From positions 9,864,001 to 9,928,000 of the forward strand of contig CANUEZ040000116.1 in NCBI GenBank assembly GCA_948099385.1: DNA of 64,000 nt, in the 5' to 3' direction. Numbering within the stretch: the stretch's first letter is position 1; each line of letters opens with the position of its first letter. The position numbers and the translations under genes were made by a program. The notes under the pieces are model-generated. The model did not search any database, was not told where the DNA came from, and was given only the letters and a program-made list of their open reading frames with translations. Of the stretch, positions 1 through 64,000 are shown in pieces. Origin of the DNA: Fasciola hepatica. Its lineage: Eukaryota > Platyhelminthes > Trematoda > Plagiorchiida > Fasciolidae.

Positions 1-1299
1 ACTAAATTCGGATGAAATTACCGAAGAAGCTTTGCATCAAACCTTTAGACCGGATACTGGGGTCTTATACTTAAAAGTATCTCAAACAATCGTCTGGCAA
101 TTTTCGTACAAATTCATATCGTGTCCTACAATTCTGCAGAGCATTCGTTGAAAAAAATTTGCACGTTATCACTTTCGAAAGTCAAAACTCAATTAGAATT
201 TACTCATCTCAAAACGTGTGCAATGAATGATCAAATCACCGAAGCCTAAGAAATGTTTAAAATGTATTCATGGTAGTTACTGCTTCTATGCAGATCAGCA
301 AAAATTACAATGATGAGATGATTGGTATTGGTCGGAAAGCTTGTGAATATCGTTCCTTACAGCAGAAATTAAATCAATCCAAATAAAAGGAAATCATTGA
401 CTTGCGGTTACCAAACCAAGTCAGATAAAGTGACACTGGGCGAATAGTATCTTTGCAAGCTGAATAAACCATAAACCACAGTTTTTCGCATTCTCTCAAA
501 TTTCGGTCATTCGCTTACATGTCTTCATTTCCAATCTAATTGATATTTTATGAAATCAAAGGGAAATAATAAAATACACAAGTGTGCCTGTGAGAGTTGT
601 ACCCACACCGCCAATCGTACTTTATGGAATGGCACGTACCCGGACAATGCTCACTAGGAAACGGCAAGACCAGACAAGAATAGCAGTTGATCTGGTTGCT
701 GCAAACTCGTTCATATACAGAAAGAGATACGCAACTGTTGGCAGATGGAGCACTGACCAGTCAGAAAGTGGCCTCACTGTAAGAGTACGAGCTGACTATC
801 AGGGTCCGCTTTTATCTGATTGGCTGGATACTGGAAAAGCAGCTGTTGAGTAACGGGGCGCTTGTGGAAACATTCGAATCATTACAAGGACATTTTAGTT
901 CGTGTAGTATCAACGAATGGTGTTCACTTTTTGTTTTTCCTCCACAAAGATTGCATTTTTTTGGCCTGTAAACATAAAAGCATATCTTCTAGTATGCACG
1001 TAGCGAAACGTTTTCTTTGTTATAAATCACTTACGCCATTAGTAAACTGTTACCAGCTTCATGCACAAATAAAAAAGTAAGGTGGATGTATGTTATGCAA
1101 CAAGACTTTACTATTTTTAACTAATTGCAACAAGATCTTACAAAGCATGGACAGAATGAACGTGTATTTATCTAATAAGAACATGATTCATATCAATTTC
1201 CACAATTAGTTCAAACCCAACTCAGGAAGGCCAGCTCACAAATGGCAAATAAATCATTTCTAACAAATTTGCTTCCAACCTGTCGTGGACACGATGGAT
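1..1299. other. Unassigned AT-rich DNA, no recognisable gene
   Basis: No protein family, RNA gene or repeat recognised. Two short plus-strand reading frames (584-853, 89 aa, and 862-1080, 72 aa) have no motif or plausible splice context and I treat them as chance. Homology with the duplicated unit fades out at about 1290-1325, which marks the right edge of this block. Confidence 0.5.
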
Positions 1300-1634
1300 T
1301 CTTAGATGGTTATGGTCTTGGAAATATCTGCAACACAGTCAAAGTGTCTCATTTTCTGGCGACACATCATTCATCATCCTAACTTTTATGTCATCTACTA
1401 ATGTCGTACGCCGTAAAACAGATAACCAATTCTGCGGCACAAATCCAGGCTCATGTTAATCGTTGGAATGAAATATGAGTAACAGTTTGCCCATACAACT
1501 CACAAAAGTGACTGTGAGGAATAATTTACGCTCATTTCGGGTGTTTCGGTTTCTCTTGTATTTCTGACATTTTCAAAACAGAAATGGTCTTTCAGTTTGA
1601 ATAAATAGTGTATTTTCTCTTGAACAGGAATAAT

Positions 1635-1886
1635 TCACAATCCCGAGTCATCGAATAAAGCACACTTCGTAACAATGGAAACAGCACGGTGAATCAAATC
1701 GTCAAACATCCACATTACATAGCGTAATGATTGACAAACGACAGTGAAAGCTTGTACCAGTGATACTTGACGATCGGAAGTTTGTAATTTGTATTCCGTT
1801 ATGTCCAAACAATCTCGAGCCGTTTGTGCGAAGACTACAGCAATGCAACAAATCATGGGACTGAACAGTGAAACATTCCGTTGCAC
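1635..1886 (-). CDS. Conserved 83-aa reading frame, left copy; function unknown
   Basis: No family recognised. The frame is also open in the right copy (20587-20838) with only three amino-acid differences in 83 (position 2, an I/T and an F/H), from about seven nucleotide changes. The flanking 47-aa frame is clearly more diverged (14 of 141 coding positions), so this block is better conserved than its neighbour. The apparent start is CTG or GTG, so any real protein must begin elsewhere or the segment is an internal exon. It contains a hydrophobic stretch and several cysteines in its first third. Gene conversion or simple chance could equally explain the conservation. Confidence 0.25.
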   Translation of the reverse strand: MQRNVSLFSPMICCIAVVFAQTARDCLDITEYKLQTSDRQVSLVQAFTVVCQSLRYVMWMFDDLIHRAVSIVTKCALFDDSGL

Positions 1887-1934
1887 CGTTCAGGGCTCAC
1901 ATACAGACAGAGAGCATTTGTGAGCACTCATTTG

Positions 1935-2078
1935 CTACTCAGTGGATGCATATTGCTGCTTCTGTCGAAAAGGTTCTCCAGATATCTCATTGGTGACTGG
2001 TGCGTGTACATCTAGTTCATGACTAGTTAACTTATTTTCTTGTTTGTCAACTGCAACGCAACAGCTTGGAGAAAACAT
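1935..2078 (-). CDS. Small 47-aa ATG reading frame, left copy; function unknown
   Basis: Begins with ATG and ends with TAG in both copies of the duplication (right copy 20395-20538), with no indels. The product starts MFSPSCCVAVD and is otherwise polar. Of the differences between copies, eight change the amino acid and six are silent, which does not suggest purifying selection. I do not recognise it. It could be a first exon whose downstream splice site I cannot identify, or non-coding sequence that happens to stay open. Confidence 0.2.
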   Translation of the reverse strand: MFSPSCCVAVDKQENKLTSHELDVHAPVTNEISGEPFRQKQQYASTE

Positions 2079-2522
2079 TGTTGGGAATTACGTAAGAACA
2101 AAGGAATGAGTAAAAGGATGTTCATGTACTTAGATCCTGAAACGACAAAGAAACTAGTTCCCGGGTGTATCTGTTTAACCATTTAGCCTATAAATTATTA
2201 TTGGTAAATTATATTGTCGTCTATATTGCAGGTGGAGAGAGGTAGCCAACTGCACGTTTCCAATTGTGAATTGGACGTTCACGGCTTGAGGATTCAAATT
2301 TGGGACAGCAGGGTCACAGTACTACCATGGCAACCATTTTACCACAGCCGGCCAATGTAGTCCAGTAAAGATGATGCGTTGCAACTAAATATTGAACACA
2401 AAAGCCAACAATACCCCTTTCGTAATCTTATTCTGAGAAATACTCACTACAACTCCATGAAACCGGAATTTTGTTGGCAGCAAACGTCCACTACAGTCGA
2501 TTGATTCATATGAGGATGAGAA

Positions 2523-2723
2523 TTATAAATATACAGTTGAGACCGATTCGAAGAGACTGATGAAAATAGGCAATTCAACAACAGAAGGACTTCGTACATC
2601 CATCAGATAACTGCTTGAATTCCCGTCACGATGCTTTCTATTTATCGGCATCTGGAAGAGGCTAATTCCCTTTTTTGCTTTTGTGTGACATCCATAGTTG
2701 GTGTTCCTATTTAAACACTTCAC
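2523..2723 (-). CDS. Conserved 66-aa reading frame with weak THAP-like resemblance, left copy
   Basis: Differs from the right copy (19750-19950) at about four nucleotides. The segment CHTKAKKGISLFQMP preceded by a cysteine eight residues earlier recalls the start of THAP-type C2CH zinc fingers, in which two cysteines precede a G-[IV]-S-[FL]-[FH]-x-[FM]-P motif. The cysteine spacing is wider than usual, and I see neither the downstream C-x2-H nor the conserved tryptophan. The apparent start is GTG and the upstream sequence stays open, so this could be an internal exon fragment. The THAP comparison is a guess. Confidence 0.25.
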   Translation of the reverse strand: MKCLNRNTNYGCHTKAKKGISLFQMPINRKHRDGNSSSYLMDVRSPSVVELPIFISLFESVSTVYL

Positions 2724-2769
2724 AACTGAGGCGAAAAAAGAGGACAGTTGTTAAGCATTTTCATATATT

Positions 2770-2994
2770 CTACCCATTCATTGTGAACTCGCACGGAGAA
2801 AAGTAGATGGCATGATTTGGATCAGGTTCCAATACTTCCAGCTTTTGACCCCGATAAAATTTCAGGGGGATGAAATACTCTAGTCGAAGAACGCAAACGG
2901 ATAAATGCTCCGTTGTTAAACAAACCAAAACACCATCACAAAGAACTTCAGAACACACACTCAAGTGGATGACAAAATAAGGTACGCAAAACAC
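2770..2994 (-). CDS. Conserved 74-aa reading frame, left copy; function unknown
   Basis: Differs at one residue (H/Q at position 10) from the right copy at 19479-19703. It is rich in V, L and C in the first half and ends with a FYRGQKLEVLEPDPNHAIYF stretch that looks protein-like. It lies directly upstream, in the reading direction, of the THAP-like frame at 2523-2723, about 45 bases apart. The first codon is GTG, preceded by an in-frame stop. No family assigned. If the unit encodes a spliced gene, these two frames would be consecutive exons. Confidence 0.25.
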   Translation of the reverse strand: MFCVPYFVIHLSVCSEVLCDGVLVCLTTEHLSVCVLRLEYFIPLKFYRGQKLEVLEPDPNHAIYFSPCEFTMNG

Positions 2995-3400
2995 ACTTAG
3001 CGGTCATCCCAACCAAAACTCAGCGTCAAGCACGGAAAGCCATTCGATGAAAACCAAGCATAAAATTGACTTTTATTTTCTCTCTTGAACCCTTGTTACG
3101 CGATCGTAAATGGAAGCATTTAGCAAAGCTTTATTAATCATGTTCCGTAATTCTGGTCTCTGTGCACAAGAACTACAGACAATCAATCAGCTTATCATGG
3201 GAACAAACGTAGTTCTTCATTGTCAATACTAGTGAAGTTAACTGTGATGCACGTAAAAACGACAGTTCACATACGATGCTTGATGCTCACAGTCGAATCA
3301 CAACCCACACACTCTTCGGTCCACATGATATTCACAGCCAGTTCTTACCAGTGGTTAGCAAGCTAACAAATCCATCTAGTTGATTCGGTTCAGATGATGC

Positions 3401-3560
3401 TTGGCGTTTATTGGTCCTCCGGTCCTCTTCATTCGCTTCAATCTTGCCCCTGATTCGGAGCAAATGAAGATATGCTGGCTGCTTTCCAAACCATCGTGCT
3501 GTCTACTAAACGAATCAAGCTGTCAATCGACAGTGTGCCATCCCATGCCCTTACACAGAC
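3401..3560 (+). repeat. Copy of a short repeat shared with 18500-18620 and 22405-22590
   Basis: This stretch, starting near GGTCCTCTTCATTCGCTTCA, resembles 22420-22525 with the same order of blocks (CGCTTCAA, GAAGA, CTGGYTGCT, CGTGCTGTCT), at roughly 70% identity by eye. The third member is its partner in the right duplication arm, in reverse orientation. The 22.4 kb copy lies outside the duplicated unit, so this is an independently dispersed older repeat. Confidence 0.5.
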
Positions 3561-4327
3561 TATATTCGGATGGATTCATCATATAAATAGTTCGGTTTTT
3601 CAGCTAATGTAATTTTCATGGTTTTGCCTATATGAGAAGGTCAACATAAATTCTTTCAAATCTGAGAATCTTCGCGTGATACATGTTAATACTTTCTGTG
3701 GCACACTGTCTAGCTTATCGGAAAATGGAAATTCCAGATTGTTCCGTTGTGAACGTTTATTTTGTTATTGCGATAATGAGAGAAACAGCTGGTGAAACTG
3801 AAGGTTCTTGATACCTCCGTGAAGACGGACAAGGTCAATGTGCTATGGCCCATAATACTGGACCTTCTGTGAAGCACCAATTCTAATGTTATAATCTGAG
3901 TAGAGGACCAATTATGGGACAGTTCACAGAACAGCTCCTCTAAATATACATTTCATAAACGGAATCTCGGGCATACCAGAAACGGAAAAGACAATCGTAA
4001 ACGTATAATGCTCAAAAAATGGTGTCGTATATCCTTATCCTTAGTCCAGAGAGAGAGAGAATATTTCTGAGCATTCCCATTCCCCTTTGTAGATACGGAA
4101 GACATATTTTTGAATGTCGTTAGCATCGGTTGACGTGAATCCTCTATCGAAAGCTCAAGAAAGGAGTGCACTGATAGGTTTCACCAGGGATCCACGATAC
4201 CTGTCACTTTTGGAGACAAGAGAGAGGTCAATGAGTACCCAAAGCACTGGAGAGTGGAATTAGGAGTGGAACATGCAATGTAACATAAGATGAAAGATCA
4301 TTTTATAACAAACATGACAGAATATGT

Positions 4328-4679
4328 ACCAAAGAGATTGTGAAAAAGGCCGTAAAGACAAACCCAAATATTAATAAACTGTGTGAAAGTGGTATTTCAA
4401 TAATGTTTGGGTTAGTTCAGTGCAAGTAAATTTTGTCTCATTTCCACGCAAAGGCTCACATTTTGTCATGGTTGAGGCCTACTGGCAGTGACAACAATGG
4501 ATTTTTCCCTGAAATTTGAGCACATTTACCACATTACCATTACTACGATCAACGGCGCAGCATGTGATCGTCACCCTTTCTACTTTGTTCCGTTAGCTTT
4601 GCAAATCCAGTCTATGTAAAAAATAACTTGTTCCAATATCTCTTGATGTCGTTATATTCCGATACTTTTGACCTGACTG
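4328..4679. other. Unassigned interval
   Basis: No open frame of note, no repeat match inside the window and no promoter or RNA signature recognised. Confidence 0.4.
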
Positions 4680-4815
4680 GCCTGCAGTGGCGTGGCTAAG
4701 GATTGTGCATAAAGGCTAAAGAATGGTGGGTCATGGCTAAGGAATTGCTGGTTTTGGCTGAAGAATGGTGGATCGTGGCTAAAACTTGATGGGAAAAGAT
4801 GTAGTCACAATAAAA
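4680..4815 (+). repeat. Fragment of a GGCTAAAGAATGGTGG-type MITE-like repeat
   Basis: Contains tandem, imperfect units of about 20-24 bases built around GGCTAA-(A/G)GA-ATGGTGG-GTC. The same units occur in both arms of the fold-back element at 11340-11825. This copy corresponds to one arm only, in the orientation of that element's right arm. Confidence 0.6.
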
Positions 4816-4850
4816 CCGACCACGAAGGTTATTGTACTACAACCTTGTCA

Positions 4851-5174
4851 TTACCTGCCAGTTGTTACAGATGCGCGGAGGTATAGTTCTCTGTTTATTC
4901 TGTCACGTAAGAGAACAAAACGTATATGAGAGTGATATTCTGTATGAGTTTCAAGCAGACTTGTAATTATAGCTTTACATCCATCCATTGCAGTTCCCAA
5001 CACCCTTCTGTGAAAACTCCAGACTGATGACCATTGGGAGAGTGAGCAAAATGGCAACATACTGCAGCGTTTGTCTTCTCGCAGTACTGTCCAACGGAAT
5101 GAAGGATACCCAAAGTTTTGAGTGGAAAAACAATCTACTGTAGAAACTTTGTCACACAATTCTTCCCAACTCAA
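4851..5174 (-). CDS. Unassigned 107-aa reading frame
   Basis: An ATG-started minus-strand frame between a MITE-like fragment and a truncated SINE. The product is mixed in composition, with scattered Cys and Trp and a basic C-terminus. I see no recognisable domain, signal peptide or transmembrane segment. Its length is somewhat above what chance frames reach here, but its start and stop match no splice signal I can defend. Probably not a gene. Confidence 0.15.
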   Translation of the reverse strand: MSWEELCDKVSTVDCFSTQNFGYPSFRWTVLREDKRCSMLPFCSLSQWSSVWSFHRRVLGTAMDGCKAIITSLLETHTEYHSHIRFVLLRDRINRELYLRASVTTGR

Positions 5175-5258
5175 GCTAATTCACTGAGAAGTCGCATGAA
5201 TTATATGCCACTTAATGATATCAACTCCATCAGACGACATCAGTGTCAACAATTCAAA

Positions 5259-5272
5259 CAGTTATGATTGTA
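5259..5272. repeat. Target-site duplication, left
   Basis: CAGTTATGATTGTA, repeated exactly at 5396-5409 on the other side of the truncated SINE. Confidence 0.75.
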
Positions 5273-5395
5273 ATTGAGTAGTAGGAGATTAGATTTGTAT
5301 ATAATATGATTCTTCATGCAGCTTGAACGCTCAACTCACCATTGAAAACCATGGAAGCACTGTACAGCTTTTTAATCCTTGTTGGGAATCATCAG
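5273..5395 (-). mobile_element. 5'-truncated hammerhead SINE copy
   Basis: Read on the minus strand, it starts just before the hammerhead core (CTGATGATTCCC) and runs to the SINE 3' end, matching the 3' half of the full elements at 43.3-43.9 kb. The tRNA-like head and stem I 5' strand are missing. The GAAA of the core has become TTAAAA-like, so this copy cannot form an active ribozyme. A 14 bp direct repeat flanks it (5259-5272 and 5396-5409), as expected for LINE-driven insertion with 5' truncation. Confidence 0.8.
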
Positions 5396-5409
5396 CAGTT
5401 ATGATTGTA
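5396..5409. repeat. Target-site duplication, right
   Basis: Second copy of CAGTTATGATTGTA. The first three bases could also belong to the element, so the certain duplication is at least 11 bp. Confidence 0.75.

Positions 5410-8727
<3,318 letters not shown>

Positions 8728-8768
<41 letters not shown>
8728..8768. repeat. (TA)n microsatellite
   Basis: About 41 bases of pure AT dinucleotide repeat. Confidence 0.97.
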
Positions 8769-8769
<1 letters not shown>

Positions 8770-9719
8770 TTACAAACGACATGTTTTTTCGGATAAATGA
8801 TGTAACAACGGTGTCACAGAAAAATTTGATGTACAAAGAACCAACACATCAGATGTAGATAACGATGCCAGCCGCACTGGGATAAAATTAGGTAAAATTC
8901 AGGGAGCAGTAAATTTAAATTTGGAGAAATTTGACCATAAATCCGTATGCATCGCTAAAGAAAGGAGTAGAGATTCGTGCGCTGCTGTAGCCTTCGGTCG
9001 ATCAAAATCCAGTAAAGCTTGGCAACTGTGAAAATATTCCAGTTTCATCGTGAACTACTTTGACCACTGATTTACTGTGCGCGATCTGTGGTACGACCTG
9101 GGGACTTACAGATACGTTCCCCGCAAAAATTAATTTCCCACGAAACTCATTTAAATGACTTCGAGGTAGCAAAACTCACCACACCGTTTGATAGGTTCTG
9201 CGAAATATCACGATCAACCTTGTTGGTGGGACATTACCACAGATACTCTGAACAAAGTAGAATGCAACAGTTCCAAAAAATATGAGTATCTATCTATTAG
9301 ACCAGACGTACGTCTGCGGAAACTTTCTTGCTGTGTAATAATGCACCAGATTACGTCTCACATGAAGCTGTACGCCTATCAGCCGTGGAGACATCCATCT
9401 GTTTGCCGTAGGACTTTGAAGTACTTAAATTACAGGAAATTAGCATGATTCCTATGCTGGCATTTCCTGCTAACAGTCCTTATCTGATTAACGTCGAGAA
9501 TTTATTCCCAGTGCTTATGGGGGAAGACATAGCAACTCTTCCAGACAAAATCGAAAAGATTTCTAAGGTTCTACTTTGTATGTAAGAGATTATTACGAAT
9601 TACCATAACGTCTAGGGAATTTCGACAGTAACCCGTATTGCTGTTTGAATTCTGTTCCCATTTACCTAGTGTTACCTATAAAATATTCCAGAGGGAACAC
9701 GACAACCGATAGGGGATGC
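8769..9719. other. Unassigned interval
   Basis: Two overlapping plus-strand frames (9088-9285 and 9188-9448) in different phases and no recognisable feature. Confidence 0.4.
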
Positions 9720-9840
9720 TGAATGGGGAAGTGTTCAGCGGTGGCAGCGGCAAGGTTCAAACCCCAGACCTCCAAGTTCGAGGTTTAGCATAATGACCAA
9801 CCCACCAGCGCAGGACAATTACTGACTGCTGGGTCACATT
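9720..9840 (-). mobile_element. tRNA-like SINE head
   Basis: On the minus strand a D-arm-like segment (GCTGGTGGGTTGGTCAT) is followed by an anticodon-arm-like inverted repeat (ACCTC, GAACTTG, GAGGT) and a T-arm with B box GGGGTTTGAACC. The order and spacing match a tRNA, giving an internal pol III promoter. The acceptor stem does not close, so it is a tRNA-derived retroposon or a decayed tRNA gene, not a functional tRNA. No hammerhead core follows it. Confidence 0.5.
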
Positions 9841-11339
9841 CTGCGCATAACCACGACCTTGACCATCGACTGGTAGAGTTTAGGCTTCAGTACAGTTTGA
9901 GCTGCAGCTCATTTACTAATAAGAATGTTACTAGGAAAGAAAAACGGGTACACGTGAAGTAACTCAACAACTTCCACCTCCATCAGATACAACTTTATCT
10001 CCATTAGAAATATTTCGAAGTAACGAACGACAAGACAGTAGCCTTTTTGGGACAAATCAGGGCTTGTCTTCACTGATCCTTGGTTTTTTTTGTGAACGAT
10101 CACCCGAAAACCGGGACTGGAATTTTCCTCAGAAATAGAATTCTAAGTGGAACTTGCTTTGCTATGGTTACTACGAGACACTCTCTCTATCTAGCCAGTA
10201 GTAGTAGGCGATTCATACGTGCTTTGCAGCATCCCTATCTTTTACCTATCAGAAATCCCTCGTAATTGCCATTTTCTGCTGATCTGTTATCTGTGATCAC
10301 GTTCTGTACAATTCCTATTACCGTGCAGTAAGATGACCTGCAAACAGGTTTGCTCCTTCGACACCAACAGAATGGATGGTAACAAGGCCGAAGAGTCAGT
10401 AATTTGGGGCAGAATAAGGTCTCTAACAGACGGACGGGTTGGATTCCATTAAGTTAACTGATAATGACACGCAGCGAGATAGTAATTACTTCTGAATTTT
10501 GAAGGTGACCAGTACGGGGGACACACTATGTTTTTGTGAATCGCTGTAACAAAATCACGGCTAGATTATTTCTATAGATCGAACCCCAAGTGAACCACGG
10601 AGATAAATGAAGCCTCCGTAAAAGCTCCACCATGTAAGTTGTAGTACATAAGATACGAATCACCCAAGGTGGTTCAACTATTGCAGTTAAACAGTAGCAT
10701 GCGTAATCTAACTTTCAATACGATTCTTTCGAAAAAGATAATCCAATAGTTGTGCCATACATTTCGTTGGTCGTTCAATTTCGTCACTCGTATATCAAGG
10801 AAGAACGCGTCTAGCAAGATCAAAAGGATCGTTCTAAGGGTGATTATTAGGTTAGGCGATATCGGCTACTGTTCTATACTGTTTGGCTGTTTAACTGCGA
10901 AAAATCTCCTATGAACGTTGTTGTGGTCTCCATTCATTCTTGCTTCCATGGCCAGTCTCTTTCCCGTTCTCATCCTTCTATATGTTCCGAGTTCGGACTC
11001 ATCCCGTCCCTTAAAATTTTTCATCGTAATTTTACGATGTTTTATTTAGCACGTGTTCTTGTCAGCGAAATGAAAGTCACAGAGGAACTTTGCATCAGCC
11101 TTGGCGGTTGAACCCGATTCCAGTTTCGTCCTTTTTTCTGCCCATTTATGAGATTTTTCCAAATTGACAGTTATCGTTTTCGCTCCTTTCTATGGCTGAA
11201 ATTTCTGTTATTAACTGACAGAAGTCCTCAATACTGTACAATACAATGGGTTTTCCCGTATCAGAATTAATAATCCTATAATGTTAGAGCATTACCCTTG
11301 GGATTGTTAGCCAAAGTAGAGGTTAAAAGTCGAAATCTC
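9841..11339. other. Unassigned interval
   Basis: Short frames only (9909-10103 minus, 10080-10265 plus, 10911-11111 plus), none with a recognisable domain. Confidence 0.4.
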
Positions 11340-11825
11340 TTTCTTACTCAAATTGCGGACTACACCTTTTCCACCAAGCTTTAGCCAAAACCCGCAATTT
11401 TTCAGCCACGACCCACCATTCTTTAGCCTTGAAGCACAACCTTTAGTCACTGCCGGTTGCCGGGATGGTTAAAGATATTCCGTGTGGTAGGAATAGTCGG
11501 GTAGTTTCACCCGACTATCACTAAGATTATCTCACCAGTGTCTGTGTTTTGCCGTGAATGCACACCTGCGTACGCACTCGCATACACCCACAATCACTCG
11601 CACACACTTTGCAATAAAATGTGGGCCGTTACCACGCATTTTGGACATGGTTAACTCATCACCTGAAGCACGGAATATCTCTAACCTTCCCGGTAAAGGA
11701 CAATGGCTAAAGGTTGTGCCTCAAGGCTAAAGAATGATGGATTGTGAGGAAAGAATTGTGGGTCGTCGTTGAATGATTGCTGGTTTTGACTGGAGCTTGG
11801 TGGGGCAAAGTAGTGGTAACATTAT
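11340..11825. mobile_element. Fold-back (MITE-like) element
   Basis: Two long imperfect inverted arms, about 11340-11495 and 11665-11825, surround a ~170 bp centre. The arms pair over the GGCTAAAGAATG-type units (CCACCAAGC at the outer side) and through an inner block reading GGTTAAAGATATTCCGTG on the left and CACGGAATATCTCTAACC on the right. The centre holds a CA-rich stretch. No coding capacity. The arrangement is typical of a non-autonomous fold-back DNA transposon, and a one-arm relative lies at 4680-4815. Precise ends and the target duplication are unresolved. Confidence 0.65.
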
Positions 11826-13794
11826 GGAACAACACCCACAGCCGTTTCATCCACTAATATCCAAGTGTGATTCACTACACTCGTGAAAAAGTGGTGTTGG
11901 TTGCAGAACGGAATTATTCTTAAATTCGGCTGTCATTTCTTGAGTGCGTAGTTTACCGCACAATATGAAACTCCAAAGAAGCTTGCTTTTTCCAGCTGTC
12001 ATGGCTAAAAGACATCGGATTCGAAGTGAAGGTTCTTACGTTGACCAGTTCTTCATGGCTTTTCTTGCTGATGTGTAAACATGGTACGAGGTAAACCATA
12101 GGTACAGTGATTTTTGGTCCGTCGGTGATTTAGGACTGAAGATGACTGAACTCATTCTAAAAGAATAATGACTATGTGCCCAAACATAACTACCGGAAAG
12201 AAAGATCCGTGTTCGCCACATCACGTCTTCCTAATGCGCAAAATGTAGACATAACTCGGGAAAACAGCTATTTTTCAAGCAGACGGCACATGGTGTTCCT
12301 CTCGTGCGCTTTTCATAGCGCTTTGTACACCCTGTTTAAGGTCTCGGGAACGGAAAATATTGTTTAAAGAATATATTTCCCATGACAAAATGAGGACCTT
12401 ATTATTCAATGGGAATTTCCACGAGTACGGTTCCTGTTGCAATCCCTGTTTTTACTTGTTAGTTCTTCTTTGCATACAGATCAATTTACGATACCCAGGA
12501 GAACCTTTAGTGACCATCTTGATCAATACTTGAAGTATCTTTGGTGCGAGATAAGTAGAATCTTCTAAATAAATATTAATTACAATAGATTTTGTTGCTA
12601 TTATCGTCGAAATAATATTTAACGATCCAAAACATCATCACCATCGTCAGCATCTAAGTGATAACATTTATATCATTAATCATGGTAATCCTCATCGTTT
12701 TAATTACCAAACGTTGAGTATCCATGTGCTTTAGGTAATACATGGAATGCTCGAAGTAATCACGAACAGCTTCCGTCCATGGAAAAAGTTTTTGTAATTG
12801 TGAATATCAGGATAATAAAGATAATCCAACTGAAATGGATAATGACTTCCCAGAACACGAATTGTCGGCGAACATATGTTTTCGGTGATTTCATTCTCGA
12901 GCCATTACAATCACATTTCTATGGAAACGAATTATTAGGAAGAGTTGGAAACAGTCCCACTAAATGAGTACTGAGAATTAAGGGTGAGGAAGGACGGAAA
13001 CCCGTGTAAATGGACAGATTATATAACCGGTGCTAACTAGCTTACGTCACCCGGAAGTAATCTTTGATTTTGGAAACCTTTTGTCATAGGGCTCCTCTTC
13101 CCACGAAGTCCTCTGCCTGATACCAATCTGAATCTAGTTCAGTTAAAGGTATGGGTCCAGATTCGTGAAAAGTCATAGCATGGTCTGGGTTGCTTCTTTG
13201 ATGATTCATGGACAAAAAAGTCAATCCGAGTGGACTATCAGATTTAGCAAGTCGAAAATTGTGTCGATCTCCTACAGTCGATGTTGGTGACAAAATTAGA
13301 GTGCGCATTTATCGTATAGTTCAAGTCCACGTGATGGACATAGAATCGTGAAAAACAAACGGAGTTTTAGAATCATGTTTGCGTGAAAGAAAAAAAACAA
13401 TACTTAGAACTGTAAGACATCTCGCTAAGTCAGTACGACGAGGTAGGAGTGGGGAAGGTTGAATGTGTAGAACTCAGCGGCCTGTTTTTGTCACGTAACC
13501 TACAATCTGATGTCAGAACAAAAATGACCTAACTTTTCGACGTAAGTTGTATCCACACTTAGGCAGACACAGCTTTTCGGAAGTGCATGACCGCTCTGGA
13601 GGTTATTGCTGCTCAAGGATATCTTCGAACTCGTGACGGCAGTGTCATCGTTCCCGAAGTTAACTCCATATAACCCGCATAGAACTGTCGGCAAATCACC
13701 GTTGCCATTCCCTCGTGAATTCACACCCCCTGATGCACACATTATAATGTTATGAATAGGTTGACTTTGTTGACCTCATTCATAATCATCCATC
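11826..13794. other. Unassigned interval with possible exons
   Basis: Minus-strand frames at 13084-13308 (74 aa) and 13500-13742 (80 aa, rich in Ser, Asn and Gly) could be exons, but I find no family or firm splice sites. The stretch around 12560-12740 is very AT-rich and low in complexity. Confidence 0.35.
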
Positions 13795-13905
13795 AACTGA
13801 AGTGCCTCTATGGTGCAGCTTACGTAGGTTGAACAACAAAATAGTCATCAAACACATCGAAGAACACCGTCCACGCTGATTTGGGCATGGAGTGAATTGG
13901 GAGCA
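13795..13905 (+). pseudogene. Penelope-like element GIY-YIG endonuclease fragment
   Basis: One frame gives KCLYGAAYVG followed by a stop, and after a frameshift another gives KIVIKHIEEHRPR followed by a stop. Together these match the pattern of the Penelope GIY-YIG domain, in which a Y-V-G core is followed about ten residues later by a helix ending in E-H-R/H-P-R/A-W. In an intact element the domain sits at the C-terminus, after the reverse transcriptase, and nicks DNA. Here a frameshift and two stops break it within 100 bases, and no reverse transcriptase is visible upstream. Confidence 0.45.
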
Positions 13906-14779
13906 ACCAAATTTGATTGTCACACCCCCGATAGGAACCAATCATTTAATCAACATTCGACTGGCCTTGACTGTTATTTAATGGGTCCCTCAAAGTATCA
14001 AAAGCAGTTAGTTCTTAGGGGCTAGCAGTTGATGGGCCAGTTATCATCCAACTCAATGCCTGATCGTTCCGGACAGGAAACATTAGTTCACCGACTCCAA
14101 CTTAACCGGTGATCAAAGGTGATAGAGGTTAGCTCGGCAAAGGGCTGCAAATATAGTTGGGCCCAGATCAGCCTGATTCAATCTCTCCCAGTTTTGTTCG
14201 CAGAAAATTCTGTATTAATATCATCGTAATGTTTGGTGTTAAGAGATGATCACCCGATTTGTTAATATGAGTTAGCAACCCAAATCCCAATAGCCGCAAC
14301 TTGAATTCCAGAGATATCTTACTTAAAGTATTCGTATTAGTGTTAGTAATATGGATAGTGTTATTATTATCAACACTAATATTGTGATTATGGTTAGCAG
14401 TGGTGGTAAGTCAACTGATATTGATATAAATAGACAGACCATCCATCCAGGTTGAAAAAGAGCGGGTCACACCGAAGGATTATGCTAATCTTGCAAGAAA
14501 TCTTTTTCACGACCACAGAAGTCCACCACTGACAGTTTTCTTCTGACGGTGGAACAGTGTTAGATGAATGGTGCGGGAACATTCAGGTACGGAGTAGCTC
14601 TATTCGTATATGTTACTTTCCAGTGAAACATCCTTCTACTTCTTTTATACATGGACTTTCTTCGAAGAAGTGAGCTACATTAGTGCTTATTTTCAATATA
14701 TTTTTCTAATATCAGTACTGTTGTCCTGTATTTACACAGACAGTGCTGCCGTCCCCAAATTTTCCGATGTTAAAAAACC
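13906..14779. other. Unassigned interval
   Basis: No feature recognised. The frame continuing from the Penelope fragment stays partly open to about 13980 but shows no further family resemblance. Confidence 0.35.
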
Positions 14780-15008
14780 CATTTAACTATGATTTGCAGC
14801 TGAGTATACATGGAAGCCTTGAACAAATGTTTCATCCTCGTTAGAAATCATCAACAGTACACATTCCATGAGCCCCCACTGGGACTCAAACATGGAGTGC
14901 ACGACTGTGAGTCCGGTGCCTAACCACTAGGCTGTAGGGACTGGTTATCAACGGTTTATTGAACATATAAGCTACACGACATAGCACCCTTCCACCAGTG
15001 ACCTTGAA
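14780..15008 (-). mobile_element. Older full-length hammerhead SINE copy
   Basis: Collinear on the minus strand with the elements at 43.3-43.9 kb: the head block (CAGTG...GGAAGGGTGCTAT), A box GCCTAGTGGTTAGG, an anticodon-loop-like CTCACAG segment, a B box region (TGTTTGAGTCCC), the GGGGGCTC link, and then the ribozyme region. The core has changed to CTGTTGATGA, stem II has several substitutions and stem III is lost, so cleavage is not expected. The 3' tail is shortened. The A box fits the pol III consensus better than in the palindrome copies, suggesting an older but related subfamily. Confidence 0.8.
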
Positions 15009-15189
15009 TTTAGGCAGAACAATTTCCAAATAGCGAAACTGTTACTTTGCATCCGACAAAATGAAATCTTGAATTACTGATTAGAAACTTAATTCTTTTA
15101 GTCTTGTGTTGATTTGCCTCGCTGTCTTGAGGGATGTGGAAAAGTAAATGTTTTTGAACTAGAGACAAATTTCTAGGAACTTTTGAGAA

Positions 15190-15360
15190 CCAGCCCGAGC
15201 AACCTGGCCGTGCTCGACTAGCGATCGTTCACCAGGGGTTTGAGAACCAGTGGCTCGGTGATTGGGCATATCCGATGATTCCTAACAGGCTAGATTAAAC
15301 AGATCATTAGGGCTACCATGGTTTTCTATGGAGCTTAACTTTTTACTGCATAGTAAACCA
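15190..15360 (+). mobile_element. Strongly decayed hammerhead SINE copy
   Basis: Contains CGATGATTCCTAACA, then TTAAACAGA, then CTACCATGGTTTTCTATGG and a GCATAGTAAACCA tail, in the order of the SINE 3' half. Upstream, GGGGTTTGAGAACC could be a decayed B box. No stem I pairing survives. Confidence 0.5.
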
Positions 15361-15465
15361 CTTGGTCATGACAACTTAAGAAGGCGATATCATTTCCTGA
15401 GGGCAAGCAAGGAAGGAGAAGACCACAGGTTATATCGGTAAAGACTTTCAAATTGAGTTTACTAG

Positions 15466-15520
15466 CTCTGATGATTCCCGACAAAGCAATAATCAATGTG
15501 CTTCGCAGCTCTGTTGAAAC
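15466..15520 (+). repeat. Possible hammerhead-region relic
   Basis: CTCTGATGATTCCCGACAAAG followed by AATGTGCTTCG resembles the SINE ribozyme segment (CTGATGATTCCCAACAAGG, then AGTGCTTCC). No catalytic GAAA and no helix pairing. It may be coincidence. Confidence 0.3.
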
Positions 15521-17704
15521 CACAGCTTTCGGAATATTTAAATATCATTAGCGCAAACAAATTAAACTTCTGCAAATTTTATTGTTTTTACGGCCCCATT
15601 CAGTGACTCGTGAGCAACTCTTTTAAACACACTTAGTTTAATCAACGTAGTATTTCGGAAGTGAGCGGGATTTGGACTCTGTCAACGAAAGATTTACTAA
15701 GTGACTCTTTGTATCCTTGTTTGCCAGAAAGTAGCCTCATTTCCAGCATAACTCATGATTCGCAGCAATTTAGATCACCACCAACAGTCATCCTCAAGGA
15801 AAGTTTACAAAAAAGGGGTTCTGGAATAACAGTTTAAGCCACCGTGTGAGGCAGGGTTAAAAGCAACTTGTGATAATCGAAATATCAGTTGTTTACAAGC
15901 TCTACCCACATCGTTGTGTTATTACCCGTTATACATTTTCACATCCACCAAAAACACAACAGTTTTAGGCTTGCCTTTACAGTCACATGATCACAACGTA
16001 CGATTATCCAGTATATAGACCTCAGTCCGCCTGCTTTGTTGCACAGATACAAGATTCATGGCATCAATAGTAAAAAAAATCGATACATGTACAGAGGCTA
16101 AATAGCAAAAGTGTGCAAAATAGTCCAAGATTATGCGCGAACCACGGTTATTGTTCTCTTTCATACAATCAAGAACTCTTCCTATACAGTTTCGCCTCTT
16201 AAATCACAAACCTAGGCAGCATAAAAACGCTTCACGCGTTGCGTTATCTTTGTCCCGAGATCTGTGGCTGTAAAGATCATCGTTCACTGTCACATTTTCT
16301 GGAGAAGAAAAACAGGGAAAATCTTCTACGGGTCCTAAAATAACATCTAGTGATTAACTGGAACCAAGACAGAATTGGAAGCCCGGAAGGAGGACAAAAT
16401 CATCAGTAAGGAAATGCAAAGTGGCAGTCGCTGGAAGAAAAACCCTTCAGGTAAAACACGGACTAAATGGATAGATTTGAATTCTACCAGTGATCCGTTT
16501 TTTGCCCTGCTCGTTTTGCTAGTGGATGCCTCGGGTTATGGCATATCACTGAAAAATCAGGTAAACAAGTAAGAAGTTATTGTGGTTAAAAAAGGATGTC
16601 CGATTTGTAATCCGTTATGGAAATGCCTGGTAAGAGGTAGCCACTTCAAACCCATCTTCCGACAGGTTCACGGTATTTATGACAACACGGTAAACTCACA
16701 CAACGTTGTGCATAAAAGCAGGTGACAAAAACAAGTGATATTCATAGAATTTCCTTTTCCGAGTTTACCAGACATTGGAATGATATTACGGGATCTATTT
16801 TCTTGCCACCACGTATAACCAAGTACGGGATACACTGGCGTGAAATATTTCCCGAACTCTTGGTCTCTTTTGGACTTCAAAAGTCTATAGCAAACAAATA
16901 TGTCGTTTTCGCCGAAGAGGTACACTGATCTACTGGTAACAAGCTAACTGCACAAGTCTTTTTGAAGTTTTGGTACATTTTTTGTCTGCCCCTTTCTGAG
17001 TCGAAGCTTGGTAAGTGTGATCAAAAATGTTCCACTTAATTCGCAGTGATCTAAAGTGCAATAAAGACAGAAGGAGTATCTTGTTCCGGTCGGAGTGGTA
17101 TTGGTACGCATTGTTCTCTCTGACTCCACCATTCATCGAGCTTAAAAAGCTTTACGCAAATGCTGCAGCTTCACTGGACCATCCCTCAGCCTCAAACATG
17201 TCGAGTATAGGTTGACCAAACTATTCACCTCAACTACACTCTCCTTCGGCTCAGAAATAGATTCGGATTACGCGAGTGAATTTTGTCCCTTTTTGACACG
17301 TCCTACGACATCTAGTATTCTTCCAGTCTGATCCGACGACGTTCGCATAAAACACGATGACTAGGAACCACCAAAAAAGAACTTATTTGTTGCATTTTGG
17401 TGTTATTCTCGTATTCTTTAGAACTACACCGACGGTATGTGAACTTCGATTATAAATACAAAACTGTTATTACTTGGACACAGTTGATTAGTGGATCATC
17501 ATTATCAATGATCGTTAGACATTAGAGACCATTTTCTTATGTTCGCCCATTGGCAGTGTCCAGAAGAAAAGAAAACGAAGTAGAACTTCAAGCAATAAAC
17601 TGCTCGCAGAACTATAAGATCAATTTTGCACGTAGCGCGTACGAGAGTTGACGATAAGGTGTTATCGACAAAAGATTTGTTGCTATCGTCTTGCGATAAA
17701 ACCG
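15521..17704. other. Unassigned interval
   Basis: Only short, mutually overlapping frames, densest at 16675-17215 on both strands. No domain, RNA gene or in-window repeat recognised. Confidence 0.4.
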
Positions 17705-18499
17705 CCGCAGTCCGTCATGTTGGTCATGAAATCATTTTCTATCCTATGTTACATTGCATGTTCCACTTCTAATTCCAAATACCAGTACTATGGGTACTCA
17801 TTGACTTCTCTCTTCTCCCAAAAAATGACAAGTCTCGTAAATTTCTTGGTGAACACCCCTTTCTTGAGCTTTCGATAGAGGATTCAAGGAAGCTGATGCT
17901 AACGACATTCCAAAATATGTCTTCCGTATCTACAAAGGGGAATGGGAATGCTCAGAAATATTCTCTCTCTCTCTCTGGACTAAGGATAAGGATATACGAC
18001 ACCATTTTTTGAGCATTATACGTTTACGATTGTCTTTTCCGTTTCTGGTATGCCCGAGATTCCGTTTATGAAATGTATATTTAGAGGAGCTGTTCTGTGA
18101 ACTGTCCCATAATTGGTCCTCTACTCAGATTATAACATTAGAATTGGTGCTTCACAGAAGGTCCAGTATTATGGGCCATAGCACATTGACCTTGTCCGTC
18201 TTCACGGAGGTATCAAGAACCTTCAGTTTCACCAGCTGTTTCTCTCATTATCGCAATAACAAAATAAACGTTCACAACGGAACAATCTGGAATTTCCATT
18301 TTCCGATAAGCTAGACAGTGTGCCACAGAAAGTATTAACATGTATCACGCGAAGATTCTCAGATTTGAAAGAATTTATGTTGACCTTCTCATATAGGCAA
18401 AACCATGAAAATTACATTAGCTGAAAAACCGAACTATTTATATAATGAATCCATCCGAATATAGTCTGTGTAAGGGCATGGGATGGCACACTGTCGATT

Positions 18500-18620
18500 G
18501 ACAGCTTGGTAAACAGCACGACGGTTTGGCAAGCAGCCAGTTTATCTTCATCTGCCCCGAATCAGGGGCAAGATTGAAGCGAATGAAGAGGACCGGAGGA
18601 CCAATAAACGCCAAGCATCA
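18500..18620 (-). repeat. Right-arm copy of the short dispersed repeat
   Basis: Reverse-orientation counterpart of 3401-3560 inside the right arm, also similar to 22405-22590. Confidence 0.5.
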
Positions 18621-18762
18621 TCTAAACCGAATCAACTAGATGGATTTGTTAGCTTGCTAACCACTGGTAAGAACTGGCTGTGAATATCATGTGGACCGAA
18701 GAGTGTGTGGGTCACGATATGACTGTGAGCATGAAGCATCCTTTATGAACTGTCGTTTTTAT

Positions 18763-19222
18763 ACTAATAAATCGAGATGACTCGATGGAGAGAACCCACC
18801 ACTACAGTTATTTGTACAGGTCATCACAGTTTAGGATAAATTGTGTGGTACTTTGGACCAATTTAGTTGCACTCCCATTTCTTGAAAATTCTCAGGTCGT
18901 TTTAGCTTGGCAACCAGGGTCACATACATCCAGCTACAATTAGTGCTTCAAACAGTTCACATTTTGAAAGAAATAATAAATATTTTCTTACTTCTGTTAT
19001 TTCTCATACGGAAAAACATTTCTGGGACGGGGTAAGAACTAATGAAATACTGCCGAATGAAGAATTGACCGGCAGTGGCCGGAATCAAACCCATGTCGTA
19101 AGGATGATGACCGTGTGACAAGAAACTACAGGAAGCTAAAAAACGTAATGCCAATAACCACTGCTCTGGTATACATTGATCAAGTCACGAAACTCGAAGT
19201 ATATACTGAAAAATTGTTAAAT
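18763..19222 (-). mobile_element. tRNA-like SINE inserted in the right duplication arm
   Basis: Interrupts the sequence that is continuous in the left arm at about 3240-3262 (GTCGTTTTTAC joined to CACAGTTAAC). Short flanking similarity (TTTTTATAC and GTTAAATAC) may be the remnant of a target duplication. On the minus strand GGTCATCATCC followed by CATGGGTTTGATTCCGGCC resembles a tRNA D arm plus B box. The insertion is younger than the duplication, or was lost from the other copy. Confidence 0.6.
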
Positions 19223-19478
19223 ACGTCACAGTCAACTTCACTAGTATTGACATTGAAGAACTACGTTTGTTCTCATGGTAAGCGGATTGATTGTCTGTAG
19301 TTCTTGTGCGCAAAGACCAAGATTACGGAATTTGATTAGTAAAGCTTTGCTAAATGCTTCCATTTACGATCGCGTAACAAGGGTTCAAGAGAGAAAATAA
19401 AAGTCAATTTTATGCTTGGTTTTCATCGAATGGCTTTCCGTGCTTGACGCTGAGTTTTGGTTGGGATGACCGCTAAGT

Positions 19479-19703
19479 GTGTTTTGCGTACCTTATTTTG
19501 TCATCCAATTGAGTGTGTGTTCTGAAGTTCTTTGTGATGGTGTTTTGGTTTGTTTAACAACGGAGCATTTATCCGTTTGCGTTCTTCGACTAGAGTATTT
19601 CATCCCCCTGAAATTTTATCGGGGTCAAAAGCTGGAAGTATTGGAACCTGATCCAAATCATGCCATCTACTTTTCTCCGTGCGAGTTCACAATGAATGGG
19701 TAG
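19479..19703 (+). CDS. Conserved 74-aa reading frame, right copy; function unknown
   Basis: Counterpart of 2770-2994 with one residue difference. Begins at GTG right after an in-frame TAA and ends in TAG. Followed 46 bases later by the THAP-like frame. No recognised domain. Confidence 0.25.
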   Translation: MFCVPYFVIQLSVCSEVLCDGVLVCLTTEHLSVCVLRLEYFIPLKFYRGQKLEVLEPDPNHAIYFSPCEFTMNG

Positions 19704-19749
19704 AATATATGAAAATGCTTAACAACTGTCCTCTTTTTTCGCCTCAGTT

Positions 19750-19950
19750 GTGAAGTGTTTAAATAGGAACACCAACTATGGATGTCACACAAAAGCAAAA
19801 AAGGGAATTAGCCTCTTCCAGATGCCGATAAATAGAAAGCACCGTGACGGGAATTCAAGCAGTTATCTGATGGATGTACGAAGTCCTTCTGTTGTTGAAT
19901 TGCCTATTTTCATCAGTCTCTTCAAATCGATCTCAAATGTATATTTATAA
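19750..19950 (+). CDS. Conserved 66-aa reading frame with weak THAP-like resemblance, right copy
   Basis: Counterpart of 2523-2723 with three residue differences, all near the C-terminus (FKSISNVYL versus FESVSTVYL). The cysteine-rich KKGISLFQMP segment is identical in both copies. The frame is open upstream of the GTG, so an acceptor site rather than a start codon may define its beginning. Confidence 0.25.
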   Translation: MKCLNRNTNYGCHTKAKKGISLFQMPINRKHRDGNSSSYLMDVRSPSVVELPIFISLFKSISNVYL

Positions 19951-20394
19951 TTCTCATCCTCATATGAATCAATCGACTGTAGTGGACGTTTGCTGCCAAC
20001 GAAACTCCGGTTTCATGGAGTTGTAGTGAGTATTTCTCAGAATAAGATTACGAAAGGGGTATTGTTGGCTTTTGTGTTCAATATTTAGTTGCAACGCATC
20101 ATCTTTACTGGACTACATTGGCCGGCTGTGGTAAAATGGTTGCCATGGTAGTACTGTGACCCTGCTGTCCCAAATTTGAATCCTCAAGCCGTGAACGTCC
20201 AATTCACAATTGGAAACGTGCAGTTGGCTACGGCTCCCCACCTGTAAGATAGACGACAATATAACTTACTAATAATAATTTATAGGCTAAATTGTTAAAC
20301 AGATACACCCGGGAACTAGTTTATTTGTTGTATCAGGATCTAAGTACATGAACATCCTTTTACTCATTCGTTTGTTTGAACGGAATTGCCAACG

Positions 20395-20538
20395 ATGTTT
20401 TCTCCAAGTTGTTGCGTTGCAGTTGACGAACAAGAAAATAAGTTAACTAGTCATGAACTAGATGTCAACGCATCAGTCACCGATGAAATATCTGGGAAAC
20501 CTTTTCGACGGAAGCAGCAATACACATCCATTGAATAG
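20395..20538 (+). CDS. Small 47-aa ATG reading frame, right copy
   Basis: Counterpart of 1935-2078: same length, same ATG and TAG. Eight replacement and six silent differences between copies. Confidence 0.2.
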   Translation: MFSPSCCVAVDEQENKLTSHELDVNASVTDEISGKPFRRKQQYTSIE

Positions 20539-20586
20539 CAAATGAGTGCTCACAAATGCTCTCTGTCTGTACGTGAGCCCTGAACG

Positions 20587-20838
20587 GTGCTGCGGAATGT
20601 TTCACTGTTCAGTCCCATGATTTGTTGCATTGCTGTAGTCTTCGCACAAACGGCTCGAGATTGTTTGGACACAACGGAATACAAATTACAAACTTCCGAT
20701 CGTCAAGTATCACTGGTACAAGCTTTCACTGTCGTTTGTCAATCATTACGCTATGTAATGTGGATGTTTGACGATTTGATTCACCGTGCTGTTTCCATTG
20801 TAACCAAGTGTGCTTTACACGATGACTCGGGATTGTGA
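20587..20838 (+). CDS. Conserved 83-aa reading frame, right copy; function unknown
   Basis: Counterpart of 1635-1886, three residues different. Open from a CTG to a TGA. Better conserved than the adjacent 47-aa frame, but no family is recognised. Confidence 0.25.
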   Translation: MLRNVSLFSPMICCIAVVFAQTARDCLDTTEYKLQTSDRQVSLVQAFTVVCQSLRYVMWMFDDLIHRAVSIVTKCALHDDSGL

Positions 20839-21167
20839 ATCATTCCTGTTCAAGAGAAAATACAATATTTATTCAAACTGAAAGACCATTTCTGTTTTGA
20901 AAATGTCAGAAACACAAGAGAAACCGAAACACCCGAAATGAGTGTAAATTATTCCTCACAGTCACTTTTGTGAGTTGTATGGGCAAACTGTTACTCATAT
21001 TTCATTCCAACGATTTACATGAGCCTGGATTTGTGCCGCAGAATTGGTTATCTGTTTTACGGCGTACGACATTAGTAGATGACATAAAAGTTAAGATGAT
21101 GAATGATGTGTCGCCAGAAAATGAGACACTTCGACCGTGTTAGAGAATTTTCCAAGACCATAAACTT

Positions 21168-21668
21168 TTGGGAAGCCATCGCTCTAATGACGGGTTCTGG
21201 ATGAGGATTGGAAAAATGAAACGGATTCATGAGATAGAGACCTTTTTTTCTTCTTTTCTTAGCTTACAATTCAGAGATGTCATTCCACTGGTAGAGGGAA
21301 TGCGGTGTGTTTTAACTAATACTGAATTACGTAATTCATGTATCTATAAAACATTATCACTCCAGTTTTCTCGACGTGATGAAAATTGTGGTGATTATTT
21401 GAACAAACTTGCACTTTGTTCCGAAATGCATAGGCGACGTACTTTTTCCTCTTTGCATGAAGCTGCCGGTAATTTACGCATTGTATGGATGACTACAAGC
21501 AACAGGCAAAACGTTTTAACTACGTGCACCAAAAAAGAACGGATTTACCACGAGATTACACCAAATAAGATCTACGGAACAGAAAATAAAAACTGTTTTG
21601 TTTGTATGACAACTGACAGTGACTCAATTAGCTATTCAAGTTTACGCCGTGTATTTCATGAATGCTGA
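21168..21668 (+). CDS. Unassigned 166-aa reading frame
   Basis: One of the longest open frames in the window that is not a recognised retroelement, beginning at TTG just past the right edge of the duplication. It is rich in charged residues, Ser and Cys and has no hydrophobic core typical of a membrane protein. I recognise no domain. The left arm has no counterpart. In DNA this AT-rich a 500-base open frame is somewhat unusual but not proof of a gene. Confidence 0.2.
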   Translation: MGSHRSNDGFWMRIGKMKRIHEIETFFSSFLSLQFRDVIPLVEGMRCVLTNTELRNSCIYKTLSLQFSRRDENCGDYLNKLALCSEMHRRRTFSSLHEAAGNLRIVWMTTSNRQNVLTTCTKKERIYHEITPNKIYGTENKNCFVCMTTDSDSISYSSLRRVFHEC

Positions 21669-22404
21669 TCTACATGAAAATGAAAACTACTGAGGAAAAT
21701 AGGAATGACCGGACAAATCTAAACCGCTAGGGTTGGTTAGATGTAATGATGACGTAATCTGATTGCAATAATACACTTGGTAAATTTAAGTTGACCTCAC
21801 TTTGTTAGTTATCTGTATACCAATGAATTCTGCAATAGTCTTGGCTCAAATTCTGAGCCTTGTATAGAAGTTCGAAAGCACCTCTATCAATATGCATTTT
21901 TTACAACTGTCTATAATAAAATCAAATATAAATTTTGATAGCCTGCATATGTTGTGCAACAACTTTGAACACGTTTCTGGCATTTCGTATGTCCCCAAGA
22001 TTTGACTATCAATAGATATATCGAGACGGATAAATTTCACGTGGTTTTCGATTCACAAAAGCTAATAATGGCAGTTTTGGAGTGAATTCTCTCCAAGACC
22101 ATGTCAAAAGAAGCCTCAGATACTTTCGACTTTCTCAATGTTCGTAGCCGATTTATTGTCATTATCCAGCTTATCGTAGGCTGTTTACGTTGTCAATTAT
22201 TGTTTTGCTCTATCACATCACATCCATTAGGAATAATTTCTGGCTTCGAAGCATTCAGGTTTATTAGCACAAAAATGATAGTTTATATACGATGCATGGG
22301 GACTGCAGCTCGCCCTTTTACTGGTTTACTTGTTATGCATAACCCTCTCATACTAGCGGTTGGTGTGGGACCCAACCCATTTGGTTGTTTCGGTTGACAT
22401 GACA
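21669..22404. other. Unassigned interval
   Basis: Short frames only (21846-22040 minus, 22101-22397 plus). Nothing recognised. Confidence 0.4.
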
Positions 22405-22590
22405 GCTGGCATTTGTTTGGACCTTCAGCCCTCTTCGTTCGCTTCAACTCTGTCCTCGATTTAGTGCCTACGAAGACGGGCTGGTTGCTCGCCAAACCTC
22501 CGTGCTGTCTTCTACACGAACCGAGCAATCTAGTCCCAATGAGCCAATCCAGTCCTTCCCAATCATCATGAGTGCCATCTATTTCCAAGT
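22405..22590 (+). repeat. Third copy of the short dispersed repeat
   Basis: Similar to 3401-3560, with CTCTTCGTTCGCTTCAAC near the start and CCGTGCTGTCTTCTACACGA further on. More GC-rich than its surroundings. A minus-strand frame across it (22283-22597) has no recognised domain. Confidence 0.5.
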
Positions 22591-23370
22591 GTTGCACGAA
22601 ATGTACTGCACGTGGAAAGGAAAATTCTTTCTCAGTTTTTGTACATTTCCTCCATGAAATAAATCAAAATTGCGTTGAGAAGTAAATTCACAACCCAAAT
22701 GAAATAAGATGAGTTGTTTTTCAAGTAAAAATGGAGAAGGCCATGTTTCATGGATCCTGTAGTCTCACAAGCACAAACACTGTGATTATTTTAGAAAGTA
22801 CTATTTTCTATTCACATTCCGAATACTCAGTGTGTTTTTGTACACGCTTTGAACAAGACAACTTTTACGACCAGAACTATTCTCACCGGCAACACCAAAA
22901 AGCAAATTTTAAAAATGGAAAAGTTTAGACGTTAAAAAGTTCGAGTAACAGAAAATGCACCCGACAGGGTTTATGTCGATAAAATCTGTAGACTGTCGAG
23001 ACAAAAAGGGAATGAAGTATAAGTATAGTGGCTTGTAAGCTTGGAAATTATCAGTCAGCTAATTCACCTGCTGTACTATTGATATTTGTAATAGCTTCAA
23101 CCTTCAAGTGTTTTCGGCCGAGCTAGAAATACAGCGCAGAAGTCAAAAGTTCCGTTATCTTTGCAATGTGGAGGAGGCTGTTTTGAATAGTCTTGGATCA
23201 ACTAGACGATGGAAATTTGTGGAGTTCTGAGGGATTGACGAAGTCAGCATTAAAATTCACACTGCCTAAGTTGTCTGACGTGTTCTTTGTAATCACTTGT
23301 TTTTGCACGAAGAAGCGAATATGCAACTTGGATTCATAAAATAACTTTATCTTGAGCCAGTCTTCAATTA
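22591..23370. other. Unassigned interval
   Basis: One 65-aa frame (22731-22928 plus) without motif. Otherwise AT-rich and featureless. Confidence 0.4.
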
Positions 23371-23631
23371 TTGGTCATAATTCCAGAGATAACTGTAGAC
23401 GTGGAGTTTACTAGTGGCACGGGGAGCCTGAATGGAGTGGGTAGTCGACAAACCACTTTTGTATCTTACATCCAAGAGACTCGTCTGCAGATCAGAAGCA
23501 GATTGTTGACATTTCCGTTTCCGGGCTGTTCCTCCACTGGCTGGTCTGCTGCGGTAAATCCAGTCAGGCTTGAAAAACGCGGGTTACTGTGCATAACTGG
23601 AATAGTAGTTGTGTTAAATGAATTCGACTAA
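23371..23631 (+). pseudogene. Possible LINE endonuclease N-terminal remnant
   Basis: The frame contains YIQETRLQ followed at the right distance by a Pro-Gly-Cys-Ser-Ser stretch and an LLCITGIVVVL segment. In RTE-type apurinic-type endonucleases a [C/I]-Q-E-T-R motif is followed by a variable loop and a G-V-G-I-V-L strand. No asparagine of the N-terminal strand and no later catalytic motif is visible, so this would be a short decayed piece. The match may be fortuitous. Confidence 0.3.
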
Positions 23632-24229
23632 CCGTACCGCGGTAGCGCATATTAGAAGAAAAATAACTAAGGCTGACTTATTTCGTTGTCTAAGTTGTTA
23701 TACTCGGAATTTTGTTCACTCCTCTCACAAGATTTAGTATAGAACTGGACATTCCTTTTCCGATTTTTACGGGGAATTGACAGATAAGAAGTAAAATCGT
23801 TGTATTTTCACAAAAAAACCAACTTTTTCTAAAAACCAAACAAAAGAACAACTAACTGGCCAACAGCCTTACATTCATTACTTCATCTTCTGGCCAATCA
23901 CAGCACATTTATTAACTGAGAACAGCAGGGGGAGATTAGAATATCGGTCGTCTATGTTAAAATGGGGTATATGGGGGCGGGGATTAGGGCTGTGCAATTT
24001 CATGCGCTGACCGCGTATTTGACGATAATTGTCTACAGAGGGTAAGTCTCAGTCCGCCAAATTGTTGCTCTTCAGATTCGGGTAGAAGGGGAATCGTGAG
24101 AACACTGGTGACGGCTGGAAAATTTCAAATCCTGAGACTTTGCCAATGAATCAGAACCAACCATTCGTTACGAGGTTAATACGCGTATGAGCAGCTTCAA
24201 GAAAAACTTTATTCCCTATCGATTTCAAG
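23632..24229. other. Unassigned interval, possible Penelope 3' sequence
   Basis: On the minus strand, TGGCCAGAAGATGAAGTAA at about 23880-23900 recalls the TAGCCAGAGGATGAAGTTAC in the 3' region of the Penelope fragment at 39.7 kb. No coding similarity accompanies it. Confidence 0.25.
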
Positions 24230-24785
24230 TACTTCATATCCCAGGCCGGACCAAGCCTGGTTTGGCTGCCCGCACTGACCACAAGTACCTTCATTACCTA
24301 CCCAGACAACCATTAGTGGTTTGTTCCCCATACTATCAACTGTAGAAAGCCTGTGGCGGATCCACTTTTGTAATTGACTAAGTGCAATTTCGTCTTCGTC
24401 CTTGCTCCGTGCATTCTATCTTCCTCCCACTTTAAACCCAATGTGCTATCAGCTTCTTTGTGACAGCAATGCCCTCGCCCTCTAGTTCGATGAACTGGAC
24501 TGCCTGTTTCATCCTGTCGCACACTGTCGCACACTGACCATGGTCACCCTTCCTAATGCACCCTATATAAAATTGTACCCATTTGCTAGTCGTATGACTT
24601 TGCTGTTGACCGGCCTACGTGTGTTTCCTTCGTTCGTTGGATGAGAGTTAGGTGGGCACATCCGTTACTTGTACAGTGTGTGACAGGAATGACCACAATC
24701 TGGTGAATGGTATATTCTCCGCCCGCCCAATTCCCGTTCAATACACACTTCGCACTGTCTTGGTGCAATAACCATGAACGAGTTT
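24230..24785. other. GC-richer block with TATA-like site
   Basis: Richer in GC than the surroundings, with a CTATATAAAA motif at about 24564-24573. Such a block could be an LTR or promoter, but I find no paired copy, no TG/CA ends and no primer-binding site. Confidence 0.2.
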
Positions 24786-27700
24786 TGACAACTGATGGTG
24801 TTCATTTTTCGTAGTGTAATGCTTTATTCATATGTGAGTCCGTTTGGCCAAAATACTGAAGGGCATCATGGACTACTCACTTGTGGTATTCACACCTAAC
24901 TGTCCGAAATGCAATAGTTCAGCTGACTGAATATGTGCTCGGTAAGTGGAGTGTTACTGGTTCGTCTCCTCCTAGCGGCGTTGGACTTCTGGATGTGAAA
25001 AGTGCAAGTGGATTGTCCATCACATTACAGATTCAGGCTCCTCGTGACAATAATACATTCTATGAATAGAAGTGAACTGTTTTAACAAATAGATCTAACC
25101 ACCGAGTTCCCAACATAACTCCTTTTCAACCTCATTCGTTTCAACGAGAATAAGACAAGGTTCCCAATGAACGGGCTGATGAGAAACGATGAACATTAGG
25201 GTGGGTAACAAAATATCCTGAGCTTGGCAATTGTTAACAAATGCGATGCAGCATCTGACAGAAAGCATGGAATGTTCACAAGATGAGATATTTATGACTG
25301 ATGGTTCTAAATGTGTTGCATTTGTCAATGAGCTTCTCGCAAAATTCGGTGATCTATGAATCTATGAATGTGACACAGTGGATTCATGGGGACTCTGATA
25401 CCTGACTGATCTGCGTGAAAGTATCTCCCCGTGGAAATCAGCCATGATGAGAAGATAGAAAAACAGCATTTCTAAGATTGAGTCCGATGTGAAGTGGACG
25501 AAACAGGAGTTTCATTGAATAATGTGTCATAGAAGGTAACCACTGCCGAAAGCATGATTCAATCAACCATATCGGTGATTGCTTGTCTGTGCTTCTTTTT
25601 GCCATGGCATATTCGAGGAAGTGAGAAAGATAAACTTGTGAAAGAAAGGATGCCACCAGTTAACAATTACTGCGCGTGACAGAATTTATAATATTAAAGA
25701 AGAAAGCCCTCATAACTGATGACATTTTCAACATGAAGACCAGCTAAGAGAATGGTGTTTTCTGGATATGACACGAAATACACCCACAGTTAGAAACAAG
25801 ACTAGCATACAGGAACACAACGCTGAATAGTTCAGTGTTGTTAACAAAATGACTGGGTAATCTATCGCTCTTACTAGCTTGTGTAATCTTGAATCCCGTT
25901 GCAGTGTTCTCCCAGTAAAAATAAAAAATCGAAAATTCTACAGGAATAGTAAGAACAAGGGTAATTTTGAATACCAAACAAAAACAATCGAATTGCATGA
26001 TACGACCGGAAAAATCAGATGGAAAAATGCGAAATACGGAATTTGAAGTGCTTGTTGCCGCAGTTGAGAGTCGAGGAGACTGTACCCTGAAAACTGGAGA
26101 AAACGAAAACTGCTAGCCTGAAAGCACCAAATACCAAACATTGTTTCTGAGAAGTGAGGTCACTGGCTTAATTTTCGGAAAAAACAGAATCAGTAAGGAA
26201 GTTAAAATCTAGGTTTCCCGAACTCAGTACGAATGCCAGTTGATTATTTGTAGAAGTTGAAAGGTTTGACGGGAGAATGAATCAATCATGAAAAACCATT
26301 CTCTGGACCAGCCACTCTCCTCATATAAACCCTTGTTCACTTGCCAAAGAAGTTGTCATTAGAGTTTCTCGGGCATATGTGAGTAAGTGGCGAGTCATTC
26401 AGTTCCGCTTAGCAACCAGTTACAAACACAAAACAAGGTAATACTCTTCCTTGTACATATGATAGACATACTTGTTTCGTGGAGATTGGAATGTTGTGAA
26501 GTATGTGGTTTATTAATTTAGGTGTATTATAAACGGGAACTTTGAAAGTACCCTCCTTCTCGACTTTACCCCCAAATCAGTTTGTTCGGGGGCAGTGCAC
26601 TGGTGTAAGTATAAATCAAAAAAGAATACTATGTACTCGGTACTTCTTTTTAGATCAAAGCTACTGACTAAGGATCAATTGCTCGTAAATAAGAAAAATG
26701 AATTTCTACCAATCAGTAATCTTGAAACATCAAGCAACACTCTGATGAGAATATTTGCTAAAACATCCCTTTACACTTTCGGATTAAATAATCTAGTTTA
26801 CCAGTCAGTGGATGTTTTGATTCAAATGAATACCGATAATAAAAACAAGATTTGTAAAACTAATTAGGACAGATTTGGATTTTGATATCTGTGCTTCAGA
26901 AAAACTACATGCAACTCCAACTCCCCAGTGAAATGCGAATGTAAGTAATTTTTGAAGCCCCGCCTGAAGCTGATGACGGAAAACCATAACTGCAACTAAT
27001 CCGTGCCAGCCCTGAACTGCCACGTTAATCGAGTGTTTTCACACTCCTGTCTCTAGAGCAGTACTGTTAGGAATTGGCCATCAGTCAGAAAAGAATGAAG
27101 AAATGTTCAGGTCATATGAATATGAAAGGAATGTCATTGATTTGTCGTTCAAGATTTGACTTGCACAGATTGAAGCATTGGTGGAAATCGCAGGGCGAAC
27201 GTCTGCAAAACAGAATCATTTTGGTCCGGTGGGAATCGAATGTGGAGTGACACCGAATGGACTGATCAAAATTTGGGAAACCACTTTATTTTGATTCTTT
27301 TTCAAACGTTTAAATTACGGTTACTGAAAATGAAATAATACATCGCACTTTTTTCTACTGAAAGTTCGTGTAAACCGCTACAGTTGGTTTGTTATGAATT
27401 GTCAGAATTGCACATCCATCCAGATCCAATTGGAATTGGAATCCAGAGTACTCGGACGGGAGTTCTATACATGGTATTCTTCACCCCATTCAAGGTGATT
27501 CTCAACGGATTGATTAACATAAACGCTATACGATATATCTTTCATAGGTTCTGCATTCGAACAATAAGAACTCACCTTTTATATATCCAAAGACCTACTC
27601 GTATTTAATGGTATTTATTCTTCATGGCCATAAACCGTTAGGGCGTTGGAAGAGATGATGAAGCTAGCCCTAGGTGCATATGGGGAGATTTCATAACAAT

Positions 27701-28929
27701 AAATATGCGTTTGCGCTGCGTGAATTTTCTGTTCTACTTTTGCGAGAATTTAGCCCACACGTATCGATCCGCTGTCGAAAGTTTGACGAGAATATGCAAC
27801 TCCATTTACCCAGTCCAACGGAATGCCACGTAGGAAGTAAAAAACAGAGGAAAATTAGAGAAGGTATCCTCCAGTGTAGGAAATACCTGGCATGTGCCTA
27901 AGCTCAACATAACAACTTAAATGAACTCTGGGGTGCTGGGATTATTTATTTCCTAATTATGTGAATTCCATCTTATATCGCACTAAGCAGGCAGGCTTCG
28001 TCGACTTGCCCTATTCTGCGTAACAAAAATCTTTCAGCTGATCTGGTAAGAAGAATGGTGCAAGATACAACTTGAACGCGGAAATACATAGTGGTAATAA
28101 CTAAACTTGCTAATCGGCTGAATGAGAAGGGCTTATAGTATCTACCTATTGACCACCTAATCAATGTTAAGTCGAGGACACTATTTAGAGTAGTAAAATC
28201 ACTACTTCATGGAGAATTATCTCGTTTTCAATTAAAATAAATGCATTTCATACTGTATTCGTATTCCTACAGAGTCCTTAGGTGTACCACTTCTACTGGC
28301 TCACAACTTTCATGTGATCTATCGGAATTACTTGTACAACAAAGGCTTTAGCCGAGGGATCCGGAATGCCAGTGAGCCGCCATCATACAACATAGGAAAG
28401 ATTTTAACCGTTGGTTCGTGGCGTGAACAATTCAACGGAAAAGTAAAAAGCTCTTAGTTATTTAAGAAACTTTGGGCTTATTTCTTATAGGTTACGCAAA
28501 CATGAACCGAGTCTGTCTAAAGATGTACATGATCTGGGTAGTTTGTGATTTTAGTGACCGCAACTTACGGTCTGTGAGGAAGCATCACTCGAGTTGGCTG
28601 AGTCAAAGTTGATCTGTAATGACTGCAAGCACGTAGGTAAGCTGAGTGGTAGATACTGGTCAGCTCGTAGTTGGTAATAAATAAGAGGTAATGATAACTG
28701 ACAGAGTGTTGAAGACCCCATGAAATAGGTCCGGATAAGTTTACTAGCTAACGGCAAGACTATGGAATAAAGCAACTGGACCTGAAGACTGTCTACAATA
28801 CCGATGAGTTCACGCCTTTGTCCCATTGTTGAAAATCATCCATCCTTACGGACTGGTGGTCAGATAATTTATGTTGCAGTCAGCATTTAATGGTCAGATG
28901 AATGTGCTGTGAATAAATAAATGGGAGTA
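24786..28929. other. Unassigned interval
   Basis: About 4.1 kb with only short frames (largest 28551-28826 minus, 91 aa, and 26595-26867 plus, 90 aa). No recognised domain or in-window repeat. A possible B-box-like TTCGATTCCC lies on the minus strand near 27232-27241 without a matching A box. Confidence 0.35.
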
Positions 28930-29058
28930 GTAGGAAACTAGATTTTCACATAGTATGATTCATCATGCAATGTGGGCTTTCAAAACACTGAAAATCACGC
29001 AAACACTGTATGGCTGCCTCATTCTTGTCAGAAATCATCAGCAACGCACATTCAACAG
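28930..29058 (-). mobile_element. 5'-truncated hammerhead SINE copy
   Basis: Minus-strand match to the SINE 3' half, from just upstream of CTGATGA to the GAGTAGTAGG-type 3' end shared with the 5.3 kb copy. The stem I 5' strand survives as GTGCGTTG. The core GAAA has become GAGG, so it is inactive. No clear target duplication. Confidence 0.7.
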
Positions 29059-29300
29059 TGATCATCCCAGGTTGCAACTTTCCTGATTGCAATCACCGCC
29101 TCGTAAGAGACACCTTCACCATGCAAAAGAAGGTCGCTACAGAATACCTCCCACCATGCAATAAACTCCCCAGAACCGATTAAAAACAGTTTCGTCGAGG
29201 TTAGAATTTATCATCATCACGAGGAGCGTGAGTCTTACGTCGTGGAAAACCCAATCGCACTTTTTGCATTTAAAAAATCGTTCCGAAAATTTGCATTCCT

Positions 29301-29303
<3 letters not shown>

Positions 29304-29345
<42 letters not shown>
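29304..29345. repeat. (TA)n microsatellite
   Basis: About 42 bases of pure AT dinucleotide repeat. Confidence 0.97.
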
Positions 29346-29347
<2 letters not shown>

Positions 29348-29531
29348 ACTTGGACTTAATTCGAATAGTCTGGAGATTGAATGGACACTTTTCAGTGAAG
29401 AGCCCACTAATGAATCGCAGCCGTGATTTCTCATAGTTACTCGTGTCTGGGTCACTGCTAACCCAACGAACAACGAGGCTGCATGTGCAAGCGCTCATAC
29501 TGATAGTAATTAGTATGTGTATGTATCATTT

Positions 29532-29965
29532 AAGATTCAAGGTACTCACGGAATGAATGTCTATGATATCAGTGCCAAAGCGGGACACCAGGTAAACGAA
29601 GAAGCTTTCGAAATGATCCGCAAGATATTCGTAAATTCGTTGAAAGCCATTCGTCAAATTATTTTGGGAAGAACGGAAGTAGTAGCGACTAGGCTGTTAA
29701 ACTCATCGCCCCGTTCACACAAACGATTTGTGAAATCACTTCATTTAGCCTGGACAGTAGTAACAGGAAATAGGTAATCCGTCCTAAAGGTACTTCTTCG
29801 GCTGACTACCCCAACCACGAACAACGAACTTCCTCCTTTTCCGAACTTCCTAAAGCTAACAGCATTGAATAAACAAAACATTACTTGGAAAATATGCATG
29901 TATATTCGTCTAAGTTAGCCAGAAAATGACGTTACTAAAAACGAGCTTGTCCGCTAACGCATTTT
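29532..29965 (+). pseudogene. Penelope-like element 3' end with GIY-YIG C-terminus
   Basis: The frame ending at 29777 carries the conserved tail of Penelope proteins: A-G-H-Q-V followed by EEAF, EVVATRLLN and then HKRFVKSLHLAW. It aligns over its length with the minus-strand fragment at 39980-40192, including the shared GHQV, RQI, HKRFVKSL and final Trp. The 3' untranslated parts also match (CCAACCACGAACAAC, then TATGCAT, TTAGCCAGA and AACGAGCTTG). The reverse transcriptase and the catalytic YVG part are absent, so this is a 5'-truncated dead copy. In intact elements this domain helps target insertion. Confidence 0.7.
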
Positions 29966-32910
29966 TTTCTGAATAAAGCAATGTAACGGTAACAAAGAAG
30001 CCATGCAAAGCCGCAACTCAAAATATATCAGATTGCAATTCCCCTTTCATAGATGCATTTTACTTGTGATTTCTAATTTAACCGTCGAGCACTCAATATG
30101 CTGGCACCAAACATTGATAACGGTTTTCCTCCATCGGCTTCATTTTCTTTATAGGCGCAGGAAAAAACATTTTTCATGTCATGGGTTAAATCGTTTCTCT
30201 CGTGAAATCACCTTACCTCTTTTTTATTACAGTCCGTGGAATTAATCAATGAAAGGCATCTATTCATCAAAATACAAGACCATATCTCCTTATTTGTGGT
30301 AAAAACACTCAGTTCCTGTGGAATTATTCAGGACTGTATGTTTCGCGTAGATAGTTACCAGGTCCTTTGCACACAGAAACTCTGCCCTCCACCTGGTCGG
30401 TTGCTTTCACCTACGCTGGATATGTAGGGCTAAAATTATCGGTTATCTTGAAAAAACACAGAGCCGGGAAGAAGTCTCGTGTTAAGAATTCTCCTACTAT
30501 TCAATCATATCAGGCAACTAAGCTCCACGCAGTGTTTCAGTTGGCTTCTTTTGTTCTATTCCCGTGTAGATAATGTATCTCCGGGTAGTTAATTGCAATG
30601 TGACTGTCGAGTAGCTGCTTTTTGCGGAGCCAGGAATGGTTGAAAGCCGCTATACTACGCAGTGTTGAGGCAAATCAATCTTTGGCCACCGATATTGGAT
30701 AGCTGGATGATTTAGGCGTAAAAATTTGCAATAATTAGCGTCGGATTTGGCATCCTTCAGTTGCGACTGGGCTGAAGTTCACTTCTGATGACTCCTGACA
30801 AGCCAGGTAAAACAGTTGTGCCACTGTATCCTTTTCGTTGACGTGACACTAGAAGTCATCCCATAACAATGTATTGCCTTATTTACCTTAACCAATTATA
30901 GCAGATGAGTGGTATGATCTCGAACCTGATATTCACATCAAAGCAACATTTTAATCATCCAACTCTCCTGAACCTTTTGGCGGATTTTAAAGATAGATAT
31001 ACTTAAAAATCTTTCATTTTTACCGAAAACACGACAAGCTTGTCGTTTATGTGCTTCTCTTCTACTGGTTTATGGGTACAACAGTTTGTTCGGTTAGATG
31101 ATGTTACTTAGTTTTCACTGTAAATGACTAAGAAAGCAATCTAGACAGCCAATGTATCCGATTCAAAAATGGACTAGGTGACACAAAACTGCACAAAACT
31201 TGCGTTAACAATGAAGCAACAAACTGCTTCGACTGCAGTTTTTGTGTACCTAACTAGACAACACAATTAGTATTTTTCAAAAATACAATGAAATTTTGAG
31301 AACATTACTGTGAAACACTGATTCTCTGATGAGTCACATAAAGTAGATTCGGAAAACTTACGGACTTCTAAAACAGTTCGTTTTCCGTAATTCTAAACCT
31401 AGCCTAAAGGATGCGACAAGGGAGGAGAGTGTTAGTGTTCACTCCTATCGTGGCACCGGTTAACCCACTGGCCGGATGCGGACGGATGCCTAACATGCTA
31501 GCTTTTGATCGATCTATGAACTACCGTTGTTGGTGGTACAGGCAGACTGATAGACAGAGGGAATGGGGTGCTGTGCCAGAGAACTTCAACCGCTCTTACG
31601 CTCGGTCTTCTTAGATACCCTCACTACACAACAGTAGGTCGTAGACGAACTGGCGGTGAACATCTTGAGCATTTGTTCACTTTCGATTCGTGGATAAAAC
31701 GATGCCACAATAGAACTAGATATTCATCCCTTTGACTCCCTCTGTTCTACTATAAGCCGGAAGCACTGCTGTAGTGGCATGATTAGGCACAACGGAATCT
31801 GGAGGCCTTTTGTCAGTCGACTTTCCCCTTTGATTTGTTAGAGGCCGGGAAATCTGTGATTTTAAAGCGTTTCTGATAATTTTAAAGGTATTCTGTGGGG
31901 ACTGCTGGTTTCCTGTCCGTTTCCATCAGTTCAGTGGGTAATACAGTTTATTATCGCGACAATAGAATTTAAACTTGCTGAAATGATCAATAATGAACCT
32001 TTTGCTGTTCCAAAACAGAAGCGAAGATGTTTCAGCTGAATCTGTTTTCTGTCACTTTGAACTTTAGAAATCCAGTTACAGATGTAAACTGGCTGAAGTT
32101 GATCGGAGCCGCTCACAAAACCTTTCCAAAATAGTACATAAAGTGCAAAGTATTTACAATGATTTTAGACGCGGTTATGTCTGGGACCATAGGTGAACAC
32201 TGACCATGGTAACCTTGAGCATCATTCAACACTGGTAATTCTCTCTCTGTCCGTCCAAAAGCCGCTAAATAACCCACACAACACACTGGAATGTTTTCGC
32301 TGTGTCAAAACTGAGACCGCATACATTACGGAGATCAACAATAGCGAAGTATTAGGAAACAGACTGACTACCGGAGAAAATAGATTCAGCAACAACGGTT
32401 AGATGGTAACATGCATACAGCCCGAGGAAACCGCAAAAGGCTCGATCATCAGTTTCATGTTTTGAGAGTCTTCATTGGTATTTATCTTATGTAAGACCAG
32501 CCCAGTTCTAAAGCAAACTATTGAACGGAACCGTACCAAAACATCCTTTGCTTAGAGTTTACCTCCTGGACATGAATAAATGGCGGCTCATTTTCCGATT
32601 AAAAACTACAATGCACAGAAATAGCAACCAAGTCATTTTGGTGGGAAAACTGAAGTGGTGGAAGCGATGGATAAAAATAAAAAAGGAGTCGAATTTTACT
32701 TAATATGGTAGCAGTATACCTATTGCGAATCATAAGAATGAATTGTATCCTCAGCGGATATGAGATTACGTGAAAATCTCTTAAAGGTATCCAAGTGAAA
32801 AGTCTCTAGTGTTTGGGTAACAACATGTCTGTTATGGTAAAACAGTGCCAATAAGTCTCTGAACAAGAACCCTCCCAAGGGTGGATTCGCTCCTTTTCCT
32901 ACACCTTCTG
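29966..32910. other. Unassigned interval
   Basis: About 2.9 kb. The 31405-31830 part is richer in GC and has a 67-aa frame (31411-31614) without a motif. No RNA gene or repeat recognised. Confidence 0.35.
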
Positions 32911-32914
32911 TTTA

Positions 32915-33025
32915 TCCTTTTCGCCGTAAAAATAATCGCTTGATTGCAGTGTGCCCTTTGTAAAGATGCGGCAAAGTGATCTTGGCTGCATCGTGCAATC
33001 TTACTTTTGGGCTTCTATTTTTAAA
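32915..33025 (+). repeat. Copy of a ~110 bp repeat (also at 37.1-37.3 and 51.3 kb)
   Basis: Shares AAAAATAATCGCTT, TTTGTAAAG-TGC and CGTGCAATCT in order with 51300-51420, and TGAYTGCAGT, AAGATGC and CATCGTGCAATCT with 37135-37265. Confidence 0.55.
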
Positions 33026-36000
33026 TGCACGACTTCGACTCCTCGGGGCTATACAAATTCACTGTTAAAATACACCTTGGATGCAACAGATTTACGTTAC
33101 TGATGCCTAACGTTCTACGAAAAGTTCACTACACGGGATATTTGTTGTGAACGACACCGAAATAGGGCTTCTAACTAAGTTCGTTTGAATTTCTTCCATT
33201 ATCCGGTATCCAGTCAACAGCACGATGGCTCAGGAATTCAGTGGAAAGGGACTAAGTCTTCGCCTTGAAGATCAACAGACAGATGATCAATGATGACCGG
33301 AAGAAAATGACACTAAGACCTGAACTGGGAGATTACACAAGACTCCGGTAGATCATACGTAGCAACCAGTAAGACGACAGTTGATAGCTGCCTGCCATCG
33401 GCAATGTCCGAACTGGAACCTCTAACCTCGGAGGAGACGGAGACCTGTACCATTCGATTACCATCAGTCCGGAGAAATTGTCAGAAGCTTTTATAAGATT
33501 GCCTTTCGACATCCGTTTAATCAAAAAATGGTTGATTGTTGGCAGTACTGAAAGTAAAGCCAAGTGATATATATGATCACTTGTCTCCGTGTGATAGACG
33601 AGCGGAGGATGTAACAGTCACAAATATCTGAGGAGGAAGACAAATTAAATGTACAAGGAAATATCACATATCATTCCTGCACATCATCCGTGCTTACGCA
33701 GTGGATTCTCACGTTTCCTTTCAATCGTTTGCTTTGGAGATCAACTGCAGCTTAATTGAAATAATTCTTGGAAATTCAATGGATACAAAACTGTCCTAAT
33801 TTAAAGATTTAGGCGGAAGACAACAATTTCATTAGGCGTAGCGCTTAGTCATCCACATACGAGATGTTCCACGCATGGATTTTTTCATGCCCAGAGAGTT
33901 AGTGATTTTTGAAGTATTTCGATATTTAGGATTTCGCTGCATTTTTCAAGCTCTATTCCATGGATATCCTCTTGAAATAAGGCTTATCTATGTTTATGTA
34001 ATAACACCGAAAGAGGTTTGAACAGTACAAATCGAAGAACATCAAATTCTATCGCAGGGGTTCGAATTCTATCAAGATTTTTCAATCTGAGTGAAAGTAA
34101 GAACACTTCCATCGCCCAGATTACAAGGAAATTTAATCTATGCTGACCTTATGTTGTTGGGGTGAAGGTTGCTGATTCTCCGCGATATTACAGGGAGTTC
34201 TCTTATTAGTACATTATTCCAGTCACTCTACGTTTACCAAAGCTAGGAATGACAGAAAGGTGTGTGCAAGATAATGAACAAAACAAGACAATTCACACAT
34301 ATTCAAAATCGTGATAAAACTTAGGCTACACTTTTGCTTAGTCAGTACACACTTGATATTCCCAAGTATTTTCTGGTTCAAATGAGGTGATGGAAAATGA
34401 GTCCAACGCAATTGTTTCCATCGTCTACGGAAACGACTGCCTCCGGCGGACACCTCTAGTTTAGAAGGGTTAGAAGCATCATGTGTACAAATGGACTGTG
34501 CTTTAATATGGAAATATATTCCTAAGAAATGCGTGCCTACAGCAAGTTGTAATGTACCACCTACGAAAAGAAGATTTAAAATAATTTATTCAATGAATTT
34601 TTTTTACTTAGTGTACGAATGGAATATGGTGGTTTTGATAGAATCTTGATTTCTCATCTTAACATGAACAACTTGATTGTTCAGAAATGACTTGGATGCA
34701 TTTCATTCTGTACTTCTACGTGAAAGTTTCCAAGCTCACTACAACCAGGAAATTCAACCAAACAGATTGAGGATGATTCAGACAAATTCCCCCAGCGGAG
34801 CAGACTTATACGATGGATCCTGTAGAGATGTGAGATAAGACTGAAAAAAATGCTTGAGTATCTATGCATGACGGAAATAAAGTTGAATTTGTATTAGGTA
34901 ATCATTTTTGACCGTCCTTATTCTTTCACGTTTATTTTTCCCCATTCGCTTTGCCCACTCCGAGAATCATACATGATTCACGGAGGTGACATCAATTTCC
35001 TTTCCCAATTACAAATCTTGCTAGAAACCGAAAGCGACTTGGTATAACTTTTAGTTCTAAAACCCGGCAGAATGTTATCAGTAACGGAGCTCGAAGAGAG
35101 GACAACATAAGCGTCGGTGATAGCTCGATACGGATCTATCCAATCAAATGGAACCCAGCATAATAGTGAAACTTACGAATTTTATTTTCATAAAGTTTTT
35201 TTGCGGACGTTGTAAAGGTTTGCCTTTTGCCGTTGATTAGCGAAGAGCAAAAAGGGTCAAATATTTTTGTTGAACTACTATGAAAGGGAAGGTATTTGGT
35301 GATTTAGTAGCTTCCTAGAGCATGATAGTAGTGTCAGTATGGCCTTGAAATATTTTACATATGGATTAAATGAACTTCTTTTGAAAAATTTGATAGAATC
35401 ACTTTGGAATTTGTTACTCTGTAGAGTATTTTGGATAAGTGTATCTTGCTAAAAAACTCGCACTTATTATTAGCTAATTTTTCCTTCTGAAATTGTTTTT
35501 CCGGCAATAGATGTCGGCTGACATTTTGCAAAAGTAAATTTATCGAAATGGAAATTGTGTTGAAATACCGCTTTTCGCAAACGTAATAGAACGACGTCAA
35601 CGACAAACGACAGATGGTGTATACCAGTGCAGCCAAAAATGATAACTAAAGAGGTGTGATAAAAACTTTTTGTTACCAAACATGACCGCTTTACTGTGGA
35701 AGCGTTTTGCCTTATACCCACGCCAGGCAATACGTAGCGACGAGGTTCTTGGACAAAAAACGCCCTGGTTTGCTTCTATTTGACCAGCAAGTATGTTCAA
35801 AATTCAGATGAGACCCTACTTTACCAAAATATTTGGATCTCTCATGACTAAAGATAAGCTTCCGAGTGAATAAGAAACAAGACTTTTTTAATGTATTGGA
35901 CACAGAAAGTAACGAGCACACCTAGTCTATACACACTGAAAGTTTTCTAGTTGCTTAGACATGAAATGCAGCAAATTTGTTATTAAACATTTTGTCATTC

Positions 36001-36500
36001 ACCGTCACATCAAATGTCCTACTTTTTACTGAAATATCCCGTATTTGACAAGAGCGCTGACTGTTCTCATCAGAGCAGAGAATATATTTGGATAACGTTC
36101 AAATCTGGGTGACTGGATGGGTTTTAAGATAACCTGAACTTCGAATTTGCGCATACATTCAAAAGTCCAAAAGTGACTAATAACTGAACCATTCTTCTGG
36201 TTCCGATGTACTCACAAATTGTTCTTAAATGCCATAATCCTGCCCATTGTAAATCGCTCATTCCCTTTGTAGAATATTTCACTCATAACGATGACAAACC
36301 TTCCCGCTATTAAAGATGCTTATGATTGAAGTTCATCGACAAGACTGTTCATGATCTACTCCGACCCAGGTCATTAATCGTGGAGGATGAGCGTTCTAAG
36401 CTTTCGGTAGACTGGTTGCAGAGCATAGCTTGGTTTTTACACATTTGCATTCCATATTCCATCCTGGAATACGAGCCTCCATCAGAATTATCTCCGATCG
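33026..36500. other. Unassigned interval
   Basis: About 3.5 kb with overlapping short frames (33333-33563, 35355-35921 minus cluster). No domain or repeat recognised. The 36326-36520 frame ends just before the gypsy integrase but does not resemble an integrase zinc-binding or RNase H region. Confidence 0.35.
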
Positions 36501-36509
36501 CTATGTTTA

Positions 36510-37596
36510 GTGGAATATGAACAGAGACGTTCATGTTTGGCCCTGTCAACCGAAGAAAATTCTTTGGCATGTGCTCTACTTGCTACCAAAATACCCACCG
36601 GCAAGGCACCTTTTTCTCATGTCCACTTATATATTGTTGGCCTATTACTACCGACCAGCGGATAACGCTTTCTTCTCACAGACGTAAGTTGTTTTACATG
36701 TCGGCTCATGACTATCCCCATAGTTGCACGTCAAATGAAACAACTTCCAACACGTTTTTACGCCGGAGGGTTTCTGTGTTTGGGGTTCCATCTACAACCA
36801 CCCCGGATGGAGGTGCACAATTTCAATCCAAACTCGTCCATGATTTGGCTTCTGCCCTTGGATTTCCACATATTCGTACAATTACATATCACCCTTTATC
36901 CAGTGGATTGGTAGAGCTCTTTCACAGACAACTAGAAGCCTCTGTCATCTCCTCCTCTTATTTAGCAAAGTGGACGGAAGCCACCCAGCTAACCATGCTG
37001 TACATAAGTACAACCCTAAAGGAAGACCTTGGTTTTGTCCAGCTGAATTGATGTTGTCACCCCCCTGCCCACAATTGCTCGGGGAGTTTTTCGGACGCAG
37101 GCCTGATGTTATTGACCCCTCCAAATTTGCTCGGTAATCACAGTAATCACTTTGACTGCAGTATGCACGAGCGAAGATGCAGCGCAATGATCCGGAACAC
37201 ATCGTGCAATCTAATGCGATTGACTTCTATGTTCAAATCTGTGTCGAGAAAGTTATGTTTTCAATCACAGTTGCATACGAAAACACTCCGTTCGCTCCCG
37301 ACCCGGTCCTTCGTTTGTCCTTCTCACATTCCCAAAGCTTTATGTACATGCTTTCATGTTTTTCTTCATTGGGATGCTGTTCAACTCCGTTGCGTCCAGC
37401 ATATTCACGCCCGTTTCGTGCCACTTCCCGTAAAGATAAATTTTTTGTCATTGATAAAGCTGGTCAGCCAGACATTGTCAGTTATGATGGCCTCAAAGTA
37501 GCATACCTCGACTCGTACCTTATGGCTTCAGTTCCCTCCAAAAAACTCCCACTTCTAATTTCAGTGACGCCACTCCTCGTGTCTCAGAGAGATTGA
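36510..37596 (+). pseudogene. pol: Ty3/gypsy retrotransposon pol remnant: integrase and C-terminal tail
   Basis: The strongest part is the integrase catalytic core: VFGVPSTTTPDGGAQFQS, then IRTITYHPLSSGLVELFHR. The D of the D-G-G-A-Q-F block and the E of G-L-V-E-x-F-H-R, the second and third acidic residues of the D,D-35-E triad, are kept, while the first lies in a frameshifted stretch near 36600-36700. A one-base loss near 37035 moves the frame to the A-E-L-M-L-S-P-P segment. The tail (RKDKFFVID, then DGLKVAYLD) is typical of gypsy C-termini. Stops around 37135 come from an inserted repeat. No RNase H or reverse transcriptase is visible upstream. The CsRn1-like group of trematodes is a reasonable guess. 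Inactive. Confidence 0.85.
37135..37265 (+). repeat. ~110 bp repeat inserted in the gypsy pol remnant
   Basis: Lies between the pol segments that read DPSKFAR and HTKTLRSLPTRSFV, where related elements have only a short linker. It shares the CATCGTGCAATCT block and its surroundings with 32915-33025 and 51290-51420, and introduces in-frame stops. Confidence 0.5.
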
Positions 37597-38170
37597 CACC
37601 CTCCCTCCTCTCACAACCTCTTCTCCCGGCAAGACTGTTAAACCTGTGCGTTTTCAACTCCCATAGTATCTTCCACGAGCGTATATGCTCATCTGGGCTA
37701 TGCTCTAGTAAGGGAGTACTGCAGGGCTTGTATTGATTTTTACGCTTTGCATGGCAGTCTCGGTCCGGATGTTTGCCGATTTGAATTTTTTCTCAGCGCT
37801 GTGATGCGTTCCACAAGTTCGATTCGTACGCGTATCGACCCGCGGTCAGCTGACTCTACTGACGCATGCACACTCACGTACGATCCTTTCGCATGCTTGT
37901 TTGATCGTTCACCTCTAAGATACACGCGTTTGAGTTCACACATCGTCTGCCTTTCCCACTACAAATTGTTCGTGGACTTTCTTTCCATGGATGACTTTTA
38001 TGTGCCCCTTTTACGGCTCATCACACGAAAAACTTCTGAGCAAAATAAGCCAGTCCGTAAAGTGAGAGGTGCCAGAGTCTTATTCTCCTGGCAAAATCAG
38101 TGCTCTTACTCTTCAGTCAGAGGTGTAGCGCAGGCTTCACCTCAGCCAATACCGCATTCCAAATAGCTCA
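37597..38170 (+). other. Possible 3' untranslated region and LTR of the gypsy element
   Basis: Follows the pol stop directly and is richer in GC than the flanks, with several CG-containing motifs (TACGCGTATCG, CACGTACGATC). A 139-aa frame (37747-38166) crosses it, but its composition looks like translated LTR. No second copy exists in the window, so the LTR cannot be bounded. Confidence 0.35.
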
Positions 38171-39268
38171 ACTTCCTCTGCATGGGTATGAGAGACGAGG
38201 CTGGATTCAGGGCAGGGATTTCCAGTACTGATTTCAGGCGTTATGCACTTAAAATTATTATCTTCAGATGTGCCAAGGCCTACACTTTCAAAACTATTCC
38301 TCGTGAACAGTCTTTGTAAAGTATTCGATAACTTCGGTTCCTATGAAATGTAAAATAATGCAAGAATTAGGATATAACAAGTCGATGTTTACGAGCCCTG
38401 TCCATCTAGCTTTGATCTACTAAAATTGGGCTCGGTGACACTGGAATTTCATCAGCTCCTTGCTCTATTATTGCGAAGATGATAGGACTGATTACCGGAG
38501 CACTCTCAAATGACCTTGATGTCAAGGTACATTTCGATAGAAACCAGGATTTTCCTGATTTGATATTTTAACTATTCTTGACGAAAAAATGACACCAAGC
38601 CGTAAACTGCGTGAACTTTCCTAACCATGAAGGCATTTCTGTCACACGTCCCATGCAAGTACGTATAGGAATAAGATTATAAGCCAAAAATGACTGGATT
38701 TCTATGCCACTTTTGGGGAAGCAAACTGTATTCGCAAATGAGAAGTCCATGATTACTATATTCAGCAAGGATGATCCACGTTCAACTGACCACAGTGCAA
38801 TATGTAATACTATATGTTTATGCGTGTATATATAATCACCTTAAACAATAAGAAACCACAAATACATTCATGTTCTTTTTTAATAAATTATTTACAGTAG
38901 GAATCTGAAATATGAACTAAGATAATTTCTGAATGCAGCACAATCGCTACCTTTTACAACTTTCGTAACTTTTATTATTCTGACTGAAGTATACACGCGA
39001 ATTATTTTTGATGCAACCTTTTCCTGCACTTTCAGGATTTACTTTGTGCATCAAGCCATATGTTAATAACAATCATTTCGTAGGAAAAGGTACATGGCAT
39101 ATGAACCAATTAGTCATTTAAGCACCTATCAATATAACCGGAGAAAATAACCATGCATAACATAATACAATTTCTGCTCAAATTGTAGAAGGCTGTTGGG
39201 CAGGAAAACGGACTACCGTATCACTTCTTGTCAAATATCGATCGCTCGAACTGGAGCACTGCCGACTC
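38171..39268. other. Unassigned interval
   Basis: AT-rich, one 66-aa minus frame (38568-38768) and nothing recognised. Confidence 0.4.
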
Positions 39269-39291
39269 ACTCTCTCCCCCTCCCTCTCTCT

Positions 39292-39346
<55 letters not shown>
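39269..39346. repeat. Polypyrimidine tract joined to (TA)n microsatellite
   Basis: About 26 bases of CT-rich sequence (39269-39294) run into about 52 bases of AT dinucleotides with one interruption near 39333. Confidence 0.95.
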
Positions 39347-39529
39347 ACAACAAGTAGAATGAGAGACAAGCCCAAAGCAATTTATTCAGACCTCCTAGTT
39401 CATAGCATATTATGTCAAGAAATTCGAACTTTGGATGCAGTTTCTTTGAATTGTGAAACAACACAAATGCATCTTGTTGTACTCAGCCATATTTATGGAG
39501 TTTACCTGAAATGGTTGTATTCGTGAAAG

Positions 39530-39630
39530 GTGATGGTCAAACGATTATCATGGTGGGCTTTTACTTTTTCTGTCTTCGGGTTTGAATCCGGCTTCCGTAC
39601 CAGTCAGTCCTCAGCAAGAAACCTCTAATT
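39530..39630 (+). mobile_element. tRNA-like SINE fragment
   Basis: GATGGTCAAACGATTATCATGG is followed after ~35 bases by a good B box, GGGTTTGAATCCGGC. The spacing suits a pol III type 2 promoter. No complete cloverleaf. Confidence 0.35.
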
Positions 39631-39639
39631 GGCCACTAC

Positions 39640-40195
39640 CCACTTCTTGGAATATTGTGCCATCGTTATTTAATAAATAGAAAGTACGAACAAGCTCGTT
39701 TTCGGTAACTTCATCCTCTGGCTAATACAGTTATACATATATACGATAGGAATGCATATTTTCGGAAAAAAATACAGGGTATTTACAGTATCAAATTAAG
39801 ATTGGTCAATCAATATTGTAGGTGTTTTGCGGTTCGGAAAAGGGGTGGGAAGTTGGTTGTTCGTGGTTGGGAAAACTCGGTGTAGAAAGTACATCTGGGG
39901 TGGGTTGGCTGCTTCCTGTCACGACTGAAAGGTCGCGGTCGAGGTCACCATGATTTTGTCCCGCACTTTCCGATCGCGGCCAGGGTAGCTGCAGTGATTT
40001 GACAAATCGCTTGTGTGAACAAAGCGATGGATTTTACAGCCTAATCGCTACTGCCTCCGCTGCTCCCAAAGTGATTTGGCGAACGATCTTCGAAGAATTC
40101 ACAGGCACTTTGTAAATTATCTTGAAGGCTTCGTTGTCTACCTGGTGCCCTGTCTCGGCAAGGTGCGCTACAATTGCACTAGTTATGGTTCTTCT
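39640..40195 (-). pseudogene. Penelope-like element 3' end with GIY-YIG C-terminus
   Basis: On the minus strand (40192 to 39980) one frame reads from TSAIVAHLAETGHQVD through AAEAVAIRL, a TAA stop, then NPSLCSHKRFVKSLQLPW. This is the conserved C-terminal part of Penelope proteins following the GIY-YIG core: the H-L-x-x-T-G-H motif, the E-A-x-A-I-x-L block and the terminal L-x-L-P-W. Only one stop breaks it, so it is less decayed than the 29.5 kb copy. The 3' untranslated region continues to about 39640. The reverse transcriptase is missing, cut off at about 40195. Confidence 0.75.
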
Positions 40196-43100
40196 AGTTC
40201 AGCGAAATAGGAAGTAAACAAAATGATCGAAATGACTGCATAATGTGGATTCGTTTACGAAACCAAATGAAAGTAGCTTTCCTCAGTTTCTTAAGGTTGA
40301 CTGAATTTGGCTTGCTCAAAAAGAAGAAGATCAACTTTTTTATGATAAACATTGTAGTTGGCCTTTGAAACGTATATTTCCGTAAAACTCCAAGGAGTAT
40401 AACTATCATATCCCTTTATTAGGTAGAGATATAGAAAGTCTACTAAGTTCATCAATGCAGCTGATTACAGAGTCAAATCAAACATAATGTTTGTAACATA
40501 ACATCTCACCTTGGCAACATGAGAGTTTCCCAACTGATTGCCAACATGGTGCTCCCAAGATGTTTGTAATTGGCAGAGCCATGAAAAATTGGACATTTTT
40601 GTTACTGTACTTGGTGGATTCACAAGAAAGAGTTTTTGGCAAGTGCATTTCGAGGACCACTTATAGGCAAGTGTTACACATAAACCAGCTTACCTTAGTA
40701 TCGTCTAGATAGTTTTCAATGAACGGGCTATCACTGATCCCGTCAAAGCGAGTTCGTTTCTTGCTGACATAGCTGCATTCAAAATTATACCTATCAGAAA
40801 TGTTATATTTTTTCTTAGAGTAATTGCAGTATTATTGTATCAACTTTGCCTGCTTTATTCAGCATAGACAAGTAGATAGGTCTAATCTAGACTTAATTTT
40901 CGTGTTCCACTGAATCTGGGATCTATCGTTAGAGATATTCATCTTGGTCTCCAAATCGATCACGTGAACTGACAGCACACAAACAAACATTTGAATGGCT
41001 GAGGTCACGTGAAGTTCAGTGTCATCTGATTGGTTGCCTTGTGGAGACTTGGATATTGTGCTACTTTGGGCTGCACGCAACAAGCATGCACTGAAGGTGC
41101 TAACAAAGTCAGGTATGTTTGTAACCGCGGTAGCACATCCACGCACAAGGGTAAGTGGAGAAAGATAAGGTGAACTAAATGACCTACTGGTACTGACCTT
41201 GGAGGGCCTGACTAGGAGAAAAATATCTCTAGCAACCGGCAGACGGATAATACTGTACAGTATCTGTGAGGAAAACATAAATAGTCAGTATGGGCAACTG
41301 GATATTGAAAGGTTAGTCGATTTGTTTCGAATCGACCCCTTATTGGACCTGCATGCATTTTTCGACTGTGTACTTTTCGAACTTAACGGAACACCGACTA
41401 CGACTGTTCGTAACTCGTGGAGAAAGGGATAAATTTACAAAACTTTTCCGTTCAACTGGATCATTTCTAAAATATTTCTTTGTGCTTTACTACCAAAATT
41501 CAGACACGAGGAATAATGCTTCATCCATTGAGTATTTCTGTTGACAGTGTGTGAGTGAGCGTGATATTGGACAAGATTTCCAAAACGCAGGTAAGTATTA
41601 TCGCTGAGTTGTATCACTCTGATGGAATAATCACTGTGTCTCAGGAAAGTAGTAGCTTGCATTCATTTAAAACTTAACATCTTTTAATTTCAATTGAAAA
41701 TGTAAATAAGAATTGTGGTAAAAGGTCGCTATGAGTCTCGTTCATTGAAGTGTTCTGATTATCCATTAGTCTGCAAACTGCCTTTCTATAAGCCTTTTTT
41801 GTTTTTGAACTTCAAATCAAATAAACAATTTGATCATGAGTGAATGGTAGTAAGCGATTAAAGTAAAGTAGCCGCAATTGACAGTGACACACTGAATACC
41901 AGTAAAAATATCAATACACAAGTTTCTTGGAAGTATTAACTTAAAGTCTCAAAGCGGTTTATTGTACTATTCCCAACTCTTCATGACTTGTGTATGCGTA
42001 TCTGTCATCGGTCTTGGGGTTTTAAAAGCTACCGATAAGTTCTTAAGTGAAAAATGGTTCTTTATGGGAAAGGCTAACAAAGCTGTTTTCAAACGAGAAA
42101 GTGTACTCTGCAAAGTCAATACCCATCTCTCTTTCAACAAAAGCATTCTTGCTAAAGGATATTTTGCTACTCTTTTACATACTGACAGGGAACATCTGGC
42201 CCAGTTACTGATAAGCATGTTTTGGTGGGAATAGCTAACTTGGTGACATTTTTGTTCCTAAATAAACTCAAGTTCCCATGCTAATCTTTCAAGCAGGAAT
42301 CAAATGGAATATTCAAAAATTAGGTTATAGGTAACGAAATCTGCTTCTATATTGAAATATCAGGTGTTGGAAACCATATTCGTCCAATCTGGGTTGGAGT
42401 TAGGCTACTAATGTTGGTAAATTAGACTTATGCAGACAATGACTGAGTTGCATTGTTTCTGAAAACATTTATTTCCTACTCAATTATCGTCCTAGCTGAT
42501 GAAGAAGCTAGTATTGTACCAAAGGTGGTTTTTTGTCCAAAATGACTTTGAATCGCGCGTATTCCTAACCATTGTCTCTTATCGTCTCAAGAAAACAATG
42601 GCTTAGAAGGGGTATTGTTGAACTCAAATTTAATTTCTCCGTGCTAAATTATTTTTCCTGAACTTCTCATGGTATATCTGACAAAAGTTGTAAGTATTAC
42701 ATTTCACGGAACTTGATTCTGTTTTACTTGATCCTGTGGTGATCAGTTGGCTGTACAAATTGTATCACTTTAACTTCCACGAAATATTTGTCAGAAGCTT
42801 GAATTTCCGAATCAGTGGAATAACAGTTATGAGGGTTAATTTAACCACAGATAGGTTCCATCGTCCTTGAATAATGTTCAATCCCATCATCAGCGGTTAT
42901 TCCAGACAAAGTGTTGACCCTATATCTTTTCCCCAGAAAAAAGCAGAAACCATTAGGACACATTCAGAGAACAAGAAATTATCCCGCGGTTGATTGACAA
43001 ACTTGTTGGTAGTTCCTCCGGATAAAAAATAGGTTTCTTCGAATCTACAACTTTTGTAACGAAGTTGTCCATGTGCAGTTCGTTGAATGTTTAATTGTTT

Positions 43101-43339
43101 TCGTGACGATAGGGAAAAGTTTGCCCAAAACTGGGAACACTCAATACTCTAGTAAATAGGGAAGGTTACTTTCTGGGAACAGGTCGGAAGCTTGTTACTG
43201 CAACTTATATTGATCTCACTTTTTCCTTCGGTGATTATATGTTCCCAGCATTATCCACCAAAATGTAACGCCACAGCAAAACGCTGCGGGTAAAATTTAC
43301 TCGCATGTCCAATTGTGGAACTGATACTATCTGTATTTT
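40196..43339. other. Unassigned interval
   Basis: About 3.1 kb. The longest frame is 40859-41278 minus (139 aa, Ser- and Thr-rich, no domain recognised). Opposing frames at 41962-42234 plus and 41967-42218 minus cannot both be real and neither resembles a known family. Confidence 0.35.
40859..41278 (-). CDS. Unassigned 139-aa reading frame
   Basis: Starts with ATG and has a mildly hydrophobic N-terminal third followed by a Ser/Thr-rich and polar C-terminus. No catalytic or binding motif visible, no repeat relationship inside the window, and no recognisable splice signals. It is reported because of its length only and is probably not a gene. Confidence 0.15.
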   Translation of the reverse strand: MFSSQILYSIIRLPVARDIFLLVRPSKVSTSRSFSSPYLSPLTLVRGCATAVTNIPDFVSTFSACLLRAAQSSTISKSPQGNQSDDTELHVTSAIQMFVCVLSVHVIDLETKMNISNDRSQIQWNTKIKSRLDLSTCLC

Positions 43340-43398
43340 TATATAATATGATTCATCATGCAGCTTGAACGCTTAACTCACCATTGAAAACCATGGAA

Positions 43399-43443
43399 GC
43401 ACTATACAGCTGTTTCACCCTTGTTGGGAATCATCAGCAGTGC
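43399..43443 (-). ncRNA. Hammerhead ribozyme core (left arm)
   Basis: Minus strand: stem I 5' strand GCACTG, then CTGATGA, a stem II region TTCCCAACAAGGGT, GAAA, stem III CAGCTG, TA with cleavage predicted after the A, and stem I 3' strand TAGTGC. Stem I forms five Watson-Crick pairs plus one G-U. CAGCTG is its own complement, so stem III is only 3 bp in a monomer without a loop and is best formed between two RNAs. Stem II can pair as U-G, C-G, C-G with loop CAACAA, but its first pair, normally G-C, would be U-U. That may weaken cleavage. Fold and site are inferred, not measured. Confidence 0.65.
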
Positions 43444-43464
43444 ACATCCACCGAGCCCCCACGG

Positions 43465-43476
43465 GGACTCGAATCC
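43465..43476 (-). promoter_or_regulatory. Pol III B box (left SINE)
   Basis: GGATTCGAGTCC on the minus strand, matching the GWTCRANNC core. It follows the A box by about 30 bases, as in a tRNA gene. Confidence 0.7.
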
Positions 43477-43506
43477 GGGGTGACGATTGTGAATCGAACA
43501 CCTTAA

Positions 43507-43517
43507 CCACAAGGCTA
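43507..43517 (-). promoter_or_regulatory. Pol III A box (left SINE)
   Basis: TAGCCTTGTGG on the minus strand, close to the TRGYNNARYGG consensus with one deviation. Confidence 0.6.
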
Positions 43518-43597
43518 TCCGGGGTTGGCTCTCAACGGTTTGTTGAACATCTACACTACATGATATAGCACCCTTCCGTCACTGGCTTTTTGAACGG

Positions 43598-43611
43598 GAA
43601 GCGGGTTGTTA
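43598..43611. other. Spacer at the palindrome centre
   Basis: Fourteen bases (GAAGCGGGTTGTTA) separate the two head-to-head SINEs. Short enough for the 258 bp arms to extrude as a cruciform or to yield a long RNA hairpin. Confidence 0.9.
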
Positions 43612-43691
43612 CCGTTCAAAAAGCCAGTGACGGAAGGGTGCTATATCATGTAGTGTAGATGTTCAACAAACCGTTGAGAGCCAACCCCGGA

Positions 43692-43702
43692 TAGCCTTGT
43701 GG
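43692..43702 (+). promoter_or_regulatory. Pol III A box (right SINE)
   Basis: TAGCCTTGTGG, identical to the left copy. Transcription would begin in the head region and run outward through the ribozyme. Confidence 0.6.
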
Positions 43703-43732
43703 TTAAGGTGTTCGATTCACAATCGTCACCCC

Positions 43733-43744
43733 GGATTCGAGTCC
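43733..43744 (+). promoter_or_regulatory. Pol III B box (right SINE)
   Basis: GGATTCGAGTCC, identical to the left copy. Confidence 0.7.
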
Positions 43745-43765
43745 CCGTGGGGGCCCGGTGGATGT

Positions 43766-43810
43766 GCACTGCTGATGATTCCCAACAAGGGTGAAACAAC
43801 TGTACAGTGC
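43766..43810 (+). ncRNA. Hammerhead ribozyme core (right arm)
   Basis: GCACTG, CTGATGA, stem II region, GAAA, CAACTG, TA, CAGTGC in order. Stem I is a perfect 6 bp. Stem III differs from the left arm by G to A at its third base, so CAACTG is no longer fully self-complementary, and dimer formation would be weaker. It could still pair partly with the left-arm CAGCTG. The stem II loop CAACAA and the U-U first pair are as in the left arm. Confidence 0.6.
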
Positions 43811-43869
43811 TTCCATGGTTTTCAATGGTGAGTTGAGCGTTCAAGCTGCATGACGAACCATATTATATA

Positions 43870-46259
43870 CACATCTGTATTTTATTTAAAAGTTTTTAAT
43901 AAGATTATTCATTATAGTCCTACACTGCACTGAAATGAAAGGCGAATATGGTTTAGCCGTGTCTGTTTTAGCCTATCTAAAAGTGGCACTTTACGCCTTA
44001 CGACAGAGGACACCAGTTGAAGTGGCGAAGAAATACTGAAAGCATGGCGAATCGTGGTGAATATTGATCCACTTGGTGTGGTCCGTGGCAAGAGTTCGAG
44101 GGTTTACAAAAGCGTGACTTATGATCAGAATTACTAGTCACTCATTTTAGCAACTGCAATGTCGCAAAACCCATTACTCTGGTTGAAATGGGTGGCAGCA
44201 GACCATGGGTAACCTCGTAGTAGTGTATTATTTTAAGATCCCCGGCCAACGCGCAATTCGCTGCGGTCAGTCATCTACACGAGACTAGTTTTCTGAGACG
44301 ATCACATTACCACTAGACGATGTTCCAGATCATGGTTCATCTGCTCTCGTATATCTTAAGGTAGCTGGAATTTCCTTTTTCTTGTGCTCAGTTTTCACCA
44401 TCCCCCCATTTCTGCACAGGTTTGAGTGCGATTGATCATTTTTTCTTATCACTGATGACGGAAAAACCTATTGCCTTTTTTATCCATTAAACTTAGGAGA
44501 CTAGGGTTAGGCGTTGTACGAAAGCTACTGACTAACCCTGGAAATTAGCTCACATTTCAACTACATTTCTTAATTTCTAGTTTACGAACATACTTTCCAG
44601 GGTTCTTTAATATTTAGGGTTGCCGATGTTTTGAAAATAATACTGACAAATATTAGTACTTAGGTTTATAGCTCAGTCAGCCTGGGTGCAAAAGTCTCAG
44701 AACTAACCAATGTTTTGATATTTTCTGATTAGCATGCATTGAAAAATGGTAGACAGAATTGGAACTAATAAACTTTGCATGATATCAAATCGTCCTATTT
44801 CGACGGGCTTTTATCTAGATAAATTTATGGAGTTGCGTACAGAATGTTTCTTTGTTAATTTACAACATCGACGTGATTCTGTAAATTTCATGGGTTTCAC
44901 AGTCCCCCAAGAACTTTGACTGGGTCAAAGAAGTTTTCGTTATTCAGTAACACGATTTGCCTGGGGTTGATGGAAAATCCCCCCCCCCAGCTGATAAAGA
45001 TAGAACGGGAAATTTGGGTGAAATTAAAAGGCACAAGATCGGCCCTCATTGAGTTTACATTGCATGGATGAGTCAACTTGCATAGAAACACCACAGGCAT
45101 CATAAGAAGTCTGGAAGCTTTACAAAGTAGACACTTAACATAGTATGGGTGTATAATTTAAAAATAAACTTTACAGTGTTAGGAAAGGCTTACTTTTCTT
45201 CCGTATCTAATGGAAACCTTTGCCGGGTATTTTGGCAACACAAAACATCGTAAATCCGGTGTTCCCCGTTAGCTGAAGAACACACGGGTTCACGGTGATC
45301 CCGATTCACAGTATATATAGGATATTCAAAACTCTGATTTCCACAGGAGAATTGAATGGCACGATCAATATATGAGAAAATAAAGGAGGCTTAAGTCTCG
45401 AGATGCAAACATTTCGTTTATTCTCATCCACCACGTACGTAAGTTAAAATCAACGCAAGCATCCATCTATTTTCCGAAAAGGTTCGTCAGCTATAGTAAA
45501 CTAAACTGAGGGAGGCGTTGTGCAGGAGGTCCATAAAAAAGTTCAGTTTCCACGTCATCGGGAATGTGCCTGGTTAATTACCTTATCAAAAGCCTGAAAA
45601 TATTTGGCCCTTGGCTCATTTAGTCCGAAACAGTGGTAAGTGATCCACTAGCCTCGGTTACATAACCCCATAGATAAACAGCTTTTGCCGATCGAAACCA
45701 AAAGTGCACGTCATTCCCACCGGGCAGTAGCGACGATCGGCACCACAATGCTGTGAAGTGAATAACAGCACTTCACATTCTGATCTTCGAAGCATCAAGC
45801 GAATTCATTACACGGACAGAAAAGAATGACTGGCGTGAAGTATTACTTTGCCGACGTGTAGTTTATGGTCTGAGGGACACCAAATGTGCGAGAATCAATT
45901 CTGGTGGGGAAAAATGGCCAACATTATGGTTATCAGGGAAAAACATTATGCGAGAAAGTGATATATACAGCCAACAGAATAAACGGTGCCATGTCCCATT
46001 TGCCATTCCCCATCTCCGGCCTCAGAAAGTTATTATACATCATTTCAGAAATAGGATAACACGTGATCAAACTCACGTGCACATATATCTTCACACTTTA
46101 GGCGAATAAACACAAAAGTGGTCCGCTCACTACTGAACTTCCCTCTCCAAAAAATAATTTCAAAATAATCAATTTTCACTGCCTGGTTCATTACCGTATA
46201 ATGTCAATTTAAAGACAGGGATTTTTTAGTGGAATCAAATACAGCAGAAACTTCAGATG

Positions 46260-46261
<2 letters not shown>
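43870..46261. other. Unassigned interval
   Basis: About 2.4 kb. A C-run lies near 44980-44990. A single 68-aa minus frame (44897-45103). Nothing recognised. Confidence 0.4.

Positions 46262-46309
<48 letters not shown>
46262..46309. repeat. (TA)n microsatellite
   Basis: About 48 bases of pure AT dinucleotide repeat. Confidence 0.97.
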
Positions 46310-46311
<2 letters not shown>

Positions 46312-49300
46312 TGAATTCGGCTGACAAGTTGAGATAGTTCTGTTCACGATAATTTCATTCACGATCGGGATTATGAAAGATCAGAATATCAGTGTCTTAG
46401 AATACTCCCCACTGGTTTTCAGGGAACCCAATTCACCTGATTTCAACTCGGCTCCGTTGTTACAACTCTAACAACCCAAAGGGAACTGAAAACTGTTCTT
46501 CATATGCTAAGTATCCCTATGCTCAACTATCACCATATTTGTCATGAAGACGGCCGTTTTTTATTGTTTCGTTAGCTCAGTTACTTTATTCTTTTTATAT
46601 TATGCCAGCAGAATCTTTCAGAAAGGGGGTCACGACAGCTTGAAGGATGTTAATCGGGGTGGTGTTTATTGGATTTATGAAGAAGCAACTTTTCAGAGGG
46701 CTCACAATAAAACAGTATAGTAAGCTACAAACTACTTCCCTTCAATAAATTCGGTGGTTTTGATGGTTTTATGAAAAAATACCCGAACAGTGAATTACAC
46801 AAAAAGATAAAACCTGTAGAACGACATTTGCTTTGGTCAACTTTAAACTTGAAGCTCCCTGAAAAACTGAAACTTTTGAAATTTGCATTAATGAAATCAA
46901 TGCAATTTGCAGAAATCAATAAAAGTGCATGCTGTCACTTGGATCAGAAAGTGCAAAATGTAGCGCTTTTGAGGCGATCATATATATTGTTCATGCGAAT
47001 AAGGCTTCTGCTGATGTTCCAAAGTTGCAGGTCATTTATTCACGTGTTAGATACTGCGGAATTTTTATTCAGAGTTTCATAATCGGTGCAATTATTTTAT
47101 TGGGATCCCATATTTTCGGTGATACAATAGTTTTGTACTATTGAAAGCTTTGTTGGGTCATTTTTTTATTAAAGGGGATCATCCTAAGTTCGCGGTTCAC
47201 TGGCAAGCTTCCTTTTCGTGGCAAAGGTCATTTAAGTTGAGTATGTTGTGCGCCAGCCCATCTGCAGTTTTTGCTCAACTAACAAGTGACGTGTAACGTG
47301 TGCACACCTACATATGCCATGGTCAGTCAAATATCGATAGTAGATAGGACGGACGAGGATGAGGATGATACGTGGACAATTTTAGCTGCTTCTAAGTAAA
47401 GCAAATGGTCGGACAACAACTTACAACCATGTGAAGTATTCGTTCCGGTGTTCATCGCTATAACAAATTTTTAGTTGAAATGTATTTCTCAAGGCAGCTC
47501 TTAATAAGGCTTCTCTGATGTCTCGAAAAAGAGATGTCTTCTTTCAATATTCAGTTATTCTACTAGATTGTTGTTAAAGTTCAGACATTCATCTGAAATT
47601 AGTCATGGTTCCCGATCATGAATACGTATTTTCTAATAGCACGGAACTATTATGAAACTGTTTTCTTTCCTTAGAGCGTACACAGACGAAGGCTAGCTTT
47701 TGAGGACAGTTTAAAAATTTCTGGGGTTATCTGATATCCTAAAAATCGTATTCTCATTAGTGGCAACATTTAATTTTGATCCTTCTTATCCCAACTTTGA
47801 TGAGATTTTTTCTGTACATCCAGATGGAAATAAGTGTGTGGCAAAGTTTATAAAAGAATCATACACTTCAATCTTCACCAGGAAAATAGATGAACCGTCT
47901 TTTTGCTTTCACATGTCAACTGAAAACCGTAAATCCCTTCACTTCTGTTAACGTTAATGTTCGGTTGTCGACGATCACCGCAGAAAGCTGCAGTGGTATG
48001 GCTACGCTTGCCTTGACGTCAACAAATCACTTAAGAGGTTTTCGGTAATAAATTCTTACACCTGGGGACGTTAGTATAACCTGACTATGGACAGCGTGCA
48101 CGCGTTGATTTTGTTTTATTTATCAGGGATTTGTTACATGAACAGTACCCGGTATAGTTCGATTAGCTTTTGATACACGGAAGTCATTTGCAGTTCCTAC
48201 AATGGATAACTACGATTTATCCCCGATGTGCTTTTTTTCGTGTAAACCAACCACTGGGAATAATTTAACCTTCAGCCCTATAATTGTATAATACAGCGAC
48301 CAGTCACTTCTCCACCAGGCGTTATTTTTTATCAGCCGTGGCCCCCGTTTAAAAAATTCATATCCCTATTCGATACTAACTGAAGGGAGATAGAGGGTCT
48401 ATACATATTTTCAGGTGGTAAATCTATTTAGCCGACGATACGAATGAAAGTCGAGAGACCTTAGGTTCTAAACAGAGATAAGACTCTTAATAGATACCCA
48501 TTTTAACATTTCAAAAACCAAAAACATATGTAGGCCAAGGAATATGAAATGTCACTGTGGATGTAAAGCTTCAAGGCCATGTGCTTATTTGAGAAAGTAA
48601 ATGTTTGGACTTCTAGAAAGCGGCTAAACCACGGTCAGCTAGTCAGTGTTAACAAGTACAGATCGTGATTTAAGAGTCGCTTAAATCTTAGTCGCAGTAA
48701 GACCGAGTAACTTTACCGTGTTTTACGAATCAAATTGCGCAAATGTTGTACTGCCCGTGCGCAAATCTAATTAGGGCATTGTTTTACAAAAAATAGATGA
48801 CTTGAGCCAAAAATTGCTACACGAATTTTATAGACATTGTTATGATCAAGATCGGCCAGAACCTTACTGGACCGAGCAGGCCATGTGTCCGATATCGAAA
48901 CGGATCTTTAGGGAGCAATTCCATGCTTGTCCAAATTTGAGAGCTAGTAAGATTAACGGGAAAACAAATATTTTCAATTTCTTGAACTAAACACCAGTTT
49001 ATGGAGAAAAACAAAACCATTTTCGAGGAATCGACCATAGCTATTTTGTGTAACGGCTTGACAGACTACAGATGTGCGCAATAGAACACGTTGAGGATAA
49101 TAACATGGAACAGATTTTCAAGGTTCATTTCGTCTTTTCTGCTAGAAGCAGCACTTAAGGCATTATAATCTTGCTCCGATTGCTACGTACTTGTTTTGGT
49201 CAGTAACATAACTCCATATTTCGAATTAAAACAAATTTTATTTCATCTTACTTTATCCTGGTTTTCAGTCACTTAATTTCAGTGTTGTGTTTTGTAGGTA

Positions 49301-50784
49301 ACTACTAAAAGGTTACACATGATAAGAAGACCTTTTTATTGAAAAATGGGATCTATTTAGTTTGTTTATGGTAAAACATTACAATGGACACAGTAACTAA
49401 TTGTGAACCAACAAAGTCACATTTTACGTGGAGGCAATGCCTACCCAGAAAATGATAATGGTCACATGTGTGTGGGTGACTTCCCTTCATGATCCACCCT
49501 AATCCACCAAGCATTTTCCAACTGGGAACTGATCAACGAGAAATGTCAGTTGTAGCCAGACATATTGTTTCAGAGTGTTCGAAGTTATTCACTAACTTTC
49601 GGGCCCCGTCGCAAATGCGCAGAAATATTGGACTACGAAATTTTCGCCCCGTGACCCTACACGTGAGTTATAACTTGTACATTACAGTTGATTCGACTCC
49701 GGAATAGGTGGTTCTTCGTTGGTAAACTGAATACCGCAGTACAATTGACAATAACTATTATTGAAAATACTATCACAAACCGCCTGGTCATATTTAATTT
49801 TTCTCATTCAGTCGTAAAGATGAAGTTCGAAACTTTTAAACGAGATCTTTGGTGGGTAACAAGTAATGTTTGCAAAATGTAAGGTCATATATCCGTTTTT
49901 TGTTCAGGAACAAAAATCCCATTAAGAAGCCTTGTTTAGGATCTGTTCGCAAAATATGGTCGATGCAGATCAACATTTCAGCTTGCTCCATAGAATCTAA
50001 TCATTGTCACGGTCAAAGATGTCAAATGATGAATTTCAAGTGCACGTGACTCCTAAATTTTACCAAATTTCTCCGCCCATAGATGACTGTTTGTTCCTTC
50101 TCTATGGTTCATTTTTGGTAGTATATATTCGTTATCTTTCTTGACGGAGAGAAAAGTTAAAAAATGCAAAGCTATAATGATTTCAGTTGTCCGATTATTT
50201 TCGCTGAGCACATTCAGAGAATACAGACTGGCAAACAAGCTCGTTTTCAGTGATTCATAATTAATCCATTGCATTATAAGGTATTACGACACGTTAAAGG
50301 ACTGAATCAATGAAAAATGATAGATATTATTGACGACAATAAAAGGGAGCAATTGTAATCAGCGGGACAAGTGAAAGTTGACATGACATGGGAGGAACAA
50401 TCTATGGCTGACCTTAAGTCAAACTTGGATGGCAGCTGTCTTCATTTTTCACCATTATTCTCTATCACTTCTATTTATTTCTTTAATTGGTCCAATGCCT
50501 TCACGTGCCTTAAAAGAGTGTGATTTAATGGAGTGGGTAGGATTCACTGGAAACGAACTCGTTCGCCATGCTGTGTTCTCCAATTATAATGATTTAGCTC
50601 TCCTCTAGGGCCCGTTTACTCACGGGCAGATCATTAATGTCTACAAAATATATTAAAAAGATCGTGGCTTTGTACACCCATTGTCATATAAAATCAGTAC
50701 TCACGGTTCCGAGGCTGTAAAATCATTCAATGAGCAAAAAATCAAAAGTGTTAACGAAAAACAGGAAGTGCTGCCTACCACCAA
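46310..50784. other. Unassigned interval with possible small exons
   Basis: About 4.5 kb. Frames at 46771-47082 (103 aa, basic and Leu-rich), 47760-47951 (63 aa) and 48802-48990 (62 aa), all plus strand, have more balanced composition than most here, but overlapping frames and the lack of clear splice sites prevent any call. No repeat with other parts of the window. Confidence 0.3.
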
Positions 50785-50865
50785 AACTAGTCGACGGTGG
50801 GGAGGCTTGAACCGCTAGCATCCGATGTGACAGTCAGACTACATTGCGGACTGGTGAACACCGTT
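50785..50865 (-). mobile_element. tRNA-like SINE head
   Basis: On the minus strand GTCCGCAATGTAGTCTGACTG is followed by GGATGCTAGCGGTTCAAGCC, where GGTTCAAGCC fits a B box. The spacing is tRNA-like, the A box is poor and no cloverleaf closes. Confidence 0.4.
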
Positions 50866-51289
50866 AGTAAAAGAGCAAAATCGCGGGCACGGGACATGAA
50901 ATAATGAGAATTTTTCAAAACTGAAAATATAAGTAGAAATGCAGATTGCACGGAGTACCCAAGATCATTTTGCAGCAGCTTTACGAAGTGCGTGCTGCAG
51001 TCAGAGAGATTATTTTTGTAGTAAAACAGATGCTGGACATTATTATTAGACAAAACATTACATCGTTGCTAATCGGGCGCTCAGAAAGATCTGCTCAACC
51101 ACTAATACCAAAGTACTAATATATAAGGACGTCCTGTCGATTCGTACACCATACTGGACGGTGCGGGCTTGTGATCAGTGTATCACTGTTGTGGTAACGA
51201 AGTGTGATAATGGTTTCTCTATGTTTATCCGATAGATACGCAAGTATGCGTATGTTCTGCAATTTTTCTTTGTTTCGAAAGTATCTTTT
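50866..51289. other. Unassigned interval
   Basis: Overlapping short minus-strand frames, nothing recognised. Confidence 0.35.
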
Positions 51290-51420
51290 TCTCCATTTTG
51301 ATATAAAAATAATCGCTTTGAGCGCCGTTTGGACTTTGTAAAGGTGCACCGAAATGGTTCAGGATACGTCGTGCAATCTGTGTTTTTGACTTGTCTTTTC
51401 AAATTCGTAAAGGTGATACA
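51290..51420 (+). repeat. Copy of the ~110 bp repeat
   Basis: Contains AAAAATAATCGCTTTGAG, GGACTTTGTAAAGGTGC and CGTCGTGCAATCTG, in the same order as 32915-33025. The 37.1 kb copy shares the CGTGCAATCT block and the following TTGACTT and TTCAAAT. Confidence 0.55.
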
Positions 51421-51965
51421 CTGTTTCGTGATTCGTCTAAATGTTTTGACGTAGTGATAAAAGGAAGCTGTTTTATTTATCCCACAAAACATCTTCAGTC
51501 AATTTGAACTGTTACCAGCAAAGCATTAGGATGCCCCGGTAATAGAAGCCAGTCAGATAATATCATGAACCACGAGAGAAACTGATTCTCCAAATAATTT
51601 CACAGATTCGGTAAAACAAATTCGTTTTTGGATTCAGTTCTGTGTAATTAAAAACGAGAGTCTTGCAAAAGCTACTTGCTTACAAAGCTGGCGTCTTGTA
51701 GAATCATTTTAGTAAGCAGTAGCTTCCAAACAGATCTGTAAGTAGTAGATAGTAAGTGTAGGTGAAACGAGTAAGATTTATGGGCAATTCAGTATTAAAG
51801 GAAGCAGTTGAAAATGTACTTTTTTATTGGTGTGCTGAGACGACGGGACAAGAATTTGCTTTATGCGCCACTGGGGGTTAATTTTCAGCGATCGCATAAC
51901 CAAATAACATTCTGAAATTGGGTTGGGAAATAATCGCTGCAAAAGTACTGGGTTCTGATTAGTTA

Positions 51966-52289
51966 CTAGTTCAGCAGATCGTTAAGACGCGATATTACTG
52001 TTTCGGGGTCGTTTAAAAACCTTGCCAGGTACGGAATGGTGGAACTGCCGTACGCTTGGGGGCCTGCTTTGAGGTGTATATGTTTAGAACGTGCAACAGA
52101 AGAGTAAACGCATTCATTTGGGTGCTCGTGAATAGAGTGAGTGAAATCACTGAGTATTTTTGTGGAAAGCGCATGACAAGTTTTACTGTGTTGAGAAATG
52201 AATAATTGAGAGAATAGATATCTGGGTATGCCACTAAAAGAGCATAAGAACTTCAGGGATCTAGAAATTAGTTTGAAGTGCTTAGCCAA
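51966..52289 (-). pseudogene. LINE C-terminal region
   Basis: The frame ends with the conserved tail of CR1-type proteins: HSKTCHALSTKILSDFTHSIH and, after a variable part, a GSSTIPYLARFLNDPETVISRLNDLL ending (cited here in part only for orientation). It follows the reverse transcriptase after a stop-rich stretch at 52290-52610. The role of this tail is not well defined. Confidence 0.7.
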
Positions 52290-52599
52290 CAGACCTGGAA
52301 AAGCGACAGAAGAGGCATAAACCCAGTGGAGTAGAACACTTGAAAAAACGAAGTTTTTGATAAGGCGTGTCGGTACAGAGTGGAATTAGAGACGCGTTAC
52401 TTGAAAAGATAAAAGTCTGACCTTTGTTAAAACGTGGCTCAGGTGCGGTGACCGGGTAGGGCTTTGGTCCAGTATCACCTCAAGCTACTTTACTGAATCC
52501 TGGTGATTCAGCTCTTTCCCATCGATGGATACTGGAGCACAAGAGTCAGTAAAATCGAAGGACACATCGCCTCCCCCGAAGGAGAACAAAATGTCTCCA

Positions 52600-53450
52600 C
52601 TTTGGGGGGAATGATAACCAAACTATGTATAGTGGACCATTCAGAAATTTCTGCGATGCCACGTTAAATGGTCGGAAGAGAAGAGTTAAAGAAATATGGT
52701 GAGCCAAGAATGACATCATCAGCGTATTGATGAGGAGGCTATGGCCAGGGATGGGGATGGAAGAAACGTAGGCTGAAAACGGAAACGGTGGTTATACTGA
52801 CACCCCAAGGGATACCAAGGTTAGAAGTAACAAGAGAAGAACTGGTGCCATAGCAACGGGTGAAATGTCGGCGGTTACGGGAATAATCACTTAGCAAAGA
52901 AGAGTGGGAGGGGTTCAATGCCTCAACTGGAGAGAAAAGAGAGCAGCTCACTCCTGTGGAGATAATTAAAAGCGTCACGGTAATCTAGGAAACAACTGCT
53001 CTTTTTATCAAGCTACGAGAGAATATAATGTGCCGGGGTGACAAGGGCGTCAAAAGTGGACCGAGAGGATCAATAGGCGAGCCGGAGTTGGCCTAGAAAA
53101 TGTAGGGAAGATTCCACATGCTAGAGGATTAGTTTTTCAAACACTTTCAAAGCAAAGGATGTGCAAGCAGTGGGAAGGAATTCGGAAGAATCCCCTGTCG
53201 GGAATTTTTCTGTCTTTCACAGTTTGATTAAACAGTTCGGAGAAAATAGTCAAAAGACTGGCCGCACACTCCTTGAGAACTATTGAGCTGAGGCCATCAG
53301 GTTCAGAGGATTTCCTAGGGTTCAGAGGGGTTAGTTCTTTGTAAACACCGAAGTCGGAAATACAAAAGAAAGGTACTTTTGAAGGCTCATATTTGGAAAA
53401 TACGGAAGTTGGAGGCCCAGCTTTCTTATTGAATGACAGATTCACAGCTT
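52600..53450 (-). pseudogene. LINE reverse transcriptase, frameshifted
   Basis: Two pieces. The N-terminal piece (53137-53445) has LTPLNPRKSSEPDGLSSIVL, the typical start of the domain with P-D-G-L. The later piece (52600-52978) has SLLSDYSRNRRHFTRC, a G-I-P-W-G-V-S segment in place of the usual G-V-P-Q-G, and the catalytic Y-A-D-D at 52715-52726. The Q to W change in the G-x-P-Q-G motif and at least two breaks (the stretch between 52980 and 53135 is scrambled) make it non-functional. Confidence 0.8.
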
Positions 53451-53549
53451 CGATATCATCGGCAGCAGACTTGCGTACGCAGAAACCTCCATATAAACCC
53501 TTTTATTGCCTCCATGTCGCTTTATGGTTTTTAGGTTACAAGAAGTTGC

Positions 53550-53552
<3 letters not shown>

Positions 53553-53599
<47 letters not shown>
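53553..53599. repeat. (TA)n microsatellite inside the LINE
   Basis: About 47 bases of AT dinucleotides between the endonuclease and reverse transcriptase coding parts. Confidence 0.95.
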
Positions 53600-53602
<3 letters not shown>

Positions 53603-53953
53603 TCATTCTAGATAGCTCAATCGTGGTTGACTCCGTCAAGCTCTTTACCTTTGTGTAATCCTTGCGTTTAAAAACATATTCTTTACGGCGACGGGGTCGT
53701 TTGAGGTGGGGTGGTGAGAAACGATTGAAGCGAATGTTACGAGTCTCGATGGGACTGCAAAAGTTAGGACAAAAATTAAAATAAAAGGTGCGTTTATCGC
53801 TTAACGCAGAGACGCCATAGTCTGAGAATACACCAAAATTAGTTTGACTAATCATTTCATTTATTATCAGCGTATTCTGCGGAGAATTCTCTCTTTTGAA
53901 CTTTGCGGATACGGCATTGAATGAAGTGTTGGTGATTGTTGAGACTATAATTC

Positions 53954-54681
53954 CTAGACAAAACCTTGATTGTAGCGTGATTGGAAGGACAGAGAAGGGA
54001 ACGATATGAGGCCGAAAAAAATGCCCGAGCAGCCGACCAAGAAAATACCTAGGAAAGCATCCATTCCAGTCGGAAAGTTGGCAGAGTTTACGAGACAGAA
54101 GGAATGAAAAGAATCAATATCAAGACGAATATAGTTACCAGCAACTATACACAAACAAATGTCTGCGAATTCTATTAGAATTTGTGAAAGGGAATCAACC
54201 GATTCCTGGTAGTCATCAGTAGAACATTTTGATGAAATATAGGTACTGAGAAGTACAACAGACCAAAAACTACTCAGATGTTTAGGTTTGCTTTCAGTAA
54301 CGGAGGAAGTATTGTATACAGTTGAATACATAAACACGAGCTTGGTATTTTGGCACCCATGACTGTTGATATATGTGATAAAATCACCACCTTGCTTCCT
54401 TTGTGAAGCAGGACGATCCACACGATCCACATTCAAACCACTTAGATCAACTATTTCATCATCGATGTCACTGTGAAGTCGCTTTTCTCGTAGCAAGATT
54501 GCGCCGAGTTGAGAATATTCGTATGACCTAATGAGATTGGACAACATCGAAAATTACTCGGTAGGGAACGAACGTTGTTGCTGATCGTCACGGGAAGGCT
54601 CCTGTTGTGTATGAGTCTTCTATGAAGGACAGCCGACCAACCTGCTCTGTGCTTTCTAGGGTTGCTTCTTGACTTCCTCAA
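53954..54681 (-). pseudogene. LINE endonuclease (apurinic type), frameshifted
   Basis: Starts as NPRKHRAGWSAVLHRR in one frame (54451-54681) and continues after a shift near 54547 as SNLIRSYEYSQLGAILLREK. Further on, CLCIVAGNYIRLDI corresponds to the V-x-A-G-D-F-N motif of the nuclease, with the catalytic D-F-N replaced by N-Y-I. The later FGLISFPSL part corresponds to the strand before S-D-H. The loss of the D-F-N residues alone would inactivate it. Confidence 0.75.
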
Positions 54682-54690
54682 ACTTATCTT

Positions 54691-55075
54691 TCATTTGATC
54701 TTCACCATATTTCCAAAAGGAACCATGGAGTCAGGTAAAGTTCTTCCCTTGAAGGATTTCACCAGTTCTTTGGAATATGCTATCGTCAGTGGCGCTACTT
54801 TAGTAGAAGAACATTTATTACCAATCAAGGTCAAAAACAAAATAGCAAACCGGAGAACGTGTAGATGATCATGTGGCAAATTCCGAAGGTGGTGGAACAG
54901 GGCGGCCGCATTCAAAGGCCTCGCCACAGAAGTTCCAATGAGGACTTTTGAGCTCTGAATGATTTAACTGCTTCGTTAGGAATATTGAAGACGGAACGAT
55001 CTGGCGTTTAAAGCGAAGGTAGTCTGTGGTGGGTTTTAAAACGGTACCTGTAAAGCCAAGCGCAGTTCGTAACTT
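54691..55075 (-). pseudogene. Probable LINE ORF1 C-terminal region
   Basis: Two overlapping frames. One reads LRTALGFTGTVLKPTTDYL and on to FKRQIVPSS; the other has AALFHHLRNLPHDHLHVLRF and ends KGRTLPDSMVPFGNMVKIK with a stop just before the endonuclease. Position and orientation fit ORF1 of a two-ORF LINE, but no RRM or zinc knuckle is visible. Assignment rests on context. Confidence 0.45.
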
Positions 55076-55080
55076 TATTG

Positions 55081-58000
55081 ATCCTTTGGTACTTCACGCA
55101 TAAATAAACAGTGTTCAGTATCTCGTTGTGGCATGGATCAGCATTTTTTATGGCACACACTACGTGTTAATAGAATCTGCTGATGGATGGACTCAAATTC
55201 TCGGAAGCATACTACTGGTCGTGCGATTATTTTTGCATCCGCTCACATTTCTGATGAACAAGTTAGACTGTTGTGAATAAAATAAGATATACTTTCCCAC
55301 CGAATTATTTGCCCGCAGCATAATGAGAACATAACTACAGCAAATGTGACCAACAGTTTTTGATGAAAGTATTTACGCTTTTCTTCAAGTATTACCAGTG
55401 GCTGGTTAATTTCTTATTTTCGCCGAAGGAGCCATTTCACAGATTACAAAGGAACTGTTGTTTATTGTCAAGAGTCGGGTTATCACTAATCAATAAGTGT
55501 ATTTATTTATTCCCTCTGGTTTTGGAGTAGAGAAACTGAATGAATGAGACCTATATGCTAAGGAACCCACAACAGTCGAGCAGTAGTCATTCAACCAATT
55601 ATGCAGAAGCAAGGATTCATGAATGTTACTCATTCAGTCTTTCGTATTTTGTGTGTGTACAGTCCAAGGAGCTAGAAATTACAGGTCAAAACAGAAAAGT
55701 GTAACTTACTGTACAGGTGTGTAAATATTCTTTCTGTGCCTGCATTTCCAAGAAACTCCAGTGAAGAATGAATGGACAATGTGACTACAGAATCCTGGGC
55801 ATAAAAATCGAATTTGTGTTTACAGGGACATCTTGGATTTTGATACAAGAACAATTAAGTTAACGAGTCATTCAGTGGGGATCTACTAAAGAGGAATAGT
55901 CAAATAACAAACAGAGGATAGGTTATATAGTGGGAGAGGAGTGGAAGATTTGCTCTGGTCAAATCACAACGAAGACAGTTCGGAGACTCAAAGCAAATGA
56001 AGGTCATCTTTGGGGACAATGAAATTAGGAAAACAACGTAACCAAGGTGAAGGGTATAACAGATGATCAAAGTCACAAAACCTCAATTGTTCACGGTGAG
56101 GGCGCACTTTTCTGCACCATGATCATGAGGACGCACGTGAGATGTTATACTTAATCAAGGTGTTCGCAATAACCTCGTAATGTTTCCACGTCAAATGTAC
56201 CGATGAATCACAGCTTATGTTCGCCTAGTGAATTCATATCATCAACTTTTCTGGAATTGTGGTTACCTTCACAATGGCCATGTGCCTTTGAAACCGGTCA
56301 TTTTGAGTTTAGAACACTCAAATCATTCAAACCCGCTGGTGGGGATGAATTTCTGTAGACAAATTCGGAGCACAGTCTCATGTTGTTCGGGTCTCAGTAC
56401 TTTGGTTTGTCAAAAATGGGACGATTTTCATACCAAAGGGAGTAGATAAGGACAAATTCGACTCTGATTTTTCCCGCCAGTAGTTGATGCTCGGTTACAT
56501 CAAGGGTAAAGATGCTGGTCATCAAACGATAGTGTTCAGTATCGTATTGTCTTTCAGTCGCTAGTTTAACGGAAATGTAACTTACCAATGAACGTTTTTT
56601 TCCTCGCACAACAACAACCACCTAATTGTCACATGCCCTTTTTACCAGCAGAGATTACTTCTGTTCCGTCCATTTGTGGCCTAATTGTAGATAATATAGC
56701 ACAGCATAGAAGAAACCTGTTGGGTAAATTTGGGCGTACCGTTTGCCAACATGTGGCATTTTCATTTCTCTGGAAAATTAGAGGCAAACAACGAAAAATA
56801 ACTATTCACGAAAATAGGGAATATGAAAGACACCACAAAGGGCTTTATGAATTTGGGTTCCTATACAAAACAAAGGTTTTACGGGTAAGGTTGATTTACT
56901 TGTTAAACAAAATGTGTTTTTATCTCCTTTATGTTTTATTGATATTCAGTTGTCGCACTGAGACCCTGACTAATGTGATTTGCGAAAAAAATCATCAATA
57001 TTTTCTCACATTTGCCCAATGACGATCTATGAGCTTTCTGACCGTAACATTTCCGTTGAATGCAAGTGTGTCACATGCAGCAATCATTTAAAAATATCAT
57101 TGTTAACCATTCTTTGATAAGAAAATAACAAAATATTTAAGCTGTCCTTTCATGTTTACCGATCATCTTTTGAAAACTGATGATTACAGTGTCTACCATC
57201 TGTATTAGGGTGGGGGGAATGTAAAATGTTATAAATCTCATGGGAACACATAGCCAAAAGTTGTGTACACTTAATGAAACGATACTTCTGCTTTACAACG
57301 AAAAATCATTAAAAAAGCTTTCAAAAGTTCTCGATTCCCAAACTTTGGAATAACACATATGGGGTACAGTAAGAGGAAGGTATTGTAATATCAGCAGAGG
57401 AACAAAAACACGCAAACAATAACGGAGTCTGACGCATCAACTCAAGTAGCCAGGACACGGTGGTCATCAGTCTACATTTTCTACTCAACAGTCACGTAAG
57501 GTCTCGTCTCTCAGTGAATATTAGGACAATAACACAAGTAGAAACATCCTTAAACTAGTAACTTGTTTGACAGTGGAATTAGGGCATGTAAAACTCTAAA
57601 TGACGCTTCATCGTTTAGGAGGGAGAAAGTAACCCAAAACGGTAATTTAAATAAACTACAAATAGATAAGAAAAAGACTAATCCAATGAGCAATAGAGCT
57701 TAGGTAATGAGGAACCACAGTAAAATTCAAAAATATCCAGATTAAATTGTAAGCTAGCTCATTACCTACGAAAAAAAAAAATTTTTTGAGCCTCACTTAC
57801 ACTGACGCCAAAATAATTCTTTTCAGTATCCTCCCGAGAACAGAAATCTATACGTTTATTTCAAAGGAACACACGACATCTTTGCTTCTGCAGTGGTTAG
57901 ATTGAGACGCATGAGGCTGCTTGATATTCGGGCCTCTTGTTTCAACGGTTTCAATTTGCAAAGCATTTTAATGTTACCAAAAACTGAAGCCCAACCAAGT

Positions 58001-58929
58001 AAAAGCTTCATAAGTGCTTCCTCATCTTCAGAAAAGCCGAATAAACCCTGTTTGCAGTCAGGTTGAAATCCGGGGCCAGCGTGTGAATGAAAACTTTAAA
58101 GGTTCATTATTTGGCTGTCGAGCATTGCTGAACCGTTCAGGCATGCTTCATTTATGCTTTGCTTTGTGTACCACTGGCCCGTCCACTTTAAACTTTGAGG
58201 ACTTTTCTACCAAATTCAGATAGACCTCAGAGGTAGTTACATTCTAATCGAAGGCTCACTGGAATCAAAAGAATGTATACAACCAAATGCTCCGATTCAG
58301 ATTCATAATAGGCAAAATGTGCGGTTGAATCCACAGATGGTCAAGATACGAAATTCGTGCGATTCACCATTCACGGAAGCGACGAGACAATCTCGACGTT
58401 TTGTGGTGATTCGATCCTACTCACGAGCAATAGAAAAGACGGTTTGGACCAGTTTGCGTTCATTTTTCAGCTTTCACGCGTTTTCGCGTGTTAACAGACA
58501 CACCATGAGCGTATGACCTTGGATAATCATTGCCGCACTGTGCATTATTTGCTTCCACATCATGTGACAATGTTTGTTAAGTTGGGGCCCACCAATCATA
58601 TTGCTCATGGATCATTCCCTATGTGCATATGCATTACGTTACAGATTTTACGCCTATATAAACGTCACATTTTGCACACTACGAAACCAAAATGTTTTAG
58701 TGTAAGTCGGCGTGTCTTTTGATTCTATTTCAGACTATTCGGTCGGTACAGGTTCCGTGAAACAAACCACTCCTTTGTAACTGAAAACGTTTGCACGTGT
58801 TACTTGGTCAAACCAACTAAAATGAATCCCAACAAAAGAGAAAGATTGTGAGCCCTCCCCACCTAATTAATGGTGCATGGCACCCGCCAAAAGATGAACT
58901 ATTGGTGAACAGATTGACTAGCCTGTATC

Positions 58930-58930
<1 letters not shown>
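55081..58930. other. Unassigned interval
   Basis: About 3.9 kb. The longest frame is 56588-57022 plus (144 aa) with a hydrophobic stretch near its C-terminus (about residues 103-122) and no recognised domain. An AT palindrome-like run (A10 T6) lies near 57772-57787. No repeat with other parts of the window. Confidence 0.35.
56588..57022 (+). CDS. Unassigned 144-aa reading frame
   Basis: ATG-started. A basic middle part (about residues 40-95) is followed by a Leu-rich hydrophobic stretch that could span a membrane, then a short polar end. No family recognised and no splice context supports it. It is the longest frame in a 3.9 kb block without recognised repeats, which is the only reason for listing it. 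Confidence 0.15.
   Translation: MNVFFLAQQQPPNCHMPFLPAEITSVPSICGLIVDNIAQHRRNLLGKFGRTVCQHVAFSFLWKIRGKQRKITIHENREYERHHKGLYEFGFLYKTKVLRVRLIYLLNKMCFYLLYVLLIFSCRTETLTNVICEKNHQYFLTFAQ

Positions 58931-59023
<93 letters not shown>
58931..59023. repeat. (ATC)n / (GAT)n microsatellite, LINE tail
   Basis: 31 uninterrupted trinucleotide units. On the minus strand it reads (GAT)n directly after the 3' UTR of the RTE-like LINE (…CTGTAC-GAT), so it is best explained as that element's expanded 3' tail. Apparent poly-Ser or poly-Asp frames across it are artefacts. Confidence 0.95.
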
Positions 59024-59156
59024 GTACAGCGTTAAACAGTAAGGTAAACCCCGCTGATCATTGCAGTTATCACCACACGGCACCTGGAGATAGAAAGAAT
59101 GGAAGTACAAGATGGACAACGCGTGAACCTATACCTGTAGGAAAGGGAATAACGCT

Positions 59157-59578
59157 CTAGTAGCCAACACACGGAACACACAGTCTAACTGTACAAACGC
59201 ATATCGACCAGGCATTCTGATTCGACAGAAAGTGACGACATGGTCGCCACTGTTCACGGTTCGCTGTCATATCCTTCAGTGCCTCGAGCCAACTGGTTGA
59301 CGGATCTTTTGGACCAAAACAATGAAGACGCAAGGCAGTGATTTTTCCCAAGTTCGCTGTACATTTCTCGTTCCCCATTGCCAAGTCATCTGTTGATCTC
59401 CTCGTGGCTTCTTCCATTGCTCAATTGGAAAGGAAAACAGGACACAGTATGGTAGACGTGCGTTCGCCATACGTGATGCTTGCCCCAACCAACGGAGTCT
59501 AGTAAGCTGGATAAGCTGTGATACAAAACACCCTGAAGTTGTACCCAATACTCGATTTCTGACCTCAGCATTGCTCAC
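59157..59578 (-). pseudogene. LINE C-terminal domain, frameshifted
   Basis: Begins SNAEVRNRVLG, continues SQLIQLTRLRWLGQASRMAN and RLPYCVLFSFP, then shifts frame to a W-L-E-A-L-K-D-M segment and FLSNQNAW. The R-L-R-W-L-G-H-x-x-R-M block is a hallmark of the region after the reverse transcriptase in many LINEs; here H is replaced by Q. Confidence 0.8.
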
Positions 59579-59925
59579 TCGGTCATCCCATCCGATCTTA
59601 GCGTACTACGCAAACATCGATGATCGAAAACCTCAAGTAGACGAATTTTTTTCAGCAAGCAAACCCCAAGTCTCACAACTATACAACAAAACCGAAAGCA
59701 CCGCGGTACAATGCACAACTTCAGCTAAATACCAAATCAGCTCCACAAGTGTTTCAGTCCATCGTACACCCTTTGAGCTTTTGATAAACGAGTGCTTAAC
59801 TCTAATTCATGCTTCCATCTGTCGTCACGCTGCTGCCAAGGTGAGTGAAGCGGTCGACAACTGCCAGCACTTTCTCATCCAGCATCAAGCTCGGAATCGT
59901 TGATGTCCAGTCTTGAAACCTCATT

Positions 59926-61092
59926 TTACACTTCGAAAGTACAGAGCGTATGCCGAATGGAGCCATGAGCTTTTGCAAGTCTATCTAGTGCACGTCGAGC
60001 ATGTTCTGTGCATTCAAACAAGCGGACAAGGTCGTCTGCGTAATGTAGGTCACACAGATTCTCACTATAGCCTAGTTTGACGCCCTCATCCTGAAGATTT
60101 CTCAAGGCAGTCCCCATTATCTCGACCATGAAGAAAGTGAACAGAAATCGAGAAATAGGATATTCTCGTCGAACACTGATAGTTATTTTCAAAGGACAGG
60201 GTAGTTCACTTTAAACCTTTACGTAGCCTAAGGTATGGCAGTACAATGATCCCAGTAGACTGAAGAAATCCGGTGGCACCTTTTAGACGAAGAGCAATGA
60301 ATAGCTCTTTCCGGTCAGCTGAATCGGAGGTGCTTTTCACGTCGAGGAAAACCAGTACTGTTGGTCGAAGGAGTGTTACTGGTCTCAGGTAATCGACGAA
60401 GAGTAAAAACCTGGTCGATGCATCCCCGACCTAGACGGAATCCGGCCGGCTGTTCACCGGTGGTACTCTCGCGAGCCGGCAAGATAGAGGCTAATACGCT
60501 GGTCATCGTTGGAATTAAGCTGACCCCACAGTGATTACTACAGTCATCGCGTGTTCCATTCTTGACGATCGGTATAGTCAATGATTCGCCCAATCATAAC
60601 GGAATACTTCCCTGTTTCCAGACATCACGTAGCAAGACAGTAAGTGATTTTATCGATGCACCACCACCAACTTTGAAAAGAGCTGGGGAGAGTTCATCAG
60701 GATCGGCCGCTTTCCCTCACCTTAGTAATCGAATGCATGACTCTACTTCTACTTCTGATGGAGGCTTAAGTAATACTTCCCAAGGAATCGCAGTTGTTGA
60801 CACAGGAGTAACTACACTAGAGCGCCTCCAGCTGAACTGTTCCCTGAAGTATTCTGCCCAAAGGTCAAGCCTTTGCTGTTCGTCGTGAATTGTCTCCGTT
60901 TTCATCGCATCTCGTTTCACTGGCCGAGGTCGGCTGTCCACCGGTGTCACGAATAAGTTTGAACAGTCTTTGACTGTTACCTGAAGCAGCTGCTATTTCC
61001 ATTTCTTCGGCTACCCTGACCAGCCAATTTTCGCAATGGTTCTTAAGGCCTTTTGTAGCTTGTTTCTGTAGAAGTCTTTTTACTTTATTCAC
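59926..61092 (-). pseudogene. LINE reverse transcriptase, frameshifted
   Basis: Recognisable in order: DLWAEYFREQFSW (60717-60950), the W-G-E-S-L-T-I-P-I-V-K-N-G block with N-H-C-G-V-S-L and ARESTTGEQPAGFRLGRGCI (60315-60593), a shifted F-L-D-V-K-S segment near 60340, and the catalytic Y-A-D-D at 60031-60042 in LCDLHYADDLVRLFE. The palm motifs are kept but sit in different frames. The stretch 59580-59925, which should carry the thumb and connection, is scrambled. Confidence 0.85.
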
Positions 61093-61440
61093 CTCCTTAC
61101 AGTTCGAGAGCTGGCGCTCTGGCTCAGTTAGACTGACCGGCTCTTAAGAAATCCAGTGTCACTGATGGACACCGGATCTAGGACCACAGGCGAAACTTGC
61201 TGCCACATGCATCGCCTGCTAGATATGAGCCCAGTGCTCGCCTACATTGTTGTTCGTCGTGGATCCCAGCCCATGTGCTAACTTATGTTCATAACTGGTG
61301 CAAAGGCTTGGATCACACAAATGTTGTGCGGCTAACCGGATTTACGATTTGCTTCCGTGACCATATAGGTGGAGTGATAATCGCATTAAAATTAATGCAT
61401 GGTCCGACTCTACGTGCATGTATCAGTGGGACCTACAATT

Positions 61441-62377
61441 CTAAACAGAACTGCACCACTGGCAACTTACTGCGATATGATCGATCTCGTTCAGAATAAC
61501 TGTAGTGTTAGAGCGCCACATGGCCGTGCTACTCGAGTTGTGTCGGAAATTTGTACTAGACAGACATAACCGATTGTCTTCACAAAACTGCAGAAGCCTA
61601 TCTCCGTTATCTGTTCGCTGAGCGGGTAAAGCCAGACAACCTCCTGAACAAGTTTTTGATGCACCAAGTTTGCCAGCTAGTGCATTAAAACCACCTGCTA
61701 GCACTACAACGTGGGAACCTTTGCTCTTGCCAACGTCAGTGGAGAGTTCACCATAGAACTCATTTCATCTGCATGTCGGAAATGCTGTTTGTTGGGGCGT
61801 AAACCGAGAGAACAAACAAATTGCGCTTGACATAGCTATCCTTTCGAACGCCAACTGACCCCAGGAGTCTCACAGCACATAAACGACTGTTACCGGGATC
61901 CAGTCCAAAAAGGGTATCCTCAGCCTTGTCACTTAAGACTATTCCTACACCACGTTGACCCGCAGCTCTAACTGATTCGTCCCCTGGGGTGGACAGTAAC
62001 TACGTCAATGAGATACCAAGAATATTTAGTTGAATTACACTGCTCGAATCCTGGATACGGGTTTTACTTACGCAGCAAAACGCCAGAGAATCTATTGTGA
62101 GCCCTAGGTACGCCTTCTGACCGGCTTGCGTGAAAGCATGCATATTAAGAGAGCCAAGATTCAGAGGACGATGAGGTGTGAAATGTGAAGAACAAGAGAG
62201 AGGATTCTTCGAGACACTACCTGACAACGAATTGGTTGGATAGAGGAGACAGCGAGACGTGGTTGGGGAGAGAAGACAAAGGTTGAATAAAAGAGAAGAA
62301 AATCTGAGCACTAGCCTAATTACCAGTACCCGCCCGACTACCGATGTAGTATGGAATTTTTTGTTCGTGCAGTTCAT
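61441..62377 (-). pseudogene. LINE endonuclease (apurinic type), frameshifted
   Basis: The N-terminal piece has LNLGSLNMHAFTQAGQKA and CCVSKTRIQDSSS; the usual S-E-T-R is S-K-T-R, so the metal-binding glutamate is lost. The middle reads RGVGIVLSDKAE, SRLCAVRL and RNLFVLSVYAPT. The C-terminal piece has A-G-G-F-N-A-L for the usual A-G-D-F-N-A, losing the catalytic Asp, then the AQRTDNGDRLLQFC block and N-E-I-D-H-I-A for the I-D-(H/Y)-I-x motif. Two catalytic substitutions and a frameshift near 61760 make it inactive. Confidence 0.85.
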
Positions 62378-62400
62378 GGGAGATATTGGACAGGTATTGC

Positions 62401-62860
62401 TAGGATGTCCAGCCGCAAAGCAGAGAAACGAATGGGGTTCTAAACCAGGGCCTTTATTTCAAACAACAGCCTGCCAGCAAGGCGGCGAGGTGGCTGAATG
62501 GAAGCCCATTTACTCGGATAAATTATTCTTCCACTGATTTCCCGACTGGGTCTCTAGCTGTAATCGACCACCAACATGGAGGACCAGGAGAGTGGACTAC
62601 GTTCCTCCTCCACTCATTGATCTGTTCGGCATGGTTGCATCTCCGGCCTAAGGAAGATGTCCTGTATAGCTCTTTGGGTTATGGAGGCACTCAAACCGTC
62701 ACAGCAAATCAAATTGCAGTCTCATCGTTTATTGACATAATTCGATGCAAAACAATACTGTACCGATGGAACTGGAAGACTCTTCGTTCTGGATATATCT
62801 GGATTAGGGAGCCACATCTATTTCGAATAACAAGACTTTCTATTTGTGAAATGACCAGCT
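62401..62860. other. GC-richer block next to the LINE 5' end
   Basis: More GC-rich than flanking DNA (for example GCAAGGCGGCGAGG near 62478). A GGTGGCTGAATGG stretch is A-box-like, without a B box. It may be the LINE 5' UTR or a separate repeat; I cannot decide. Confidence 0.3.
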
Positions 62861-64000
62861 AACACACCGAAACTTGGAAAGGGTTTTACACATCATTATC
62901 TGAATTAAGCACATGGTTATAATCCATTACTAACCCTACGTTGCTCGGATCTCATAAACTTAGACTAATAATTTGTTTTGTGAAATTATTCACTCGACTT
63001 TTTCGGCCCTGAGTACAAATTTCATTCCGAATAAAAGCTGGTATATTGTTTCAAGTAACTCCGTCTTTTAACTCGAAATGTTATGCGTGATGAGATTTTA
63101 TCAAAGTGTTTACTAGGTTATTAGGGAGAATGAGTTTTAGAAACGACTTCCGTCTACTTGTAAACTGCGGAATAAATTTTTGCAGTGACCTTGATTGTTG
63201 TCATGTGTTCCTTCGGCACTCAGATCCACGTCTATTTATTACTGATTGCTTTATTGATTCACGTGATATTTCGTGTTTCATTTATTGCAATACGTGGTTC
63301 CGAATTTATATTACATCGACTATCATTCCTTTTTCTCGGTAAATTAGATTTGACACCCTCTGAGAAACACGAATAGTGGTCTAATTTCCGAGGTGATCCA
63401 GGGTTACCTTTGTAATCCCTAGTAACTTTATGAGACTGTCTTTAATTTGAACAAGATCGCTTATCGAGTCTAGGGAATTAAAAAACAAGACTTAAGTAAA
63501 TGAGATTGAAACAGATTCGTAAAACTGATTTGTCAACTTATAACTACTTATTTCGTGGAGGATATTCCCGGGCAGTTGTACCGTAGCTGGATGTGACCGT
63601 GTTCAGCAGTACAGTAATTTACAGATAACGCTTAGGCCTGTCGATTTTCGGCAGTTGATATCATCGTGAGAAGATTCATTATTCGATTTCGCAGAGAAGG
63701 CCTTGTGTGGGGAATACAATATGTGGATTATTGGAATCTCCGTTAATTCAGTTTGGTTTTCTTGAGGTCTTGTGGACAACAGACGAATGTTTTCCACATT
63801 TTGACCCATGCTTATCATCACAAAAGAGTTAGAATGTGCCAATTTATGGGCTCCGTGTACATATACTGGGCAAGGGACTTTTTTTGAATACTGCATCTCA
63901 TCAGGCCCCAAATGTTGAGCCATTTATTTCGTGTACCCCGGACAGACATCCTAGCCGCACAAAGTAGGATGACTGCAGTAGTTGTTTGACGAAAGAAAAG
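62861..64000. other. Unassigned AT-rich end of window
   Basis: Short frames only (63106-63342 plus, 63185-63376 plus, 63603-63923 minus with 106 aa), no recognised domain or repeat. Confidence 0.4.

Follow-up and report, generated by a model that had tools for sequence, protein, structure and literature searches.

The protein of Penelope-like elements (PLEs) has been described as cleaving and extending both strands of its target (PMC11167929). In that account reverse transcription starts at two internal sites, a 30-40-bp tail lies between them, and this tail signature is called unique to PLEs (PMC11167929). PLE copies have been reported in which the pLTRs are inverted and one of them has a tail; their target-site duplications (TSDs) measure 8-10 bp, and head-to-head was the most frequent arrangement (PMC3846280). 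For metazoan retrozymes, tandem cDNA made from circular RNA with the help of PLEs was put forward as a proposal rather than a demonstration (PMC7229834). A term search of the text of the same paper returned neither "inverted" nor "head-to-head" (PMC7229834).

Each taken singly, retrozymes, head-to-head copies in the style of PLEs and the extension of two strands by a PLE protein are already known. In the open-licence literature we found no papers on head-to-head retrozymes, none on head-to-head SINEs with a TSD and twin priming, and none on the combination of retrozymes with PLE-style insertion, a single tailed arm per pair and mirrored multi-lap arrays in one duplication. The Sm-alpha repeats of schistosomes are short and SINE-like and have a hammerhead and pol III-like boxes; our family resembles them by description only.

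Here we analysed a palindrome in a stretch of 64,000 nucleotides of the Fasciola hepatica genome (the window). Its family agrees with the metazoan non-LTR retrozymes, as described in PMC7229834, in a unit of ~400 bp, one type I hammerhead per unit, an occurrence from dimers to long arrays and TSDs longer than 4 bp. Unlike the retrozymes of that description (PMC7229834), it appears to insert by priming from both strands, and it has a mirrored double array in one TSD. The head-to-head arrangement, a tail of ~30 nt on one inverted part and a TSD round the insert are shared with PLEs, as are partial tandems and a hammerhead motif, the two-strand extension of PLEs being an in vitro result (PMC3846280, PMC11167929). 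The ~400-bp unit, the tRNA-like part and arms of up to 11 units distinguish the family from PLEs. The window palindrome is most likely a recurrent product of both-strand integration of a retrozyme by PLE machinery, and other places in the genome, among them long mirrored arrays, look as if they had been made in the same way.

The palindrome in the window

The first-pass annotation had described two full-length SINEs facing each other as a near-perfect palindrome. The palindrome was confirmed. Two inverted copies (43340-43597 and 43612-43869) pair over 258 bp with no indel and six mismatches around a 14-bp spacer, and the match of the 530 bp to their own reverse complement is beyond chance (E 8.3e-247). 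All six mismatches are transitions (43351, 43355, 43374, 43404, 43410 and 43454), and since the arms differ at these sites, their outward transcripts would not be identical as had been supposed. The copies also turned out not to be full-length when placed on the 401-bp unit (BLAST ends, Table 1). Both are without 5' sequence and without the last ~30 nt that are present in other copies.

The entire palindrome is bracketed by an 11-bp direct repeat, ATCTGTATTTT, which had escaped the first reading. The left arm adjoins this repeat directly, and three extra bases (CAC) lie between the paired part of the right arm and the repeat. The bases of the spacer continue in front of the right-arm sequence in other copies, e.g. 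at locus L003, and on this comparison the spacer is natural 5' sequence of the right copy and not foreign DNA. At the 5'-to-5' junction two G can be assigned by eye to either side, the exact-match script having left the window junction undecided. Among 23 junctions, microhomology of 1-3 nt was found in 11 and the other 12 were not resolved, with at least 1 nt expected by chance in 42%.

We then looked for variants shared by the two arms. A 23-mer with their shared 1-nt insertion and a neighbouring variant occurs genome-wide in the two window arms only, and a 21-mer with their shared 1-nt deletion in both arms and one other place. Both searches were exact, so mutated relatives of these words would be missed. 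The enclosing repeat, the spacer made of right-copy 5' sequence and the private 23-mer in both arms together indicate that the palindrome arose as one integration of two 5'-truncated cDNAs joined 5' to 5'. Two tRNA-like hammerhead mobile elements do face each other, as first annotated, but a single event replaces the two separate insertions and retrozyme is a better label than SINE.

Palindromes are a known assembly hazard, and the first-pass annotation had asked for a fold-back to be considered. One locus, L056 (G000:C10:3085700-3087900; head-to-head, 1.6 + 2.0 units), has outer flanks mirrored over 364/364 bases and could be a genuine palindrome of large size or else a fold-back of the assembly. 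The window flanks match at 17/60 bases, i.e. they are not mirrored, and the arms have six differences and unequal 5' starts, an 11-bp direct repeat around them and element sequence as a spacer. The unmirrored flanks, the arm differences and the bracketing repeat make a fold-back of the assembly or of sequencing at 43598-43611 very improbable.

The A and B boxes and hammerhead core that had been assigned to each arm were recovered. In the right arm an A-box-like motif, a B-box-like motif and CTGATGA...GAAAC start at arm positions 81, 123, 161 and 182, and the left-arm motifs are their indel-free mirror. In both arms the A-box-like and B-box-like motifs are named by the general box consensus. 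Hammerhead cleavage would presumably occur at 43405/43404 (left) and 43804/43805 (right), as predicted from the hammerhead consensus.

Table 1. Features of the palindrome in window coordinates
Feature	Position	Strand	Basis or remark
Target-site duplication, left copy, ATCTGTATTTT	43329..43339	.	Direct repeat; control statistics over 36 loci
Left arm, 5'-truncated retrozyme copy, 3' end outward	43340..43597	-	Unit ~42-306
Left-arm hammerhead region; CTGATGA 43431-43437	43387..43454	-	Motifs, predicted fold; HH9 19.5 bits, below cut-off
Left-arm tRNA-like part; A-box-like 43507-43517, B-box-like 43465-43475	43465..43517	-	Mirrored from right arm
Putative 5'-to-5' junction of two cDNAs; GG shared	43596..43599	.	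By-eye comparison with L003 and the unit
Right arm, 5'-truncated copy including spacer 43598-43611 and CAC	43598..43872	+	Unit ~29-308
Right-arm tRNA-like part; A-box-like 43692-43702, B-box-like 43734-43744	43692..43744	+	Motif positions
Right-arm hammerhead region; CTGATGA 43772-43778	43755..43822	+	Motifs, predicted fold; HH9 24.1 bits, below cut-off
Target-site duplication, right copy, ATCTGTATTTT	43873..43883	.	Direct repeat

The whole window gave no Rfam match at gathering cut-offs and no tRNA with ARAGORN, and Pfam found no family in five of its nine open frames of at least 150 aa. The open frame at 36521-37051 (+) looks by eye like a Ty3-type integrase fragment and has no Pfam match. 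Four older, incomplete family copies lie at 5261-5399 (-), 14810-14993 (-), 15210-15331 (+) and 28925-29054 (-) and share 70-93% identity with the unit. Below the Rfam cut-off, the palindrome centre (43553-43656, equal to 1714-1817 of L010) and L045 at 1504-1598 resemble mir-3660, mir-471 and mir-8515. Read-through RNA of the palindrome centre could feed small-RNA pathways.

The retrozyme family and its head-to-head loci

The genome assembly that was searched comprises 1.5 Gb in 656 contigs, and a 401-bp tandem unit from L007 served as the reference for unit numbering. Family copies occur singly or as arrays that repeat every ~399-402 bp, and one 26-mer of the unit has 8214 exact occurrences. 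The Rfam model Hammerhead_1 matched one L007 tandem unit with 34.8 bits (cut-off 34), and six further L007/L045 units stayed below this cut-off at 28.8-29.2 bits. A type I hammerhead is thus present in the family, with both window copies below the Rfam cut-off (52 bits for HH9). Helix III is very short (GAAAC-AGCU-GUA) and its loop is palindromic by eye, which resembles amphibian hammerheads described as working as dimers (PMC7229834). The tRNA-like part is matched by Rfam at the sister locus L045 (34.6 bits, cut-off 29), in the part that corresponds to the left-arm tRNA-like region of the window.

Tandem repeats within the 150-450 bp of a retrozyme are seen as 401-bp steps in L007 and as 17 whole 400-bp units in L054. 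Inspection of the 401-bp unit itself revealed no LTR, and the best flank repeat is commonest at 11-12 bp, longer than the 4 bp asked of a retrozyme TSD. The pol III SINE reading is weak. The A box is found at unit ~124, ~120 nt inside the longest copies, and not near the 5' end as in a tRNA-derived SINE. Because the longest copies start ~120 nt upstream of the A box, a tRNA-like internal promoter alone cannot explain the inserted 5' parts. Since the element also forms ~400-bp tandem arrays, it is better described as a non-LTR retrozyme of the metazoan type than as an ordinary SINE. The segment at unit ~344-401 (L007), which is missing from most single-lap copies, is predicted to form a stable hairpin (-19.5 kcal/mol, z -2.6) and may be a start or stop site of reverse transcription.

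The arrangement had been called unusual, and a genome search for further pairs was proposed. This search yielded 49 head-to-head loci after removal of repeats, with L004 and L005 counted once. A whole-palindrome search, in which 38 of 4674 candidates were scored, gave at least nine clean head-to-head loci including the window. Pattern searches returned 17 head-to-head places at gaps of 60-90 and another 17 at gaps of 91-121, each with none in the reversed-pattern control; the tail-to-tail pattern, searched over the whole genome in one gap range (36-66), gave none. The first 100 of the 8214 26-mer places fell into 51 clusters with 10 head-to-head and no tail-to-tail steps, so the arrangement recurs. 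A locus was not extracted for 13 of the 34 pattern places, one of which, C184, is covered by L015.

Both outer ends were examined at 36 of the 49 loci. We excluded L046 (left end outside the locus), L019 (tandem fragment beside the copy), L001, L002, L009, L014, L020, L025, L026, L044 and L049 (repeats), and L005 (segmental copy of L004). Arm ends are BLAST ends without TSD trimming and are uncertain by several bases. L004 and L005, ~275 kb apart on G000:C31, have both their head-to-head insertion and its flanks in common, which means that a segmental duplication copied the insertion. A GIY-YIG match is located 8726 bases from the start of both.

A direct repeat of at least 9 bp was found in the flanks of 25/36 loci, compared with 16/1260 mismatched flank pairs. 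After removal of three AT-microsatellite loci and one locus with mirrored flanks, the counts were 22/32 and 7/992 for at least 9 bp, and 19/32 and 0/992 for at least 11 bp. The mode of the repeat length in these 32 loci is 12 bp (10/32), followed by 11 bp (6/32), while the best match between mismatched flanks of head-to-head loci averages 5.2 bp. No flank repeat reached 9 bp at 11 of the 36 loci. In an earlier run, restricted to 23 of the 36, the counts had been 17/23 and 6/506. Single-orientation copies and arrays showed such a repeat in 2/6 cases (L003, 11 bp; L023, 10 bp) and in 0/30 mismatched pairs.

The two arms of a pair also share derived states. In 23 pairs 79 derived states are common to both arms, where 300 shuffles of partners gave a mean of 11.9 and a maximum of 24. 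When only states found in at most one other arm are counted, 38 are common to the pair (shuffled mean 2.9, maximum 9). Reciprocal nearest relatives were seen in 4/23 pairs only, probably because many copies are almost identical. The shared variants could alternatively come from two RNAs of one source or from gene conversion between the arms.

With 8214 exact 26-mer copies the family is abundant, and two independent insertions might meet head to head by chance. Such meetings are ruled out for most loci, since the TSD encloses the pair, the arms have private variants in common and tail-to-tail pairs were absent both from the one gap range searched genome-wide and from the 51 clusters. As a general account we give chance meeting almost no credence. 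A palindromic DNA transposon, i.e. an inverted-repeat MITE that moves as a unit, would likewise present inverted repeats within a TSD. However, spacers and 5' breakpoints vary among the loci, arms range from 0.4 to 11 units and TSD length varies. One combination of breakpoints (near 1-3 and 59-62) was seen more than once, but in another orientation and between other flanks. The junction pattern of the window palindrome occurs once in the genome, in the window only, which shows that no such unit is present. A MITE was rejected as next to impossible.

Outer ends and mirrored arrays

The 72 outer ends of the 36 pairs fall mainly at two sites, 31 at unit 284-312 and 33 at unit 322-345, with eight elsewhere. 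Exactly one arm ends at 322-345, and so has a 3' tail of ~30 nt, in 33/36 pairs; these are 26 pairs of a long with a short end and seven of a long end with neither. Shuffled ends gave a mean of 18.2 one-tailed pairs, and none of 20000 shuffles reached 33. The window pair, with arm ends at 306 and 308 and no tail on either arm, is one of the three exceptions. The PLE tail of 30-40 bp (PMC11167929) is close to the retrozyme tail in length, in its presence on one arm only and in orientation. The end sites differ between the arms in 33/36 retrozyme pairs, in contrast to PLEs in vitro, for which no difference in start site between strands is described (PMC11167929). One start site per arm is a new point, and it would be explained by one RNA with two sites, one for each strand.

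The strongest rival to two primings is a hairpin, in which one cDNA or antisense RNA folds back and is copied and the 14-nt spacer represents the loop. For Adineta vaga, self-priming on an antisense template was suggested as the origin of Penelope copies that lie head to head (PMC3846280). A hairpin accounts for identical private variants in both arms and for the short loop. It also suits the finding that the tailed arm has the longer 5' part in 14/19 single-lap one-tailed pairs, and in 19/27 when eight more pairs, whose arms do not exceed about one lap, are added; the reverse holds in seven and one is equal (L060). However, these seven pairs (L018, L021, L034, L037, L042; L053, L058) have the tail on the loop-less arm, which contradicts a hairpin because copying the other arm cannot produce such a tail. 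In addition, 64/72 outer ends lie at the two preferred sites. Two primings are favoured because this holds for the outer ends of both arms, even in the multi-lap locus L054, where they were preserved after many laps (unit 331 and 285). We regard hairpins as an unlikely general explanation that may apply to part of the pairs. Under double priming, the hairpin-like bias of the tailed arm needs a reason of its own, e.g. the tailed cDNA starting first.

We also considered twin priming of the LINE type on two RNAs, which would need a LINE endonuclease and reverse transcriptase and no PLE. L1 twin priming, as described in PMC2912911, likewise involves internal priming by the second target strand with the TSD retained, and the resulting 5'-inverted L1 copies have TSDs of 10-17 bp. 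Its product is an inverted 5' and a non-inverted 3' segment that adjoin on one RNA, whereas the retrozyme arms overlap almost fully (PMC2912911). Moreover, 5'-inversion is reported there as very rare in small trans-mobilised elements (one Alu, 4/477 SVA; PMC2912911), whereas retrozymes are head-to-head in 10 of the 51 clusters from the first 100 of 8214 copies. The tail signature, described as unique to PLEs (PMC11167929), also speaks against a LINE. We consider this origin improbable.

Several head-to-head loci have arms of more than one unit. The largest of them, L054 (C8), is a head-to-head double array of 7.6 kb, with 7.88 laps in its left arm and 11.06 in its right, and lies inside one 12-bp repeat, ACTAAATCTTGT. 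Comparison of 20 pieces, 17 of them whole 400-bp units, revealed seven variable sites, six of which are singletons. Two states are fixed in both arms and differ from the majority of 11 aligned loci; they are not private to L054, since L055 has both. L055 itself (10.35 + 2.78 laps) has no clear TSD and 5/12 of its variable sites are common to several units, so that a single circle is a poorer fit here. L045, L051, L052 and L059 have 0.4-1.8 laps per arm and repeats of 12-13 bp, that of L051 in an AT microsatellite.

We examined the 5' ends in 10 head-to-head clusters that had not been selected by gap. Half of these ends (10/20) are at unit 1-13, 400-401 or 60-72, and the other 10 are distributed all round the unit (e.g. 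380, 261, 195, 316, 280, 330), as expected of a template without a single 5' end. A circular template explains the scattered ends most simply, the alternative being a long RNA from a uniform array.

Probable priming from both target strands

We think it probable that each pair results from one event, in which PLE-type machinery primes from both target strands on one retrozyme RNA, which was probably circular. A nicking endonuclease would open the two strands of an AT-rich target ~11 bp apart, and both free 3' ends would prime reverse transcription of the retrozyme RNA. In most pairs one cDNA would start at the distal site (unit ~333, giving the ~30-nt tail) and the other at the proximal site (unit ~303), and in the window pair both would start at the proximal one. 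Both cDNAs, probably copied from the same RNA molecule rather than from two RNAs of one source, would run toward the 5' side of the RNA and then be joined 5' to 5', and gap filling would produce the duplication of 11 bp. Most likely a PLE supplied the machinery.

Putative PLE-like genes, called on a GIY-YIG match, are present in the genome and appear in the same arrangement as the retrozyme pairs. At least 90 GIY-YIG matches were obtained with 150 of 302 candidates scored, and several are in frames of ~800-870 aa. By a hand count among the 90 listed, neighbours within 6 kb are head-to-head in 10 cases, on the same strand in seven and tail-to-tail in none. Two of the 10 head-to-head neighbours, both on C8, appear to be duplicates of one another. 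Partial tandem or head-to-head PLE-like genes were seen at G000:C72:4552003-4558044, C107:1527968-1532464, C41:3088630-3092030 and other places. Two pieces of one PLE, on C27, contain a direct repeat of 509 bp and an inverted segment of 92 bp, both with identical copies. Comparison of these pieces, from this single PLE, with the retrozyme unit gave no similarity and no retrozyme-like 3' end, and Rfam gave no match on them.

The multi-unit arms were most likely copied over several laps from a circular retrozyme RNA. The fuller proposal is that both strands prime on the same circular RNA, each at one of two adjacent start sites, and that copying covers anything from part of a lap to eleven laps, which would give a mirrored satellite array. 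This we put forward tentatively, at slightly less than an even chance. If it is true, one integration inside an 11-12-bp duplication would be a one-step birth of palindromic satellite DNA, as in L054 with its 7.9 + 11.1 units.

Three testable genomic marks link retrozymes with the way in which PLEs integrate: insertion from both strands, a tail present on one arm of the pair and absent from the other, and a multi-lap array of nearly identical units that is mirrored within a single duplication. They may be an in vivo counterpart to the two-strand extension by purified PLE protein, and they are evidence against self-priming as the sole source of head-to-head copies. They also suggest how some tandem satellite arrays could have originated in one step.
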